A stretch of DNA of 64,000 nt, from positions 124,001-188,000 of the forward strand of contig PLCN01000017.1 in the NCBI GenBank assembly GCA_003134785.1, written 5' to 3'. Origin of the DNA: Spartobacteria bacterium. GTDB taxonomy: Bacteria > Verrucomicrobiota > Verrucomicrobiia > Chthoniobacterales > UBA10450. A model generated the notes under the pieces. The model had not been told where the DNA came from. It did not search any database and was given only the letters and a program-made list of their open reading frames with translations. This document shows, piece after piece, positions 1 to 64,000 of this stretch (within the stretch, counting starts at the first letter, position 1; each line of letters begins with the position of its first letter). A program made the position numbers and the translations under genes.

Positions 1-2612
1 ACGCCCACCTTTTCGATCGCCGCGGCAATGTTCTCGTCGATCAGTTGATTGGCCTTCACGACTTTCTTCTTCGTGACCGGATCGATTACCGACTCGCAGC
101 TGACACGACCGATGATGCGGGTGGCAAGATCCACGACTTCTTCGTCGCCTTCATAAATCGATTTCACGGTGATGCCGTTGACCGTGCCGCAATCCATCTC
201 GTTGATGATTACGTCCTGCGACGCGTCCACGAGCTTGCGGGTGAGATAACCGGAATCCGCTGTCTTTAGCGCGGTATCGGCCAGACCCTTGCGAGCGCCA
301 TGCGTCGAGATGAAATACTCGAGCACACTCAAGCCTTCGCGGAAGTTCGACGTGATCGGCCGCTCGATGATTTCCCCGGACGGCTTCGCCATCAATCCGC
401 GCATACCCGCAAGCTGCTTCACCTGCTGACGATTTCCGCGCGCGCCCGAATCCACCATCAGGAAGACGGGATTCAATTCCTTCCGACCCTCGTTATGTTC
501 GAGAGTGCGGAACATGACGTTCGAGATTTCGTCGCCAGCGTGCGTCCAGATATCGATGATCTTGTTGTAACGCTCGCCGTCCGTGATGATGCCCTTGCGA
601 TACTGCTGCTCGACGGTCTTGATCTGCTTGTAGGCATTTTGCAGCTCCGTCTCTTTTTCCTTCGGGATGATCATGTCGGAAATTCCGATGGAAATTCCCG
701 CCTTGGTCGCTTCCGCGAATCCGAGTTCCTTCAGGCTGTCGAGCGTCTCGACCGTCCCCTGCTGCCCAGCCACCTGGTAACAACGCCAGATAATATCGCT
801 AAGTTGTTTCTTGCCCGCGGGCTTATTGAAGAAGCCTAACTTCACCGGCCAAATGGCGTTGAAGATCACGCGGCCGGCGGTCGTTTCGATGACACGGTCC
901 GTCGTGTTGCCGTAGATGGTCTGCAGCCCGACATCCGGATTCTTGTAGCGAATCCGGTCGTGCGTCTTCACCTTGCCGTCGGCCATTGCAAATTCGACTT
1001 CCGTCGCGTTCGCGAAAAGCGGCAATCGTGTTTCCGCGGCCACGCCCGTCGCGCGCCGAGGATTCTGCGTGAGATAATAACAGCCGAGTGTGATGTCCTG
1101 CGACGGCGTCGTGATTGGCTTCCCGCTCGAGGGCGAGAAAATATTATTCGGCGCGAGCATAAGCATGCGCGCTTCCATTTGCGCTTCCACGGATAGCGGC
1201 ACGTGCACCGCCATCTGGTCGCCGTCGAAGTCCGCATTGTAAGCGGTGCAAACGAGCGGATGAATCCGGATCGCTTCGCCCTCGATCAGCAATGGCTCGA
1301 AAGCCTGGATGGAGAGGCGGTGCAAAGTCGGCGCGCGGTTCAGCAGCACCGGATGACCCTTTGTGACCTCTTCGAGAATGTCCCAGACCTCCGGCGTCTG
1401 CCGCTCGATCATTTTTTTCGCGCTGCGCACCGTGTGCACGTAACCGAGATCCTTGAGTCGCCGGATGATGAACGGCTCGAACAAAACGAGCGCCATCTTC
1501 TTCGGCAGACCGCACTGATTCAATTTCAGCTCGGGACCGATAACGATGACGGAACGGCCGGAATAATCGACGCGCTTGCCCAGCAAGTTCTGGCGGAAAC
1601 GTCCGCCCTTGCCCTTGAGCATATCGCTGAGTGATTTCAGTGGGCGATTGCCGGCGCCGGTGACCGCGCGACCATGACGGCCGTTATCGAACAACGCATC
1701 GACCGCTTCCTGAAGCATGCGCTTCTCGTTGCGGATAATGACGTCGGGCGTCTTGAGCTGGAGCAAGTTCTTCAACCGATTATTGCGGTTGATGACCCGG
1801 CGATAAAGATCGTTCAGATCCGAAGTCGCAAAGCGGCCGCCTTCCAGCGGAACGAGCGGACGCAAATCCGGCGGTATCACCGGCAGAACATCGAGCACCA
1901 TCCAGTCAGGACGGGCATGCGACGAGGCAAAGCCCTGCACCAATTTCAAACGCTTCGCGAGTTTCTTGCGAATCTGTTTGCTCTTGGTGTTCCCCATCGC
2001 CTCTTCCAACTCTTTGTTGAGCTTGTTGAGGTTGATCTCGGCGAGAAGTTTTTTCACCGCTTCCGCGCCCATGCCGGCGACAAAATCTTCGCCGTACTGT
2101 TCCTGCGCTTCGCGATACTCGACTTCGTTCAAGAGCTGCGTTTTCGTCAGCGGCGTCTTGCCCGGATCGATCACGATGTAATCCTCGTAATAGATCACGC
2201 GCTCGAGCTGGCGTGCGCTCATATCGAGCATCAAACCCAGCCGCGACGGCATGCATTTATAAAACCAGATATGCGAAACAGGAACGGCTAGCTCGATATG
2301 GCCCATCCGTTCGCGGCGCACGCGCGCCAGCGTCACTTCCACGCCGCAACGATCGCAGATGACGCCTTTGTGCTTGATCCGCTTGTATTTTCCGCACGAG
2401 CATTCCCAATCGCGCGTCGGCCCGAAAATGCGCTCGCAAAAGAGTCCTCCCTTTTCCGGTTTGAAAGTCCGGTAATTGATCGTCTCCGGATTCTTGACCT
2501 CGCCCTTGCTCCACGACCGCATCGTGTCCGAGGACGCGACGCCGATCGCCACTTGATCGAAGCCTACGGTGCGTTCTTCACCGACTAGTTCCCGCCAGGA
2601 ATGTTCGTTCAT
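1..2612 (-). CDS. rpoC: RNA polymerase subunit beta' (3' part cut by window edge)
   Basis: Largest catalytic subunit of RNA polymerase. The N-terminal 870 or so residues lie in the window; the gene continues past position 1. The start is the ATG at 2610-2612, which gives the expected N-terminus ([20 protein letters not shown]). A zinc-ribbon Cys cluster (CSCGKY then CDRCGVEV) lies near residues 70-90. The absolutely conserved metal-binding motif [12 protein letters not shown], whose Asp residues hold the catalytic magnesium, lies near residue 458. It follows rpoB after 39 bp of AT-rich spacer and is surely co-transcribed with it. Confidence 0.97.
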
Positions 2613-2651
2613 TATATATTAAGTATATTAAGAGATCTTTTGTTGAAAATT

Positions 2652-5600
2652 TTAAGCCACGTTTTCCAGGAAAGCGGAGGGAGCCTGGCCGCCGACTTTG
2701 ACGTCGAGGCCTAACGACTGCATTTCCTTGATTAAGACGTTGAAAGATTCCGGTGTGCCGGCCTCGAGCGAGTTGTCGCCTTTGACGATCGACTCGTAGA
2801 TGCGCGTGCGTCCCTGCACGTCGTCGGATTTCACCGTGAGCAATTCCTGCAAGGTGTAAGCCGCGCCGTACGCTTCGAGCGCCCAGACCTCCATCTCGCC
2901 GAAGCGCTGGCCGCCGTATTGCGCTTTGCCGCCGAGCGGCTGTTGCGTCACCAGCGAGTACGGCCCAACCGCGCGAGCGTGAATCTTGTCCGCGACCAGG
3001 TGGCCCAGCTTCATCATGTAGATGTAACCGACCACGACTTCTTGATCGAAGGTGTCGCCCGTACGGCCGTCATAGAGCCGCGCCTTGCCGGTTTCCTGCA
3101 CCCAGGTAAAGCCATCGATCTTTTTCGCGTCGTTCAAATACTCGCGGATTTTCGCTTCCGAAATTCCGTCGAACACCGGCGTCGCGACTTTGAAGCCGAG
3201 CGCTTTCGCCGCCACGCCCAAGTGCGTTTCGAGCACCTGGCCGACGTTCATACGACTAGGCACGCCCAGCGGATTCAGCACGATCTCGACCGGAGTTCCG
3301 TCTGCGAGGAACGGCATGTCCTCTTCCGGCACGATGCGCGCGACCACGCCCTTGTTGCCGTGACGTCCCGCCATCTTGTCGCCGACGCTAAGTTTGCGTT
3401 TGCTGGCGATGAAGACTTTCACCTGCTTGATGATGCCGGGATCGATGTCGTCTCCGCTTTCGACGCGATCCATCGAGCGCTCCCGCTCGAGTTCCAGCTC
3501 GGCGAACTTGTGCTCATACGAAGCGATAATCTCGCGGATCTTGTTCCGGATGGGGCTCGGATCGATTTCGATATGATCATAAACGGTCGCGAGCTTGCGC
3601 AGCAGTGTTTTGGTGATCTTGCGGTTTGCCGGAATGATGATTTCGCCGGTCTGGGCGTTCACCACGTCGAGCGGAATTTTCTCGCCCAACAGAATGTTCG
3701 AGAGCGCGTCCGTCAGTTGCTCGGTCAGCTCGTCTTTCTTTTTCCGGTTGTCCTCCGTAATCGTCTTGAGCTGACGCTTCGTTTCCGAAGGCGTCAGTTT
3801 CTCCCGCGAAATTTCGTGCCGCGATGAGACTTTCACATCCATCACAATGCCGTAGGTGCCGGATGGAACCGTCAGCGATGTGTCTTTCACGTCGGCCGCT
3901 TTTTCGCCAAAGATTGCGCGGAGCAGCCGTTCTTCCGGCGCCAATTCCGTCTCGCTCTTCGGCGTGATCTTGCCGACGAGAATATCGCCCGGCTTCACTT
4001 CCGCGCCGACACGAACCACGCCATCGGGCCCCAGATTGCGCAACGCTTCCTCACTGACGTTCGGAATATCTCGCGTTATTTCCTCAGGGCCGAGCTTGGT
4101 GTCGCGCGCCCCGATCTCGAATTCATCGATGTGAATCGAGGTGTAGATATCCTCCTTCACGACCTTCTCCGAGATCATGATGGCGTCTTCGAAGTTGTAG
4201 CCGTTCCAAGGCATGAACGCGACGAGCACGTTGCGCCCGAGGGCCAGTTCGCCCTGATCCGTGTTCGGGCCGTCAGCGATCACCTGGCCACGCTTCACAT
4301 GCTGGCCTTTCTTCACGATCGGCTTCTGGTTCACGCAGGTACCCGCGTTCGAGCGCATGAACTTGCGCAGCTCATAGACGTGAACGCCCGCTTCGAGATC
4401 GGTCTTCAATTTCTTCCGGCTCTCCGGCATGTGCCCGTCCTTGGTCACGACGATCTGATCCGCGGTCACGGAAGCCACCTTGCCGCTTTCCGTTGAGATC
4501 AGAACTGCGTGTGAATCCCGCGCGACTTTGCCTTCCAATCCCGTGCCGACCAGCGGCGATTCGGAGACGATCAAAGGCACGCCCTGACGTTGCATGTTCG
4601 AGCCCATGAGTGCGCGGTTCGCATCGTCATGTTCGAGGAACGGAATCAGACCCGCCGCGACCGAAACGAGCTGCTTCGGCGAAACGTCCATGTAGTGGAC
4701 TTTCGACGGCTCGACTTCCAGGAAGTCGCCGCGATACCGAACGGAGACCTTCTCTTGGGTAAGATGTCCTTTCGCGTCCATGGTCGCGTTCGCCTGCGCT
4801 ACGAGGAAATTTTCCTCGCGATCGCCGGTCAAATAATCGACCTGATCGGTCACGCGTCCCTTTTCGACTTTGCGATAAGGCGTCTCGATAAATCCGAATT
4901 CGTTTATCCGCGCAAAGGTGCTCATCGAACTGATCAGGCCAATGTTCGGACCTTCCGGCGTTTCGATCGGGCAGATGCGTCCGTAGTGGGACGGATGCAC
5001 GTCGCGCACTTCGAAGCCCGCGCGATCGCGGCTCAACCCGCCTGGCCCGAGGGCTGAGAGACGGCGCTTATGCGTCAGCTCTGCGAGCGGATTCGTCTGA
5101 TCCATGAACTGCGAGAGCTGTGAGCGGCCGAAGAAATCGCGAATCACCGCGCTCAGCGCTTTTGGGTTGATCAACTTCTGCGGCGTCATGCCGTCGATGT
5201 TGATGTCGAATAAAGTCATGCGCTCTTTCACGAGCCGCTCCGTCCGCGCGAGACCGACGCGGCACTGGTTGGCGAGTAATTCGCCCACGGTCCGCACCCG
5301 GCGGCTGCCGAGGTGATCGATGTCGTCGAGCGTGCCTTCGCCGCGACGCAGACTGATCAAATACTTGATCGCGCCGATGAAATCTTTGTCGGTGACGATG
5401 CGTTCCGTGAGGTCGACATCGATTCCAAGTTTCTGGTTGATCTTATAACGGCCCACGCGCCCGAGATCATATTTCTTAGGGTCGAAAAAGAGCCGCTTCA
5501 AGAGCGCTTTCGCGTTCGCGACCGTCGGTGGATCGCCGGGGCGCAGCTTGCGATAAATGTCTTTCAACGCTTCTTCCTGATCGTGTGCCGGATCTTTTTT

Positions 5601-6449
5601 TAACGCCTTCACGACCGTGTCGTCGTGCGAGATGTCGATCACCTTTACGCTGGAATGCCCGAGCGCCATGATCTGCCGCACGGTCGCAGCAGTGAGTGGC
5701 TCGAACGCGCGTGCCACCGTCGCCTCGCCGTCGAGCACGTCAGCAATTAGCACCTTGGTCGCGAGCTCTTCTTCACCGAGTTTTTCACTCAGTTTCAGCG
5801 TTTCGATGTTGTAAAAAAGTTTGATCACTTCCTCATCCGAGCCGTAGCCGAGCGCGCGGAGAAAAGTGGTCGCGAGGAATTTCCGCCGGCGTTTGCGTCG
5901 ATCGAGATAGATGTAAAGCAGATCGCTCGTGTCGAATTGCACTTCGATCCAGGAACCGCGGTCCGGAATGATGCGGAAACTGTAGAGCACTTTGCCGTTC
6001 AGATGGATGCTCGATTCGAACGCGATGCCCGGCGAACGATGGAGCTGGCTGACCACGACGCGTTCCGCGCCGTTGATCACGAACGTCCCCTGCGGCGTCA
6101 TGAGCGGGATTTCGCCCATGTAAACTTTCTCTTCCTTCGTCCCCTTCTCCTCGCGGAGTTGGAAAGTCACGTGCAGCGGCGCGCTGTAAGTCTGACTTTC
6201 GCGCTGCGCCTCGAGCGCCGTCAGCTTCGGTTCGCCGATTTCATAATGGCTGAAATCGAGCGTCGCCTTTTCATCGTAACTTTCGATCGGGAACACTTCC
6301 TTGAAAACGGCCTGCAGACCCGAAATCTTCCGTTTGGAAAACGGCACATCCTTCTGGAGAAAATCGAGATACGAATTGAGTTGAACCTCGATGAGGTTTG
6401 GAGGCTCGATGCCTTCCTTGATGGTTCCGAAGTAGATACGTTCCGACAT
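2652..6449 (-). CDS. rpoB: RNA polymerase subunit beta
   Basis: Complete beta subunit of 1265 residues. The N-terminus is typical ([13 protein letters not shown], then [12 protein letters not shown]). The rifampicin-binding cluster is plain at about residues 440-480 ([20 protein letters not shown], then [20 protein letters not shown]). The C-terminal clamp and switch region is present ([20 protein letters not shown]). The length is normal for phyla without the large beta insertions. A 275-bp spacer separates it from rplL upstream. That spacer holds GC-rich inverted repeats around 6670-6715 that could help set the ribosomal protein/RNAP expression ratio; this last point is inference. Confidence 0.98.
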
Positions 6450-6724
6450 AAGTTACTACCCAATCTCCGAGGTTGTTAACGACACCCCGTCCGCTCACGG
6501 GATGGCGATTGAAGGCCCACGGTCTCTAGCCGCGAGCAAGGAGCGCAAAAATAGCAGCAAAATAGCGGCCGTCAAATCGCGGTCCACCGTTTTGTTGCCT
6601 GATTAAATTTTTTCTATCGCGCTCTGGTTTGAAAATAATTGTTCTGCGAAAAAGTTCTGACACACCCGCGGTCGGCGCGCAAGCTTTTTTGCGCGTCCGC
6701 CCGCGGAAATGGAGAGACGCCGTC

Positions 6725-7111
6725 CTACTTGATTTCGACTTTGGCGCCGGCCGCTTCGATCTTCTTCTTGATCTCTTCGGCTTCCGCCTTGGTCACGCCT
6801 TCCTTGATCGTCTTCGGAGCGCCTTCGACAAGGGCCTTCGCCTCCGCCAGACCGAGGCCCGGGACCGCGCTGCGAACTTCCTTGATCACGCCAATCTTGT
6901 TCGCGCCCATTTCTTTCAAAACGACTTCAAAGGCTGTTTTTTCTTCAGCTGGAGCCGCGGCTGCACCGCCCGCACCCGCGCTCGGGGCTGCTGCCGCGAC
7001 CGGAGCCGCTGCGCTAACGCCCCATTTTTCTTCGAGCTGCTTCACCAAACCGGCAATCTCGAGAACGGTCAGGCCGCTGAGTTGATCCACGATTGCATTT
7101 GTATCTGCCAT
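6725..7111 (-). CDS. rplL: 50S ribosomal protein L7/L12
   Basis: 128-residue stalk protein that recruits translation GTPases. It shows an N-terminal dimerisation helix ([20 protein letters not shown]), an Ala/Pro-rich hinge at about residues 38-55 ([19 protein letters not shown]), and the conserved C-terminal domain ([20 protein letters not shown], then [20 protein letters not shown]). It follows rplJ in the standard order, after a spacer of about 120 bp. Confidence 0.97.
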
Positions 7112-7231
7112 ATTATTTTCCTCTTACTTCGCCGCCCCCGGAAGCTTCCGGAGAATTAAAACCAATAGCCATTGGCTCGGACAATTTTTTCTGTTGCTCG
7201 CCCCGCCATTCGCAGCGGGACGAAATTGTTG

Positions 7232-7975
7232 TTAGGCCGGGGTCTCCGTCGTTGTTTCCCCGGTTGATTCCGGCGTGGGAGTTTCTGGTCCCGCTGCCGG
7301 AGTCTGTTCTGCCGCGGGGATTTCTTCTTTCGTTTCCGCGACTGGAGCTTCTATTTTCGTTTCTGGAGCAGGCACTTCCTGCGTTGTGTCTGCAACGGAC
7401 ACCTCTTGCTTCGTTTCTGGAGCCTCCTCTTTTCTCGCGTCCGGAGCGGGCGACACCGCTGCGGCTGGCGATGCATCCCCCTTCGCCTTCATCAGTCGGG
7501 TGAAAGCTGAGGCAGGTTCGTTCAGGACGCGGACTAATTGCGTCGCAGGAGCGAGCAACAAGCCGAGAAGCTTCGAGAGCAAAACCTCACGTGAAGGCAA
7601 TTCCGCCAACGCTTCCACGTCTGAGGTCGACAGGATCGCCTTGCCGACTACGCCGATTTTGAGCGTAGCAATCTTAAACTCCGCGGCAAATAGCTTCAGG
7701 ATTTTCGCGACCGGAGCGACATCATTCTCGCCCATCACGACCGCAGTCTGCCCTGTTAACTTGTCGCCGACATCGGGCATTCCGGAATCCGCCATCGCGC
7801 GTTTTAGAAAACTGTTTTTGACAACGCGCACCTCCGCGCCTGCCGGAGCGAGCCGGTTCCGCAGCTCGCCGAATTGATCCACCTTCATCCGCTGGTAGTC
7901 AGTCACGAGCAGGAACGGCGAGCGATTGAGCTTCTCCGAGAGGTCCGCGACGATATTGGCTTTTTCTGGTCTCAT
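7232..7975 (-). CDS. rplJ: 50S ribosomal protein L10 with acidic C-terminal extension
   Basis: Stalk base protein that binds 23S rRNA and carries L7/L12. Residues 1 to about 175 match the family: MRPEKANIVADLSEKLNRSP, a conserved core (KLTGQTAVVMGENDVAPVAK), and the helix before the stalk (PATQLVRVLNEPASAFTRLM). The family usually ends near here. This protein adds about 70 residues rich in Pro, Ala, Glu and Thr, with a repeating pattern like ETKxE-(V/I)-xxPxxET. The tail looks disordered and is of unknown role. The gene is 13 bp downstream of rplA. Confidence 0.95.
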   Translation of the reverse strand: MRPEKANIVADLSEKLNRSPFLLVTDYQRMKVDQFGELRNRLAPAGAEVRVVKNSFLKRAMADSGMPDVGDKLTGQTAVVMGENDVAPVAKILKLFAAEFKIATLKIGVVGKAILSTSDVEALAELPSREVLLSKLLGLLLAPATQLVRVLNEPASAFTRLMKAKGDASPAAAVSPAPDARKEEAPETKQEVSVADTTQEVPAPETKIEAPVAETKEEIPAAEQTPAAGPETPTPESTGETTTETPA

Positions 7976-7988
7976 GCGAGTGGCTCCG

Positions 7989-8690
7989 TTAGACGGTCAA
8001 ATAAGGCGACGGATCGACGTGCAATCCGGGCGACATCGTCGCACTCAACGTCATCCCTTCCACGAAACGGCCTTTCGCCGTCGCCGGCCGCGAGCGCACG
8101 ACAGCTTCGATCACCGCGGTTCCGTTCTCGATTAATTGATTCTCCGCAAAGGAAAATTTTCCGACCGGCACGGCGACATTGCCATTCTTATCGAGCTTGA
8201 ACTCAACGCGGCCCGCTTTCACTTCGCCCACGGCTTTCGCGGTGTCCTCGGTCACCGTGCCCGTCTTCGGATTCGGCATCAAACCACGCGGACCAAGCAC
8301 CTTGCCAAGCTTGCGCACTTCAGCCATTGCGGCCGGCGTCGCGATCGCGACGTCGAAATCTTGAAAACCTTCCTGGCATTTCTGAATCATGTCCTTGAAC
8401 CCGACGTATTCCGCTCCGGCGTCCTTCGCTGCTTTCGCCGCCTGACCCTCCGCAAAAACAAGAACGCGCACTTGTTTTCCACTCCCGTGCGGCAGCGGAC
8501 AGGTTCCGCGCACCATCTGGTCCGATTGCTTCGGGTCGACCCCGAGCCGGAATGAAACCGTCACGGTTTGGTCGAATTTTGTCGGCGGCAACTTCTTCAA
8601 AGTCGAGACCGCCTCGTTCAAGTTGTAAGTCTTTGTGCGATCCACCTGCTCGGCGGCCGCTCGGTAACGTTTGCTGCGATTTTTTTGCAT
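7989..8690 (-). CDS. rplA: 50S ribosomal protein L1
   Basis: L1 stalk protein, about 233 residues. Family signature: [20 protein letters not shown], and [20 protein letters not shown]. The start chosen is the ATG at 8688-8690 ([20 protein letters not shown]), which lines up with the usual L1 N-terminus. An in-frame ATG at 8717 has AGGAG only 3 nt upstream and would add nine residues (MGSLALHII), so it cannot be excluded. Normally rplK lies directly upstream; here rplK is about 9.8 kb away and a divergent accessory gene sits upstream instead. Confidence 0.95.
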
Positions 8691-8760
8691 GATGATGTGC
8701 AGTGCCAGCGAGCCCATGCTCTCCTGCTTTTGCCCATGCCTTCCTCGGCGCGGGGTGTGG

Positions 8761-8788
8761 AAAGTAGCGGCAATTTATACGTTGTCAA
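8761..8788 (-). promoter_or_regulatory. Candidate sigma-70-type promoter of rplA
   Basis: On the minus strand a perfect -35 box TTGACA (8783-8788) is followed after 16 bp by TACTTT (8761-8766). A transcript would start near 8754, giving a leader of about 65 nt before rplA. The same arrangement (TTGACA, 16 bp, TA--TT) precedes tRNA-Thr/tuf. A promoter is needed here because rplA has been separated from rplK. Confidence 0.5.
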
Positions 8789-8817
8789 AACCGAAAGCGA
8801 ACTGCTAAACCTCGGGC

Positions 8818-9627
8818 ATGAAACCCTGCACTACGAAAAACCTAATGCTTACAATTTTCACTGTTTTGGCTGCTGCCATGACGGTTACGGCGGCACCCAT
8901 TAATTTCAGCGAAGTCTCGCTCTGGGTTCGCGCGCGCGAGACGGATCAATCGATCGTTCGCGAAGTCAGCCAGCGGAAACTGGCCCGCGCCTTGACTCCG
9001 CAGCAGGAAGCCACCCTCAAGTCGCAAGGGGCGAGCGATTCCCTCGTTCAATCGCTGCGCAGTCCGGGCGTGATCGCAGCTCCGGAAGAAGTCGCCGCGA
9101 ACGAAACAAAACCACAGCCTCCAAGAATGCCGCAGCCCCAGGACTCCGGCGATTCCGCCAGCGAGAACCTGCATATTTTCGAAGTCTCCTCCGGCCACCC
9201 GATCAATCTCAGCCAATGGGGCGGACCCGATTACGAATTTGCCTTCAATGTCTTTCGCTACGCGGGCGAAAATATCGTCGAGCCCGTCGTCGTCGATACT
9301 GTCCGGACCTACACCGACGTGGCGACCTACATCGGTCCACTCGGCACCGGCCCCCGCACCACGCAACCGTATTTCCACGGTGAAAAACTATTCACGCCCT
9401 ATCTGGGCGGCGATTTGAAGGACGATTCCTACATGATCGGTGATTACATCGCCGCTGCGTCGCACTCCGTTTCCCGGGGCATGTCTATCGACAAACGGAA
9501 CCCCGTCTTCATCAAAGGCGTGCCTTACACCCTTTACCCGATTTACGGCGTCCGGGGTGTGTCGCTCTATTACATTGCGAATGGAACGGATTCCGTGAAA
9601 CTCGCCGTCAGCACATCACGCCGCTAA
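8818..9627 (+). CDS. Secreted hypothetical protein
   Basis: Not recognised. 269 residues with a signal peptide (hydrophobic stretch MLTIFTVLAAAMTVTAAP, cleavage probable after VTA). An in-frame ATG nine codons downstream would leave a tighter signal peptide. A helical segment at about residues 30-85 (VREVSQRKLARALTPQQEAT) precedes a Pro/Gln-rich linker (QPPRMPQPQDSGDS). A beta-rich C-terminal part with many Tyr and Gly follows. It is transcribed divergently from rplA, with only about 100 bp between the starts, and is probably exported to the periplasm or surface. Confidence 0.75.
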   Translation: MKPCTTKNLMLTIFTVLAAAMTVTAAPINFSEVSLWVRARETDQSIVREVSQRKLARALTPQQEATLKSQGASDSLVQSLRSPGVIAAPEEVAANETKPQPPRMPQPQDSGDSASENLHIFEVSSGHPINLSQWGGPDYEFAFNVFRYAGENIVEPVVVDTVRTYTDVATYIGPLGTGPRTTQPYFHGEKLFTPYLGGDLKDDSYMIGDYIAAASHSVSRGMSIDKRNPVFIKGVPYTLYPIYGVRGVSLYYIANGTDSVKLAVSTSRR

Positions 9628-9699
9628 CGACTAAACGCCGGCGATATCGACCAACCCGTTCCGCCGCTTGCCATCCGCGCCACCGGGTGAAGAGGCGGA

Positions 9700-11274
9700 T
9701 CAGCGGACGTGTCCTGGTTCCAGATTCAAGAGTTTCATGAGCGGACGGAGCGAAGGAACTGACGCAGCGTATTCCTGCGGGATTCCGGTGGCGAAAACAT
9801 CCCAGGAAGCGAATGCGATTTTTTCGTGGGGCGGAAGGCGTAATTCGGAACTCAAAAGGGGTTCGAACAGTTTTAGATCCCAACCGTAAAACTCCATGGT
9901 CAGTGCATCCATCGGCACATTCGGAACAGACAGGCCAGCGGCGCGAGCTTCCCGTGCGGTTGCGACCAGCAAGCCCCATGCTTTCGCGTGCGAGATCGTG
10001 CTGCGCGGATCGACCGTGGATAAATCCCTCGCCGCATACTGCTGATTTACTGCATACGCTGTTATCCCGACACCGATCAACAGCACGGTAATCACCCATG
10101 GCCGCACCCGCCGAGCTGCCGATAAGGCGAGGGAAACAATTGAGCCCAGCAGCGTAAAACTGATCGGCACGAGGTAACGCGGCCCCATCAGGAATCCGCT
10201 TTGGTTCGCTGATCCGTCGCTTAACTGACGGACGATGATCAACCCCAGCACGCCGATAAAAGCCAGGATGGAAAACAGGTGGAGCAGCAGCGCGACCCGT
10301 TGTTCCGCACGACTCGAATGCCGGATGATCCGGATAGATCTGATGACAACAAACGCAGAAGCAATTAAGAACGCCGCACCGAAAAGCCACTGCGACGAGA
10401 CGAGCTTGACTGAATCTGCGGCCAGCGGATTCGCGCCGATCAAACTGCGAAAGACGGAGACCAGAAACATCCACGCGAATCCGAGAACCGGCTTGATGGC
10501 GAGTCCGTGGTTCCTCGCAACAGGCAGGTCCGCGTTAGGCAGCCAGCACATGCAAGCGCCGTGTATGGCCGCGAGCACAATCATGACCGTTAGGGCAATA
10601 ATGAGCTGCCGCCGAATCACGGGACGAGACTTCGTGTAATCAGCGCCACGCAGGAGAAGGAAAGCCACCCCGGTTGCGCCAACCGTGGCGAGCCCGAGAC
10701 CTGTCGCATGCATCGAACCGTAAGCGCAGGCCGCCGCAACCCAAATCCAGCGCGGACGCTCTGCCTCGCCTGTTATCTGCACGAGTGCCGCCAGAGCGCC
10801 CACCGTCAGCACGATCCACCCGAGTTGCATCACCATGAAAGGCCACGCGACGAATTCCGTCATTCGCGGTTGAAAGACAAAGAGTGCGGCGATCCCGCCG
10901 CCCAGCGCCTCAGCCGGGACCACGGAAACCCGACTGACCCGTGCCAGTCGACTGACGAACACGGAAATCGTCGTAGCAAGAAGCGCCAGCACGGTGATCT
11001 GCCGCCATTTCCAAAACGGCTCCTGCGGACCGACTAGTCTCGTCAGCTCAAATTCCGCCGCAAACGCGAGCGGCGTATAGTGACCATGGTAACTGTAGGT
11101 CAGCAGATAGGTGAGAAAATGTTGCCGTTGATCGGAGTGGGAAATGAATTCGTACCACCCACTCTCCGCCCGAAGAAAAGCGCTTTGCGTGTGCCAATAG
11201 CATATCCCCATCAAAACGAACCAGATCGCGAAATGAAGAATTAGCCCCGGGGCTTTGATTGGCCGCGATGTCAT
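9700..11274 (-). CDS. Polytopic membrane protein, function unknown
   Basis: About 524 residues from the ATG at 11272-11274 (MTSRPIKAPGLILHFAIWFV); a longer frame extends upstream but lacks family-like sequence. The N-terminal 430 residues hold roughly ten hydrophobic segments. After the first comes a periplasmic-type loop with HSDQRQHFLTYLLTYSYHGH and YTPLAF. This layout (membrane domain with an early acidic/aromatic loop, then a soluble C-terminal region of about 90 residues) resembles GT-C-type glycosyltransferases such as the GT39 family, but I see no decisive motif. It belongs to the accessory block that splits the ribosomal cluster. Confidence 0.7.
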   Translation of the reverse strand: MTSRPIKAPGLILHFAIWFVLMGICYWHTQSAFLRAESGWYEFISHSDQRQHFLTYLLTYSYHGHYTPLAFAAEFELTRLVGPQEPFWKWRQITVLALLATTISVFVSRLARVSRVSVVPAEALGGGIAALFVFQPRMTEFVAWPFMVMQLGWIVLTVGALAALVQITGEAERPRWIWVAAACAYGSMHATGLGLATVGATGVAFLLLRGADYTKSRPVIRRQLIIALTVMIVLAAIHGACMCWLPNADLPVARNHGLAIKPVLGFAWMFLVSVFRSLIGANPLAADSVKLVSSQWLFGAAFLIASAFVVIRSIRIIRHSSRAEQRVALLLHLFSILAFIGVLGLIIVRQLSDGSANQSGFLMGPRYLVPISFTLLGSIVSLALSAARRVRPWVITVLLIGVGITAYAVNQQYAARDLSTVDPRSTISHAKAWGLLVATAREARAAGLSVPNVPMDALTMEFYGWDLKLFEPLLSSELRLPPHEKIAFASWDVFATGIPQEYAASVPSLRPLMKLLNLEPGHVR

Positions 11275-11364
11275 GGTGGCCCCGTTTGCCAGCGCGCTTG
11301 TCTGTGATTCAGCCAAGCCGAATCCTGCGCGAACGCACGATGTAGGGCAAGTCTGACTAACCAA

Positions 11365-11417
11365 GGAGGGGCGCTTTCCAAACCGCCCTCCCAAGAAAAC
11401 GGCGGTCAGTGACCGTC
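11365..11417. repeat. Hairpin repeat 3' of the NHL gene
   Basis: Two adjacent hairpins: GGAGGGGCG pairing with CGCCCTCC across a CCA-type loop, then GGCGGTC-AGT-GACCGTC. It belongs to the triplet-loop hairpin family seen throughout the window and lies just past the stop of the NHL-repeat gene. Confidence 0.6.
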
Positions 11418-11429
11418 GTCTTCGATGCG

Positions 11430-14285
11430 TTACTGCAACTGATACGCCTCGACGACTGCGACGCCCGTTGAATTGCCGCTGCCACTGACAATCGCGGTAT
11501 AGGCGCCGGGAGACAGCGTTGCGAAAATTGCACTCTCGCGATCGTCCGCCGGCGCGAGAGTCGTCGCACTGATATTAGCCTCTTGATCGCTTCGCCAATT
11601 GTCATTTAATGCGACCAAGCCGCCGTTGCTGTCGTGCAGTTCCAACACAGGATCTTGGAGTGAATTTGAGATCCCGACATTTGCGAGCGTCGGACCGATG
11701 GCCCGGATGAGCACGTTCGCTGGACTAGATCCTCGGATAATTGTGCCGGCGATCATGACCCGCTCGCCCGTCTGCACCAGCCCTCGGGTCGAGATATTTG
11801 CCAATCTCGACTCCAAGTTCCAATCCAAATCATAGCTTTCGACGACGGCGATGCCGGTGGTGTTGTTTTTGCCGCGGACCACTGCGGTGTAAGCCCCCGG
11901 TTCCAGCTCAACAATGAGCGCAGATTCCGACGATTCAGTCGGCTGGAGTCCACTGAAGTAAAGGTCGTTGCCCTGATCGGCTTGGATCAGGCCGCCCAAG
12001 TCGGTCTTCCACCAATCATCGTTCGCGGCCAGTAACACGCCCTTACTGTCATGAACTTCCAAAGTCGGATCCGCCAAAGCTCCCGCGATCTTTGCTTTTG
12101 TTAGAGAGGGCCCCATCGCACGTAACATCACTACCTTGTGCTTGATCCCGGTAACAATAAATCCAGCGATCAACGCATTGTCGCCAGGTTGAACCGCCAG
12201 ACGAGTCGAGATGTTTGCCAGTTGCGGAGGTGCTGGCTGAGGAACACCTATCCGAATGGTGTGATTATAATAATCGGCGACATAAAGGGCGCCGTTCTGA
12301 TCGACCGCAATACCCATCGGCTCATTGAATTGGGCCGCATGTCCAGCGCCAGCGACGTTACCCATTTCGGAGCCTGCGAGAGTCGTTACCCAGCCATTGG
12401 GAGCAATCTTTCGGATCCGGTTCGCGGCTGCCTCGGCCACATAAATGTTGCCCGCTTTGTCGATAGTAAGGGCCTTTGGCCCTGTAAAGCGCGCCTCTGC
12501 TGCCGGCCCATCGTAACCGCTCCCGTTGCAACTGTACGAACCTGCCACTGTGGATATGACGCCATCTGGAGTGATTTTCGAAACGCGACAGCTATCGAGC
12601 ACGTAGATGTTTCCCTCACCATCCGCCGTCAAACCGGACAGACTGCTGAAGCGGTACGCACTGCCGACCTGCCCGGCGATTGTGGTCACGTCGCCTGCCG
12701 GCGTTATCTTACGAATCGTTCCGTTAGAAACGTCAGCCACATAGATATTGTTGGCGGCGTCGATCGTTAGGCCCTTGGGATAATCGAACCGGGCGGCTGA
12801 GCCAACCCCGTCAGTGTTTCCACTCACCCCCCCGAGGCCGGCGACCGTGGTGACCATTCCATCAGGGGTGACCTTGCGGATTGTACTGTTGTTAGTGTCG
12901 GCAACATAAACATTGCCGGTGCCGTCCACCGTTATCCCCTGCGGCCAGTTGAAATGAGCGGCGCTTCCCACCCCGTCCTGGTTTCCGGGACTATGAACGT
13001 TGCCCGCGAGTGTAGTAACGACACCGTCTGGCGTGATCTTTCGAATGGTGCTGTTCCCCGAATCGGCGACAAACAGATTCCCGGCTTTATCGATCGCGAC
13101 ATCTGCGGGAAGTTCAAAACGAGCTGCCAGCCCGATGCCATCCCAGCTGCCGCTATCGCCTGGCAAACCGGCGAATGTCGAAACCACTCCTTCCGGCGTC
13201 ACCTTTCGGATGCTCCAGTTTCCCCAGTCGCTTACATAAACGTTACCTGCGGGATCGACCACCACGCCATGAGGATAATAGAAACGAGCCGTCATACCGG
13301 TCCCATCATTGCTACCTTCCTGCCCGGGCGAACCGGCCAGGGTTGTAACGTTACCCGCCGAATCGATTTTCCGGATGGTCTGGTTCGCGCCGTCAGCGAC
13401 GTAAAGATTCCCGGCGCCATCGAACGCTGTATTAAAGGGCAGCGCGAACCGGGCGTCGGCCCCGGGACCGTCCGCGTACCCGGCTGCTCCGGGCCGGCCC
13501 GCGAGTGTAGTCACCACTCCATCGGGGGTTACCTTTCGAATCGCGTGGTTATTTGTATCCGCGACAAAGATGTTTCCAGTGGAATCAAATGTGACGCCAT
13601 TAGGCTGGGCAAAGCGCGCGCTGGTTCCGGTACCGTCAGCCGTGCCGTAGATGCCAGCCGCACCAGCGATTGTTGTCACCATTCCGGTGGGGTCGATCTT
13701 ACGGATAGTGGCGTTTAGAGAATCGGCCACGAATAAATTCCCAGCTTTGTCGATCGCTATGCCAGCTGGATAGTTGAATCGGGCCGCGCTGCCGACGCCG
13801 TCGGTGCTACCCTCTTGTCCATAGGACCCGGCGATTGTGGTGACCATTCCGCCGGGCGTGATCTTACGGATCGTGGAGCCTCCATAGTCGGCCAAGTAGA
13901 CATTGCCGAAAGTATCGACCGCCACGCCCGTTGGATTGTGAAATCGTGCCAGGCTGCCCACACCGTCTGCAGCGCCATAGTTCCATTCGCCAGGATGTCC
14001 AGCGAACGTGGTCACCGTGCCGTCGGGAGTGATTTTTCGGATCGCGTTGTTTAAATAGTCAGCCACATAAATATTTCCGGCTGAATCCATCGCTTCAGCT
14101 TCAGGTCCATAGAAGCGCGCTGCAGGTCCTCGCCCATCATCGCTGCCGGGATAGTTGCCCGCGAACCGGCCAAAATAATACGGCTCGTAGTTCGTTTGCG
14201 CGCCCGCCACGCAAACAGCGCTCAGGGTGCAAATAGCCACAAGAAGGCCGAAACAATAGAAAGCGCGAGGGAACAGAATGATCAC
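11430..14285 (-). CDS. Secreted NHL-repeat beta-propeller protein with paired NISTR modules
   Basis: 951 residues. A signal peptide (FYCFGLLVAICTLSAVCVAG) is followed by about twelve NHL-type units at residues 35-690. Each has the pattern DG(V/T)GSAARF-x-P-G(I/V)AxD-x-GN(I/L)YVAD-x-x-N-x-T-IRK(I/V)TPDG-V-V-T-T-x-AG, enough for two six-bladed propellers. Two C-terminal modules of about 115 residues follow; both start ANISTR and end VVESYDL or VVEAYQL. The same module pair ends the proteins at 37834-39753 and 40219-43326. NHL propellers usually bind protein, glycan or RNA ligands; the ligand here is unknown and surface location is inferred. The intergenic spacer upstream has a weak promoter-like TAATAT near 14300. 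Confidence 0.88.
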   Translation of the reverse strand: MIILFPRAFYCFGLLVAICTLSAVCVAGAQTNYEPYYFGRFAGNYPGSDDGRGPAARFYGPEAEAMDSAGNIYVADYLNNAIRKITPDGTVTTFAGHPGEWNYGAADGVGSLARFHNPTGVAVDTFGNVYLADYGGSTIRKITPGGMVTTIAGSYGQEGSTDGVGSAARFNYPAGIAIDKAGNLFVADSLNATIRKIDPTGMVTTIAGAAGIYGTADGTGTSARFAQPNGVTFDSTGNIFVADTNNHAIRKVTPDGVVTTLAGRPGAAGYADGPGADARFALPFNTAFDGAGNLYVADGANQTIRKIDSAGNVTTLAGSPGQEGSNDGTGMTARFYYPHGVVVDPAGNVYVSDWGNWSIRKVTPEGVVSTFAGLPGDSGSWDGIGLAARFELPADVAIDKAGNLFVADSGNSTIRKITPDGVVTTLAGNVHSPGNQDGVGSAAHFNWPQGITVDGTGNVYVADTNNSTIRKVTPDGMVTTVAGLGGVSGNTDGVGSAARFDYPKGLTIDAANNIYVADVSNGTIRKITPAGDVTTIAGQVGSAYRFSSLSGLTADGEGNIYVLDSCRVSKITPDGVISTVAGSYSCNGSGYDGPAAEARFTGPKALTIDKAGNIYVAEAAANRIRKIAPNGWVTTLAGSEMGNVAGAGHAAQFNEPMGIAVDQNGALYVADYYNHTIRIGVPQPAPPQLANISTRLAVQPGDNALIAGFIVTGIKHKVVMLRAMGPSLTKAKIAGALADPTLEVHDSKGVLLAANDDWWKTDLGGLIQADQGNDLYFSGLQPTESSESALIVELEPGAYTAVVRGKNNTTGIAVVESYDLDWNLESRLANISTRGLVQTGERVMIAGTIIRGSSPANVLIRAIGPTLANVGISNSLQDPVLELHDSNGGLVALNDNWRSDQEANISATTLAPADDRESAIFATLSPGAYTAIVSGSGNSTGVAVVEAYQLQ

Positions 14286-14588
14286 GAAGGAGCGACATAT
14301 TAGCAGGAAATAAGTAAAATCAAGACATTTGTTGCAACCGCGCGTGGTGGTTTGCGCGCTCCAATGCGACCGTATCCGACAGGTATCGCGAGAATTGTAC
14401 GTCTCCCCTGCCCGAAAAAATCGTTAGCGGCCAGCTCTTATCCGAGATAGGACCGCATCCTGGCTAATAAAGCGCAACCGGACCGGCAGCGGTGAGGCTG
14501 AGCTGGCAGGCGCAGCAGTTCCAGCGGCGGCAAGGACTCGGCGGTCATAGACCGTCGCTACAGGTTTGCGAGAAGTAATTCGACGATC
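14286..14588. other. 303-bp intergenic region without a gene
   Basis: Lies between the start of the NHL gene and the stop of the amidohydrolase gene, both on the minus strand. The right end near 14286-14330 is AT-richer and probably holds the promoter of the NHL gene (TAATAT preceded by TTGATT at short spacing, weak). The left end holds a hairpin repeat at 14540-14563. I see no coding frame. Confidence 0.6.
14540..14563. repeat. CTGTAGC-family hairpin (single)
   Basis: Stem GGCGGTC / GACCGTC around an ATA loop, followed by the constant tail GCTACAG. It stands 25 bp past the amidohydrolase stop codon. Confidence 0.75.
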
Positions 14589-15917
14589 CTAACGAGTCGT
14601 GTTCTTCACGATCTTGCCTTCTTTCATCACGAAGGAGACGCGCTCGGTGGCGGTGATGTCGGTGGTGGGATCGCCGGGGATGGCAACGATGTCGGCCAAC
14701 TTGCCTTTTTCCAGCGTGCCGACTTTTTGTGAGATGCCTAACAAGTCGGCGTCGACGGAGGTGCCGGCGCGAAGGGCTTCGAGCGGCGGCATGCCAAGAT
14801 CGACCATTAACTTGAATTCCTTTGCGTTCTGGCCGTGCGGATAGACGGCGGCGTCGGTGCCGAGTCCGATCTTCACGCCCAGCTTCACGGCGTTGCGGAA
14901 CATTTCGGAACGCGCCGCGGCAGCAGCTTTGGCTTTCGCGGCGACGGCGGGAGGATAGGTATCGACTTTGCCCATGATCCATTCGGTGGCCATCAAGGTT
15001 GGAACGAGATAGGTGCCTTTTGTTTTCATGAGCTGAAGCGTTTCCGGTTTCAGAAACGAGCCGTGCTCGATGGAATCGACGCCGGCTTCGATCGCTTCTT
15101 TCGCGGCCTGATCGCCATGGCAATGCACGGCGATCTTTTTGCGGAGACGATGGGTCTCATCGACCAGCGCCACCATCTCCGCGGGCGTGAACTGCGGAGT
15201 GTCCACTTCGTCTGTCAGGGAGAGGACGCCGCCAGAGACCGCCGCCTTGATTACGTCGGCGCCGTTTTTGATTTGGAAGCGAACGGCTTTCCGAATTGCA
15301 TCCGGGCTGTCAGCAATGCCGTCGGAAAAATCAGGTTCGTGACGGAAGAGAAAATCGCGAAAGCCCGCAGTGTCATCGAAGTGACCGCCGGTCGCGCCAA
15401 TCCCGTAGGTCGCGACCAACATTCGCGGACCAACGAATATTCCCTTGGCGATGGCATTGCGGAGCGCCACATCGACAAAATCGTGACTGCCTTCGAAGCG
15501 GCTGCCCAGATCCCGCACCGTGGTGAAACCCGCTTCGATCGTGGCCCGCGCATTTGGAATCGTCATGAAAGCCAGTTCGGAGACATTCGTTTCGAGAAGT
15601 TTCAGCCGGCGCTCGTTGAAGTTGCCGCTGAAATCGAAGGTGAGATGCGTGTGCGCATCCATAAAGCCGGGCGAAAGCGTCGCGTTGCCGAGATCGATGA
15701 CCTGCGCGCCACTGGGAATCGGCAGGTTGCTCCCGGCGTCTGTGATGGTGGTTCCCTGGACGATGACAACACCGTTGGTGATCAGCGCCTTCGATTTGCC
15801 GTCGAATAAACGCGCGGCCTTGAGCGCGATGACCGAATCACCGGCCGTGAGCGACGAAACGAAAGCTCCGAAGATGAACAGCGAAGCAAGGACGCGAGGA
15901 AGAAAACGGATACTCAT
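14589..15917 (-). CDS. Exported metal-dependent amidohydrolase (prolidase/imidazolonepropionase-like)
   Basis: About 442 residues from the ATG at 15915-15917 (MSIRFLPRVLASLFIFGAFV), which opens with a signal peptide. Amidohydrolase superfamily features in order: an N-terminal beta strand set (ALKAARLFDGKSKALITNGV), the metal ligands DAHTHL near residue 88, VIKAAVSGG (candidate carboxylated Lys), HCHGDQAA, SIEHGSFL, and GLGTDAAVYPHG with the catalytic Asp. The C-terminal strand (LADIVAIPGDP) completes the composite beta domain. This subgroup is often annotated Xaa-Pro dipeptidase-like, but the substrate cannot be read from sequence. The signal peptide suggests periplasmic action. Confidence 0.88.
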   Translation of the reverse strand: MSIRFLPRVLASLFIFGAFVSSLTAGDSVIALKAARLFDGKSKALITNGVVIVQGTTITDAGSNLPIPSGAQVIDLGNATLSPGFMDAHTHLTFDFSGNFNERRLKLLETNVSELAFMTIPNARATIEAGFTTVRDLGSRFEGSHDFVDVALRNAIAKGIFVGPRMLVATYGIGATGGHFDDTAGFRDFLFRHEPDFSDGIADSPDAIRKAVRFQIKNGADVIKAAVSGGVLSLTDEVDTPQFTPAEMVALVDETHRLRKKIAVHCHGDQAAKEAIEAGVDSIEHGSFLKPETLQLMKTKGTYLVPTLMATEWIMGKVDTYPPAVAAKAKAAAAARSEMFRNAVKLGVKIGLGTDAAVYPHGQNAKEFKLMVDLGMPPLEALRAGTSVDADLLGISQKVGTLEKGKLADIVAIPGDPTTDITATERVSFVMKEGKIVKNTTR

Positions 15918-15976
15918 CCGACCGGTATAAAAAGTTCCGCATAACAAAGCAAGGCTTGCGCTAATCTGATCACGGC

Positions 15977-16000
15977 GCTTCGCCTAGCGAAGCGGCTACA
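15977..16000. repeat. CTGTAGC-family hairpin (single)
   Basis: Stem GCTTCGC / GCGAAGC with loop CTA and tail GGCTACA. It lies between the divergent amidohydrolase and DUF885 genes. Confidence 0.75.
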
Positions 16001-16074
16001 AGACAACGGGCGGTCGGATCCGCCGCGCTTCGATTTTGCTGTTCCGGCTTCTTTTGCTCCACAACACTTGGAGG

Positions 16075-17766
16075 ATGAAGGTGCGTGCTGTTGCGCTGAT
16101 GCTCGTTTTGCTGGGATCGCTCGGCGGCGCGGACTCCCAAACACAATCCGGGAACGCAACAACTGAGCCGCTCGAAAAGCTGGCCGGGAATTTCTGGACT
16201 TGGCGCGCAAAGGAGGCGCCGTTCACGGGGGATGACGTGAACCGTATCGAGCGGCCGGGCGGAGTGCGCAATTGGTCACGCGCTGCGATCGACCGGCACC
16301 GGAAAGAACTCGCCGAACTCGAAGCGCGGTGGAAAAAGATCGATGCGAACGGATGGCCGATTCCGAAGCAGGTCGATTATCGCTTGATCGGGTCCGCGTT
16401 ATCGCGCGTGCACTGGGAGCTCGATATTAATCCGCGCTGGAAACGCGATCCGCTCTTCTACATCGAGCAAACGCTCACGCCGTTGGTCGAGGCGCTGACC
16501 GTGCCCGCGCCGTACGATGAGGCGCGCAGCCGCGAGATTCTCACGCGCATCGAAAATATTCCGGCGATCTTGCAGCAGGGCGAAGCGAATCTCGAAAAAC
16601 CGCCTGCACCGTTTGCGGGTGTCGCGATCCAGGCGCTGGACGGTGTACGTGAGCGCCTGCGCAAAATGGCGGCGGCGCTCCGAAGCTCGACCACGCTCAA
16701 GGAACAGGAGTTGAACGGTGCGACCGAACGCGCGGCGGACGCGCTCGAGCATTTTCGAGCGCGGCTTCGGGAACAATTGCCATCGCTCCCGAAGGAAACG
16801 GCGCTCGGTCGCGACTCTTACGTCTTTTTCCTTAAGAACGTCGCGCTGCTCCCCTACTCGCCGGAGGAGCTTCTCGCCATGGGACGTCAGGAATGGAATC
16901 GGGCGGTCGCATTTGAAAGTTACGAAAAAGAACGCAATCGCGAGGTGCCGCCGCTCAAGTTGGCCGAAAGCACGGACAGTTGGATCAAAGATACGGCGGC
17001 GAAGGAATCGTCGATCCGCGAGTTTTTGGACAAGCGCGGCATTCTGACCGTGCCCGCTTGGGTTCAGCATTACACGCTGCGACCGATGCCGGATTATTTG
17101 CACGCGCTCGAAGGGTTCAGCGAAACGGATGACTTCACGTCGTCATCGCGGCTCAAGGAAAATTGCATCCGTTACACCGATCCGCCGTCACCGAATCTCG
17201 GCTACTTCTGGCGCGCGACCGCGCAAGATCCACGGCCGATCATTGTTCACGAAGGAATTCCCGGCCACTATTTCCAGCTTTGTCTTTCCTGGAAACACGA
17301 GGACCCGATCCGGCGTCATTATTACGATTCAGGCGCAAACGAAGGCATCGGCTTTTACGCCGAGGAGATGATGCTGCAGGCCGGCTTGTTCGATGACAGC
17401 CCGCACACGCGCGAGATCATTTACAATTTCATGCGTCTGCGCGCGCTCCGCGTGGAAGTGGATGTGAGGCTCGCGCTCGGCGAATTCACGCTCGAGCAAG
17501 CCGCGAAATATCTGGAAGAAAAAGTCCCGATGGATCCAAACACCGCGCGCCAGGAAGCGATCGCATTTTCCACCGGCCCTGGGCAAGCCATCACCTATCA
17601 GATCGGCAAACTCCAGATCACAAAATTTCTAACCGAAGCGCGCATGCAGCAGGGCGAGAAATTCAACCTTCGCGCCTTCCACGATTTCGTGTGGAAAAAC
17701 GGCAATGTCCCGATCGCGCTACAGCGCTGGGAATATTTGGGCACCGCGGATGAAGTGCTAAGATAG
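16075..17766 (+). CDS. DUF885 family exported peptidase-like protein
   Basis: 563 residues from the ATG at 16075 (MKVRAVALMLVLLGSLGGAD), which begins with a signal peptide; a TTG at 16036 is in frame but adds a poor leader. The DUF885 metallopeptidase-like signature HEGIPGHYFQL lies at about residues 391-401, followed by NEGIGFYAEEMM near 421-432. A Glu/His arrangement of this kind suggests a zinc-dependent gluzincin-like hydrolase. The C-terminal end (RWEYLGTADEVLR) is family-typical. A second, diverged DUF885 protein is encoded at 32047-34008. Confidence 0.88.
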   Translation: MKVRAVALMLVLLGSLGGADSQTQSGNATTEPLEKLAGNFWTWRAKEAPFTGDDVNRIERPGGVRNWSRAAIDRHRKELAELEARWKKIDANGWPIPKQVDYRLIGSALSRVHWELDINPRWKRDPLFYIEQTLTPLVEALTVPAPYDEARSREILTRIENIPAILQQGEANLEKPPAPFAGVAIQALDGVRERLRKMAAALRSSTTLKEQELNGATERAADALEHFRARLREQLPSLPKETALGRDSYVFFLKNVALLPYSPEELLAMGRQEWNRAVAFESYEKERNREVPPLKLAESTDSWIKDTAAKESSIREFLDKRGILTVPAWVQHYTLRPMPDYLHALEGFSETDDFTSSSRLKENCIRYTDPPSPNLGYFWRATAQDPRPIIVHEGIPGHYFQLCLSWKHEDPIRRHYYDSGANEGIGFYAEEMMLQAGLFDDSPHTREIIYNFMRLRALRVEVDVRLALGEFTLEQAAKYLEEKVPMDPNTARQEAIAFSTGPGQAITYQIGKLQITKFLTEARMQQGEKFNLRAFHDFVWKNGNVPIALQRWEYLGTADEVLR

Positions 17767-17895
17767 CGCCCAGCAAAAACAAAAAGTTCGTTTCGGCTGG
17801 CAGCCGCCTTAACGCAGCGCGACAGCGCGAGGCTGAAAGCCTGCGTTCCCCGTTCCCATTTGTGGGATCCCGCGCAATCCGCGGTCGTTATTTTC

Positions 17896-17919
17896 GGCGG
17901 TCATAGACCGCCGCTACAG
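17896..17919. repeat. CTGTAGC-family hairpin (single)
   Basis: Perfect stem GGCGGTC / GACCGCC, loop ATA, tail GCTACAG. It stands 11 bp from the rplK 3'-end copy. Upstream (17800-17870) there are further weaker inverted repeats. Confidence 0.8.
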
Positions 17920-17930
17920 TTGCGTCGAAT

Positions 17931-17990
17931 TTAATCGACGATTTCGAGGCCCATCTGGCGGGCGGTGCCGGCGATGACGCGGAAGCCGGC
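17931..17990 (-). pseudogene. Second copy of the rplK 3' end (60 bp)
   Basis: Read on the minus strand this gives [19 protein letters not shown] plus stop, the last 19 residues of L11. The intact rplK ends with the same residues except Ile for Val. The two 60-bp stretches differ at five positions and only one changes an amino acid (the stop is TAA here, TGA in rplK). Upstream of this stretch the similarity to rplK stops abruptly. It is separated from intact rplK by one small gene, the geometry left when an element integrates into the 3' end of a gene and restores it. Confidence 0.88.
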
Positions 17991-18012
17991 AGTGGCCATG
18001 ACGAATCGGTCG

Positions 18013-18510
18013 TTACAGCAGGCCGAACTCTCGTCTCGCGACCGGCGTTTGCAGTACCATGAAGGTGGCAACGCCGAGAAGGGTTCCCCATGGGATGAGG
18101 GCACAGTTCAGGCCCGCCATCACGTAAATGAACACGCGATGGGTGCGCTTTTGAACGCAGCGGCCGGCGTAAATCGTGAGCGCACCAAACGTCCAGCCGA
18201 GCAGAATAATGACGCCGATGACGCCCGCAAAAATGCGGAACATGATCACGGGTGGTCCTGGATTCACCGGTCGCGGTGTCGGTGAGGGGGAAACAGAAAG
18301 CGAGTGGAGGATCGTCGCCGATTTCTGCGGCGGATTCCAGGAGGATTCGGGCATGAACGAAAACGCCAGGAACATGAAGAAGTGGATCAGGAAAAACGAA
18401 ACGAAGACGACGCCGACCGCGCCCTTCACGTAAAAGCCGATGGCGAGCAGGCGCAGCCGCTCGCGCACGATGATTTGCTCCTCCGCTTCGGAAAGAGCCG
18501 GGGGCGACAT
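18013..18510 (-). CDS. Small membrane protein between the two rplK 3' ends
   Basis: 165 residues, function not recognised. It has a hydrophobic N-terminal segment (YVKGAVGVVFVSFFLIHFFM), a Pro/Ser-rich loop near residues 70-88 (SVSPSPTPRPVNPGPPVI), and two further hydrophobic segments (IFAGVIGVIILLGWTFGALT; YVMAGLNCALIPWGTLLGVA). The start MSPPALSEAEEQI follows rplK by 15 bp, so it could be co-transcribed with rplK. It is the only gene between rplK and the rplK 3'-end copy, so it is the likely cargo of the presumed insertion. Confidence 0.75.
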   Translation of the reverse strand: MSPPALSEAEEQIIVRERLRLLAIGFYVKGAVGVVFVSFFLIHFFMFLAFSFMPESSWNPPQKSATILHSLSVSPSPTPRPVNPGPPVIMFRIFAGVIGVIILLGWTFGALTIYAGRCVQKRTHRVFIYVMAGLNCALIPWGTLLGVATFMVLQTPVARREFGLL

Positions 18511-18525
18511 AAGCCTGACGAGTCG

Positions 18526-18951
18526 TCAGTCGACGATCTCGAGGCCCATTTGGCGGGCGGTGCCGGCGATGATGCGGAAGCCGGCTTCGTCGTTGCGCGA
18601 ATTCAGGTCTTTGCCTTTCGTCTTCACGATGTCCATGACCTGTTTGCGCGTCACTTTGCCGACCTTCGTTTTGTTCGGCTCTTTCGAACCGGCGGCGATG
18701 TTCGCGGCCTTCTTCAACAGGACCGCCGCGGGCGGACTCTTCGTGATGAAGGTGAACGACTTGTCCTTAAAAACAGTGATGACGACCGGGAGAATGTCGC
18801 CGGCCTGCTTTTGGGTGGCGGCGTTAAATTCCTTGCAGAACGCCATGATGTTGACGCCGCGCGGTCCGAGCGCCGTGCCGACCGGCGGCGCGGGATTCGC
18901 CTGACCAGCGGGGATCTGCAATTTGATGTGAGCTACGATTTCTTTGGCCAT
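18526..18951 (-). CDS. rplK: 50S ribosomal protein L11
   Basis: 141 residues, the normal length. Family motifs: [37 protein letters not shown], and the rRNA-binding C-terminal domain ([20 protein letters not shown], then [18 protein letters not shown]). It follows nusG by 41 bp. It is separated from its usual partner rplA by a small membrane gene, a duplicate of its own 3' end and about 9 kb of accessory DNA. Confidence 0.97.
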
Positions 18952-18992
18952 TGCGGGAAGGTTGAGAGTTGAGAGTTATTAGTTGAGAGAAA

Positions 18993-19562
18993 TTAGCCTC
19001 GTTCGACCTGCCAGTATTCCAACTCGACCGGCGTGGCGCGACCGAAGATGGTGACGGAAACGCGGAGCTTGCCGCGGTCGGGATCGATTTCTTCGACGAT
19101 GCCGTTTTGGTTTTGGAAAGGTCCGTCCGCGACCTTCACGGTCTCGCCGACTTCGAAGCTGACTTTCGGCTTCACCTTCTCTTCACGCTCACGCATTTGC
19201 GCGAGCATGTTGTCGACTTCCGATTTCCGCATCGGGATCGGTTTGTCTTTGGTGCCGGCAAAACCGATCACCCCCGTGGTCTCACGGATGAAATACCAGG
19301 TGCGCCCGACGAGCTGATTGTTCTCATCGAGCAGATGCATGTTCACGATCAGATAACCGGGGAAAAATTTTCGCGTGGTCTCGCTCTTCTTCCCGCGCTT
19401 GATCTCGGAGACGCGTTCGGTCGGGACGAGCACTTCGTAAATCACGTCGCTCATCTCCTCGGTCTTGACGCGCTTCTCGATGTTATCGCGCACTTTGTTT
19501 TCCTGGCCGGAAAGCACGTGCACCACGAACCACTGATCTTTGGGAGCGAGAACTTGAGCCAT
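18993..19562 (-). CDS. nusG: Transcription termination/antitermination protein NusG
   Basis: 189 residues. The NGN domain comes first (WFVVHVLSGQENKVRDNIEK, then PGYLIVNMHL and YFIRETTGVIGF). The C-terminal KOW domain follows (FEVGETVKVADGPFQNQNGI). It links RNA polymerase to Rho or to ribosomal S10. It lies one base after secE in the standard order secE-nusG-rplK. Confidence 0.97.
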   Translation of the reverse strand: MAQVLAPKDQWFVVHVLSGQENKVRDNIEKRVKTEEMSDVIYEVLVPTERVSEIKRGKKSETTRKFFPGYLIVNMHLLDENNQLVGRTWYFIRETTGVIGFAGTKDKPIPMRKSEVDNMLAQMREREEKVKPKVSFEVGETVKVADGPFQNQNGIVEEIDPDRGKLRVSVTIFGRATPVELEYWQVERG

Positions 19563-19563
19563 A

Positions 19564-19785
19564 TCAATGCACCACTCGCGTGAAGTAATGGATGAAGTTG
19601 ATCAGGACGAAATCAAAAAGCGCGACGTAGCCGCCGAGCAGCAGCATCGCGATGATGACGACCAGCGTGGAGTCGGTCAGTTCCTTGTAGCGCCGGATCC
19701 CCTTCTCCTTGGATTCCCACGGCCACGAGGCTTTCTGCAACTCGACTTTTACTTCGTTGAAGAAATTTTTCGATTTCGTGAGCAT
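19564..19785 (-). CDS. secE: Preprotein translocase subunit SecE
   Basis: 73 residues, the short single-span form. An amphipathic region (FFNEVKVELQKASWPWESKE) precedes a single transmembrane helix (LVVIIAMLLLGGYVALFDFV). It is part of the SecYEG channel. Position before nusG and after tRNA-Trp is the conserved arrangement. Confidence 0.93.
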   Translation of the reverse strand: MLTKSKNFFNEVKVELQKASWPWESKEKGIRRYKELTDSTLVVIIAMLLLGGYVALFDFVLINFIHYFTRVVH

Positions 19786-19883
19786 GGGATGAAAAGTATG
19801 AAGTATGAGGGAAGAAGGATGATTGATGAAAAGAATTACCGAAACCGCCGCTGATTGACTTCATCTTTCATAATTTCAAAAAA

Positions 19884-19957
19884 CCAGGTCAGGAGGGACT
19901 CGAACCCCCAACCGACGGTTTTGGAGACCGCTACTCTACCAATTGAGCTACTGACCT
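19884..19957 (-). tRNA. tRNA-Trp (CCA anticodon)
   Basis: Minus-strand cloverleaf: acceptor AGGTCAG / CTGACCT, D arm GCTC-AATTGGTA-GAGT, anticodon stem GCGGT / ACCGT with loop CTCCAAA (anticodon CCA), T arm GGGGGTTCGAGTCCC. The 3' CCA is not encoded. It sits between tuf and secE, as in many bacteria. Confidence 0.95.
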
Positions 19958-20012
19958 ATTCCAATTTTGGATTTCTCTTTCCGCAATCCGGTTTCCGAAA
20001 TCCGAAATCACT

Positions 20013-21197
20013 CTAGTCCAGAATTTCGGCCACGCGACCGGCGCCGACGGTTTTGCCGCCTTCGCGAATCGCGAACCGGATGGTCTTTTCCATCGCGATT
20101 GGCGTGATCAATTCCACTTCCACCGAGACGTTGTCCCCCGGCATCACCATCTCGACGCCATCCGGCAGCTTGACGGTTCCGGTCACGTCGGTCGTGCGGA
20201 AGTAAAATTGCGGGCGATAATTCGTAAAGAACGGCGTGTGACGGCCGCCTTCCTCCTTGTTCAACACGTAAATCTCCGCCTTGAATTTTCGGTGCGGGGT
20301 GATGCTGCCCGGCTTGGCAATGACCTGGCCGCGCTCGACATCTTCCTTCTTCACCCCGCGAAGCAGCACCCCGACGTTGTCGCCGGCACGCGCCTCGTCG
20401 AGAAGCTTGCGGAACATTTCGATGTCGGTTGCGGTCGTTTTCGTCGTGTCCTTGAGGCCGACGATTTCCACTTCCTCCATCTTCTTGAGGATGCCGCGCT
20501 CGACACGACCGGTCGCGACGGTGCCGCGGCCTTCAATGTTGAACACGTCTTCCACCGGCATGAGGAACGGCTGATCGATCGGGCGATCCGGCACGGGGAT
20601 ATAATCATCGACCGCCGCGACGAGCGCGAGGATTTGCGCTTCCTGTTCGGCGTCGCCATTCAGCGCCTTGAGCGCGCTGCCTTTGACGATCGGAATTTTA
20701 TCGCCGGGAAATTCATATTGCGTGAGGAGATCGCGCACTTCCATCTCGACGAGATCGAGCAGTTCCGGATCGTCGACCATGTCGACCTTGTTCAGGAACA
20801 CCACGACCGCGGGCACGCCGACCTGGCGCGCCAGCAGAATGTGCTCGCGCGTCTGGGGCATCGGGCCGTCGGCCGCTGAGACGACGAGAATGGCGCCGTC
20901 CATTTGCGCGGCGCCGGTGATCATGTTTTTCACATAGTCAGCATGGCCCGGGCAATCGACGTGCGCATAATGGCGCTTGTCGCTCTGATATTCCACGTGC
21001 GCGGTGTTGATCGTAATGCCGCGTTCTTTTTCTTCCGGCGCATTATCGATCGAATCGTACGCGCGGACCTCGGCGAAACCTTTTTTGGCGAGCACACTGG
21101 TGATCGCGGCGGTGAGGGTGGTTTTGCCATGGTCTACATGACCGATCGTGCCGACATTGACATGCGGCTTGTCGCGTTTAAATGCTTCCTTAGCCAT
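20013..21197 (-). CDS. tuf: Translation elongation factor Tu
   Basis: 394 residues, the standard length. GTPase motifs: [10 protein letters not shown] (residues 19-28), the effector region [25 protein letters not shown], and NKVDMVDD. Domains 2 and 3 follow ([30 protein letters not shown]). It delivers aminoacyl-tRNA to the ribosome. The tRNA-Thr gene lies directly upstream and tRNA-Trp downstream, implying one primary transcript carrying tRNAs and mRNA. Confidence 0.98.
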
Positions 21198-21261
21198 CTC
21201 GATTTTCCTCGGGTTAAAACTAACTCTTTCTGTGTTGTTGCTGCCGGCCGCGAGCCCACTC

Positions 21262-21337
<76 letters not shown>

Positions 21338-21422
21338 CGCTGCGTATCATTAAATTGCTCGCCGTGAATCTCCAAAACGGAGCCTAACGACAAACCGGTT
21401 GCTCCTTCGTTTAGAAGTAAAA

Positions 21423-21464
21423 GTCCCAGAGTCGTCAAACTTCCGTTTTGAACGACCATGGGAC
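21423..21464 (-). promoter_or_regulatory. Leader hairpin followed by a short U run upstream of tRNA-Thr/tuf
   Basis: On the minus strand GTCCCA pairs with TGGGAC and encloses a second stem (GTCGTTCAAA with TTTGACGAC, one bulge); the hairpin is followed by TTTTACTT. It lies between the putative promoter and tRNA-Thr. It could be an attenuator or just a processing signal. Confidence 0.4.
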
Positions 21465-21493
21465 CTCGTCTCGTTCTCCGAAAAAGCGTCGGC

Positions 21494-21521
21494 AAGCTAA
21501 CAGCGCGCTCCCGAGTGTCAA
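21494..21521 (-). promoter_or_regulatory. Candidate promoter of the tRNA-Thr-tuf-secE-nusG-rplK transcript
   Basis: TTGACA (21516-21521) is followed after 16 bp by TAGCTT (21494-21499) on the minus strand, about 160 bp upstream of tRNA-Thr. The stretch just upstream is AT-rich (AAGAAATTTCTT). Confidence 0.5.
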
Positions 21522-21591
21522 AGAAATTTCTTGAGTCAGCGGCCCGATGGCATGCCACCTCCACGTGCCCTGGCGCCGGTCGATCTTTTCG

Positions 21592-22401
21592 CTAATAGCC
21601 CCGGCTTTTCTTTCGCGAAATCACCACGACGATAATGATAATCAGGATCAACGCCGCCACCCCGATGCCGATTTTGATTTGCATGCTCATCGGCTCCGGC
21701 GGAACTGGCGTAGGCTGGGGCGTGGCCACGGGCGCGCTGGTCACCTGACGCGGCGGCGCGGCCTTGGCCTGCACGTACTGCAAGTTTTGCATGAGGTCCG
21801 GATCGCCCGGCTTCAATTTCAACGCCGCTTCCAGATCGGGAATCGCATCCTTGAATCGATTGATCGCCACATAAGTGTCCGCGCGCTTTCGCAGCGCCAT
21901 GGCGTTGTTCGGATCTTTCGTGATCGCCACGGTGTAATCGGCGATCGCTTCATCCCATTTGCGCAAGTTGTGGTAAACGAGTCCGCGGCGCTCGTGCGCG
22001 ACTACGTTATTCGGATTCAGCTCGATCGCCTTGTTCAAGTCGGTCAGAGCGGTATCGAACTGGTTTTGGCCCAGCTCCGTTCGGCCGCGCTCGAAATATC
22101 CAAGTTCATTTTTCGGCTCGAGCTCGATCGCTTTCGTGAAGTCGGCCATGGCTTCCGGGATCTTCGCGGCCGCGCGATAAACGAGACCACGATCGATATA
22201 AAGCCGGACATCCTTGGGACTGATTGCGATCGCCTTCGTATACTCGATGGCCGCTTCGTCGTACTTGAGGGCGTTCGCCAGCTCGTGCCCTTTATTTCCA
22301 TGAGCGGCCGCTTCGGGACTGGCGGCATTCATAATTCTCGCCGCTCCCAAAACGAGCAGCGCGGCAGTCAGCCCGCTAAATAATTTCTTGGCGTTCTTCA
22401 T
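21592..22401 (-). CDS. TPR-repeat protein with C-terminal membrane anchor
   Basis: 269 residues. A signal-like N-terminus (LFSGLTAALLVLGAARIMNA) precedes about five or six tetratricopeptide repeats (for example YDEAAIEYTKAIAISPKDVR and FDTALTDLNKAIELNPNNVV). A Pro-rich linker (VATPQPTPVPPEPM) follows. One C-terminal transmembrane helix (IGVAALILIIIIVVVI) ends in a basic tail (SRKKSRGY). The TPR domain probably faces the periplasm. It is a tandem paralogue of the next gene upstream. Confidence 0.85.
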   Translation of the reverse strand: MKNAKKLFSGLTAALLVLGAARIMNAASPEAAAHGNKGHELANALKYDEAAIEYTKAIAISPKDVRLYIDRGLVYRAAAKIPEAMADFTKAIELEPKNELGYFERGRTELGQNQFDTALTDLNKAIELNPNNVVAHERRGLVYHNLRKWDEAIADYTVAITKDPNNAMALRKRADTYVAINRFKDAIPDLEAALKLKPGDPDLMQNLQYVQAKAAPPRQVTSAPVATPQPTPVPPEPMSMQIKIGIGVAALILIIIIVVVISRKKSRGY

Positions 22402-22493
22402 ATTAATCTTTCGGCTGAGATGAGATGTGGGGTTGCTTTTTTAATTGGCGCGCGGCCTAACGGAAAGCTTAATCGCCGGATGTCCGGCCTCAA

Positions 22494-22518
22494 GGAGCGG
22501 CGCTTTCAAACCGCCGCG
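22494..22518. repeat. Hairpin repeat between the TPR genes
   Basis: GGAGCGGCGCTTTCAAACCGCC forms a stem GCGGCG(C)TTT / AAACCGCCGC with a short loop. Preceded by CTCAA, it resembles the GGAGGGGCG element at 11365 and 31980. Confidence 0.5.
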
Positions 22519-22550
22519 CGCGCCTTCCCACAGCGCTCGCCTAAATCTTC

Positions 22551-23429
22551 CTATCGCTTTGAAGGCGGAGGCGATGTTTGAGTCGGAGGCGTCACCGGAG
22601 CCGGCAGTGGTCCCGCGGGAGTCGGCGAAGAATTCGCGCGCGTCTCCAGCGCCTTCAATCGGCTTTGCGCGTCCGCATCGTCAGGCTTGATCTTCAGCAA
22701 AGCGCGAAAATCCGCCGCGGCGCCGTGGCTATCTCCGGCCAACGTGTGGGCCAGCGCCCGGCGCCGATATCCCTCGATATCCTTCGGGTCGATCGAGATC
22801 GCCTTGGTGTAATCGGCGATCGCTTCCTTATATTTTTTCAGGTTTCGGTAGGCGAACGCCCGCCGTTCGTAAGCCCCGTCGTCGTTCGGAACTCTCTCGA
22901 TCACCACTCCGTAATCGTCGATCGCTTTCTGCCATTCACTTTTCGCGATGTGGACAAAACCGCGAAAGCGCCGGGCATTGGCGTCATTGGGCGCGATCTG
23001 CAAAGCCTTGTCGAAATCCGCCAGCGCAGGGTCCAGTTGTTTCTGGATCAGGAGCACTTCACCGCGGCCGACGTAAGCCATCACATTCTGCGGCGCCAGC
23101 TCGATTGATTTCGAGAAGTCCGCGATCGCTTCCGGCAATTTGTTCGCGCCACGATAAGCGGTCCCGCGATTGAAATAATTCTTCGGGTCGCCGGGCTCGG
23201 CTTCGATCGCTTTGGAAAATTCCGCGATCGCCGTTTCGTAATCCCGCTTCTTGGCGGCCTCGAAGCCGCGCGCCGAATGTCCGCCTGGATCATTCTTGTT
23301 CGACCCCGGTACAGTTTCGGAAGCGGGGGCGCTGCGAGGAGCGTGCTTTTTCGCATACAAAACTCCGCTCGGATAAGCCACGAGTGCGATCGCAAGACTG
23401 ACGACGGTTCCAATTTTGAAATTGTTCAT
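22551..23429 (-). CDS. Secreted TPR-repeat protein
   Basis: 292 residues. The N-terminal signal (VVSLAIALVAYPSGVLYAKK) is followed by about six TPR units (for example YETAIAEFSKAIEAEPGDPK, LDPALADFDKALQIAPNDAN, YKEAIADYTKAISIDPKDIE). The C-terminus is Pro-rich and lacks the membrane anchor of its downstream paralogue. It probably acts as a periplasmic scaffold; the partner is unknown. Confidence 0.85.
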   Translation of the reverse strand: MNNFKIGTVVSLAIALVAYPSGVLYAKKHAPRSAPASETVPGSNKNDPGGHSARGFEAAKKRDYETAIAEFSKAIEAEPGDPKNYFNRGTAYRGANKLPEAIADFSKSIELAPQNVMAYVGRGEVLLIQKQLDPALADFDKALQIAPNDANARRFRGFVHIAKSEWQKAIDDYGVVIERVPNDDGAYERRAFAYRNLKKYKEAIADYTKAISIDPKDIEGYRRRALAHTLAGDSHGAAADFRALLKIKPDDADAQSRLKALETRANSSPTPAGPLPAPVTPPTQTSPPPSKR

Positions 23430-23522
23430 GTTCGTCCGCCTATTAGATGGAGACGTTTATCGATTGCAAGCCAGCGCTGCTTTCTTTCGAATCGGAAACC
23501 GAGGAAGCTAGCGGCAAAAAAG

Positions 23523-24464
23523 ATGACGAAACCCGGACGCGAAACATTTTCGAGCGCCTACGCCGCCATCTTCGCGACCGTGCTCATCTGGTCGACGCCC
23601 TCGCTTTTTCAATTCTACCTCAACCGTTTCTACGATCCGTGGGCGCAAAACTTTTACCGTTACGCGGTCGCGTGCATCGCCGTGATGCCGTTTGTGCTCT
23701 ATCGCTTTCGTGGCAGCGGTCCGCGTCTCGATCGCGGCACCTTGCTCGCGTGCCTCATCCCCGCGCTTCCAAATGTCGTGCATCAAATCGCCCAGACCGT
23801 TGCGCTCTTCCACATGGGACCAGGCGTGTTTGCGATCTTCATCCGTTCCTCCGTCATCATCAGCACGCTTCTCGCCCTCATCTTTTTTCCCGAAGAACGA
23901 TGGATCATTCGCCAATGGCAATTTCAACTCGGAACGCTTTTCGGTCTCGTCGGCGCGGTGGGCGTCCTCTGGTTCCAACCGGGACGCGAGGGTGGAACCA
24001 TCGCGCTTCGAGGTGTCGCCATTGCTTTCACCGCCAGCTTTTGCTGGGCACTCTATAGCGTGCTGGTGAAGCGGCCATCGGCGCGGCTCGGTCCCATTCG
24101 CAGCTTTGGTCTGATCAGTTTCATAACTTCGGCGCTGCTCCTGCCGCTCACTCTGGTCTTCGGAAAAATTGCCACGCCGCTTCACGTGGGGACCGACGTG
24201 AATCTCATTCTCATCGTCTCGGCCGTGACGTGCATCAGCCTGGCGCATGTTTTGTATTACGTAGCGATCCGCAAGGTTGGGGTCGCGCTCTCGCAAACTT
24301 TGCAGCTCCTCTGTCCAGCGGGCGCACTCGGTCTTTCCGCGATATTTTTCGGCGAGCGTCTCACGCAGGCACAGATGTGGAGCGCAGTCATTCTGCTTTT
24401 CGGAGCATTCCTCGCCATGCGGGTCAAATCGACCGCGGAACCGGCGGCGGCGGAAAATCTTTAG
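23523..24464 (+). CDS. DMT-superfamily (EamA-like) transporter
   Basis: About 313 residues from the ATG at 23523 (MTKPGRETFSSAYAAIFATV); upstream codons in the same frame overlap the divergent TPR gene. There are ten hydrophobic segments in two EamA-type halves (IFATVLIWSTPSLFQFYLNR; and CWALYSVLVKRPSARLGPIR opening the second). The C-terminal half ends with the typical GALGLSAIFFGERLTQAQMW and ILLFGAFLAM. Likely an inner-membrane exporter of a small metabolite; substrate unknown. Confidence 0.85.
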   Translation: MTKPGRETFSSAYAAIFATVLIWSTPSLFQFYLNRFYDPWAQNFYRYAVACIAVMPFVLYRFRGSGPRLDRGTLLACLIPALPNVVHQIAQTVALFHMGPGVFAIFIRSSVIISTLLALIFFPEERWIIRQWQFQLGTLFGLVGAVGVLWFQPGREGGTIALRGVAIAFTASFCWALYSVLVKRPSARLGPIRSFGLISFITSALLLPLTLVFGKIATPLHVGTDVNLILIVSAVTCISLAHVLYYVAIRKVGVALSQTLQLLCPAGALGLSAIFFGERLTQAQMWSAVILLFGAFLAMRVKSTAEPAAAENL

Positions 24465-24555
24465 CCGTCAGACAGGGATGCGCCTCCAGAGCGTCTGATT
24501 AATCGTCTCATTACTCGTCGTCTCCGAGGAGAAGTCGGACGCGTCGGAAAACGCC

Positions 24556-24999
24556 CTACCTGATCGGAATGGGAACTCGGGGATTCGGCAGACAAAATGT
24601 TTTGCGAGCGAGATCGGACCGCAAGCGGTCCGCATCGTACCATCTTTCCAGGCAACGTTTGTCGAGAAGATCCCCGTTCATTGCTTTGAACTCATCCCAA
24701 CCCCCGTGCTCATGCTGTCCGCGGCGCTCACCAATCAGCGCGAGGAACGCGACCGTGATGGTTTCGTGATAGACCTCTGGCCGGCCGCCTTTTGCCGCGA
24801 GCAATCGCAAGCCGCCGGAAAAACGCGACAACGCTTCGGTAAACGGATATCGGCCCAGCATCTCGTACCCAAGCCGGACGTGTTCGGGATGGGGAAACAT
24901 CGCAGGATCGAGCGCACCTGTTTCCAGAGCGCGCAATTCCTCCGCTGTAGCCGCTTCGCTGTGCGAAGCGTTGTTTTTCGCACGATCAACGCTTTTCAT
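24556..24999 (-). CDS. Conserved hypothetical protein with a repeat in its N-terminus
   Basis: 147 residues, function not recognised. The likely conserved core begins at about residue 30 (LDPAMFPHPEHVRLGYEMLG) and continues with PEVYHETITVAFLALIGER and a Trp/Asp-rich C-terminus (DKRCLERWYDADRLRSDLAR). The first 14 codons overlap the end of the upstream gene, which suggests translational coupling. Residues 10-19 (ASHSEAATA) are encoded by a CTGTAGC-family hairpin element (24945-24970), so the N-terminus has apparently been altered by repeat insertion. Confidence 0.7.
   Translation of the reverse strand: MKSVDRAKNNASHSEAATAEELRALETGALDPAMFPHPEHVRLGYEMLGRYPFTEALSRFSGGLRLLAAKGGRPEVYHETITVAFLALIGERRGQHEHGGWDEFKAMNGDLLDKRCLERWYDADRLRSDLARKTFCLPNPRVPIPIR
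24945..24970. repeat. CTGTAGC-family hairpin inside a coding region
   Basis: CTGTAGCC followed by stem GCTTCGC / GCGAAGC with loop TGT. It is read in frame on the minus strand as part of the 147-residue protein. Confidence 0.8.
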
Positions 25000-25267
25000 C
25001 CCGCGCCTCCACGAGCTGGTGGCTATCTTTCGCGGTCAAGCTTAGGCCGTAGACTGTCTTGAAACGGCCCACGTGCGCCAGCGTCTCTTTCGAGAACGGC
25101 GCCTTCCCTTCCAAAGCATGCAGCGCCATGCCCTCCAGCAAATCGCCGAGCGAGAGATCGAGGTATTCCGCCAGCCCCTTGAGAACCTTGACGAGATTCT
25201 TCTCCATCCGCGCCCCGACCTGGACGCGCTCGACTCGTTTGCGTTGCGCCGCTTTCGTTTGCTTCAT
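24986..25267 (-). CDS. Small ribbon-helix-helix-like protein
   Basis: 93 residues. A basic N-terminus (MKQTKAAQRKRVERVQVGAR) contains a short beta-strand-like stretch. Two helices follow (EKNLVKVLKGLAEYLDLSLG, then DLLEGMALHALEG), the layout of an RHH DNA-binding protein. The C-terminal 35 residues are unlike classic antitoxins. A perfect 6-bp inverted repeat operator candidate lies 8 bp upstream of its start, which fits autoregulation. The next gene overlaps its end by 14 bp. The RHH assignment is inference. Confidence 0.6.
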   Translation of the reverse strand: MKQTKAAQRKRVERVQVGARMEKNLVKVLKGLAEYLDLSLGDLLEGMALHALEGKAPFSKETLAHVGRFKTVYGLSLTAKDSHQLVEARDEKR

Positions 25268-25274
25268 GTTATAT

Positions 25275-25290
25275 TGTTACCACAGTAACA
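25275..25290. promoter_or_regulatory. Operator-like palindrome upstream of the RHH-like gene
   Basis: TGTTAC-CACA-GTAACA, a perfect 6-bp inverted repeat with a 4-bp centre, immediately upstream of the start at 25267. The surrounding sequence (ATATTG) is AT-rich and could be part of the promoter. Confidence 0.5.
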
Positions 25291-25336
25291 CGATAGCACA
25301 AGCGATCTTGCGACGGAGCGGTCGCGGCGAGCTCCC

Positions 25337-25474
25337 GGGGAACGCAGGCTGCCAGCCTGCAGTTGCCGGCAGCCTGCCGGCAACACTTGGAGACGCACGT
25401 CGATTCGTGCGCGTATTGAGTCGAGCCGTCTCGGCAAGCTGCCGAGACGTGCAGGCTGGCAGCCTGCGCTCCCC
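25337..25474. repeat. MITE-like four-hairpin element, copy 1
   Basis: 138 bp with inverted termini (GGGGAACGCAGGCTGCC... / ...AGCCTGCGCTCCCC). Inside are four hairpins with triplet loops: GCAGGCT-GCC-AGCCTGC, TTGCCGGCA-GCC-TGCCGGCAA, TCTCGGCA-AGC-TGCCGAGA and GCAGGCT-GGC-AGCCTGC. A second copy lies at 29181-29311. No coding capacity. Confidence 0.85.
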
Positions 25475-25493
25475 AGAGACCTCCGCTATCCGC

Positions 25494-27617
25494 TCACCCT
25501 TCGCGCGGCTTGAGCGTCTGCGTCTTGCGCGCGAGTTCAATGAACCCGGCGCGGTAACCCGCCGCGTCGCGCCCCTTGCCTTCCAGCGCCCATTCGATCA
25601 CGGCGCCGATCGTTCCTTTGCCTTTGAACTGCGAGTCGCGCAGAATCATCCCGAACTCAGCCACTGCGGCCGCGAATTTCAGATCGGGCGCTGCATTCTC
25701 GAACTTCGAACCGTTATCAACAAAAGAACGCTCGGTTAGTTCACTCGTATCCCCGTCCGGTTTCTTGTGGCGCAGCTTCACCGTCACCATTTCCTGGGAA
25801 GATTTCGAATCCACCGCTGTCACCGGCGGAACGGCGCCCGACGCTTGATACTTCAATGGATCGACCGGCGGAACACTGGCCGCGGGATCCGTCGCGCCCG
25901 TTCCCGCCGGCACCACTTCGTAGAGCGCAGTGACCGTATGCCCCGCGCCGATCTCGCCTGCATCCACCTTGTCGTCCTTGAAATCTTCCTTTCGCAACAT
26001 CCGCTTCTCGTACCCGATCAGCCGATATGACGCCACGCGCGCCGGATTGAATTCCACCTGGATCTTCACGTCCTTCGCGACGGTCATCAGCGTCCCGTTC
26101 ACTTGTTGCACGAGAACTTTGCGCGCTTCGTCGATTGAATCGAGATACGCGTAATTCCCGTTTCCCTTGTCGGCCAGCTTCTGCATGGTCGAATCCTTCA
26201 GGTTGTCCGTGCCGACGCCGAGGACGCTGAGAAAAACGCCGCTCTTCGCCTTCGCCTCGATCAACCGGATGAGGTCGCCCTGATTCGTCACACCGATATT
26301 GAAGTCGCCATCGGTCGCGAGAATGACGCGGTTCACTCCGCCTTTGATGAAATTGTCCGCCGCGACTTTGTAGGCCAGCTCGATGCCTTCCGCGCCGTTG
26401 GTCGAGCCGCCAGCTTTCAAATCTTCCAGCGCTTGAAGAATCGTTTCCTTGCGATCGCCGGTCGTGGATTGCAGCGCCAAGCCCGAGCCGCCGGCATAAA
26501 TCACAATCGCGACTCGGTCCTTTTCCGTCAGTTTATCCACGAGCAAACGCATCGCCTGTTTCACCAGCGGCAACCGCTCAGGCGGCGTCATTGAGCCGGA
26601 GACATCGAGGAGAAAAACGAGATTGCTCGCCGGACGATTCTCGTTCGCCACCTCGCGGGCCTTGAGTCCGATCCGCAACAGGCGATGACTCGAATCCCAG
26701 GGACAAGCGGTGGCATCGAGATCGATCGAGAACGGCTTGTCGGCTTCCGGCTCGCGGTAATCGTAGCTGAAGTAATTGATCATCTCTTCCACGCGCACCG
26801 CATCCTTCGGCGGAAGCGATCCGGAGTTAATGAAGCGGCGGACGTTCGAGTACGACGCCGTGTCCACGTCGATGGAGAAGGTCGAGAGCGGATTGGTCGC
26901 CGCCGGAAGAAATGGATTCTCCGAGACGTGATCGTAGGTCGCGGTATCGAAATCCTGGCGATATCGCGAGGGCAACTCCGTTTCGCCCAGGCTTTCCGTC
27001 GGCTTCATCATCATGCGGGCGAGAGGAGTGGCCGGGGATTTCGTTTTGCCAGCGCCAGCGAAGCTACGCTTCGAGACCGCTGCATTCGTATCGGAGCTTT
27101 GTTTTTCGTCGCGCAATTCCGGAAACGGATTCGGCGGCGGCGCAGCCGGTTGCAGCGCTAGCAAATCCTGCTGCGCGGGAGTCGTTGCGGGACTTTCAAT
27201 TGGCGGCTCTGGAATCGCCTCTACAATCGTCGAAGAGTCGGTCGGCGGCAGATTCACTTTGCGCGGACTCGGCATCTTCTGCGCGATCGTCCCACGCTCC
27301 CGCTGAATCGTCGAAACGGCCACTGCCCCGAGCACCGCAAAAATCGCCAGAGCTGCGGCGAGCGAACCCCATTGCGTGGAGGACCAGAGACGTCGCTGCG
27401 TTTCCATCCTCACGATATTGGGCGAACGCTCCGGCGGGAGATTCTGCTCAGCTGTGTATTCCGATTTCAACAGCCGGGCGAGCTGTTGCGTTTCGGCTAC
27501 ATACGTCTGCGCTTCGGGAGAAGAAGCGACGACCTGCGCCATCGCGGCATGTTCGTTCGCGGAAAGTTCGCCCAGGGCAAACGCCGTTAAGTTGGGATCA
27601 TCGATGTTTATTTTCAT
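25494..27617 (-). CDS. vWA-domain membrane protein with anti-sigma-like N-terminus (YfbK-like)
   Basis: 707 residues from the ATG at 27615-27617; the frame stays open further upstream but only as antisense of nothing useful, over the sigma gene. Order: cytoplasmic N-terminus of about 85 residues (DDPNLTAFALGELSANEHAA) of the kind found on anti-sigma factors; a transmembrane helix (WGSLAAALAIFAVLGAVAVS); a Pro-rich linker; a vWF_A N-terminal region (NPLSTFSIDVDTASYSNVRR); the vWA domain with MIDAS motif DVSGSM near residue 337 and TDGDFNIGV; and a C-terminal DUF3520-like part. It shares an ATGA overlap with the ECF sigma gene upstream, so the two are co-translated and probably form a sigma/anti-sigma pair. 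Confidence 0.88.
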   Translation of the reverse strand: MKINIDDPNLTAFALGELSANEHAAMAQVVASSPEAQTYVAETQQLARLLKSEYTAEQNLPPERSPNIVRMETQRRLWSSTQWGSLAAALAIFAVLGAVAVSTIQRERGTIAQKMPSPRKVNLPPTDSSTIVEAIPEPPIESPATTPAQQDLLALQPAAPPPNPFPELRDEKQSSDTNAAVSKRSFAGAGKTKSPATPLARMMMKPTESLGETELPSRYRQDFDTATYDHVSENPFLPAATNPLSTFSIDVDTASYSNVRRFINSGSLPPKDAVRVEEMINYFSYDYREPEADKPFSIDLDATACPWDSSHRLLRIGLKAREVANENRPASNLVFLLDVSGSMTPPERLPLVKQAMRLLVDKLTEKDRVAIVIYAGGSGLALQSTTGDRKETILQALEDLKAGGSTNGAEGIELAYKVAADNFIKGGVNRVILATDGDFNIGVTNQGDLIRLIEAKAKSGVFLSVLGVGTDNLKDSTMQKLADKGNGNYAYLDSIDEARKVLVQQVNGTLMTVAKDVKIQVEFNPARVASYRLIGYEKRMLRKEDFKDDKVDAGEIGAGHTVTALYEVVPAGTGATDPAASVPPVDPLKYQASGAVPPVTAVDSKSSQEMVTVKLRHKKPDGDTSELTERSFVDNGSKFENAAPDLKFAAAVAEFGMILRDSQFKGKGTIGAVIEWALEGKGRDAAGYRAGFIELARKTQTLKPREG

Positions 27618-28177
27618 GAGACAATGCGAGGAGTGAATGGGAGGAAATCCTTGGAGGCCTGGCCGTAGCGGTGCCGCAGAGTTTTCAGGGCGTTGTGGAT
27701 CATCACGCCGACGTTGCTGACGGAGAGCTTCGTGATTTCGCTGATTTCCTGGTAGCTGAGGTCGTTTTGAAATTTGAGCTGCAGGACTTCCTGCTGGTGC
27801 GGCGGGAGCGAGCCGAGAATGCGCAGCAAAAATCCGCTCGCTTCTTTCGCCTCGAGCTTTTCGGAAGGCGCGGGCTGATTGCTCTGGCGCGTTTCGAGCA
27901 GCTCGTGGTCGAGGTATGTCATTCGCTTTTCTTTTCGGCAGATGTTGAGCGCGCCGTTTCGGCAAACGGTGAAGAGCCATTTCGCCGGCGCATGATCGAG
28001 CTGCGCGCGCTTTTCATTTTGAAGTTTGATGAAAGTTTCCTGCACCACGTCGCGGGCGCGGTCGCTATCGCCGAGGATGCGGGTGGCATATTGCAGAAGA
28101 GGGCGTTCAAAACGCTTGAGGAGCGCGTCCATTTGGTCGCCATCAAATTTTACCGCCTCGACTTGGACGCTTTGCAT
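27614..28177 (-). CDS. ECF-type RNA polymerase sigma factor
   Basis: 187 residues from the ATG at 28175-28177, preceded by AAAGGA. Region 2 (PLLQYATRILGDSDRARDVV, then QETFIKLQNE and WLFTVCRNGALNICRKEKR) and region 4 (LPPHQQEVLQLKFQNDLSYQ, then EISEITKLSVSNVGVMIHNA) are clear. Region 3 is absent, as expected for ECF sigmas. The stop overlaps the start of the vWA gene by 4 bp. It is divergent from the polyprenyl synthase gene with a 113-bp shared promoter region. Confidence 0.93.
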   Translation of the reverse strand: MQSVQVEAVKFDGDQMDALLKRFERPLLQYATRILGDSDRARDVVQETFIKLQNEKRAQLDHAPAKWLFTVCRNGALNICRKEKRMTYLDHELLETRQSNQPAPSEKLEAKEASGFLLRILGSLPPHQQEVLQLKFQNDLSYQEISEITKLSVSNVGVMIHNALKTLRHRYGQASKDFLPFTPRIVS

Positions 28178-28290
28178 TCCTTTCACCAAGTCTAACGCGC
28201 GAGGACGCGAAAAATTACAGGATATTTCCGGAGGCGGGGCGCGGATTTTTCGTTTGCTAAGACCGGGCCGAGTTTTCACAGTCCGGTTCG

Positions 28291-29172
28291 ATGGAATTGA
28301 AGCGTTATCTCGTCTTACGGCAGAAAGAGGTGGACCGCGCGCTCGATCGCTTTTTGCCGAAGGAATCGACGCCACCCGCCACGATTCACAAGGCAATGCG
28401 ATACAGCTTGTTCGCCGGCGGGAAACGCTTGCGGCCGATTCTTTGTCTCGCTGCAACGGAAGCTTGTGGCGGCAAAATCAGCGCGGCCCTTCCGCTGGCC
28501 TGCGCCGTGGAATGCATCCACACCTACTCACTCGTGCATGACGATCTCCCCAGTATGGACAACGACGATCTTCGCCGTGGCCGCGCGACCTCCCACAAAG
28601 TTTTCGGAGATGGGATCGCCATTCTGGCCGGTGACGCGCTGCTGACGATCGCGTTCGAAATTGCGGCGCACGTGAAGAGCACCAAGCGATATGACCTCCG
28701 CGAGATCCTTCGCGAAATCGCCGTCGCGGCGGGAAGCCGGAAACTGATCGCGGGGCAGGTGGCCGATCTTGAAGCAGAGGGCCGGCGCATCAATCGGACG
28801 CAATTGCGTTTCATCCACGAAAACAAAACCGCAGCGCTCTTGACCGCTTCCGTTCGTTTGGGTGCGATGGCGGCCAATGCCAGCATTAAGCAGTTGGCGG
28901 CGATTACGGCATTCGGTCGCGCGCTCGGCCTGGCGTTTCAGGTTATCGACGACATTCTCGACGTCACACAAACCTCGGAGAAGTTGGGAAAAAGCGCAGG
29001 CAAAGATGTGGCCGCGAAGAAAGCGACCTACCCGGCCGTGATCGGCCTGGAAAAATCGCGGATCGAAGCGCGGCGGCTGACTTCGGAAGCGCATGGCGCG
29101 CTGAAATCTCTCGGGGAAAACGCCACCGTCCTGCGCGCGCTCGCGGATTATTTACTGCAGCGCGAATACTGA
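28291..29172 (+). CDS. Polyprenyl (farnesyl/geranylgeranyl) diphosphate synthase
   Basis: 293 residues. A trans-prenyltransferase that condenses isopentenyl diphosphate with allylic diphosphates. It has the first Asp-rich motif DDLPSMDNDDLRRG (near residue 84), KLIAGQVADL, and the second Asp-rich motif DDILDVT (near residue 219), followed by GKSAGKDVAAKKATYPAVIG. The two-residue insertion in the first motif (DDxxxxD) is typical of bacterial IspA-type enzymes. Likely makes the C15/C20 precursor for quinones or undecaprenyl phosphate. Confidence 0.93.
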   Translation: MELKRYLVLRQKEVDRALDRFLPKESTPPATIHKAMRYSLFAGGKRLRPILCLAATEACGGKISAALPLACAVECIHTYSLVHDDLPSMDNDDLRRGRATSHKVFGDGIAILAGDALLTIAFEIAAHVKSTKRYDLREILREIAVAAGSRKLIAGQVADLEAEGRRINRTQLRFIHENKTAALLTASVRLGAMAANASIKQLAAITAFGRALGLAFQVIDDILDVTQTSEKLGKSAGKDVAAKKATYPAVIGLEKSRIEARRLTSEAHGALKSLGENATVLRALADYLLQREY

Positions 29173-29180
29173 GCTCCTTT

Positions 29181-29311
29181 CTGGGGAGCGCAGGCTGCTA
29201 GCCTGCATCAGCCGGCAGCTTGCCGGCGTCATCGTCTCTTGAACACGTGACTGTGCTCGGTCTTTTCGGCAAGCTGCCGAAAAGTGCAGGCTAGCAGCCT
29301 GCGCTCCCCAG
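29181..29311. repeat. MITE-like four-hairpin element, copy 2
   Basis: 131 bp with 27-bp perfect terminal inverted repeats starting CTGGGGAGCGCAGGCTGCT and ending with its complement. Internal hairpins again have triplet loops (GCCGGCA-GCT-TGCCGGC and TTTTCGGCA-AGC-TGCCGAAAA). It fills the spacer between the convergent polyprenyl synthase and tsaD genes. Confidence 0.88.
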
Positions 29312-29318
29312 AGTCGGA

Positions 29319-30368
29319 TCACGCCAGTGCGAGATTCGGATCGATTTCCTGAGTCAGCTCCGATTCAAAGCCGGCTTGGAAACGCAACGACGCGGCAAAC
29401 GCGATCATCGCGGCGTTGTCAGTGCAGAGATCAGGGACCGCGGTGAGAAGTCTCACTCTGGCTCGATTACACGCTTCGCTCATCTGATCGCGCAAGGCCC
29501 GATTGCAACTCACTCCACCACTTACGGTGACCAGTTTCGTTTTGCTCTGGCGCGCGGCGCGCAATGTTTTCTTCACCAACACTTCCACAACAGCGCGTTG
29601 GAAAGAGGCGCAAAGATCGCCGCGGGTTTCATCCGATATCGTTCCCAATTTCGCCAGCTGATATCGCACGGCGGTCTTCAACCCGCTGAAGCTGAAATTG
29701 TGATCGCCGGAATCGAGCATGCTTCGCGGAAACTCGAAGCGCGTTGCATTGCCTGACAATGCTCGCCGCTCAACCTCCGGTCCACCCGGATACCCGAGGC
29801 CGAGCATCTTCGCGACTTTATCGAATGCTTCGCCCGCGGCGTCATCCACCGTCCGCCCCATAACGCGGTAGTCAGCTACGCCCCGTACTTCGACCAGCAG
29901 CGTGTGTCCGCCGCTCACGATGAGCGAAACGTTCGGCTCGATCGTGGCACGGGCATCTTGCCCGTGAGTTGCACATCGGCTGGAAGCCGATGCCACGAAA
30001 AAAGGCGAGAGCAGATGGCCTTCGAGATGATTGATCGCCAGATATGGTTTCGAGAAACCGAGCGCGAGACCTTTCGCGATGGAAGCTCCGATCATGAGCG
30101 AACTGGCGAGTCCGGGTCCTGAAGTCGCGGCAAATGCATCTACTTGCTTGAGGGCGATGCCCGCTTTTTTCACAGCGTCGTCCAGAAGACGCGGCGCGTG
30201 CAGGAGATGATTGCGCGACGCTACCTCGGGGACCACGCCGCCGTAGGCCTCATGTTCCCGCTGCGACGCAACTTCGCTGGCGAGCAATTCATTCCCGCGC
30301 AAAATGGCGACGGCCGTTTCGTCGCACGAAGTTTCGATCGCGAGAATGGTGTGCATCAGAGAAGACAT
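29319..30368 (-). CDS. tsaD: tRNA N6-adenosine threonylcarbamoyltransferase TsaD, with in-frame repeat insertion
   Basis: 349 residues. Makes the universal t6A modification with TsaB/E. Motifs: ILAIETSCDETAVAI, GGVVPEVASRNH, the metal ligands HLEGH, IVSGGHT, DDAAGEAFDKVAKMLGLGYP, FSFSGLKTA, and CTDNAAMIA. Between HLEGHLLSP and LIVSGGHT the family usually has about 13-15 residues. Here there are about 27, because residues 124-142 (FVASASSRCATHGQDARAT) are encoded by a 57-bp palindromic element. An alternative start four codons in (MHTILAIETS) is equally plausible. Confidence 0.95.
   Translation of the reverse strand: MSSLMHTILAIETSCDETAVAILRGNELLASEVASQREHEAYGGVVPEVASRNHLLHAPRLLDDAVKKAGIALKQVDAFAATSGPGLASSLMIGASIAKGLALGFSKPYLAINHLEGHLLSPFFVASASSRCATHGQDARATIEPNVSLIVSGGHTLLVEVRGVADYRVMGRTVDDAAGEAFDKVAKMLGLGYPGGPEVERRALSGNATRFEFPRSMLDSGDHNFSFSGLKTAVRYQLAKLGTISDETRGDLCASFQRAVVEVLVKKTLRAARQSKTKLVTVSGGVSCNRALRDQMSEACNRARVRLLTAVPDLCTDNAAMIAFAASLRFQAGFESELTQEIDPNLALA
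29942..29998. repeat. 57-bp twin-hairpin element read in frame within tsaD
   Basis: Terminal inverted repeats TCGTGGCA / TGCCACGA enclose two hairpins, CGGGCA-TCT-TGCCCG and TCGGCT-GGA-AGCCGA. Length 57 bp is 19 codons, so the tsaD reading frame is kept and the peptide THGQDARAT results. Confidence 0.88.
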
Positions 30369-30376
30369 ACTACGCC

Positions 30377-30543
30377 GTCATCCCGAGCCGCGCAGACGGG
30401 GAGGGACCTCACAGTCGAAGGAACGGCACTCGCGCAATGGCTTCGCGAAGCTCGTAAGGCGCGCGGTGAACTGAGCGGCTAGTGGCTTGTGTAACTTCAG
30501 AACAGTTGTGAGGTCCCTCGCCGCCTGCGCGGCTCGGGATGAC
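30377..30543. repeat. MITE-like element with 37-bp inverted termini
   Basis: 167 bp. The left end (GTCATCCCGAGCCGCGCAG...GAGGGACCTCACA) and the complement of the right end match over about 37 bp with two differences. The internal 90 bp is not conserved with anything here. It lies upstream of tsaD and downstream of the S41 protease gene. No transposase. Confidence 0.85.
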
Positions 30544-30586
30544 AAACCAAAAATCGCAACTGGGTGGCGAGCGCGTTAAGAGCAGT

Positions 30587-31885
30587 TCACTTCTTTACCG
30601 GCTCGGACTTCGACGGGTTCTCCTGCGCGTAAACCATCACGCCTTTCAGCGCATCGATCGCGCGCAGCAACTGTGGATCCTTTGACTTGATCAGGTTCTT
30701 TTCGTCCTCCGGCTTCACGTTCTCGGCGTTGCGCATGGCAAAGAGCGCACGCTCCTGTTCCGCGCTCATCGGAACGCGGATGTTCGGCACGACGCCGTTC
30801 CCATGGATGACCTGTTTGCTCGGTGTGTAATATTTCGCCGTGGTGAAACGCAGCGCCGAGCCGTCCGGCAGTTGCACCACGTTTTGGACGGAACCTTTTC
30901 CAAAGGTAGTTTCGCCTACAAGCACCGCGCGTTTCAGATCCTTCAACGCGCCGGCCACGATTTCAGAACCACTCGCGCTGCCTTCGTTAACCAGCACCAC
31001 AAGCGGAAAGCGCGGACGCTCTTTCGTCGCGCCCGAAGTCGCATAATCGTGCTGCTGCGACGCAACCCGCCCCTGCGTGGAAACGACCTTCGTATTCGGC
31101 GGCAAGAACTGCGCGCAAACATCGACCGCGACATTCAACAACCCACCCGGATTGTTCCGGAGATCGAGCACCAGCGCCTGCATCCCTTTTTTCTGCAGCT
31201 CGTCGAGCGCCTTCGCTAATTCCTCTGCGGTGGGCTCGTTGAACTGAATCAAGCGGACGTAACCAATCTTGAACGGGCCGCTCAGTTCCGTATCGAGCAG
31301 CTTCGTCCCTTTGACGCTCTGCACTTTTATTTCCACGCGCTCGAGCGCGAAATCTTTGATCTCCTTGTTCGAGGGACGCAGGATCGTCAGCGTCACTTTT
31401 TGTCCGGCGGTTCCGCGGAGAACGTTCACCGCGTCCTGCAAATCCATTTTTTCAGTCGAGTTCCCGTTGATCCGCAGAATTTGATCGCCGGAAAGAATGC
31501 CGGCCTTCGCCGCCGGCGTGTCTTCCATCGCCGTGATCACGGTAAGCAATCCGCTCTTCACTGAAACCTCGATGCCGAGTCCGTTGAACCGGCTGCGGGT
31601 ATCGTCCTGCATGTCCTTGAAGTCATCAGGCTCCATGAACTGGCTGTGTGGATCGAGCGACGCGAGCATGCCTCTCATCGCAGCGTAAATGAGATCGTGG
31701 TAACTGGTCTTGTTGCCATCGACGTAGTCCTGCCGGAGCAACTGGACCGCTTTCGCGAAGACGGAGATCTGCGCGTAGCCGCTGTCGTCATCGGCGGCGG
31801 CGTGGGCGGAATAAAAGCGGACGCCCAGGAGGACGTTGAACAGAATGAGGCACGCAAAAGTGCTGATCAAAAGGCGGCGTTTCAT
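30587..31885 (-). CDS. S41 family C-terminal processing peptidase
   Basis: 432 residues from the ATG at 31883-31885 (MKRRLLISTFACLILFNVLL), a signal anchor. A helical region (YDLIYAAMRGMLASLDPHS-type, actually SYHDLIYAAMRGMLASLDPH) leads into a PDZ domain at about residues 85-170 (FNGLGIEVSVKSGLLTVITA; GILSGDQILRINGN). The S41 catalytic core follows: VLDLRNNPGGLLNVAVDVC, the Ser nucleophile in NEGSASGSEIVAGAL, and the Lys in GETTFGKGSVQNV. A CtpA/Prc-type periplasmic protease. Confidence 0.92.
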   Translation of the reverse strand: MKRRLLISTFACLILFNVLLGVRFYSAHAAADDDSGYAQISVFAKAVQLLRQDYVDGNKTSYHDLIYAAMRGMLASLDPHSQFMEPDDFKDMQDDTRSRFNGLGIEVSVKSGLLTVITAMEDTPAAKAGILSGDQILRINGNSTEKMDLQDAVNVLRGTAGQKVTLTILRPSNKEIKDFALERVEIKVQSVKGTKLLDTELSGPFKIGYVRLIQFNEPTAEELAKALDELQKKGMQALVLDLRNNPGGLLNVAVDVCAQFLPPNTKVVSTQGRVASQQHDYATSGATKERPRFPLVVLVNEGSASGSEIVAGALKDLKRAVLVGETTFGKGSVQNVVQLPDGSALRFTTAKYYTPSKQVIHGNGVVPNIRVPMSAEQERALFAMRNAENVKPEDEKNLIKSKDPQLLRAIDALKGVMVYAQENPSKSEPVKK

Positions 31886-31979
31886 ATGAGATTCGGTTGT
31901 CCCAGGCGCGACGATGATCGCCCATGCGGAAATTTTTGGCAACGCGCAATGCGTCGGCTAAGGTGCGGGCAGTAAATCG

Positions 31980-32034
31980 AGGAGGGGCGCTTTTCAAGCG
32001 TCCCCGGCGGTTTGGAACCGCTGCTCCTTGTAGG
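31980..32034. repeat. Twin-hairpin repeat upstream of the second DUF885 gene
   Basis: GAGGAGGGGCGCTTTTCAAGCGTCCC forms one stem. CGGCGGTT-TGG-AACCGCTG forms the second and is followed by CTCCTTGTAG. The TGTAG end links it to the CTGTAGC family. Confidence 0.6.
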
Positions 32035-32046
32035 ACCGCTTCCGTG

Positions 32047-34008
32047 ATGAAACTACGCTCGTTTGCATTAACCCTCGCGCTTTGTCTGCCGCTTTCGAGC
32101 GCGGTGGCCGTGCGTTCGCCTTCTCCGTCGTCTACACCTTCGCCATCGCCCTCGAGGAAACCGGCGCCGTCACCGCCGCTGAAGATTACACCGTTGTCTT
32201 CGCCGAAACCCTCCCCCACTCCGAAACCTTCACCGACGCCCTCAGCCCCACCGACACCAAAGCCCTCGTCAACTCCGAAGCCTTCTCCGGCACCCAAACC
32301 TTCACCATCAGTAAAGCCCGACGTAGAGCTGGACACCGTCGCGGACGAATTCATCCGCGGTTATCTCGCGGCCCGGCCGCTGCACGCGACCGAGCTGGGT
32401 TTTCACGAATACGATGGCCGCATCAGCGAATACACGCGGCTCGCGATCGATGCGGAGCTGGCCCGGCTGAAACGCTTCGATGAGCGGCTGAAAAAATTCG
32501 ATCTGACCAAGCTCAGTCCGCGCGCCTCGATCGATTTGCGGCTGCTCCAGACCGCGATCAGGAAGGAGCTTTTTCTCGCGCAGGACGTCTCCATCTACGA
32601 GCACAATCCGATGACCTACGCGCGTGCCATCGACGTGAGCGTTTATGTGAAACACAAGTATGCGCCGATCGAGGACCGCGTCCGCAGCATCATTGTTGTC
32701 GAAAACCAAGCCCCGAACATCATGATCGCGGCGAAAACCAATCTCGCCGAGGTCCTGCCGAAACCATACGTCGAGCTGGCGATCCTGAGCGCGCGGGGCG
32801 CCGCGGAGTTTTTGAAAAAGAATTTGGTCGACGCGCTGAGCGACCTGAAAGACGAAAGTCTGCGCGCGGCCTTCCTGCAATCCAATCGCCGGGCCGCGAG
32901 CGCGCTCTCCGATTATGCGGCCTGGCTCGAAAAGGAAAAACTTCCGAAGGCCACGGCGGAATTCGCCATCGGCGAGGAAAAATATCGCGCGTTGCTGGCC
33001 GGCACGGAACTGGTCGATTGGCCTCCCGCGAAAATTCTCGAGCTCGGTTTATCGGAACTGAAACGCGCCCAGGAAATTTTTGCCGAAGCGGCGAAGACGG
33101 TCGATCCGACCAAGACGCCGCTCGAAGTCTACCAACAAATCCAAAGCGAACATCCAACCGCGGAGAACCTGATTCCGGAAATCACGAAGAAGCTCGATTC
33201 GATTCGCAAGTTTGTGGTCGATCACAAACTGGTCACGATCCCGTCGGAGGTGCGGGCGCAGGTGAAAGAGACGCCGCAGTATCGGCGCGCCACCAGTTTT
33301 GCTTCCATGGAGACGCCGGGCCCTTTCGAGAAAAGGGCAACCGAAGCTTACTTCTACGTCACGCCGCCCGAGGCCGATTGGCCCGAAGAGCAAAAGAACG
33401 AGTGGCTCACTTCGTTCAACTCCTACTTCGCGGACCTGATTGCCATGCACGAGACCTATCCCGGGCATTACGTGCAGCATCTCCACCTGAACGCTTCCAA
33501 GACCACCAGGGCGGAGAAGATTTTCAGCACCACTTCCTTCACCGAGGGCTGGGCGCATTACTGCGAGAAAATGATGATCGATGAAGGATTCGGCGCCGCC
33601 ACCGAACCGAATTCTACGGACGAAGATCAGAAGCGCGCCGCGAAATACCGAATGGCGCAGGCGCAGGCGGCGCTGGTCCGATTGTGCCGGCTGGCCGTTT
33701 CAATCAAGATGCATACGCAGGGGATGTCAGTGGACGACGCGGCGAAGTTCTTCCAGGAAAATTGCTACCTTGAAGCGAAACCCGCGCGGGCCGAGGCGAT
33801 GCGCGGAACGTTCGATGTCGGCTACTTCAACTACACGTTAGGCAAGCTTCAGATCCTGAAGCTGCGCAAAGATTACGAAGCGCAGGAAGGCGAAAATTTT
33901 TCCCTGAAAAAATTCCACGACGAATTACTCAACCATGGGATGCTGCCTATTCGCCTGCTGCGCGAGATCATGCTCAAAGACAAAACGACATGGGACGACG
34001 TTCTCTAG
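32047..34008 (+). CDS. DUF885 family exported protein with Pro/Ser linker
   Basis: 653 residues from the ATG at 32047 (MKLRSFALTLALCLPLSSAV), a clear signal peptide. Residues 22-92 are a Ser/Pro/Lys repeat linker (SPTPKPSPTPSAPPTPKPS). The DUF885 domain then runs to the end, with HETYPGHYVQHLHL near residue 468 and TEGWAHYCEKMMIDEGFG near 500. It is a distant paralogue of the 16075-17766 protein, which lacks the linker. The linker may span peptidoglycan or hold the enzyme off the membrane; that is inference. Confidence 0.88.
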   Translation: MKLRSFALTLALCLPLSSAVAVRSPSPSSTPSPSPSRKPAPSPPLKITPLSSPKPSPTPKPSPTPSAPPTPKPSSTPKPSPAPKPSPSVKPDVELDTVADEFIRGYLAARPLHATELGFHEYDGRISEYTRLAIDAELARLKRFDERLKKFDLTKLSPRASIDLRLLQTAIRKELFLAQDVSIYEHNPMTYARAIDVSVYVKHKYAPIEDRVRSIIVVENQAPNIMIAAKTNLAEVLPKPYVELAILSARGAAEFLKKNLVDALSDLKDESLRAAFLQSNRRAASALSDYAAWLEKEKLPKATAEFAIGEEKYRALLAGTELVDWPPAKILELGLSELKRAQEIFAEAAKTVDPTKTPLEVYQQIQSEHPTAENLIPEITKKLDSIRKFVVDHKLVTIPSEVRAQVKETPQYRRATSFASMETPGPFEKRATEAYFYVTPPEADWPEEQKNEWLTSFNSYFADLIAMHETYPGHYVQHLHLNASKTTRAEKIFSTTSFTEGWAHYCEKMMIDEGFGAATEPNSTDEDQKRAAKYRMAQAQAALVRLCRLAVSIKMHTQGMSVDDAAKFFQENCYLEAKPARAEAMRGTFDVGYFNYTLGKLQILKLRKDYEAQEGENFSLKKFHDELLNHGMLPIRLLREIMLKDKTTWDDVL

Positions 34009-34034
34009 GCGGTGCGGTGCCGTGCCGCGTCTTC

Positions 34035-34152
34035 TTTAGCCGCCGCCCTGTGGGCGGCGTGGCGGTTGACGTCAATCGATTAGCTCGCGGTCCTCACACG
34101 TCCTCAAAATGAAGCGCCCCTTTTTCTCGCTTCGCATAGCGAAGCGGCTACA
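34035..34152. repeat. CTGTAGC-family twin-hairpin unit
   Basis: Left half TTTAGCC + GCCGCCC-TGT-GGGCGGC (34035-34059). Right half CGCTTCGC-ATA-GCGAAGCG + GCTACAG (34128-34152). The constant ends point outward. Confidence 0.75.
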
Positions 34153-34238
34153 GAAAACAAGGAAGATTACAGCCACACAGTTCGAAGGCTCTGCGCAATT
34201 TGCTTAAGACTCGCGGCTATTTCTTCCTCTGTGGTAAC

Positions 34239-34272
34239 CTAGGTAATCCGTGAAACCTTACGGATGACCTAG
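34239..34272 (+). promoter_or_regulatory. Hairpin directly upstream of a GTG start
   Basis: CTAGGTAATCCGT (34239-34251) pairs with ACGGATGACCTAG (34260-34272) around an 8-base loop, with one A-G mismatch. It ends two bases before the GTG start of the TolB-like/TPR gene, so it would cover the ribosome entry site. No Shine-Dalgarno sequence is seen outside it. Confidence 0.5.
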
Positions 34273-34274
34273 CG

Positions 34275-36338
34275 GTGACTCTTACCAATTTCCTAGCCGA
34301 ACTAAAACGGCGCAACGTTTACAAGGTCGCGATCGCCTATGGCGTCATGGCCTGGCTGCTCATCCAGATCGCCAGTCAGATTTTTCCGATCTTCGGCGTA
34401 CCCAATTGGGCGGTTCGACTCGTTGTTCTCCTATTAGTGATCGGTTATCCGATCGCCCTGATTTTCTCCTGGGTCTTCGAAATGACGCCGGAGGGAATTA
34501 AGCGCACCGAAGACGTCGTGCCTAACGAGGCACCCATTCGCGGCACCGGCCGCAAGCTTGACCTTCTAATCATCGTTGTCCTGCTGGTCGTCATCACCAT
34601 CATGATTTTCCGGGGATTTCATCATCATGTTTCTACGAGCACTTCCTCGATTCCAGAAAAGAGCATCGCTGTACTGCCATTCGAAAATCTGAGCGCGAAC
34701 CAGGAGAACGTCTATTTCGCGAATGGGGTGCAGAACGAAATTCTAACTAACCTCGCCAAGATCGCGGACTTGAAAGTGATCAGCCACACCAGCGTGATGC
34801 AATACAAGAGCGGGATAGCTAGGAATCTCCATGAGATCGGGCAACAGCTCGGCGTGGTGCATCTGCTTGAAGGCAGCGTCCAGCGGGAAGGAGGGAAGGT
34901 GCGGGTAAACGTCCAGTTAATCGATGCCCGGACCGACGTGCACCTTTGGGCCCAGACCTACGACCGTGATCTCGCTGACGTATTCGCGATTCAAAGCGAA
35001 ATTGCCAAAGCTATTGCCGATCAGCTTCAGGCCAAGCTCTCGCTCAGCGAAATAGCAGCGATTGAAGAGCGACCAACCAGCGACCTTGTCGCCTACGATC
35101 TTCACCTACACGCTGCGTCTTTGATCGATGAGGCCTCCTATTATGGCCTTAATACCGAGAAGAATCTCTTTCAAGCAGTGGAATTGCTCAACCAGGCGAT
35201 CGCGCGGGACCCGGCTTTTCTTCTGGCCTATTGCAAGCTGGCTGAGGCTCACGACGGGATTTACTGGAACGACATCGATCACACGCAAGGCCGCCTGGAC
35301 CTGGCGAATGCGGCCATCAATTCCGCTTTTCGACTGAGACCGGATTCGGGCGAGGCTCACCTCGCCTTGGCTGTGCACTTTTACAACGGCTACCTCGAGT
35401 ACGACCACGCGCTGAGTGAGCTAGCCATCGCCGTCCGCAGAATGCCGAACAACGCGCGGATCTTTGAATGGCGCGGCTATATCAATCGAAGACAAGACCG
35501 CTGGCAGGAAGCCGAGCACGACTTCAAGCGCGCGATGGAATTGGATCCGCAAAACCGCGACCTCCTCTTCGGATCCGCCTTCACTTACCTTTGCGCGCGC
35601 GATTATAACAAAGCCAGAGAGGTTTCTGATCGCGCCCTGGCTCTCAAAACAAAGAACAATTACATCCGGCTACTTCCCGGTTGGATCGACTTCCATGAGC
35701 AAGCCGATACCCGACCATGGCAGGCCGCTCTCGAAAAGATAATCTCGGACGACCCTGCGTCAGCGTTGGATTTGGCGCGCCAGCGCTTCTTTCTCGCTCT
35801 ATACCGGCGCGATCCCGTCGCCGCCGATCGTGCCCTGGCGTCGCTAGTCGAAAGTAGCATGCGTGGACGAGGTATAGGTGCGGTCGAATTTAGCCGAGCT
35901 TACGCGCAGGGTTTGGTTGCGCGGATGAAAGGAGATTCAACTGGTGCGCGCGATGCCTTTAGCGCCGCGCGTCTGCAGCAGGAGCAAGTCGTCCGCGCAG
36001 ATTCTAACGACGGCTCCCAACTCTGTTTCCTGGGTTTGATCGATGCTTCGCTGGGGCGAAAAGAAGAAGCTCTCGATGAGGCGCGCCGGGCCGTCGAGCT
36101 TCTCCCGGTATCGAAAGACGCGCTCAACGGCACGGAAATCCTTTATTTTTATGCAGTGATCTGTGCCTGGAGCGGCGAGCGCGACCTGGCGATCGAGCAA
36201 CTGAAGATTCTCGCCAAAAACCCTGCCGGCGCATCCTACGGCGAGATCCGCCTCGATCCGTTTTGGGATTCGTTGCGGGGCGATCCACGCTTCGAGCAAA
36301 TTGTTGTCTCGCTCGCACCGAAGCCAGATTCGCGTTGA
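34275..36338 (+). CDS. Membrane protein with TolB/FlgO-like and TPR domains
   Basis: 687 residues with a GTG start. The cytoplasmic/membrane N-terminus (FLAELKRRNVYKVAIAYGVM) has two or three transmembrane segments (WLLIQIASQIFPIFGV; LVVLLLVIGYPIALIFSWVF; LDLLIIVVLLVVITIMIF). A TolB-like N-terminal domain follows at about residues 128-255 (KSIAVLPFENLSANQENVYF). TPR repeats fill the C-terminal 400 residues. This architecture is common in Verrucomicrobia and Proteobacteria as COG5616-type proteins, often with a DNA-binding or cyclase domain that is missing here. Role unknown. Upstream of the stop-less 5' region a strong hairpin precedes the start. Confidence 0.85.
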   Translation: MTLTNFLAELKRRNVYKVAIAYGVMAWLLIQIASQIFPIFGVPNWAVRLVVLLLVIGYPIALIFSWVFEMTPEGIKRTEDVVPNEAPIRGTGRKLDLLIIVVLLVVITIMIFRGFHHHVSTSTSSIPEKSIAVLPFENLSANQENVYFANGVQNEILTNLAKIADLKVISHTSVMQYKSGIARNLHEIGQQLGVVHLLEGSVQREGGKVRVNVQLIDARTDVHLWAQTYDRDLADVFAIQSEIAKAIADQLQAKLSLSEIAAIEERPTSDLVAYDLHLHAASLIDEASYYGLNTEKNLFQAVELLNQAIARDPAFLLAYCKLAEAHDGIYWNDIDHTQGRLDLANAAINSAFRLRPDSGEAHLALAVHFYNGYLEYDHALSELAIAVRRMPNNARIFEWRGYINRRQDRWQEAEHDFKRAMELDPQNRDLLFGSAFTYLCARDYNKAREVSDRALALKTKNNYIRLLPGWIDFHEQADTRPWQAALEKIISDDPASALDLARQRFFLALYRRDPVAADRALASLVESSMRGRGIGAVEFSRAYAQGLVARMKGDSTGARDAFSAARLQQEQVVRADSNDGSQLCFLGLIDASLGRKEEALDEARRAVELLPVSKDALNGTEILYFYAVICAWSGERDLAIEQLKILAKNPAGASYGEIRLDPFWDSLRGDPRFEQIVVSLAPKPDSR

Positions 36339-36377
36339 CACCTTTTCGAATGGGACGGCGGCACGGCGCCTCCTCCT

Positions 36378-36457
36378 CTGTAGCCGCCGCCCTATTGGCG
36401 GCGATCCGCAAGAACTGCTTACGCCAATCAGCGCTTCGCACAGCGAAGCGGCTACAG
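36378..36457. repeat. CTGTAGC-family twin-hairpin unit overlapping the rmuC stop
   Basis: Left half CTGTAGCC + GCCGCC...GGCGGC (36378-36403). Right half GCTTCGC-ACA-GCGAAGC + GGCTACAG (36433-36457). The CTA at 36452-36454 is the TAG stop codon of rmuC on the minus strand. Confidence 0.88.
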
Positions 36458-37750
36458 GTCGTCTTGCTCCGGCTCCGATAACAGCTCGGGCAAGAGCGGC
36501 TGCGGATTTGTCGGAGATTCTTCCACGTCGCGCAGCTTCTTCGTGATGGCGCGAGAGCGCACCGCGACTTTTTCCATGTCGCTCGACGCCTGATCGAGCT
36601 TCTCTTTCACCTTGGACAGCGAATCGCCGAACTTCCCGAATTCATTTTTCACTGCCGCGAGCAAATTCCAGACTTCACTCGATCGCTTCTGAATGGCCAG
36701 CGTCCGAAATCCCATCTGCAAGCTGTTGAGTAACGCCGCGAGCGTCGTGGGTCCCGCGAAGACAACCCGGCAATCGCGCTGCACCTGCTCGACCAAGCCG
36801 ACGCGCCGGATCGCTTCGGCATAGAGTCCTTCCGTCGGCAGGAACATGACGGCGAAGTCGGTGGTCTTCGGCGGGTTGATATACTTCGCGCAAATATCTT
36901 TCGCGCTCTTCTTCAACTGCGTTTCAAGATTGCGCATCGCAATTTCAGTCCCGGGCAAATCGGCCGTATCCTGCGCTGCCACCAGCCGGTGATAATCTTC
37001 GACCGGAAATTTCGCGTCGATCGGCAACCAAACCGCCGCGCCATCTTCATCGCCGGGGAGTTTGATCGCGAAATCGACCATCTCGCCGGTTTCGTCGCGT
37101 GTCCTCACATTCCGCGCGAACTGGTCGGCCGTGAGTAATTGCTCAAGCAACGCGCCGAGCTGCACCTCGCCCCAACCGCCGCGCGTTTTCACATTCGTAA
37201 GCACGCGCTGCAATCCACCGACGTCACTCGCGAGCTGTTGCATCGCGCCGAGTCCCTGGTGCACCTGCTCGAGGCGCTCGCTCACGAGCTTGAACGATTC
37301 GCTTAACCTTTTCTCGAGCGTGCCCTGCAGTTTTTCGTCGACCGTTGCGCGCATTTTTTCGAGCTGGCCTGTGTTCTCCTCACGCAATTCCTTCAGCCGC
37401 GAATCCACATTGTCCGTGAGGCGGCGCGCCTGACCGGTGACTTGATCGAGTTGATCGCGAAGCATGCCGCTAATTTCAGTGAGCGACTTCAGCGTTGTGT
37501 CGCTCACGTTTTTTAGCGCGCCGGCGAGTTCCTCGCGTTGCGCTTTGGCCGAGCCGGACGATTCCTCGCGCATCCGCGCAAATTCGTCGCGGAACATTTT
37601 CTCCTGTCGCTCCTGCGCGCGATCGAACATCTCGAGTCGCTTGAGGAATTCCGCGTCGTCCGTCCGGCCACGCCGCGCCAGCACGAAAATCAGCGCTGCT
37701 ATTCCCGCGCCTGAGATCAATCCAATCAGGGCGTAGAGTTGCGGGTTCAC
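36452..37750 (-). CDS. rmuC: DNA recombination protein RmuC
   Basis: 432 residues. One N-terminal transmembrane helix (LYALIGLISGAGIAALIFVL), then a long coiled coil to about residue 165 (many heptad-like Leu, Glu and Arg residues). The conserved RmuC domain with a PD-(D/E)XK-like fold follows: TRGGWGEVQLGALLEQLL, WLPIDAKFPVEDYHRL, and FLPTEGLYAEAI. Limits sequence inversion at repeats in E. coli. The stop codon TAG lies inside a CTGTAGC hairpin repeat. Confidence 0.93.
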   Translation of the reverse strand: MNPQLYALIGLISGAGIAALIFVLARRGRTDDAEFLKRLEMFDRAQERQEKMFRDEFARMREESSGSAKAQREELAGALKNVSDTTLKSLTEISGMLRDQLDQVTGQARRLTDNVDSRLKELREENTGQLEKMRATVDEKLQGTLEKRLSESFKLVSERLEQVHQGLGAMQQLASDVGGLQRVLTNVKTRGGWGEVQLGALLEQLLTADQFARNVRTRDETGEMVDFAIKLPGDEDGAAVWLPIDAKFPVEDYHRLVAAQDTADLPGTEIAMRNLETQLKKSAKDICAKYINPPKTTDFAVMFLPTEGLYAEAIRRVGLVEQVQRDCRVVFAGPTTLAALLNSLQMGFRTLAIQKRSSEVWNLLAAVKNEFGKFGDSLSKVKEKLDQASSDMEKVAVRSRAITKKLRDVEESPTNPQPLLPELLSEPEQDDL

Positions 37751-37833
37751 TCACTGCGACTACCAGATGCCGGAAGGCTATTCAAGTATCGGGGGTTCCG
37801 CGCGGTATCTCGATTACCCAAATGTAGAGGCGC

Positions 37834-39753
37834 CTACTGCAAATTGTACGCTTCCACCACTGCAATCCCGACCGTGTCATTCTTACCGCGCACAATGGCG
37901 GTGTAACTCCCGGCGGAAAGCGTAGTCACGATTACCGATTCACGCGGATCACTCGGTGAGAACCCATTCGGAATCTCATTCGTGTTCGAAGCCTCCTGCC
38001 AGTTGTCATTCGTGCCGACGGAGGCGCCATTGCTGTTGACCAGGTCGAGTGTCGGATCCTGCAACGCATTCGCGATCCCGGCAGTTTGCAGCGATGGACC
38101 GATCGCGCGCACGATGAATTTCGCGCTCCCACCCGTCACGATCAGTCCGCCGATCATCGCGTTGTCTCCAGTCTCGACGAAGCCGCGCGTGCTGATGTTC
38201 GCCAACTTTGAATTCGCGCTCAGCGTCAGATCGTAAGCTTCCACGATCCCGACGCCGGTCTGCCCCTGCGCTCCTCTGACCACGGCGGTGTAGCTGCCGG
38301 GCGCCAGGGTGGTCACGATGACAGATTCATGCGCGTCGCCGGGGGCGAATCCGTTCGGGATCTCATTCGCATTGGACGCCTCTTGCCAATTATCGTTGGT
38401 GGCAATGACCGCGCCGGTGCCGTCATGCAGTTCCAAGAAAGGATCGGTGAGCGCACCCTGCACGCCAGCGTTCCCCAGCGTGGGACCCATTCCGCGGATG
38501 ATAATCTTCTTAGACTCAGTGCCGGTGATAATGAATCCGCCGATCATCGCGTTATCGCCCGTGCCCACGCGCATTCTCGTCGAGATATTGCCGAGGGTGA
38601 CCGGCTGAGCTGGCGCGGAGGTTCGCGACCATGTGGGCGTTCCGTTGCCGTTGTCGCGTAGTTGAGTCAACCCGGTGCCGTTGACATTCACCACATAGAT
38701 TTGGTTTGTCTCGGGCCGACCTTGTTGGAGCAAGCCGACCACGCCGCTGTCGACCTGCAGCGCGAGATCGAAAACCAATTGGGTGCCATCGGGCGACCAA
38801 TCGAGCGTGGTCACATATCTGCCGGCCGGAAAGGTAATCACTGGCGTGTCAGCCCCGTTGCTCAGGTTAAGGATGTGGATCGATTGAATGTCGGGATCAG
38901 GATTGAGCGAGGTAAGTAGCGCGTGTGATTGAAACGAGCGCACGTAAGCGAGACCGACGCCGTTCGGCGAAAACTTCGGCTGGTAATCGTGCTCGGTCCA
39001 AAAAACGCCGGTCGAGATATCGGCATCGGCGCGCGGGGCTGTGACTTGATGGGCATGGCCTTGCAGAACAGCGGCGTTGACCGGATCGATCAGGAAGATC
39101 GCGGTAGTTTCACCAGGACCGCCCCCGCTCAAGAATGGCGCGCTCGATTCGAGCGGCGCGGCGAGTACATTTTGCGTCGGCGACCAATCCACACCTTCGC
39201 CGCCGTGGTGTTTTCCATTGCGTCCTTTGTCGGTGTGCACCTGGATCGGATTGGCCGCGCCAGTTAAGGAATGAATTTCGAGGACCGGCAAATCGACCAC
39301 GCCACTGCCGCCGCTGGTCTCCGTGCCGCCCGTCTCAGCGATGGAAAAAGTCGCGATGGCGCTGCGGTCTGGAGAGAACGCTTTGTAGTAGGGGAAGGTG
39401 TAACTCAGCGCCACGCTGGCCGGGTCGATCAGGTCATGATAATCGGTGAGTTTTTGGGTACCGCCCGTGGCCCGGCTAACCGAATACACATTCTGAGTGT
39501 GCACACCTGGAAGAGCGGGATCGGACGCCGTGACGGCGAGCAGCGCTCCGTCACGCGACCACACGGGCAAGCCAGCGTTGGAAAATGGGACTGGAATGGA
39601 AACGTCGCCGCTGCCATCCCCGTTCATCTGATGCAACTGGAGCGTTCCGTTTTGGCCGACGCTGACGTAGGCGATCTGCGCCGTTAACGGGCCGGCTAGT
39701 CCCAGAAGAATAAGCAATAAAAAGATGGTTGTGTGTGGTAAGCCTTTTTTCAT
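37834..39753 (-). CDS. Secreted PD40-type beta-propeller protein with paired NISTR modules
   Basis: 639 residues with a signal peptide (IFLLLILLGLAGPLTAQIAY). The N-terminal 390 residues look like a TolB/WD40-type (PD40) propeller (LPVWSRDGALLAVTASDPAL; TTLDWSPDGTQLVFDLALQV). Two C-terminal modules of about 120 residues follow; both open with NISTR + GTGDNAMIGGFI or ETGDNAMIGGLI and close with VEAYDL or VEAYNL. Both modules contain the triplet NDNW. Surface or periplasmic location inferred. Paralogous tails occur in two other proteins here. Confidence 0.87.
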   Translation of the reverse strand: MKKGLPHTTIFLLLILLGLAGPLTAQIAYVSVGQNGTLQLHQMNGDGSGDVSIPVPFSNAGLPVWSRDGALLAVTASDPALPGVHTQNVYSVSRATGGTQKLTDYHDLIDPASVALSYTFPYYKAFSPDRSAIATFSIAETGGTETSGGSGVVDLPVLEIHSLTGAANPIQVHTDKGRNGKHHGGEGVDWSPTQNVLAAPLESSAPFLSGGGPGETTAIFLIDPVNAAVLQGHAHQVTAPRADADISTGVFWTEHDYQPKFSPNGVGLAYVRSFQSHALLTSLNPDPDIQSIHILNLSNGADTPVITFPAGRYVTTLDWSPDGTQLVFDLALQVDSGVVGLLQQGRPETNQIYVVNVNGTGLTQLRDNGNGTPTWSRTSAPAQPVTLGNISTRMRVGTGDNAMIGGFIITGTESKKIIIRGMGPTLGNAGVQGALTDPFLELHDGTGAVIATNDNWQEASNANEIPNGFAPGDAHESVIVTTLAPGSYTAVVRGAQGQTGVGIVEAYDLTLSANSKLANISTRGFVETGDNAMIGGLIVTGGSAKFIVRAIGPSLQTAGIANALQDPTLDLVNSNGASVGTNDNWQEASNTNEIPNGFSPSDPRESVIVTTLSAGSYTAIVRGKNDTVGIAVVEAYNLQ

Positions 39754-39878
39754 AATTCGCCTTCACCGAAACAAAGCGAGATCCCAGACCAGAAGGGGCC
39801 AAATTTTTTCGCAACCGCGGGGCGTCGGCGCGAGTAGACAGGCGAAGTCGGGGAGCGGCGGCCTCCAGCCCGCCGAAA

Positions 39879-40203
39879 TCACTGCACGTTGTAAACTTCC
39901 ACGAGACCCACTCCCGTCGTATTCCCAGCACCGCGCACGATGGCGGTGTAGTTACCCGACGCGAGTGTCTCAACCAGCGCCGCTTCGCGAATGTCGTCGG
40001 GCTGAAGGCCTGTAGCTTCGATCTCGGTTTGCTGGGAGTCCTTCCAATTATTGTTGGAGCGGAGCACATCGCCGTTCGAGTTCACTAAATCGAGCGTGGG
40101 ATCCTGCAGCGCACCGGCGATGCCGAAGTTGCTCAGACTTGGTCCAAATCGCGCGCACGACAACTCTTGTGCTCGCGCCTCCGTCGGGCCCGACGATCAA
40201 CTC
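39879..40203 (-). pseudogene. Decayed copy of a C-terminal NISTR module
   Basis: The minus strand first reads LIVGPDGGASTRVVVRAI. Then, after a one-base frameshift (an extra T in GCGATTTGGACC), it continues GPSLSNFGIAGALQDPTLDL through to VVEVYNVQ-type ending VGLVEVYNVQ and stop. This matches the last module of the SBBP protein next door (GPAGGTATTVVVRAIGPSLV, FGISGALQDPTLEL). The 5' part of the module is missing. An ATG within the remnant opens a 94-residue frame that is probably not a real gene. Confidence 0.8.
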
Positions 40204-40218
40204 ATCGAATTACCAGGT

Positions 40219-43200
40219 TCATTCCACGTTATAAATTTCGACGAGACCTATTCCGGTAGAGTTCCCACTGCCACGAATAATGGCCGTATAGTTGCCGGGC
40301 GCCAGCACACGGTAGAGCACACTCTCGCGTTGATCGCCGGGTTGGAGTGACTGGGGAATTTTACCTTGGTTGGTATCGTCCATCCAGTTGTCGTTAAAGG
40401 CGATGGCATCGCCGTTCCCATTATGCAGTTCCAGCGTCGGGTCCTGCAACGCTCCGCTTATGCCAAAGTTGACCAGGCTTGGCCCGATGGCGCGCACTAC
40501 CACCGTCGTTGCAGTGCCACCCGCGGGACCGATGATAAAACCACCGATCATCACATTATCACCGGTATCGACAAAACCTCTGGTCGCAATGTTCCCGAAT
40601 TTCGACTGCGCGGCCTGGTTCAGGTCATAGGCTTGCACAACCCCAATCCCCGTGGCATTGCCTTTGCCCCGCAGGATTGCCGTGTAACTCCCCGGATCGA
40701 GCGTGCGCACGATCGCCGATTCCAAGTCGTTACTCGGTTGCAAACCTGTAGCCTCGATCTCGGCCTGCGACTCTTTCCAGTTATCGTTCATCTGAAGCAA
40801 GGTGTCGCCTTGGTATAACTCCAGGGTCGGATCTGAAAGCGAACCGCTAAAGAACTGCGCCAGCGATGGACCTATTCCCAGAATAAGGACCTTCTTGGCT
40901 TCGGTTCCAGTGATGATAAAGCCGCCGATAAGAATATTATCCTCCGTCTGCACCGGAAGACGGGTCGCGATGTTCAAGAGTTGGTCCGCCGGAGCGGTGG
41001 CAGAGAAATCGAACTTCGCTACGAAGACATCATTCCCATCGTGGTAAGGGGTCTGAAAGGCACCGGGCGTGGTCGGAAAGTCCGTCGACTCAGTAGCTCC
41101 GGCAACATAGGCATGGCCCGAATCGTCCACCGCGACACCGGCATACCCGTCATCAAATTTGCTGCCCCCGAGGTAAGTCGAGTAAACGAGATCCGATCCG
41201 TCGGGCTTGAGCTTCGTGAGGAATACGTCATCAAAGCCCGCGCGCTTGGTCTGGTACGCATCGGGGGTGGTTGGAAAGAAATCCGAGTCGGTATATCCAG
41301 TGATATAAGCGTTGCCGGTAGCGTCCACCGCGATTCCGAACGCGTCGTCCGCATCGTCGCCCCCATTTAAATCAACGCCACACAGATAGGTCGAGTAAAC
41401 CAGTGCCGTTCCATCGGCGTTCAGCTTGGTCACGAAGGCATCGCTAAAGCCGCCGCAGTAACCCTTCCTAAAGGAACCGAAGGTGGTTGGGTAGTTACTC
41501 GATTGCGTTCGACCCGCGAGATAAGCATTCCCAGAAGCATCCACTGCGATAGCGCGGCCGTCGGTGCCGCCAAAGGCCGATCCGCCCAGAAAAGTCGAGT
41601 AGACGAGGGCCGTTCCATCCGCGTTAAACTTCGCGGCAACGGCGCTCCGAAACCCAGGGTAAGTGGTCCGAAAGGCACCCGGGGTGACGGGAAAGTCTGC
41701 CGAGCCGGTAGATCCGGTGACGTAAGCATTACTCGAAACGTCGACCGCGATGCCACCTCCTTGTTCAAGCTCGGTTCCGCCGAGATAGGTGGAGTAAACG
41801 AGCCCACTTCCACCCGGATTGAGCTTCGTGACAAAGAGTGTTTTCGGATTAATTGCGTTGTTGGCGTTGTTCGTTGTCTGAAAGGCGCCTGGGGTAGTCG
41901 GAAAGTCATGTGAGTATGTAGTTCCGGTGATACAAGCATTACCGGAAGAGTCAACCGCGATGCCAGTTGCGGCGTCACCGCCTGTAATACCCTGAAAGCC
42001 AGGATTGCCGGTCCCGCCGAGATAAGTCGAGTAAACGAGCGCTGTCCCACTCGGATTGAGCTTCGTGATAAAGGCGTTGCTGCCGAAGCCTCCATAAGTG
42101 TTTTGAAAGGCGCCTGGAGTAGTTGGAAAAGACGGAGAGCCGGTGACTCCCGCGATGTAAGCGTTGCCCGAAGCGTCCACCGCGATCGCAGTCGCATCGC
42201 CCCCGCCCAAATATGTCGAATAGACGAGCGCTGTCCCGCTCGGATTCAGCTTAGTCACAAAGGTGCAGCTAGAGCCGGGGTAAGTCGCCTGATAGGCGTC
42301 TGCGGTCGTTGGGAAATCAGGAGAATTAGTAAACCCGGTGATGTAAGCATTGCCCGCCGTATCCACCGCGATGGCAGACCCCCCGTCACCACCAATGTTA
42401 CTACCCTTGCCGGCCCCGCTTCCGCCGAGGTAAGTGGAGTAGACTAGGCTCGGATCAATTACCAGAGGCTTCGTCGTATCGTAACGTGCTATTTCGAATC
42501 CGATTTTCCTGCCCAGCTGCTTGACATACCGTCCTGAGATCATGCGATGCGTACCGTTAACTTCCTGGTAGATCTGTGGCCGATGCTGCCGCAGCACGCC
42601 TAGCGAAGTATGCAGCAGCAAATCACCGCTAGCCTCCTCGACTTCCACTTCCTTCGCGCCGCCAAACAGTAGAGATATTTGTTCCCAGCTTGCTCCTGGC
42701 GCCACCACGAAATCGTATTCCAACTGTTGCTGGTTCCCGTAATAGATCAGGTCAATGCCCGGATAAACTTCCGAGTAGCGGACGCGTCCGTACGTCGGTA
42801 CATTCGCGCGCCAATTGTTGGGGTCGTTGCCGATGAAGTAGTTCGCCTTCCCCGCCATTTCCTCCACGCCCGTGACCGCTGCCCTTGCGTTTCCGCCCAC
42901 AAGTTTCATCCGTAGCACTGCCTGCGACTCCGAACGCGCAATCTCGGAATCGTGACCGCGGCGTGACATGACGAAAACAGACTCTGTTGGCGTGAGAAAC
43001 AACGAGTAGCCCGCACCGCGCGCCATGAACTTAACACGTTCGTCGGTCTGACCGGCGTTGGCTTGAAACATCATCGGCAGCCTTCCATAAGTCGCTGCGG
43101 CATGTGTTCGCGTCGCCGCGCCCGGATCGTTGGCGGATCGTTGCAAGGACGCAGTTACCGTATTCGTATTCCGCGAAGTCGCGGCTGAATATGTGTCATG

Positions 43201-43326
43201 CTTCCGCGCACGATCAGAGGACGACAGCGCGCTGAGCAACATTGTCAGACCCATGGCTAGGAGGGACAAAACGATCAGTTGACGCGTGCGGCGCGTGGAG
43301 AAGGTAAATTTGAATAAGTGCTTCAT
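40219..43326 (-). CDS. Large secreted SBBP beta-propeller protein with paired NISTR modules
   Basis: 1035 residues from the ATG at 43324-43326 (MKHLFKFTFSTRRTRQLIVL), chosen because GGAGG lies 8 bp upstream; an ATG five codons earlier overlaps that site. Order: signal anchor, an N-terminal domain of about 230 residues (FQANAGQTDERVKFMARGAG; YPGIDLIYYGNQQQLEYDFV) of the DUF7948 type, then about ten SBBP repeats (VYSTYLGG followed by AIAVD-x-x-GNAY(I/V)(T/A)G-x-T-x-S-x-(D/N)FPTT). Two C-terminal modules follow (NIATRLPVQTEDNILIGGFI; NIATRGFVDTGDNVMIGGFI). Divergent from an ECF sigma gene that may control it. Confidence 0.9.
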   Translation of the reverse strand: MKHLFKFTFSTRRTRQLIVLSLLAMGLTMLLSALSSSDRARKHDTYSAATSRNTNTVTASLQRSANDPGAATRTHAAATYGRLPMMFQANAGQTDERVKFMARGAGYSLFLTPTESVFVMSRRGHDSEIARSESQAVLRMKLVGGNARAAVTGVEEMAGKANYFIGNDPNNWRANVPTYGRVRYSEVYPGIDLIYYGNQQQLEYDFVVAPGASWEQISLLFGGAKEVEVEEASGDLLLHTSLGVLRQHRPQIYQEVNGTHRMISGRYVKQLGRKIGFEIARYDTTKPLVIDPSLVYSTYLGGSGAGKGSNIGGDGGSAIAVDTAGNAYITGFTNSPDFPTTADAYQATYPGSSCTFVTKLNPSGTALVYSTYLGGGDATAIAVDASGNAYIAGVTGSPSFPTTPGAFQNTYGGFGSNAFITKLNPSGTALVYSTYLGGTGNPGFQGITGGDAATGIAVDSSGNACITGTTYSHDFPTTPGAFQTTNNANNAINPKTLFVTKLNPGGSGLVYSTYLGGTELEQGGGIAVDVSSNAYVTGSTGSADFPVTPGAFRTTYPGFRSAVAAKFNADGTALVYSTFLGGSAFGGTDGRAIAVDASGNAYLAGRTQSSNYPTTFGSFRKGYCGGFSDAFVTKLNADGTALVYSTYLCGVDLNGGDDADDAFGIAVDATGNAYITGYTDSDFFPTTPDAYQTKRAGFDDVFLTKLKPDGSDLVYSTYLGGSKFDDGYAGVAVDDSGHAYVAGATESTDFPTTPGAFQTPYHDGNDVFVAKFDFSATAPADQLLNIATRLPVQTEDNILIGGFIITGTEAKKVLILGIGPSLAQFFSGSLSDPTLELYQGDTLLQMNDNWKESQAEIEATGLQPSNDLESAIVRTLDPGSYTAILRGKGNATGIGVVQAYDLNQAAQSKFGNIATRGFVDTGDNVMIGGFIIGPAGGTATTVVVRAIGPSLVNFGISGALQDPTLELHNGNGDAIAFNDNWMDDTNQGKIPQSLQPGDQRESVLYRVLAPGNYTAIIRGSGNSTGIGLVEIYNVE

Positions 43327-43515
43327 GTTAGTTCCCTCCATGAGGTAAAGCGGGAACCGGGGCGAAAGAGGGCCATCGATTTTCCAACAAATCTATCCAC
43401 GCCGCGCCGCGGCTTGCCGGCTTGGTTTGAAATTGCCCAAGCCTGGCGGCTCTTGTATTCTGCGTTTGGCATCGATAAAGCAGTAGTACGATATGAGCAC
43501 AGAAAGCTTCGAGGC

Positions 43516-44082
43516 ATGATCTCGCTGGCGCCGAGGGAAGAGGTCACTCGAATGCTCATCGATTGGAGCGGTGGCGACCGGCAAGCGCCCGAGAAGCTGA
43601 TGCCGCTCGTCTATGAAGAATTGCGCCAGCTCGCCCGCCAATATCTGCAGCGCGAACGCCCTGATCACACCTTGCAGGCGACCGGCCTTGTCCACGAAGC
43701 GTACCTGCGCCTCGTCGACCAAAGCACCACCACGTGGCAGAACCGCGCTCATTTTTTCGGCGTGGCCGCGCAAGTAATGCGGCGCATCCTGGTCGATTAT
43801 GCCCGTTCCCATCGCGCCGAGAAACGCGGAGGCGGATGGGACAAATTAGCTTTCGACGAAGCGCTCGCGCCTTCCGCCGAGCGCAGCATCGATCTGGTCG
43901 CCCTCGATGACGCGCTAAAAGATTTGCTCGCACTCGATCCCCGCCAGAGCCAGATCGTCGAACTTAGGTTCTTCGGGGGCCTAACGAACGAAGAAGTCGG
44001 CGAGGTGCTCGACGTTTCTCCGCGGACGGTGAAACGCGAATGGAGAATGGCCAAAGCCTGGCTGCGCCGGGAAATAACATGA
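43516..44082 (+). CDS. ECF-type sigma factor of the kinase-associated kind
   Basis: 188 residues from the ATG at 43516 (MISLAPREEVTRMLIDWSGG). Region 2 includes LPLVYEELRQLARQYLQRER-like sequence (actually MPLVYEELRQLARQYLQRER) and TGLVHEAYLRLVDQ. Region 4 is DPRQSQIVELRFFGGLTNEE followed by VGEVLDVSPRTVKREWRMAK. This matches the TIGR02999-type group usually found directly before a Pkn-type kinase gene. Here a GxxExxY gene overlapping by ATGA intervenes. Divergent from the large SBBP gene (189-bp spacer). Confidence 0.92.
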   Translation: MISLAPREEVTRMLIDWSGGDRQAPEKLMPLVYEELRQLARQYLQRERPDHTLQATGLVHEAYLRLVDQSTTTWQNRAHFFGVAAQVMRRILVDYARSHRAEKRGGGWDKLAFDEALAPSAERSIDLVALDDALKDLLALDPRQSQIVELRFFGGLTNEEVGEVLDVSPRTVKREWRMAKAWLRREIT

Positions 44083-44549
44083 AACCACCAATAGACGCGA
44101 ATGAACGCGAATTAATTCTGAAGGAGGAGGTTTATGCTGTGGTAGGGTGCGCGATCGAAGTGCTGAATGTGCGAGGGCATGGACTTCACGAGAAGATCTA
44201 TGAGAATTGCCTTTGCGTGGAGCGCAGGCTGCGAGGCGTTCCTTATAGGCAGCAAGAACATCACCGTGTGATGTACAAAGGCGAGGTCGTAGGAGAATAT
44301 GTTCCCGACCTCGTGGTGGAAGGCAAATTGATCGTGGACACGAAGACCATTGAGCGAATCACAGACCACGAACGAGGACAGATGCTGAATTATCTTCGCA
44401 TTACTGGCCTTCCGGTCGACGTAATCCTGAACTTCAAGCACGCGCGACTGGAGTGGGAGCGACTGGTGCTGACCAAGGAGCTGCGAATGAACTCTAATCA
44501 ATCCCAATTAGAAGGAGCTGACTTCCAAGCTGCGTCGCAACGCCCATGA
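44079..44549 (+). CDS. GxxExxY protein (PD-(D/E)XK nuclease-like)
   Basis: 156 residues from the ATG at 44079, which overlaps the sigma stop as ATGA. It has the family hallmark GLHEKIYENCL (G-x-x-E-x-x-Y), EEVYAVVGCAIEVLNVRGHG before it, and the nuclease-like core GEYVPDLVVEGKLIVDTKTI (PD...D-x-K). The C-terminal part has LNYLRITGLPVDVILNF. Codons 5-12 (IDANEREL) lie within a 17-bp inverted repeat whose partner is 34 bp past the stop. The gene therefore appears to be a mobile cassette placed between an ECF sigma gene and its kinase. Biological role of the family is not established. Confidence 0.88.
   Translation: MKPPIDANERELILKEEVYAVVGCAIEVLNVRGHGLHEKIYENCLCVERRLRGVPYRQQEHHRVMYKGEVVGEYVPDLVVEGKLIVDTKTIERITDHERGQMLNYLRITGLPVDVILNFKHARLEWERLVLTKELRMNSNQSQLEGADFQAASQRP
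44096..44112. repeat. Left 17-bp inverted repeat of the GxxExxY cassette
   Basis: CGCGAATGAACGCGAAT; the exact complement is at 44583-44599. It lies inside the first codons of the GxxExxY gene. Confidence 0.88.
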
Positions 44550-44582
44550 CAGTATCGTTTCTTTTCCTTCCCATTAGCGTCT

Positions 44583-44599
44583 ATTCGCGTTCATTCGCG
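44583..44599. repeat. Right 17-bp inverted repeat of the GxxExxY cassette
   Basis: ATTCGCGTTCATTCGCG, exact complement of 44096-44112. It lies 34 bp past the GxxExxY stop and just before the kinase start. The neighbouring bases (TTAGCGTCT, CGGTTAA) extend the similarity in part. Confidence 0.88.
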
Positions 44600-44608
44600 G
44601 TTAAGTAA

Positions 44609-47233
44609 ATGATGCGGCCCGCCGGTGAGCAATGGAACCGAGTCAAGGAGTTGTTCGACGCAGCAGTGGACCTCGCGCCGAACGAGCGCGCCGCTCTGCT
44701 GAGCAATGAGTGCGGTGGGGATGACGCGCTCCGCCGTGAAATAGAATCTCTCCTCGACTCGGACAACCAGACCGACGGCTTTATCGAAAAGCCGGCTTTC
44801 GAAATCCCGCGCGATTTATTTCCGGAAGCAGAGGAGTCGCTCGCCGGCCGGCAGTTTGGCGCCTACCAAGTCCTCCGCGAAATTGGCCGAGGCGGTTTGG
44901 GCGCAGTGTATCTAGCCGCGCGAGCGGACGACGAATATCGCAAGCAGGTTGCAATCAAGCTCGTTAGGCGCGGCCTCGACACGGAGGACATCCTCCAGCG
45001 GTTTCGCAATGAGCGGCAGATTCTCGCGCAACTCGATCATCCAAACATCGCGCGCCTAATCGACGGTGGGACCACCGATGACGGGTTGCCCTATTTCGTC
45101 ATGGAGTACGTGAGCGGCGAACCGATTAATGCCTACTGCGACGCGAATGCGCTGGCCACAACCGAGCGCCTGATGCTCTTCCGCAAAGTGTGTGCTGCGG
45201 TCACCTACGCGCATCAGAATCTCGTGATTCATCGCGATCTCAAACCGTCGAACATCCTGGTGACTCCGGAGGGCGAACCGAAGCTGCTCGACTTCGGTAT
45301 CGCGAAACTTCTCAGCGCCGGCGACGAGTTGTTCACCCAGACGATTCCCGCCTTGCGCGTCATGACGCCGGAATATGCCAGCCCGGAACAGGTCAAAGGC
45401 GACAAGATCATGACCACGAGCGACGTCTACTCGTTAGGCGTGTTGCTTTACGAACTCCTGACCGGTCAACGCCCCTACCGTCTCAAGATGCGCACTCCCG
45501 AAGAGATCTCGCGCGCCATCACGGAACAGGAGCCGGAACGGCCGAGTACCGCGGTTACGCGCGGGGACCCGATCTCTCCGCAATCCGGTCCGAGCCGGAC
45601 TGGCACTTTCCGCAATCCGAAATTCCTTCGCGGCGATCTCGACAACATTGTGCTCATGGCGATGCGCAAGGAGCCGTCGCGTCGCTACGCATCGGTCGGG
45701 CAATTTTCCGAAGACATCCGCCGCCATTTGACGGGATTGCCGGTCGTCGCGCGCAAGGACACCTTTTCTTATCGCGCTTCCAAATTCGTCAACCGCCACC
45801 GGATCGGCGTCGCCGCGGCCTCGCTCGTCCTGTTGAGTTTGGTCGGTGGGATTGTCGCGACGCTTACTCAAGTCCGGACGGCCCGCCGCGAGAGAGCCAA
45901 AGCTGAAGCTATCAGCGGCTTCCTGCAAAAAACACTAAACGCTTCCAACCCTGACCGGAACCTCAGCGGCCAACCAACCGTCAAGGACGTCCTGGATGAA
46001 GCATCGAAGCGACTAGCTACCGAAGAATTATCCGATCAACCGGAGGTAAAAGCGGAGTTGCAACGAATCATTGGCGAGAGCTACTTCTCCCTTGGACAAT
46101 ACGATTTAGCCGAGCAAAACCTGGCTGCGGCCGCGGAAGCGCAAAAAAGGATTTATGGTGAAGACAGCCCCGAAACGCTAAGAACCTTCATCGTGTGGGC
46201 AGGGCTTTGGGGGGGCGCCAAGGGCGATTACGCCAGGGCGGACAAGTTCTACCGTGAGAAGCTTGCGCTCATTCGCTCCGAACAGAGAAAAGGGACGATC
46301 AGCGCGGATTATTTGGCGGCGGCCCTGAATGGCTTCGCTCTTCTGCGCCGGGCGCAAGGGGATTCCAAGGAAGCAGAGAGCCTCTTGCGGGAGGACTTGG
46401 CTTTAGGTCCTTACGTTTCGCCAGAAGAAAAAAACGGGCTTGGCGTCGCCCAAGCCATTCTCGCACTGACCTTGGCCGATCAGGGAAAATTCGAGGAGGC
46501 GATAAAGATCGTTCGTGAAAAAATCGCGGCAATCCGCGGGCAAACCGCTGAGAAACATTCCGAACTGGCTGCGAACCTGACGGGCCTCGGCAGCTTTCTC
46601 CTGGAGAATGGTCAGACCGCAGAATCGCTGGAAAACCTGCGCGAAGCGGAAGCGATTTATCGGAGGCTCTACAGTGACGCGAATCTGCAACTGGGCGACA
46701 ACCTCCGGTTGCAAGCGCAAGCCCTCTTTGCGGACAGCAACTACTCCGAAGCGGAAGCCAGGATCAACGAAACCGAGAAGATTTATCGAGCAGCCACCAG
46801 CGAGCAATTCATCAACTTCGCGACGGCTTTGATGGTGCAGGGTTTGATTTACAGTCAGACCGGCCGGACGGCGGAAGCCGAGAAGTTGCTGCGTGAAGCG
46901 GTGCGAATCCGGACGGGCAATGTCCCGGAGACACATTTTTTGCGCGCAACGGCGAACGGCGCGCTCGGTGAATTCCTAACGGCGCAGAAGCGTTTTCCCG
47001 AAGCTGAACAGTTCCTGCTGGCCAGCCATGCAAGCCTAACGAAGTCACAAGCGGCAAATAGTCCTCGAACGAGACTCGCGCGGCAACGCCTCACCAATCT
47101 CTACGAAGCCTGGAACAAACCCGAGCAGGCCGCGCCTTATCGCGCGCTGCTAGAATCGAATCCGAAATCCGCCGTAGGCCGTCCGTCCCAGCGCGGGGAA
47201 CCCAAATACCTCGGCGTACTGCTCGTTCGTTAG
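44609..47233 (+). CDS. Serine/threonine protein kinase with C-terminal TPR sensor
   Basis: 874 residues. An N-terminal leader of about 85 residues is typical of this group (WNRVKELFDAAVDLAPNERA). The kinase domain has GRGGLGAVYLA (P-loop, near 93), VAIKLV (Lys), HRDLKPSN (near 207), DFGIAK and TPEYASPEQVKG. A transmembrane helix (IGVAAASLVLLSLVGGIVAT) follows near residue 400. About ten TPR-like repeats fill the periplasmic part. The final 28 codons (from about LLESNPKSAVGRP) run 84 bp into the 3' end of the convergent TonB receptor gene, so the natural stop may have been lost. Probably acts with the ECF sigma at 43516. Confidence 0.92.
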   Translation: MMRPAGEQWNRVKELFDAAVDLAPNERAALLSNECGGDDALRREIESLLDSDNQTDGFIEKPAFEIPRDLFPEAEESLAGRQFGAYQVLREIGRGGLGAVYLAARADDEYRKQVAIKLVRRGLDTEDILQRFRNERQILAQLDHPNIARLIDGGTTDDGLPYFVMEYVSGEPINAYCDANALATTERLMLFRKVCAAVTYAHQNLVIHRDLKPSNILVTPEGEPKLLDFGIAKLLSAGDELFTQTIPALRVMTPEYASPEQVKGDKIMTTSDVYSLGVLLYELLTGQRPYRLKMRTPEEISRAITEQEPERPSTAVTRGDPISPQSGPSRTGTFRNPKFLRGDLDNIVLMAMRKEPSRRYASVGQFSEDIRRHLTGLPVVARKDTFSYRASKFVNRHRIGVAAASLVLLSLVGGIVATLTQVRTARRERAKAEAISGFLQKTLNASNPDRNLSGQPTVKDVLDEASKRLATEELSDQPEVKAELQRIIGESYFSLGQYDLAEQNLAAAAEAQKRIYGEDSPETLRTFIVWAGLWGGAKGDYARADKFYREKLALIRSEQRKGTISADYLAAALNGFALLRRAQGDSKEAESLLREDLALGPYVSPEEKNGLGVAQAILALTLADQGKFEEAIKIVREKIAAIRGQTAEKHSELAANLTGLGSFLLENGQTAESLENLREAEAIYRRLYSDANLQLGDNLRLQAQALFADSNYSEAEARINETEKIYRAATSEQFINFATALMVQGLIYSQTGRTAEAEKLLREAVRIRTGNVPETHFLRATANGALGEFLTAQKRFPEAEQFLLASHASLTKSQAANSPRTRLARQRLTNLYEAWNKPEQAAPYRALLESNPKSAVGRPSQRGEPKYLGVLLVR

Positions 47234-49042
47234 ATTGTCGATTCGGCCGAAGATCGAGAATCGCGGATTGATCTCGTACTCCGCCGCGAGATTCATAAAG
47301 GCGTAATCTTCGATATCGAAGTTGGGGCCGCCGAAATTCAATTCCTCGCGCGCGTTCACGAATTTTCCCTCGATCGTCGTTCGCAGTTTCTTGAACCAAA
47401 GATACGAAACCGAAACATAACCTTCATTGCGCGGCCGCCGGGGAAGGCGCGCTCCGGGCAATTGCGTAATATCCGCCGCCGAGGTGTTTACGGCGTCCAG
47501 ATAAGTATAGGTCGCGAGCAAGGTTAGATCGGTCGCGGGAGTTACACGCACTTCAGCCTCCAATCCCTGCGTCCGCGCCGCGCCCAGGTTCAACGTTTCG
47601 AACTGTCCATTAAACCCGATCACATTCGAAAGATCGTTGTGGAAATAAGTGAGCCCGACTGCGACCCGGCCGCTCCAAAATCGTTGCTCCACCCCAAGGT
47701 CCCATCCCAGATCGCGCTCCGGTTCCAGCCCGAAGTTGTTGCCGAAAATTTTGTCCTGACTGGTCGGCGGACTAAACCCCGTCGCGACGCTGGCATGCAG
47801 GTGCGTGTCGGTTTTCGCAATCAGATAACTACCGGCAAACCGATAGGTCCAGACGTCTCCGAATTGATTGAAGTGATCGAACCGTCCGCCGGCCACCAGA
47901 TTCAATCCTTTGAAAGGGGTAACGCTGGCCTGAAGGAAAACCGCCGTTTCCTCGGTGTGATCGCTGATGAAAGTCGGCTGCGGTCCGAAGAGCTGCGAAA
48001 CGAACGGACGTTCCTGTCCGGCGTTGACCCGGCTGTAGAAAAAGCCTGAGGTTAAAGTGAGCCAGGATGCCGGCTTCAAATCGTTCTGATAATCGACCGT
48101 GGTCCGCTCGAACAAAGCCCGCGTGGGGCCGACGAAACCATCGTCGTTCGGATCGTTCACTTGCCGCTCGTGATCGTAGCTCACGATCAACTTGTGTTCC
48201 CACCAATCGACCGGCTTGAAATCGAGATGCGGGGCGATCAGCCAGCGCTCCGTCAGAAAATTGTCGAACGGCTTCGGATCGAAGATGGAATTCGGATTTC
48301 CGGTGTCCGCCAGCGAGTAGGTAAACAAACTGCTGATGCGTAACTGCTCGTTAGGCGACCAGCCAATGTTGGCGATCCCGCTACTCAGCCGGTATTGATT
48401 ATTCGGCCGCTCGTTATCGGTATCGAGCCGGCTCAGGCCGACCGAGTAATCGAACTTCTCGATCGCGCCCGAGCTGGTGAGGGTCTCGCGGAAGGTGGAG
48501 TTCGAACCTGCCTCGGCGCTGAATTCGCCGCCCGGCGTTCCGCTCCCCTGCCTGGTGAAAATCTGGATCACGCCAGCTAGGGCGCGCGGTCCATAGAGCG
48601 TGCTCTGCGGGCCACGAACAATTTCGATTCGATCCAGGTCATCGACAACCAGGTCCGCAAAGTTAAACAACCCGGCAAGACCCTGATTGATCGGGATCCC
48701 ATCCAGCAACACCTGAGTGTGTTCGCTTCGCAGTCCGCGAGTGAAAACAGAGGTGAGCTGACCAGGCGCGCCGGTTTGGGCCACAGATACCCCGGGAACT
48801 TCCCGCAACGCATCCGCGGCGCGGCGCGTCTGTTTGATTTCGAGATCTTCCGCACGAATCACGCTGACGCTCGCCGGCGATTCATCTTCCGGCATGGGAA
48901 GGCGCGTCGCGCTGACAATGATTGTTTCGGTTTCCGCTTCCGGACTCGAAAGCGCTGATTGGGCCGCGTCTTGAGCGCGGCAGATAAAGGGCGCTGCCAA
49001 AAGAAAAGCAGCAGCCATGAGCCAGGGACGATTCTGTATCAC
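47150..49042 (-). CDS. btuB: TonB-dependent outer-membrane receptor, BtuB-like cobalamin transporter
   Basis: 630 residues. Signal peptide (MAAAFLLAAPFICRAQDAAQ), TonB box-like ETIIVSATR near residue 38, plug domain (SVSVIRAEDLEIKQTRRAAD; IEIVRGPQSTLYGPRALAGV), and a 22-strand barrel ending in the expected aromatic residue (GRTAYGGFRIRF). The assignment to cobalamin rests on the cobalamin riboswitch upstream plus overall resemblance to BtuB/CirA-type receptors. Its last 84 bp overlap the convergent kinase gene. Confidence 0.9.
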   Translation of the reverse strand: MIQNRPWLMAAAFLLAAPFICRAQDAAQSALSSPEAETETIIVSATRLPMPEDESPASVSVIRAEDLEIKQTRRAADALREVPGVSVAQTGAPGQLTSVFTRGLRSEHTQVLLDGIPINQGLAGLFNFADLVVDDLDRIEIVRGPQSTLYGPRALAGVIQIFTRQGSGTPGGEFSAEAGSNSTFRETLTSSGAIEKFDYSVGLSRLDTDNERPNNQYRLSSGIANIGWSPNEQLRISSLFTYSLADTGNPNSIFDPKPFDNFLTERWLIAPHLDFKPVDWWEHKLIVSYDHERQVNDPNDDGFVGPTRALFERTTVDYQNDLKPASWLTLTSGFFYSRVNAGQERPFVSQLFGPQPTFISDHTEETAVFLQASVTPFKGLNLVAGGRFDHFNQFGDVWTYRFAGSYLIAKTDTHLHASVATGFSPPTSQDKIFGNNFGLEPERDLGWDLGVEQRFWSGRVAVGLTYFHNDLSNVIGFNGQFETLNLGAARTQGLEAEVRVTPATDLTLLATYTYLDAVNTSAADITQLPGARLPRRPRNEGYVSVSYLWFKKLRTTIEGKFVNAREELNFGGPNFDIEDYAFMNLAAEYEINPRFSIFGRIDNLTNEQYAEVFGFPALGRTAYGGFRIRF

Positions 49043-49160
49043 AAGTTACCTCCAATTTTTCGAGAGGCAGACTCGCGCGGCTGCCGCCGGCTTCGTCCAC
49101 AGCTCTCATTCTTCTTTTTCGCGAAGAAGTTTTTTCGGGCCGTCTCCCCGCAGAATGGTC

Positions 49161-49189
49161 GGCCCCGAATGCTTTCGGGGCCGCTACAG
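49161..49189. repeat. CTGTAGC-family hairpin in the btuB leader
   Basis: Read with btuB: CTGTAGC then GGCCCCGAAA-GCA-TTCGGGGCC, a stem of nine or ten pairs with a triplet loop. It lies between the riboswitch aptamer and the btuB start. It is not followed by a U run. Confidence 0.8.
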
Positions 49190-49204
49190 GGCGACCCGAA
49201 TGAG

Positions 49205-49378
49205 GTGGACTGGGCAAATATTCTGGCTCTCTGGCTTTCGCGCGTTTCGAGAAACACGCATCCTTCTTCCCGCCTTCACCCTCGAAAAACTTTCGACGAT
49301 TGGCTCATGGGAAGTCGTATCCAATTACAGCAGCGCAACTGCTCCCGAATCTCACGGGAATTCCTCGCACCGGTCCAC
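49205..49378 (-). promoter_or_regulatory. Cobalamin riboswitch upstream of btuB
   Basis: Minus-strand features in order: P1 5' strand GTGGAC (49378-49373); GGTGCGAGGAATTCCCGTGA, then GATTCGGGAGCAG and the TTGCGCTGCTGTAA core; GACTTCCCATGAGCCA; GAAGGCGGGAAGAAGGATGC; then the B12-box-like AGAGCCAGAATATTTGCCC; and P1 3' strand GTCCAC (49210-49205). This order and spacing match the AdoCbl-type class. It lies about 160 bp upstream of the TonB receptor start on the same strand. Confidence 0.9.
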
Positions 49379-49476
49379 TGATCAAACTGACAAAGAACTG
49401 CCGCCAGAAGTAGCGGCTTGCGCTTGCCCGCTCAAGATTTATTTATCAGACGCGCGCATCGTCGCGCTCGCTTGTT

Positions 49477-50412
49477 GTGTCTTCCGCTGAATCTTCCATT
49501 CTCGTTACTGGTGGCGCCGGTTTCATCGGCTCTAATCTCGCGCTGATGTTGCAAGAGCGAATGCCTGCGACGCGGCTAACTGTGATCGACGATTTTCGTT
49601 CCGGGGACTTCAAGAACCTGGCTGGATACAAGGGCGATTTTGTCGCGCAGAATCTGGCAGCGCTCGATTGGCGGGAACAATTCGGCGATGAAAAATTCGA
49701 CGCTATTTTTCATCTCGCCTCGATCACAGACACCACCCTGCACGATCAATTCGTCCAGGTGCACGACAACGTGGAGAGTTTTCGCCGCCTGCTGAATTTC
49801 GCGAAGCCGAACCGGACCAAAATCATCTATGCGTCTTCAGCCGCCACGTATGGCGCCGCCAGCGCGGCCAGCGCGGAGACGAACGGCGCCGCGCCCGCTA
49901 ACGTTTACGCTTTTTCGAAGGCGATGATGGACAACCTCGCCAATCGCGCCGTGCGTGAGTTTCCGGATTGGATCATCGTTGGGTTGCGTTACTTCAACGT
50001 TTACGGCCCGCGCGAAGCGCACAAAGGGATCCCGGCGAGCATGGTTTATCATTTGTCGCTCCAGATGAAATCGGGTCAGCGCCCGCGCATTTTCAAACAC
50101 GGCGAGCAGCAGCGCGATTTCGTCTATGTAAAGGACATCGTCGAAGGGAGCATCCGCGCGCTCGAGGCAAAGCAGAGCGGCATTTACAATCTTGGCACCG
50201 GCCGGGCGCGTTCGTTCAACGAACTGATCGACGTCCTGAACAGCTCGCTCGGCACCGACTTCAAACCGGAATACATCGAGAATCCGCACGCCCATTATCA
50301 GAATTTCACGCAGGCGGATTTGGCGAGCGTTCGGAGCAGCCTTGGCTATGAGCCGAAATACCCTCTCGAGGCCGGCGTCGCCGACTATATGAAGTGGCTG
50401 TATCCCGCCTGA
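49477..50412 (+). CDS. hldD: NAD-dependent sugar epimerase, probable ADP-heptose 6-epimerase
   Basis: 311 residues with a GTG start. Extended SDR: NAD-binding VTGGAGFIGSN (residues 10-20), Ser-Tyr-Lys catalytic set (YASSAATYG; YAFSKAMMDN), and FNVYGPREAHKG. The stretch ASMVYHLSLQMKSGQRPRIF followed by EQQRDFVYVKDIVE is characteristic of ADP-L-glycero-D-manno-heptose 6-epimerase, an LPS inner-core enzyme, so an outer membrane with heptose-containing LPS is implied. The next gene starts 17 bp downstream and is probably co-transcribed. Confidence 0.85.
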   Translation: MSSAESSILVTGGAGFIGSNLALMLQERMPATRLTVIDDFRSGDFKNLAGYKGDFVAQNLAALDWREQFGDEKFDAIFHLASITDTTLHDQFVQVHDNVESFRRLLNFAKPNRTKIIYASSAATYGAASAASAETNGAAPANVYAFSKAMMDNLANRAVREFPDWIIVGLRYFNVYGPREAHKGIPASMVYHLSLQMKSGQRPRIFKHGEQQRDFVYVKDIVEGSIRALEAKQSGIYNLGTGRARSFNELIDVLNSSLGTDFKPEYIENPHAHYQNFTQADLASVRSSLGYEPKYPLEAGVADYMKWLYPA

Positions 50413-50429
50413 CACAAGTTTCCCAAGCG

Positions 50430-51476
50430 ATGAAAGCTAAACGGCGGTCGAAAAGCCCAGAAGAGATCAACGCCGCGCTCGCGGCAAAAAAAGGTCCGAT
50501 CTCGAAATTCATCGCGAAGAGTTATCGTCACTTTAACGCGGCCGCGCTGCTCGACGCGGCGAAGGGGTACGAGACACACCTCGCCGCCGGCGGCAAGATG
50601 CTGATGACGATCGCGGGCGCAATGTCGACAGCCGAACTCGGGATCTCGCTGGCGGAAATGATCCGCCGTGAAAAGGTGCACCTGATCGTCTGTACCGGCG
50701 CGAACCTCGAAGAGGATATTTTCAATCTCGTCGCGCATGACCACTACGAGCGGGTGCCGCACTACCGGGAGCTCACCCCACGGGACGAGCAGAAACTGCT
50801 CGTCCGACACATGAATCGCGTGACCGACACGTGCATCCCGGAGATGGAGGCGATGAGGCGGATCGAGAAGGTGGTGCTCGAAGAGTGGACCGCGGCCGAC
50901 CGCGCCGGAGAGCATTATTTCCCGCATGAGTTCATGTACAAGATTCTTCGCGGCGGTAAGCTGAAGAAGAGCTATCAGATCGACCCGAAGCATTCCTGGA
51001 TGATGGCGGCCTGCGAAAAAAATCTGCCGATCGTCGTGCCGGGCTGGGAGGATGCGACGCTGGGCAACATGTATGCGGCGGCTGTGATGCGCGGGGACGT
51101 CAGGAACGTGCATACCGTCCGCACAGGCATCGAATACATGACCTGGCTCGCGGACTACTACACGAAAAACGCGAAGAGGCTGCGCAACCGAGAGGGCTCA
51201 ATCGGTTTTTTTCAGATCGGCGGCGGCATCGCCGGCGATTTCCCGATTTGCGTCGTCCCGATGCTGCACCAGGATCTCGAGCGCACCGCGGTGCCACTGT
51301 GGGGTTATTTCTGCCAAATCAGCGATTCCACGACGAGCTACGGCAGCTACTCCGGCGCCGTGCCGAACGAGAAAATCACCTGGGGAAAGCTCGCCGCCTC
51401 AACTCCGAAGTTCGTGGTCGAAAGCGATGCCACGATTTGCGTGCCTTTGATCTTCGCCTGGGTGCTCGGGCAATAA
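50430..51476 (+). CDS. Deoxyhypusine synthase-like protein lacking the usual catalytic Lys motif
   Basis: 348 residues from the ATG at 50430 (MKAKRRSKSPEEINAALAAK). The NAD-binding DHS fold is recognisable (GGKMLMTIAGAMSTAELGIS; LIVCTGANLEEDIFNLVAHD; NLPIVVPGWEDATLGNMYAA; SYSGAVPNEKITWGKL). In eukaryotic deoxyhypusine synthase the enzyme-intermediate Lys sits in GGGVxKHH. Here the same place reads GGGIAGDFPICVVPM, with no Lys. It is thus of the bacterial DHS-like group, perhaps using spermidine/NAD chemistry on another substrate. Follows hldD closely. Confidence 0.87.
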   Translation: MKAKRRSKSPEEINAALAAKKGPISKFIAKSYRHFNAAALLDAAKGYETHLAAGGKMLMTIAGAMSTAELGISLAEMIRREKVHLIVCTGANLEEDIFNLVAHDHYERVPHYRELTPRDEQKLLVRHMNRVTDTCIPEMEAMRRIEKVVLEEWTAADRAGEHYFPHEFMYKILRGGKLKKSYQIDPKHSWMMAACEKNLPIVVPGWEDATLGNMYAAAVMRGDVRNVHTVRTGIEYMTWLADYYTKNAKRLRNREGSIGFFQIGGGIAGDFPICVVPMLHQDLERTAVPLWGYFCQISDSTTSYGSYSGAVPNEKITWGKLAASTPKFVVESDATICVPLIFAWVLGQ

Positions 51477-51520
51477 GAAATACGACAAGCGACGCGCTGG
51501 CCGACAAGCTGGGAAAGGCG

Positions 51521-51586
51521 CTGTAGAGGCGCTTGTGCCAAGCGCCTAAACCAAACGATCAGGCGCTTGGCACAATCGCCTCTACA
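51521..51586. repeat. CTGTAGA-type twin-hairpin unit
   Basis: Left half CTGTAG + AGGCGCTTG-TGC-CAAGCGCCT. Right half AGGCGCTTG-GCAC-AATCGCCT + CTACA. The unit ends at the base before the OsmC stop codon (51587-51589). Confidence 0.85.
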
Positions 51587-51997
51587 TTACCCTTCCCAGA
51601 AAAATTTCGTCGGGCGCTCGATCTCGGGCGGCAGGCTCTTGTGGACGGGGCAATTGAGTGCGGCGTTCTCCAGCAAGGCGCGCTGGGGTGTGCTCCCTGG
51701 CAGCGGAATGTGAACTTCCGACGGCAACCCGACAATCCGACGCGGCGCATCCTTCGACATTTCCTTACTCACGTTCACCGTCATCCCTTTCACGTCGAGA
51801 CCGTTTTCCTGGGCCGCCATCGCCAGGATGGTGCTCATGCAGGTTCCGAGCGCGGTCGCGACGAGATCGGTGGGCGAAAAGGATTCTCCTTTGCCCATGT
51901 TGTCCGTGGGAGCGTCAGTCGCGATTTTGGCGTGGGACGGGCCGTGGACCGCGTCGCAATGCAGATCGCCGGTGTATTCGATGCAGATGTTGACCAT
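51587..51997 (-). CDS. OsmC family peroxiredoxin-like protein
   Basis: 136 residues. Typical OsmC/Ohr-fold sequence: SFSPTDLVATALGTCMSTIL with the first redox Cys near residue 54, and ENAALNCPVHKSLPPEIE with the second Cys near 115. Likely reduces organic hydroperoxides in the cytoplasm. Its stop abuts a twin-hairpin repeat. Confidence 0.9.
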   Translation of the reverse strand: MVNICIEYTGDLHCDAVHGPSHAKIATDAPTDNMGKGESFSPTDLVATALGTCMSTILAMAAQENGLDVKGMTVNVSKEMSKDAPRRIVGLPSEVHIPLPGSTPQRALLENAALNCPVHKSLPPEIERPTKFFWEG

Positions 51998-52042
51998 GCT
52001 TCAATATGCGAAGCGCGAGCAGTCGAAGCAATTGCGTTCCCA

Positions 52043-52151
52043 CTCGTGCTCGTGATCGCAATCGAAACTTGTAGGGCGTTTCTGTGAAACGCCGTTCCCC
52101 CCGGCGTCTGACACAGACGCCTACAATGCCGGAATCGATCACGAGCACGAG
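52043..52151. repeat. Nested inverted repeat containing a TGTAG twin-hairpin unit
   Basis: Outer 16-bp perfect inverted repeat CTCGTGCTCGTGATCG (52043-52058) and its complement (52136-52151). Inside lies a twin unit (52070-52126): TGTAG + GGCGTTTC-TGT-GAAACGCC and GGCGTCTG-ACA-CAGACGCC + TACAA. Located between the starts/ends of OsmC and the GH26-like gene. Confidence 0.88.
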
Positions 52152-52156
52152 CACGA

Positions 52157-53224
52157 TTACGAGGAGGGCACAATGATCGGAGTCGCCTGCATGGCATCGG
52201 CGTGTTCCGCGAGTTGCTCGCGAAACGTCTTCGTTAAACCAGGATCATGCAGAATGATCATGTCGGTGTCGTGCTTCCGGACGTCGTCGTTCTCCCACGA
52301 CTCGTTCCACCAGGAGAAGCCGATCACCGCCGGCCAACGCCCGGAGAACAAATCTTCCAACGCGCCTTTGGCCCATTCGCTCGCGTCGACTTTCCGATGA
52401 TGAATGTCGCAGCCGAATTCCGCGATCACGATCGGCTTTCCCGGCGCGATCTTCGTCAGTCGGGGATACGCCGTGCGCATCTTGAACCGAAAACTTTCCG
52501 TGCCGTCGATAGTACGCGGCGTGAGCGGTCCGTACGCACTCAGCGCGACCCAATCGCAATAATCACCTCCAGGATAATAATTCTCGAACCGATTCCATTT
52601 CACTTCCGGTACGTCGAACCAGTTCACGTGCCAGATCCACTGGAGATTGCCCGCGCCCTCGCCGCGCATGAGATCAACAATGTGGCGCCAGACCTCGATA
52701 TATCGGCGCGGTCCTTCCTTCGCGCCGCCGTTCCATTTTCCATTCCAGGAAAACCAGTTTCCGTTCGGCTCCGTCCCCCACTCGATCAGAATCGGCGAGC
52801 CAAAGGCCTTCGCGTCGCGCGCCCAAGATCTTAGATCCTCATCAAATTTCCCCGCGAGAATATTCGTCAGGGTGAAAATTTTCTCCACATGGTTCTGCTC
52901 GAGATCCGAGCGCAACATGAGGCGGACATAAGGAATCTTGCCGAGCCCGCGAATCCAGTCGCAAGTGGCGGCGGGAAATTTTCGCGATTCGGACCAGTTG
53001 TCCGAAAAGAAAACCCAGACCGTTTTCGTGGCGAGAGCCTGCTCAAAACGCGCCACATTTTCAGCCGTGACATCATGCTCCGTGGGATCGTGCCCGGCGG
53101 CTGGCTCATCGAAGTAAAGGCCCTGATACAATTTCCCCGGGGGCGGCGGCGCGAGGCGCTCCGCGCCGTGTGCGTTGAAAATCGACAAGACGACTGAAAG
53201 GGCCAGCACGCTGCGTATCATCAC
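52157..53224 (-). CDS. Secreted GH26-like glycoside hydrolase
   Basis: 355 residues with a signal peptide (MIRSVLALSVVLSIFNAHGA). A (beta/alpha)8 glycosidase of the GH26 (mannanase-like) kind. The likely acid/base Glu is in EWGTEPNGNW near residue 151, and the likely nucleophile Glu is in IAEFGCD near residue 268, the usual strand 4/strand 7 spacing. Also IRGLGKIPYVRLMLRSDLEQ and LQWIWHVNWFDVPEVKWNRF. Substrate (mannan, xylan or exopolysaccharide) cannot be fixed from sequence. Confidence 0.83.
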   Translation of the reverse strand: MMIRSVLALSVVLSIFNAHGAERLAPPPPGKLYQGLYFDEPAAGHDPTEHDVTAENVARFEQALATKTVWVFFSDNWSESRKFPAATCDWIRGLGKIPYVRLMLRSDLEQNHVEKIFTLTNILAGKFDEDLRSWARDAKAFGSPILIEWGTEPNGNWFSWNGKWNGGAKEGPRRYIEVWRHIVDLMRGEGAGNLQWIWHVNWFDVPEVKWNRFENYYPGGDYCDWVALSAYGPLTPRTIDGTESFRFKMRTAYPRLTKIAPGKPIVIAEFGCDIHHRKVDASEWAKGALEDLFSGRWPAVIGFSWWNESWENDDVRKHDTDMIILHDPGLTKTFREQLAEHADAMQATPIIVPSS

Positions 53225-53256
53225 AGATCAGACGATAGGCGATCGCGTACAAACAA

Positions 53257-53288
53257 CAGGCGGAATGCGTGATGGCGCATTCCGCCTG
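53257..53288 (-). terminator. Strong terminator-like hairpin after the DUF2383 gene
   Basis: Perfect 13-bp stem (CAGGCGGAATGCG / CGCATTCCGCCTG) with a 6-base loop, followed on the minus strand by TTGTTTG. It lies 29 bp past the DUF2383 stop. Confidence 0.65.
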
Positions 53289-53316
53289 TGCTGGTTCCAA
53301 TTCTTGTCGAACGCGT

Positions 53317-53775
53317 CTAGTTCTTCTTCGCCGCGTCGCGCAATTCGCGGATGCGATCGTGCGCGCTTTTCACGTCGGTGTATTGACGCGAAATGGTGTC
53401 GCGAATCGGCGAGGAAAGCTCCTTCTCCTCCATCGCTTTTTTGTATTCGCTTACGGCGGAATCTTCACCGCGCTCGCACTCGGCGAGAATGGCGCGGTCG
53501 TCCTGACTCGTGATCGCCGATTTCAAATTGATCCAGGCCCGATGTATCGCGCCGGCGGTGCTGCTGGTGTTTTCCGGATTGTTTTCGCCGAGGCTGATGG
53601 CTTCGTTTTGCTGTTCGCCCGCGAACTTCGAGCGCTGGAGCGAATACTCACTGAAAAGCGATTTCAACTGCGAATCCTTGACCGCCTCAGAAGCCTGGCG
53701 AAAGCCTTCCTGGCCGTCTTTCAGCGTTACGATCAACCCGTTGATCGTGGAGATAATTTCTTTTTGTTGACTCAT
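53317..53775 (-). CDS. DUF2383 (PA2169 family) four-helix-bundle protein
   Basis: 152 residues, predominantly helical and hydrophilic. The ferritin-like-bundle layout of the family is visible: IISTINGLIVTLKDGQEGFR, SEYSLQRSKFAGEQQNEAIS, SSTAGAIHRAWINLKSAITS, ECERGEDSAVSEYKKAMEE. Function unknown; family members are often stress-associated. Confidence 0.88.
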   Translation of the reverse strand: MSQQKEIISTINGLIVTLKDGQEGFRQASEAVKDSQLKSLFSEYSLQRSKFAGEQQNEAISLGENNPENTSSTAGAIHRAWINLKSAITSQDDRAILAECERGEDSAVSEYKKAMEEKELSSPIRDTISRQYTDVKSAHDRIRELRDAAKKN

Positions 53776-53815
53776 ATACTCTCAATACGCATGTCGCAGT
53801 CTATCGGATGTAACG

Positions 53816-53842
53816 CTGTAGCCGCGGCCCTGTGGGCCGCGC
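53816..53842. repeat. CTGTAGC-family hairpin (single)
   Basis: CTGTAGCC + GCGGCCC-TGT-GGGCCGC, upstream of the DUF2383 gene. The right-hand partner is missing. Confidence 0.78.
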
Positions 53843-53946
53843 GGTGGAAGACAACGATGCAATTTACAGTGGGAATGTCGCGGGGAAATAGGTGCGTTTT
53901 TCCCCGCAAAGTTTGCAGCAGGGCTGTTCGGCCTTAGGTTTATCCC

Positions 53947-54399
53947 ATGAACGACAAAGTGAAGGGTAAGGATCTAACGAAGGAAGCGCCACGCAGTCCA
54001 CGGACGCGGATTGGCGGCTACGCAATTTTGGCGCGGACGTACGATAAATGTTGCGCGCTCATCGCCGGGAACATCGGCGAATACCATTTCGATTGTCCGC
54101 TCGATAACATGCTTTTTGGATTCAAAGGCGTGAAGGGCGACGATTTCAAAGCGGAAGTGGAGAAAGGCGTGAGCGACCAAGAGATGGCGAAATGGCTCGA
54201 TACTCACGGCGACAAGAAAACGCCGGAGGAAGTGAAAGCGTGGAGCGATGAGGTCGAAGCGACGAACCCCTACAATAATCCGGAGAAGCGCGAGTGGTTT
54301 GAAGAGCAGGTCAAGCCGCATGGTCTTGATCCGGCGAAGACGACGCTCTTCGATTGGCTCGAGACTGACGACAAGGCGAGCTATCAAAAAGCTGCGTAA
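53947..54399 (+). CDS. DUF5069 domain-containing protein
   Basis: 150 residues, acidic, no signal peptide. The N-terminus (KDLTKEAPRSPRTRIGGYAI) and YDKCCALIAGNIGEYHFDCP are characteristic of DUF5069, a family largely found in Verrucomicrobia and relatives. No catalytic motif recognised. Convergent with the permease gene. Confidence 0.85.
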   Translation: MNDKVKGKDLTKEAPRSPRTRIGGYAILARTYDKCCALIAGNIGEYHFDCPLDNMLFGFKGVKGDDFKAEVEKGVSDQEMAKWLDTHGDKKTPEEVKAWSDEVEATNPYNNPEKREWFEEQVKPHGLDPAKTTLFDWLETDDKASYQKAA

Positions 54400-54500
54400 C
54401 AGCCTGCCGGGATTCGCTGAGAAACATTCCTCAAAGGCAAAGAGAACTCTGCGAGGGCGGGATCTTCTAGAGCCCTGTCAGCGGACTGCGAGCAAGCCGA

Positions 54501-56114
54501 TTAAGGCTTGATTATCGGCGGGACGATATCCTCCGTCGGACCTTCGTCGACGCCCTGTCTCAGCCGGCTGTGGCGGACGCTGTACAAAAAGTAAATAATC
54601 ATCCCGATCCCGAGCCAGAGAAAGAACCGGAGCCAGGTCAAAACGGGCAAACTGAGCATGAGAGCCATGCACATCAGGACACCCAGGATCGGCAGCAGTG
54701 GAACCATCGGCACGCGGAAAGGACGCCGGCGGCCTGGATCTGTGCGGCGAAGAATAATAACGCCGATGCAAACGAGAGAGAAGGCAAAGAGCGTGCCGAT
54801 ATTCGTTAGGTCGGCGAGCGAACCGATATCCGTTAGCATCGCGACGCCCCCAACCACCACGCCGGTCCAGATTGTGGTGATATACGGCGTGCGGAAACGA
54901 GAATGCAGTCGCGCGAAATATTGCGGCAGCAATCCGTCCCGCGCCATCGCCATGAAAATGCGCGGCTGGCCGAGTTGGAATACGAGCAGAACGGAGGTCA
55001 TTCCCGCGAGTGCGCCCGCACTGACCAAGGCCTGCGCCCACGGCTTCGAAGCGAAAGCTGTGGCCACTGCGGCCGAGTCGCCGAGATAAGTGGTGTACTT
55101 CAGAATTCCCGTGAGAACGCCCGACATCAACACGTAAAGCAGCGTGCAGATGATGAGGCTCGCGATCATTCCGATCGGCATGTCCCGCTGTGGATTTTTT
55201 GTCTCTTCGGCGGTGGTCGAAACCGCATCGAACCCGATGAAGGCGAAGAAGACGATGGCGGCGCCACTCATTACCCCCGCGAAACCAGTGGGCATAAAAG
55301 GATGCCAGTTAGTCGGATGGACCATGAACGCCCCGAAAGAGATAAAGAAGACCACGACCGCGACCTTGATGATCACGATGATGGTATTCGTCCGGGCGCT
55401 TTCGCGGATGCCGTAAATCAAAAGAACGGTCACGGCGGCAACGATGAGGAACGCCGGAATGTTCAGGGCAAAAGAATGACCCGCTATGCTGGGTAATGTT
55501 GTAGAGGAAAAATCCTGGAGCGCTTCACCTCCTTTGGCCAAAACGTCTTTGGCAGTTTTCGTGTCCGTAATGGCCCACAACGGAAATTTGAGCCCGAATA
55601 AACTGCCACAGAGCTTCACGAAATAACCCGACCACCCGACCGCGACCGCCATGTTCCCCACCGCATATTCGAGGATCAAATCCCATCCGATGATCCAGGC
55701 GACGATCTCACCCAAGGTGGCGTAAGAGTAAGTGTAGGCGGAACCCGAAACCGGAATCATGGACGCCAGTTCGGCATAACAAAGCGCCGCAAAACCGCAC
55801 GCAATCGCCGCCACGACAAAAGAAAAAACGACCGCGGGGCCCGCGCCGGGACGGCCAAGCAGGAGATCGGAATGCGTCATCCAGGATTGGATGAAGTTGA
55901 GTACCGGCGTGCCGAGTTTGCTTGTGACAGCTTCGATTCGCTCCCCCGCCGCCGCGGTTCCAGTCAGCGCGAAAATGCCAGTGCCGATGATGGCGCCTAT
56001 TCCGAGAGCGGTGAGATCGAGCGCGGAAAGAGATCGCTTCATCAGCCGATCCGGATGTTCCGATTCGCTAATCAACAGCTCAGGGCTTTTCGTTTTAAAA
56101 AGTTGCGAAGCCAC
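54501..56114 (-). CDS. APC-superfamily amino acid permease
   Basis: 537 residues. A GTG start at 56112-56114 is chosen because AAGGAG lies 5 bp upstream. About 12-14 transmembrane segments. Signature first helix ALDLTALGIGAIIGTGIFAL, then AALCYAELASMIPVSGSAYT and VFFAFIGFDAVSTTAEETKN. These are typical of the cationic amino acid transporter (CAT/YfnA) branch. Inner-membrane importer or exchanger; substrate probably an amino acid. Confidence 0.93.
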   Translation of the reverse strand: MASQLFKTKSPELLISESEHPDRLMKRSLSALDLTALGIGAIIGTGIFALTGTAAAGERIEAVTSKLGTPVLNFIQSWMTHSDLLLGRPGAGPAVVFSFVVAAIACGFAALCYAELASMIPVSGSAYTYSYATLGEIVAWIIGWDLILEYAVGNMAVAVGWSGYFVKLCGSLFGLKFPLWAITDTKTAKDVLAKGGEALQDFSSTTLPSIAGHSFALNIPAFLIVAAVTVLLIYGIRESARTNTIIVIIKVAVVVFFISFGAFMVHPTNWHPFMPTGFAGVMSGAAIVFFAFIGFDAVSTTAEETKNPQRDMPIGMIASLIICTLLYVLMSGVLTGILKYTTYLGDSAAVATAFASKPWAQALVSAGALAGMTSVLLVFQLGQPRIFMAMARDGLLPQYFARLHSRFRTPYITTIWTGVVVGGVAMLTDIGSLADLTNIGTLFAFSLVCIGVIILRRTDPGRRRPFRVPMVPLLPILGVLMCMALMLSLPVLTWLRFFLWLGIGMIIYFLYSVRHSRLRQGVDEGPTEDIVPPIIKP

Positions 56115-56185
56115 TCTGTCTCCTTGGTTAACGGTTGCGGGGTGAATCGTGTCATCGCGACGCGAGGAGGGTCAACCCTAAGTTT

Positions 56186-56265
56186 CTGTAGCCGCGCGTT
56201 GCAACGCAAAAGAGGAGTGGGATTGTTCCCGCGCACGTTCACTTCGCACAGCGAAGCGGCTACAG
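56186..56265. repeat. CTGTAGC-family twin-hairpin unit
   Basis: Left half CTGTAGCC + GCGCGTTGCAACGC. Right half CTTCGC-ACA-GCGAAG + CGGCTACAG. Lies between the permease start and the small membrane gene. Confidence 0.8.
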
Positions 56266-56298
56266 CGGAACTGGCGCGAAATTAGCTTGAAAAACACC

Positions 56299-56511
56299 AT
56301 GCCTGTCTTCAGCGGCGCGAATCTTATTGGTGGATTGATCTTCGGATCGATCGGGTTCGTTGCTTTCATTTACGGAAAACGGATGCACCTCTGGAAACCG
56401 ATGTTTCTTGGTCTCGCCCTGATGGCGTATCCCTATTTCATTGAGAACGACATCGCGCTTTTCGCGATCGGAGCTGTGGGCACGGCGGCGCTTTTTCTTT
56501 TTCGCGATTAG
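56299..56511 (+). CDS. Small two-helix membrane protein
   Basis: 70 residues from the ATG at 56299; a TTG at 56287 would add four. Two or three hydrophobic segments (LIGGLIFGSIGFVAFIYG; MFLGLALMAYPYFIENDIAL; FAIGAVGTAALFLF). A charged hairpin (KRMHLWKP) joins the first two. The pattern is that of a widespread small membrane family, function unknown. Twin-hairpin repeats flank it on both sides. Confidence 0.72.
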   Translation: MPVFSGANLIGGLIFGSIGFVAFIYGKRMHLWKPMFLGLALMAYPYFIENDIALFAIGAVGTAALFLFRD

Positions 56512-56526
56512 CATCTCTTCGCTCTT

Positions 56527-56599
56527 CTGTAGCGGCGGTCTATGAGCGCCGAAAGGATTCACGACAGACGATGACGGCGGTCATAGACCGCCGCTACAG
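56527..56599. repeat. CTGTAGC-family twin-hairpin unit
   Basis: Left half CTGTAGC + GGCGGTC-TAT-GAGCGCC (one mismatch). Right half GGCGGTC-ATA-GACCGCC + GCTACAG. It starts 16 bp past the stop of the small membrane gene. Confidence 0.83.
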
Positions 56600-56651
56600 G
56601 AAAGCAAACCGTGCGATGCGACCTGGCCGGCAGAGATCACGCGACAACTCA

Positions 56652-56677
56652 CGCCGCCCACAGGGCGGCGGCTACAG
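56652..56677. repeat. CTGTAGC-family hairpin (single)
   Basis: GCCGCCC-ACA-GGGCGGC + GGCTACAG, 60 bp upstream of the YebC gene and directly after the preceding unit. Confidence 0.8.
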
Positions 56678-56736
56678 AAACGCCAGACGCTGCGTGCCGA
56701 CTTGCTGAGCTGCCGTCCGCCTGATACATCGGCGAG

Positions 56737-57471
56737 ATGGGTCGCCAATGGCTTCATGCCAAACGAGAAGTCGCCGGGCTGAAAAAAGGCCAGCTCGTCG
56801 GAAAGCTCGTGAAGGAAATCATGGTCGCCTCGAAGCTCGGCGGCGCTGAGCCCGCCGCGAATCCCCGGCTCGCGGCCGTCGTGGACAAGGCGCGCAGAGC
56901 CAGCGTCACGCGCGATGTGATCGAACGCGCGATCAAAAAAGGCGCGGGCATCGGCGACGACAAACTTGTGATGGAGCACGTCGTTTTCGAAGGATACGCG
57001 CCGCACAAAGTACCCATCATCGTCGAGATCCTGACCGACAATAACAACCGCACGGCGCCGGAGATTCGCGTGCTCTTCAAGAAAGGCGGCCAGCTCGGCG
57101 CTCCCGGCAGCAACAAATTTCTCTTCGACCACGTCGGCCTGGTCGAAGCGCATCATCCGGACGCGGCTGCGGATATCGAAGCGGCAGCGATCGAAGCCGG
57201 CGCGCAGAATGTCGAGCCGCTTTCGCAGGCAGAGAACGATGACATTCCCGAGGGAACCAGCGGGGCACGCTTCATCACAGAACGCAGCGACTTGCACGCG
57301 GTTTCACAATGGCTGACGGGAAATGGATGGACCGTGGTCACCAGTGAGTTGGGTTATCTCGCGAAAAACTTTCCGGAACTGACCGACGAAGAACGAGCGC
57401 GCACCGGCGAATTTCTCCAGACCCTTGAAGATCATGATGACATGCATCGTGTTTGGGCCGCGATAAAATGA
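56737..57471 (+). CDS. YebC/PmpR family regulator (TACO1-like)
   Basis: 244 residues. Family signature: ASKLGGAEPAANPRLAAVVD, RASVTRDVIERAIKKGAG, VFEGYAPHKVPIIVEILTDN, NRTAPEIRVLFKKGGQLG. The start is unusual (MGRQWLHAKREVAGLKKGQL rather than the common MAGHSKWANIKHRK), which marks a known sub-branch. Members act as transcription regulators and, more recently, as translation factors relieving stalls at proline stretches. Confidence 0.93.
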   Translation: MGRQWLHAKREVAGLKKGQLVGKLVKEIMVASKLGGAEPAANPRLAAVVDKARRASVTRDVIERAIKKGAGIGDDKLVMEHVVFEGYAPHKVPIIVEILTDNNNRTAPEIRVLFKKGGQLGAPGSNKFLFDHVGLVEAHHPDAAADIEAAAIEAGAQNVEPLSQAENDDIPEGTSGARFITERSDLHAVSQWLTGNGWTVVTSELGYLAKNFPELTDEERARTGEFLQTLEDHDDMHRVWAAIK

Positions 57472-57495
57472 GGCTGAATTTAGGAGCCGATCTCC

Positions 57496-58779
57496 ATGTC
57501 GGATGAAACCTCGCACGCCATCGTAGGCGATTCCGTTGCTTCCGCACTGGACGAGCGCCGTCAACGCAAGCGGCGCTTTTGGAGAAGGAAACCGAAGAAG
57601 GAACCGGAGCCGCTCACGCACTGCGAGAATTGCGGCACGGAGTTGCGCGGGCACTACTGCTCGAATTGCGGGCAAGCCGCGGTCAATTATCACCGCTCCT
57701 TTCGCTACGTCATTATCGACGTCCTCGACTCATTCCTGAATTGGGATTCGAAATTCATCAGAAGCATCGGGCTCCTTCTCTGGCGCCCTGGCTGGTTGAC
57801 GAACCAATTTCTGGATGGACGCCGGGTGCGTTTCCTTCATCCATTGCGTCTCTATCTGCTCGTCAGTATCGTGTTTTTTTTGTGCGCGAGGCTCGTCCCG
57901 GTGAGTGATACGCACACCACGAAAGCGGAGGACCTTCCGCCGGAGGCGCGCGCGCATTTCGAGAAAAAGATGGCCGAGTTACGGGCCAGAAAGCACGCAC
58001 TGCCACTCGTCGAACCCGCCGGCAAGGACAAGACGCCCAACATCCCGCAGCCAACTGCTACTCCCGGCGAAATCAGCGCCGTGGTCGAAGCGAAAGAGGC
58101 GCACCTTCCGCCCACGACTCCTGCTCCCGTCAAGACCGAGACTGCAGTCGACACGGAAAATCCTAACTCTCCGTCGGCGAGCGCTACTCCTTCGGAAGCG
58201 CAGACGGTGATGGATGAAGTGATGAGCGAGGTGGAAGCCGAGAAAAAGAAAGAGTCCGGACCTAACGTCACTTTCGGCCACGACAAACATGCGCCGAAAA
58301 CTCCGTTCGAAGCCTGGCTGGAGCAACGAATTAAAGATCGGATCGGAGAGGACGGGACCAAGGCAAAGCTTTTTGTCGAAACGCTCCGGAGCAATCTCTC
58401 CACCATGATGCTTTTCTGTATTCCCCTCTTCGCTTTCGTCCTGAAGATTCTCTACCTGCGTCAGAAACGCTTTTACATCGAGCACCTGGTTTACGCGCTG
58501 AACATCCATGCCTTCTTTTACATCGCGGTCATCGTGGTCGTATTGATTTCCATCGGCTTGAACCGATGGATCCCCGGAACGCTCCAAGTTCTATCGACCC
58601 TGTTTCTCTCTCTGCTGGTCTTCGTGCAGATCTTCATCTCGATCCGCCGCGTTTACCGTCAGGGCTGGTTTACGACGGCGTTCAAGTTCGCCTTCGGCGG
58701 GTTCATCTACTTGATCGTGCTGGTCTTCGCGGTCGCCGCCACCGCCTTCGTTACGATAGTGCTGCCCGATTGGCTGTAG
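57496..58779 (+). CDS. DUF3667 membrane protein with N-terminal zinc ribbon
   Basis: 427 residues. A basic N-terminus, then a four-Cys zinc ribbon CENCGTELRGHYCSNCG (residues 36-52). The DUF3667 region follows (FLNWDSKFIRSIGLLLWRPG; RVRFLHPLRLYLLVSIVFFL). A soluble Ala/Pro/Glu-rich stretch covers about residues 140-290. Four C-terminal transmembrane segments end the protein (MLFCIPLFAFVLKILYL; AFFYIAVIVVVLISIGL). The last codons read GATTGGCTGTAG, so the TAG stop is inside a CTGTAGC repeat. Function unknown. Confidence 0.85.
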   Translation: MSDETSHAIVGDSVASALDERRQRKRRFWRRKPKKEPEPLTHCENCGTELRGHYCSNCGQAAVNYHRSFRYVIIDVLDSFLNWDSKFIRSIGLLLWRPGWLTNQFLDGRRVRFLHPLRLYLLVSIVFFLCARLVPVSDTHTTKAEDLPPEARAHFEKKMAELRARKHALPLVEPAGKDKTPNIPQPTATPGEISAVVEAKEAHLPPTTPAPVKTETAVDTENPNSPSASATPSEAQTVMDEVMSEVEAEKKKESGPNVTFGHDKHAPKTPFEAWLEQRIKDRIGEDGTKAKLFVETLRSNLSTMMLFCIPLFAFVLKILYLRQKRFYIEHLVYALNIHAFFYIAVIVVVLISIGLNRWIPGTLQVLSTLFLSLLVFVQIFISIRRVYRQGWFTTAFKFAFGGFIYLIVLVFAVAATAFVTIVLPDWL

Positions 58780-58858
58780 CCGCTTCGCTGTGCGAAGAGA
58801 AATTTGCCCTGCGTTAAACAGATTACTCACGGCGCTGCCCGCAGGGCAGCGGCTACAG
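58774..58858. repeat. CTGTAGC-family twin-hairpin unit supplying two stop codons
   Basis: Left half CTGTAGCC + CTTCGC-TGT-GCGAAG (58774-58796). Right half GCTGCCC-GCA-GGGCAGC + GGCTACAG (58834-58858). TAG at 58777-58779 ends the DUF3667 gene. CTA at 58853-58855 is the TAG stop of alaS on the other strand. The repeat is the entire spacer. Confidence 0.9.
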
Positions 58859-61800
58859 GAGAAGCTCACGCACCCGCGTCAGAGCCTCGCCAATCTTCGC
58901 CGCGTCTTTTCCAGCGCCCTGCGCACCCTCCGGCCGCCCGCCGCCTTTGCCGCCCACGATCGGCGCGACTTCCTGGATCAATTTGTTGGCCTGAATTCTG
59001 GATGTGAGATCTTTCGGCACCGATGCAATCAACGCGACGCGTCCCTCGGTTACTCCCGCTAGAAAGATCGGACCGTTGAACTTCGTCTTGAGCGCGTCCA
59101 CAATCGCTTGCAGCAGTTTGGAGTCGGCATTCGGCACCTCCGCCACACAAGATTTTTCTCCCGCGTGCGCCGTCGCAAATTCGTTCGCGATTATCGCCGC
59201 GCGACTCCGCAACTCAGTTTCGGAGGCCTTGGCATGTTGTTTCTCCCATTCGTGAACTTCGGCCTCGAGCTTTTCCAGGTGCGCCGAACGCGCATCAATT
59301 TGCTCCAGCATCGCCTTTGTCTCCGCGGCGGCTTCGAATGCGGGCAAGGCCGCGACTCCATCTTTCTTTCGTGCCAGCGCTTCAAACTTCTCCTGTTGCT
59401 TCGCAGCCTCCTGCTTCGCCCAATCGCGGGCCGCCTCGCCCGCAACCGCTTCGATCCGCCGAATCCCAGCGGCGATCGCTTCTTCTCGGACGATGCGAAA
59501 TGATCCGATGTCGCCCGTCGCGCGCACGTGGGTCCCGCCGCAAAGCTCCATCGAATAACCGTTCAGCTGCTCGGGCTCGCCACCGATCTGCACCACGCGA
59601 ACCATGTCGCCATACTTATCACCGAAAAATTGTTGGATATCCGACCGCTTCTTCGCTTCGGCGTACGGAATCTCCGTCCAGGAAACCGGCTCCTGCTGCG
59701 CGATCTTTTCGTTCACCACTTTTTCGACATCTCTTCGCTGTTGCGACGAGAGCGCCGCGCTCGAAAAATCGAACGTCAACTTGTCCGGCCCGACATAACT
59801 CCCCTTCTGCACCGCGTCGCGCGACACGATTTCGTGCAGTGCCCAGTGCAGGAGGTGCGTGACTGTATGATGCCGCTCAATCGCACGGCGGCGAATTTCC
59901 TCGACGTGCAACTGAGCGACCCAAATCGCAGGCTTGGATTTCGGCACAACAACAGGTTCTCCAGTGGTGAGCCAAAAACTGCTCATGCGTTTCGTAACGC
60001 CCAAAATTCGAATCGCCTGTCCTTCTAGTAAGAGAGTTCCCGTGTCACTAACCTGACCTCCCATCTCCGCATAAAGCGGCGAACGGTCGACTTGCACGTA
60101 GTCGCCTCCATGATCGCCCTTGATAATTGCAGTGATTGTCGTTTCCGAGGAATCCAGCTCATATCCGACGAACTCCGTTTCAACGTTAGATTTGGCCTCA
60201 GCAGGAGCCGAAATAACTTCTCTTTTCTGAGCGGCACGGGCGCGAGATCGTTGCTCGTCCATTAGCTTCTCGAAGCCCGCCATATCGACAGTCAGTCCAC
60301 GCTCACGAGCCATCAGCTCGGTCAGATCAGGCGGGAAACCGTAGGTGTCGTATAGCTCAAATACTTCCTTGGCGTTGAGCATCGGAAGGGTCCCGAAAAG
60401 CTTATCGAAGATTGCTGTATTGGAGTTCTGAACCGACAACTCGACCGGTCTCGATCCTGGCGCCTTGCCCACCTCAGCCATCGATTTATGTAATCGCACG
60501 ACGATGTGCGGCTGCGGACTTGTAATCTCCGCTTGTCGGACGACGGCCGTCAGAGCAAATCGATCAAAAACCTCGATACCGGTATCCAGCGTCTTAGTAA
60601 ACGCATCTTCCTCGCGCTTGATTGTTTCTTTGATGCGCAACTGGTTTGCGAGGACCTCAGAAAAGACCTCGCCCATCGTTTTCGCGACAACATCGACAAG
60701 GTTGAAGAAGAATGGCTCGTGAAATTCAAGCGTGCGCCCGTAACGAACGGCACGCCGCAATATCCGACGCAACACATAGCCGCGACCTTCGTTGCTCGGC
60801 TGGATTCCGTCGGCAATCGCGAAGCTCAGAGTGCGGATGTGATCGGCGATGACACGAAAAGCGATGTCGACGTTTTGTTGTACTAAATACGATGCCCAAA
60901 CTTTTTCTCGAACGTCCTCCGCGATCTCCGCGATTCTTTCGTGAGAGACACCAAACTTATCGGCAATAGAGGACCAGGTCCGCGGCGAGCTACCATCGAG
61001 TCCCAACCGGGAGAAGAAGACCTTGTGCTCGCGGTCGTCTAATTGATCAAGATGGTCTGCAAGGACAGTCTTAGGGAGGTTCAAGAAGTCTTCAAGCCGC
61101 GCTGGAGCCTTCATAGGTAACGTCGCGCAGTACCTCTTGCCGCTGAGCTTCTCGATCTCGTCGAAGATCGGTCGAAAAATATCCGTCTCGTAGTTTGAGA
61201 TGGGACGCGAGAAATCGGTGAAGTTCTTCGTGCCCTGAATCATCGCGGTGATGCGCTCGAAACCCATTCCGGTATCGACGTGGCGCTGAGGCAGCGGCGA
61301 GAACGTGCCATCCGCATCGGCATTGAACTGGATGAAAACCAAATTCCAAATCTCGATGCAGCGCGGATCGCCGGCATTCACCAGCGATCCCTTCGTGTCG
61401 CCGGCCGGCGTGAGATCGATGTGCAACTCCGAACACGGACCGCACGGACCGGTATCGCCCATCATCCAAAAGTTGTCCCTCTTGTTGCCGTTGACGATGT
61501 GCACGGCGGGATCGAGCCCGGTTTTCTGAAACAAGCGCGCCCAATGATCGTGCGCTTCCTGATCGAATTCGCTCGGCTCGTTCGGCCCGGGTTTGTAAAC
61601 CGTCGCGTAAACCCGCGACGCCGGGAGCTTCCAGCGTTCGATCACCAATTCCCACGCCCACTCGATCGCTTCCTTCTTGAAGTAATCGCCGAAGCTCCAG
61701 TTGCCGAGCATCTCGAAGAACGTGTGGTGATACGTATCGAGTCCAACGTCGTCGAGATCGTTATGCTTCCCGCCGGCACGGATGCACTTCTGCGTGTCGG

Positions 61801-61984
61801 CCGCCCGCGGGGGATCCCACGCCGGCTTTTGTTGCCCCAGAAAAATCGGGACGAACTGGTTCATGCCCGCGTTCGTAAAAAGCAGATTCGGCGAGTCCGG
61901 CAGGAGCGAAGCCGACGGCACGATCGTGTGCTGCTTCTCGCGAAAGAAATCGAGAAAGGATTGGCGGATCTCGGCGGAGGTCAT
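58853..61984 (-). CDS. alaS: Alanyl-tRNA synthetase with two insertions, one sigma-region-4-like
   Basis: 1043 residues; bacterial AlaRS is usually about 870-880. Class II catalytic motifs are present (LLFTNAGMNQF, HHTFFEMLGNWSFGDYFK, DTGPCGPCSELH, DTGMGFERI), as are the rest of the aminoacylation domain (RVIADHIRTLSFAIADGIQP), the editing domain with HHTVTHLLHWAL and ELCGGTHVRATGDIG, and the C-Ala domain ending GGKGGGRPEGAQGAGKDAAK. Insertion 1 (about residues 286-370) lies where the family has only a few residues. It reads LDDREHKVFFSRLGLDGSSP followed by RTWSSIADKFGVSHERIAEI, close to sigma-70 region 4. Insertion 2 (about residues 475-533) separates the usual linker from LYDTYGFPPDLTE. The DNA from about 60000 to 61110 looks less rich in G/C-ending codons than its flanks. 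The stop lies in a CTGTAGC repeat. Confidence 0.96.
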   Translation of the reverse strand: MTSAEIRQSFLDFFREKQHTIVPSASLLPDSPNLLFTNAGMNQFVPIFLGQQKPAWDPPRAADTQKCIRAGGKHNDLDDVGLDTYHHTFFEMLGNWSFGDYFKKEAIEWAWELVIERWKLPASRVYATVYKPGPNEPSEFDQEAHDHWARLFQKTGLDPAVHIVNGNKRDNFWMMGDTGPCGPCSELHIDLTPAGDTKGSLVNAGDPRCIEIWNLVFIQFNADADGTFSPLPQRHVDTGMGFERITAMIQGTKNFTDFSRPISNYETDIFRPIFDEIEKLSGKRYCATLPMKAPARLEDFLNLPKTVLADHLDQLDDREHKVFFSRLGLDGSSPRTWSSIADKFGVSHERIAEIAEDVREKVWASYLVQQNVDIAFRVIADHIRTLSFAIADGIQPSNEGRGYVLRRILRRAVRYGRTLEFHEPFFFNLVDVVAKTMGEVFSEVLANQLRIKETIKREEDAFTKTLDTGIEVFDRFALTAVVRQAEITSPQPHIVVRLHKSMAEVGKAPGSRPVELSVQNSNTAIFDKLFGTLPMLNAKEVFELYDTYGFPPDLTELMARERGLTVDMAGFEKLMDEQRSRARAAQKREVISAPAEAKSNVETEFVGYELDSSETTITAIIKGDHGGDYVQVDRSPLYAEMGGQVSDTGTLLLEGQAIRILGVTKRMSSFWLTTGEPVVVPKSKPAIWVAQLHVEEIRRRAIERHHTVTHLLHWALHEIVSRDAVQKGSYVGPDKLTFDFSSAALSSQQRRDVEKVVNEKIAQQEPVSWTEIPYAEAKKRSDIQQFFGDKYGDMVRVVQIGGEPEQLNGYSMELCGGTHVRATGDIGSFRIVREEAIAAGIRRIEAVAGEAARDWAKQEAAKQQEKFEALARKKDGVAALPAFEAAAETKAMLEQIDARSAHLEKLEAEVHEWEKQHAKASETELRSRAAIIANEFATAHAGEKSCVAEVPNADSKLLQAIVDALKTKFNGPIFLAGVTEGRVALIASVPKDLTSRIQANKLIQEVAPIVGGKGGGRPEGAQGAGKDAAKIGEALTRVRELLL

Positions 61985-61991
61985 GTGAACA

Positions 61992-62717
61992 TCAATCGCG
62001 AATGTGGCGGTAGCGCAACGGCTGATAGCCGGCCGCGGTCATCTCGCTCAGGTCACGGTCGGATGCGAGCGTCTTGCTGAAGGGCGCCGCCTCGTAGAAA
62101 ACCGCCCGCTTCTTTTCCGCATTGAGCCATTTTACAAACAGAAGCACGTGGCCGTTCGGCTGGTTCATGATATCGGCCGCTTCCAGCACATCGGGGGATG
62201 AAAGTTTCTGACAGATCGATGAAAGCGAGTTCGTGGAATAGCGCGCGGTCAACTTCCAGCAGTGACAAATAAAACCGGAACAATCCACGCCGACCGCATC
62301 GGCGCTGACCGCTTTGTCCCCGCGTCTCCGTTTCTCGGAAGTGTAAACATCGCCGCCGGCTTTCCCCGCACGGATTCCAGCGCTGAAACTCTTCGGACTA
62401 TCGTTTCCACCCCATTTGTAAGCGACGCCGATATTCTCCGCATCGGGGATCCAACATTCGCTGAGGGGGTCGCCGTGGCCGCCCTCGCGATCCGGCGTAT
62501 GAACTTCAACGCCGTCCGCATCCTTTCCATGCCGCACATTTTTTGCCGACGACTGCCAGCGATGCTGGATGAAGGACTCGGCAATCTTGAGCGACTCGGC
62601 TCGGGTGAGTGATTGAGCGGAACTGAGATCCGCGCGGGCAGTCAAGACCGCAACCAGGACGATCAGAGATCGCGCCCATTTACCCGAATAAGTTGGTTGA
62701 ACCCGCAGCGAAACCAT
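61992..62717 (-). CDS. Exported NlpC/P60-like cysteine hydrolase
   Basis: About 241 residues from the ATG at 62715-62717 (MVSLRVQPTYSGKWARSLIV), which starts with a signal-like segment. VDCSGFICHCW near residue 145 provides the catalytic Cys, and PNGHVLLFVKW near 188 the His, the order and spacing of NlpC/P60 and CHAP-type amidases. YKWGGN (near 99) matches the Tyr/Gly motif upstream of the Cys in this fold. Likely acts on peptidoglycan peptides or a similar amide in the periplasm. It ends 8 bp before the alaS start, so the two are probably co-transcribed. Confidence 0.8.
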   Translation of the reverse strand: MVSLRVQPTYSGKWARSLIVLVAVLTARADLSSAQSLTRAESLKIAESFIQHRWQSSAKNVRHGKDADGVEVHTPDREGGHGDPLSECWIPDAENIGVAYKWGGNDSPKSFSAGIRAGKAGGDVYTSEKRRRGDKAVSADAVGVDCSGFICHCWKLTARYSTNSLSSICQKLSSPDVLEAADIMNQPNGHVLLFVKWLNAEKKRAVFYEAAPFSKTLASDRDLSEMTAAGYQPLRYRHIRD

Positions 62718-62806
62718 GACCGCCGAATAAAGCGCGACATTCGCCGCGACGCGAGAACTACCGAGCCCCAAAGGCAGTGGGATGAAGCGGGACGTCTACG
62801 CGACTA

Positions 62807-63844
62807 CTACTTTTTGTCCTCGTCGAGCTTGGCTTTCACGGCCGTCTCGATTTCATCGTAGAGTGCCTGGTCGTTCTTTAACGCTTCTTTCCCAGCATCG
62901 CGTCCCTGGGCCAATTGAGTCCCTTTGTAACTGAGCCACGAGCCGCGCTTCTCGATGATCTGCTTTTCCAACGCGAGATCGAGCAGCGCACCGGTCGAAG
63001 AAATGCCTTCGTTGTACATGATATCGAACTCGGCTTCCGTGAAGGGCGGCGCGACTTTATTCTTCACGATCTTCACTCGCGTCCGGTTGCCGGTGACCAC
63101 ACCGTCCGTTTGCTTGATCGCGCCGATGCGCCGGATGTCCACTCGCACACTCGCATAAAACTTCAGCGCCTTGCCGCCCGGAGTTGTCTCCGGATTGCCA
63201 AACATCACGCCGATTTTTTCCCGAATCTGGTTGGTGAAAATGCAGCAGGTCCGCGCTTTCGAAATCAACGAGGTCAACTTTCGCAGCGCGGCGCTCATGA
63301 GCCGCGCCTGCGCGCCCACCGTAACGTCGCCGATCTCTCCTTCCAGCTCCGCTTTCGTCACGAGAGCTGCGACAGAATCGAGCACAATCACGTCGAGCGC
63401 GTTCGAACGCACGAGCGTCTCGCAGATGCGGAGCGCTTCCTCGCCGGAACTCGGCTGGGACACGAGCAGATCGTCCAGATTCACGCCAAGCCGGCGCGCA
63501 TATTGCGGATCGAGCGCGTGTTCGACATCGATGAACGCCGCGAGTCCGCCGCGCTTTTGCGCTTGGGCAATGACGGTAAGCGTGAGTGTAGTCTTGCCCG
63601 AAGATTCCGGCCCGAAAACTTCCACGACACGGCCCCGTGGAAAACCGCCCACGCCAAGCGCGCGATCGATCAAAATATTGCCGGTGGGAATGACGTCGAT
63701 GTCGACGATAGAATCGTCGCCGAGCCGCATGATCGCGCCGTCGCCGTAATCTTTCGCGATCTGTTGGATCGCCAAATCGAGGTTCTTATTGCGGGCGGCA
63801 GTAACTTTGTCTTCGGGGGGTTTTTCTTCGGTTTTCGTGGCCAT
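62807..63844 (-). CDS. recA: Recombinase RecA
   Basis: 345 residues from the ATG at 63842-63844 ([20 protein letters not shown]); further upstream codons in frame do not match the family. Walker [11 protein letters not shown] near residue 77, Walker [12 protein letters not shown], loop 2 region [20 protein letters not shown], and [14 protein letters not shown]. The C-terminal acidic tail is short. Homologous recombination and SOS induction. I did not find a LexA box in the 150 bp upstream. Confidence 0.97.
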
Positions 63845-63922
63845 AGGAGAACTGCTTAAGTACGGCCAGTGTCCGGCTTCGCCAAGCAGAAAAGCTCCCG
63901 GGAGGTGTAGGAAAATAACGAC

Positions 63923-63950
63923 AGGCCGCAAACCTCGCGGCTTGCGGCCT
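63923..63950 (-). terminator. Terminator-like hairpin between recA and the upstream gene
   Basis: AGGCCGCAA (63923-63931) pairs with TTGCGGCCT (63942-63950). On the minus strand it is followed by GTCGTTATTTTCC. It fits termination of the gene entering from beyond 64000. Confidence 0.6.
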
Positions 63951-63973
63951 GCGCCACTAACCCAACCTGTGCT

Positions 63974-64000
63974 TTAAGCGACCGCGATCTTGCGCGGCTT
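63974..64000 (-). CDS. Possible 3' end of a gene entering from the right edge
   Basis: Nine codons on the minus strand read KPRKIAVA plus TAA stop and are followed by a terminator-like hairpin. Too short to identify. The assignment as coding rests only on the open frame, Lys/Arg-rich composition and the terminator. Confidence 0.3.
   Translation of the reverse strand, partial: KPRKIAVA

Follow-up and report, generated by a model that had tools for sequence, protein, structure and literature searches.

A second rplK 3' end behind a small membrane-protein gene in a Spartobacteria genome: a probable scar of allele import

CIMEs (cis-mobilizable elements) are flanked by a second copy of the 3' end of their target gene, and derive from elements with an integrase. 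According to the available part of PMC4701971, ICEs of Streptococcus occupy the 3' ends of the ribosomal protein genes rplL, rpsI and rpmG, where the direct repeats measure 12-54 bp. A different route for foreign DNA is homology-facilitated illegitimate recombination (HFIR), known in S. pneumoniae, A. baylyi and P. stutzeri, in which one side is anchored by homology, the other is joined without it, and foreign DNA of roughly gene size enters. In the laboratory HFIR usually deletes resident DNA of about the size of the insert and uses 3-10 bp of microhomology at the joint; partial duplications by single crossover have also been described (excerpts of PMC3240628). The rplK locus analyzed here resembles the streptococcal cases in its ribosomal-protein target and in the second target-gene 3' end that flanks the insert, but differs from ICEs and CIMEs in that it carries just one or a few small genes, has variable ends, and shows no integrase nearby among the matches listed. 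It would share with HFIR the combination of one homologous and one non-homologous side, but it keeps the old gene end where laboratory HFIR usually deletes resident DNA. Our literature search found no description of rplK as an insertion hotspot, and the papers on rplK integration sites and genomic islands were, from their available parts, judged unrelated.

The window, i.e. the whole stretch of 64,000 nucleotides that was analyzed, lies on a 324-kb contig (C3) of the Spartobacteria genome G000. Its minus strand shows the order secE-nusG-rplK, a gene for a 165-aa membrane protein, and a repeat of the last 60 bp of rplK, after which comes a DUF885 gene on the opposite strand (Table 1). When 17931-18525 was searched against its own genome, two hits were recovered, the queried stretch (E 1.3e-314) and the end of rplK (56 bp, 95%, E 5.2e-18); together with an in-register comparison this confirms the sequence-only reading that the end of rplK occurs twice, flanking one small membrane-protein gene. 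The pair is one (D6) of six direct-repeat families detected in the window with a minimum of 30 nt and within 4 kb; by reading, the remaining families are repeats within long genes or intergenic repeats. A search of 17700-19100 against Rfam gave no match. The junction of rplK with rplA, which had been proposed for comparison, does not exist here: rplA maps some 10 kb from rplK, at G000:C3:132028-132600 (window 8028-8600), and the common neighbor of rplK in the family is the DUF885 gene on the opposite strand. By eye, a 13-bp palindrome lies across the rplK stop in the window (18514-18528; TGACGACTCGTCA) and in a genome of the same genus (L071/G006; TAACGACTCGTTA); the two versions show a matched change on both arms, and both genomes are those with the membrane-protein gene. 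An assembly chimera was considered and is unlikely, as separate genomes have scars, the one in the window sits on the 324-kb contig, and its joint lacks a shared stretch.

Table 1. Features of the rplK locus in window coordinates
Feature	Position	Strand	Evidence
rplK (ribosomal protein L11), intact	18526..18951	-	Pfam Ribosomal_L11_N E 1.3e-28 and Ribosomal_L11 E 3.3e-24
Resident (proximal) 60-bp rplK 3' end, read as probable imported allele	18526..18585	-	5 differences from distal copy; 2 from G002 and G003; 6 from G004
Membrane-protein gene, 165 aa, putative cargo	18013..18510	-	no Pfam match above cut-off
22 bp separating membrane-protein gene from old rplK end; putative non-homologous joint	17991..18012	-	sequence
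Old (distal) rplK 3' end, 60 bp, own stop; putative scar	17931..17990	-	1 difference from G004 rplK end, 5 from resident end
DUF885 gene, usual convergent rplK neighbor in the family	16036..17766	+	Pfam DUF885 E 2.1e-56; same cluster at many rplK loci

The two ends, aligned in register, differ at the five sites counted earlier from the sequence, of which four, including TGA versus TAA, are synonymous (P 0.013 for four of five), and the fifth is an I/V exchange. All five fall within the 10 of 60 sites that are variable among seven relatives, and each of the bases is seen there (P 1.3e-4). Decay in non-coding DNA would scatter the differences; their restriction to variable sites thus indicates that the distal copy comes from a functional allele. 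Although non-coding, this copy is a single difference away from the working rplK end of G004, a member of the same genus, whereas the resident coding end is six differences from G004 and two from G002 and G003. By this comparison the 3' fragment fits another lineage better than the resident gene, a point that had been put forward for testing, and the earlier proposal that the ends evolved separately as functional genes is borne out. These substitution patterns show the two ends, at the level of sequence, to be two distinct functional rplK alleles. We consider it fairly probable (roughly 0.6) that 17931-17990 represents a recombination scar, left behind when the rplK end of a relative was imported together with a linked gene.

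Comparison with relatives, as the sequence-only reading had advised, recovered empty sites: in three genomes of the same genus (G001, G002 and G004) there is no gene between rplK and the opposite-strand DUF885 gene. The pattern named as contrary evidence, namely a gradual local duplication with the small gene in every lineage, was not found for rplK. Elsewhere in the genus, G006 has a membrane-protein gene 80% identical to that of the window behind rplK, followed by a 44-bp rplK end, and in G007 about 1 kb of other ORFs of unknown nature precedes a 42-bp rplK end. Similar arrangements occur in other genera with different contents. G029 has a HicB-like/HicA pair and a 65-bp rplK end (HicA Pfam E 2.1e-6, with the HicB-like matches below cut-off). 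In G032 a stacked insert, comprising a response-regulator gene, a 33-bp rplK end and a relative of the membrane-protein gene, extends from the rplK stop to about +1170. G094 shows no gene but about 95 bp of repeat-like DNA and then a decayed rplK end. In G026, from the same genus as G032, a DUF423-like ORF lies directly behind rplK. Some loci have other genes behind rplK but no second end; FRG-domain, helix-turn-helix, trypsin-like and methyltransferase ORFs are among these genes (L116/G091, L121/G096, L115/G090 and L081/G066).

A second rplK 3' end is present at 6 of the 81 loci read (6/66 in the family and 0/15 in other families), or at 6/71 when at least 1.2 kb of downstream sequence is required (6/56 and 0/15, respectively); 17 of the 83 family genomes lie outside this locus set. 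None was detected at the 26 loci of family f7, nor at 80 named loci, which come partly from the same genomes, at E 1e-3; the best 80 named matches listed for rplK are mostly Verrucomicrobia and Chthoniobacterales metagenome-assembled genomes, including one Candidatus Udaeobacter. The genomes are draft assemblies of unequal completeness, in which short second ends can go undetected. For comparison, a downstream copy of the gene's own 3' end was found for rplK at 6/71 loci versus 2/487 other ORFs at the same loci (Fisher P 8e-5), where the control rate is a lower bound, because the control ORFs were chosen mechanically and include antisense ORFs. One of the two control matches is a large tandem repeat in G099; in the DUF885 gene of this genome (L125) a tandem repeat of several hundred bases occupies the 3' part and is identical over the 66 bases tested.

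A mirror image of these arrangements is seen at the other end of the gene in G018, where the intact gene is preceded by a 117-bp second rplK 5' end, the two being separated by a different leader. Over 114 bp the two 5' ends show 20 differences, 19 of them silent (P about 1e-10); if the last codon is included, the counts become 23 and 19. G018 is the only genome with such a 5' match among 153 loci, the other match (L218, isolate AV134) being the same contig. Scars resembling those of rplK are also found at the 3' end of a different gene, alr, in three of the eight genomes of the genus. In G000 a new alr end is followed by about 100 bp of repeat-like DNA and then by a 32-bp older end, whereas five of seven relatives have a single gene end that matches both G000 ends (33-34 bp overlap). 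By eye, G004 has a similar insert and older end, and in G005 the older end follows after about 5 bases.

A further second 3' end in G000, that of dprA, is located behind adh and before topA (G000:C10:148733-149833, topA side L338; L351-L356), and adh occupies this place in all eight genomes of the genus. The names alr, topA, adh and helicase (below) are our readings of the sequence, and the dprA gene overlaps a Pfam DprA match. We had considered the dprA second end as a recent import, given that the G000 copy scores 106 against the G002 gene and 94 against its own, but dropped this because seven of the eight genomes have it (in G004 and G006 the match covers just 28 bp; G005 has no match). As it is common to so many genomes we regard it as old and do not count it among recent imports; the G000 and G007 copies are nevertheless 88% alike over 90 bp. 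By these comparisons it is apparently an old inherited scar, better kept than a neutral fossil should be, and end copies of this kind may be under constraint or conversion. That such a copy is old yet well kept speaks against imports leaving simple fossils that are always short-lived, and has lowered our confidence accordingly.

In a scan of 461 kb of G000, 8 of 344 ORFs had 3'-end matches. Seven of these, excluded as paralogs, share one surface-protein-like C-terminal motif, and alr is the remaining one. The absence of rplK from this ORF set is probably because a longer overlapping ORF displaced it. In three long surface-protein-like genes (G000:C2:14527-31300; L178, L179) the 3' end recurs 34-125 bp downstream, behind a palindromic repeat starting TGTAGAGG. 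Across all stretches scanned (861 kb of G000 and 400 kb of G007) matches were found at 14/992 3' ends and 12/983 5' ends; most are, by reading, paralogs or short intergenic repeats, with alr, dprA and a helicase gene of G007 set apart. About 0.8 kb upstream of the last, and separated from it by another ORF, lies a copy of its 5' end (120 bp, 99% identical), which could be a plain duplication.

The helicase copy speaks for the idea that the rplK end was duplicated in place along with the insertion, and that both copies then diverged. In four of the six genomes the second rplK end scores nearer to the rplK end of another genome than to its own, with a margin of a single base in G006. In G007, where the two ends are identical over 42 bp, and in G032 it is nearest to its own, so that local duplication fits these two. 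As a general account we regard it as very improbable. For G000 it is disfavored by the coding pattern retained in the non-coding copy and by the closeness of that copy, rather than the coding one, to the G004 gene, and for G018 by the predominance of silent differences.

The sequence-only reading had favored integration of an element into the rplK 3' end, with the gene restored by the element's own copy. In the form considered here small integrase-less elements, like cis-mobilizable elements, would enter by means of a recombinase encoded elsewhere and supply the new gene end. The repeated use of one gene end for insertions that differ in cargo, the empty sites in G001, G002 and G004, the streptococcal precedents mentioned above, and the presence of a tyrosine-integrase (Phage_integrase) match in 82 of the 83 family genomes are all in accordance with such elements. 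However, no integrase was found within 30 kb of rplK among the matches listed for the 83 family genomes; two of those matches share a contig with rplK (G094:C340 and G016:C16), and by eye each is at a distance of over 30 kb from it. Several matches span about 600 bases (e.g. G002:C10:193867-194469 and G094:C340:14644-15246), and these resemble integron integrases. The second ends begin 33 to 65 bp from the stop in different genomes rather than at a fixed att core, although later deletions could shift these starts. The 5' scar of G018 and the alr scars also fall outside what integration at the rplK 3' end would produce. Searches of plasmid and phage collections with the membrane protein gave no match, and six stretches of a viral collection that fit its peptide pattern yielded no confirmed case; the rplK end was found neither in viral contigs (one pattern) nor in phages (search within 17920-18600). 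Integration by such elements is hence not supported as the origin of the second rplK end, and we hold it to be distinctly improbable. Two other mobile agents were examined and set aside: by eye, a GTTRRRY-like start as in integron cassettes occurs behind rplK in G006 only, and an ORF behind rplK in G096, considered as a homing nuclease, gave helix-turn-helix matches only.

The membrane nature of the cargo gene product is a reading of hydrophobic stretches; its best Pfam match has E 0.41, which is not above cut-off, and neither NCBIfam nor PADLOC gives any at E 0.01. Relatives, mostly weak matches, were recovered from 41 of the 213 genomes of the order. When 16 chosen rows were placed in a tree, the five copies linked to rplK (G000, G006, G059, G032 and G098) formed a clade together with two located elsewhere (G079 and G067), and the latter two joined G000 and G006. 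The tree thus gives no apparent single clean origin at rplK, and the clustering suggests that the linkage to rplK may be of old standing in the family, followed by loss or movement.

Import of a relative's rplK end could proceed as follows. DNA of a relative, with the 3' part of rplK and the membrane-protein gene behind it, would enter the cell, and homologous recombination inside rplK would give a working gene that ends with the donor 3' end and is followed by the donor neighbor. The other side, lacking homology, would be joined near the resident rplK end, as in HFIR, and the last 60 bp of the resident gene would stay behind as the old end. Its support comes from the two functional alleles, the empty sites, the recurrence with different cargo, and the mirror-image 5' scar. 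Anchoring in rplK would also explain why the cargo has the orientation of rplK and is diverse, why no integrase lies nearby, why the starts of the second ends vary, and why both 5' and 3' scars exist. As a conserved gene rplK probably makes a good anchor, and the usual presence of a convergent gene beyond it probably renders its 3' side tolerant. Common recombination within populations of soil bacteria, and an association with ComEC loci, are reported in the available portion of PMC7305173. Among Pfam domains of DNA uptake and of end joining, the genus has ComEC in 7/8 genomes (none in G004), DprA in 8/8 and Ku in 8/8. Against import stand the second ends of G007 and G032, the membrane-protein gene tree with no single clean origin at rplK, and the finding of no donor haplotype or clear breakpoint in rplK or alr by windowed identity against relatives. 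The deletion of resident DNA typical of HFIR is also not seen in the window, where the resident gene end and the DUF885 neighbor remain.

A close variant of this import is a single-crossover insertion, in which a short circularized DNA that holds the cargo and part of rplK recombines by one homologous crossover and duplicates the gene end. It yields the same anatomy, and partial lacZ duplications outnumbered true HFIR in conjugation of E. coli (PMC3240628, in excerpt). Yet the homology would be only 33-65 bp, and the variant predicts a donor-like left part of the distal end, on which just one informative site bears; we consider it unlikely.

A duplicated gene end alone is no proof of an integrating element. 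Where a second gene end separates the new allele from the old one, one-sided recombination events become countable in uncultured bacteria from sequence alone, and the scars point to an integrase-free movement of small accessory genes. Beyond this, it is conceivable, if doubtful, that core-gene ends serve as recurrent docking sites in this soil family. Homology in genes such as rplK would anchor one side and end joining would form the other joint, so that small accessory genes (e.g. HicA-type pairs) might spread on core-gene alleles without any mobile element. Each old end would then be a homologous handle for the next transfer, maybe kept by selection or conversion.
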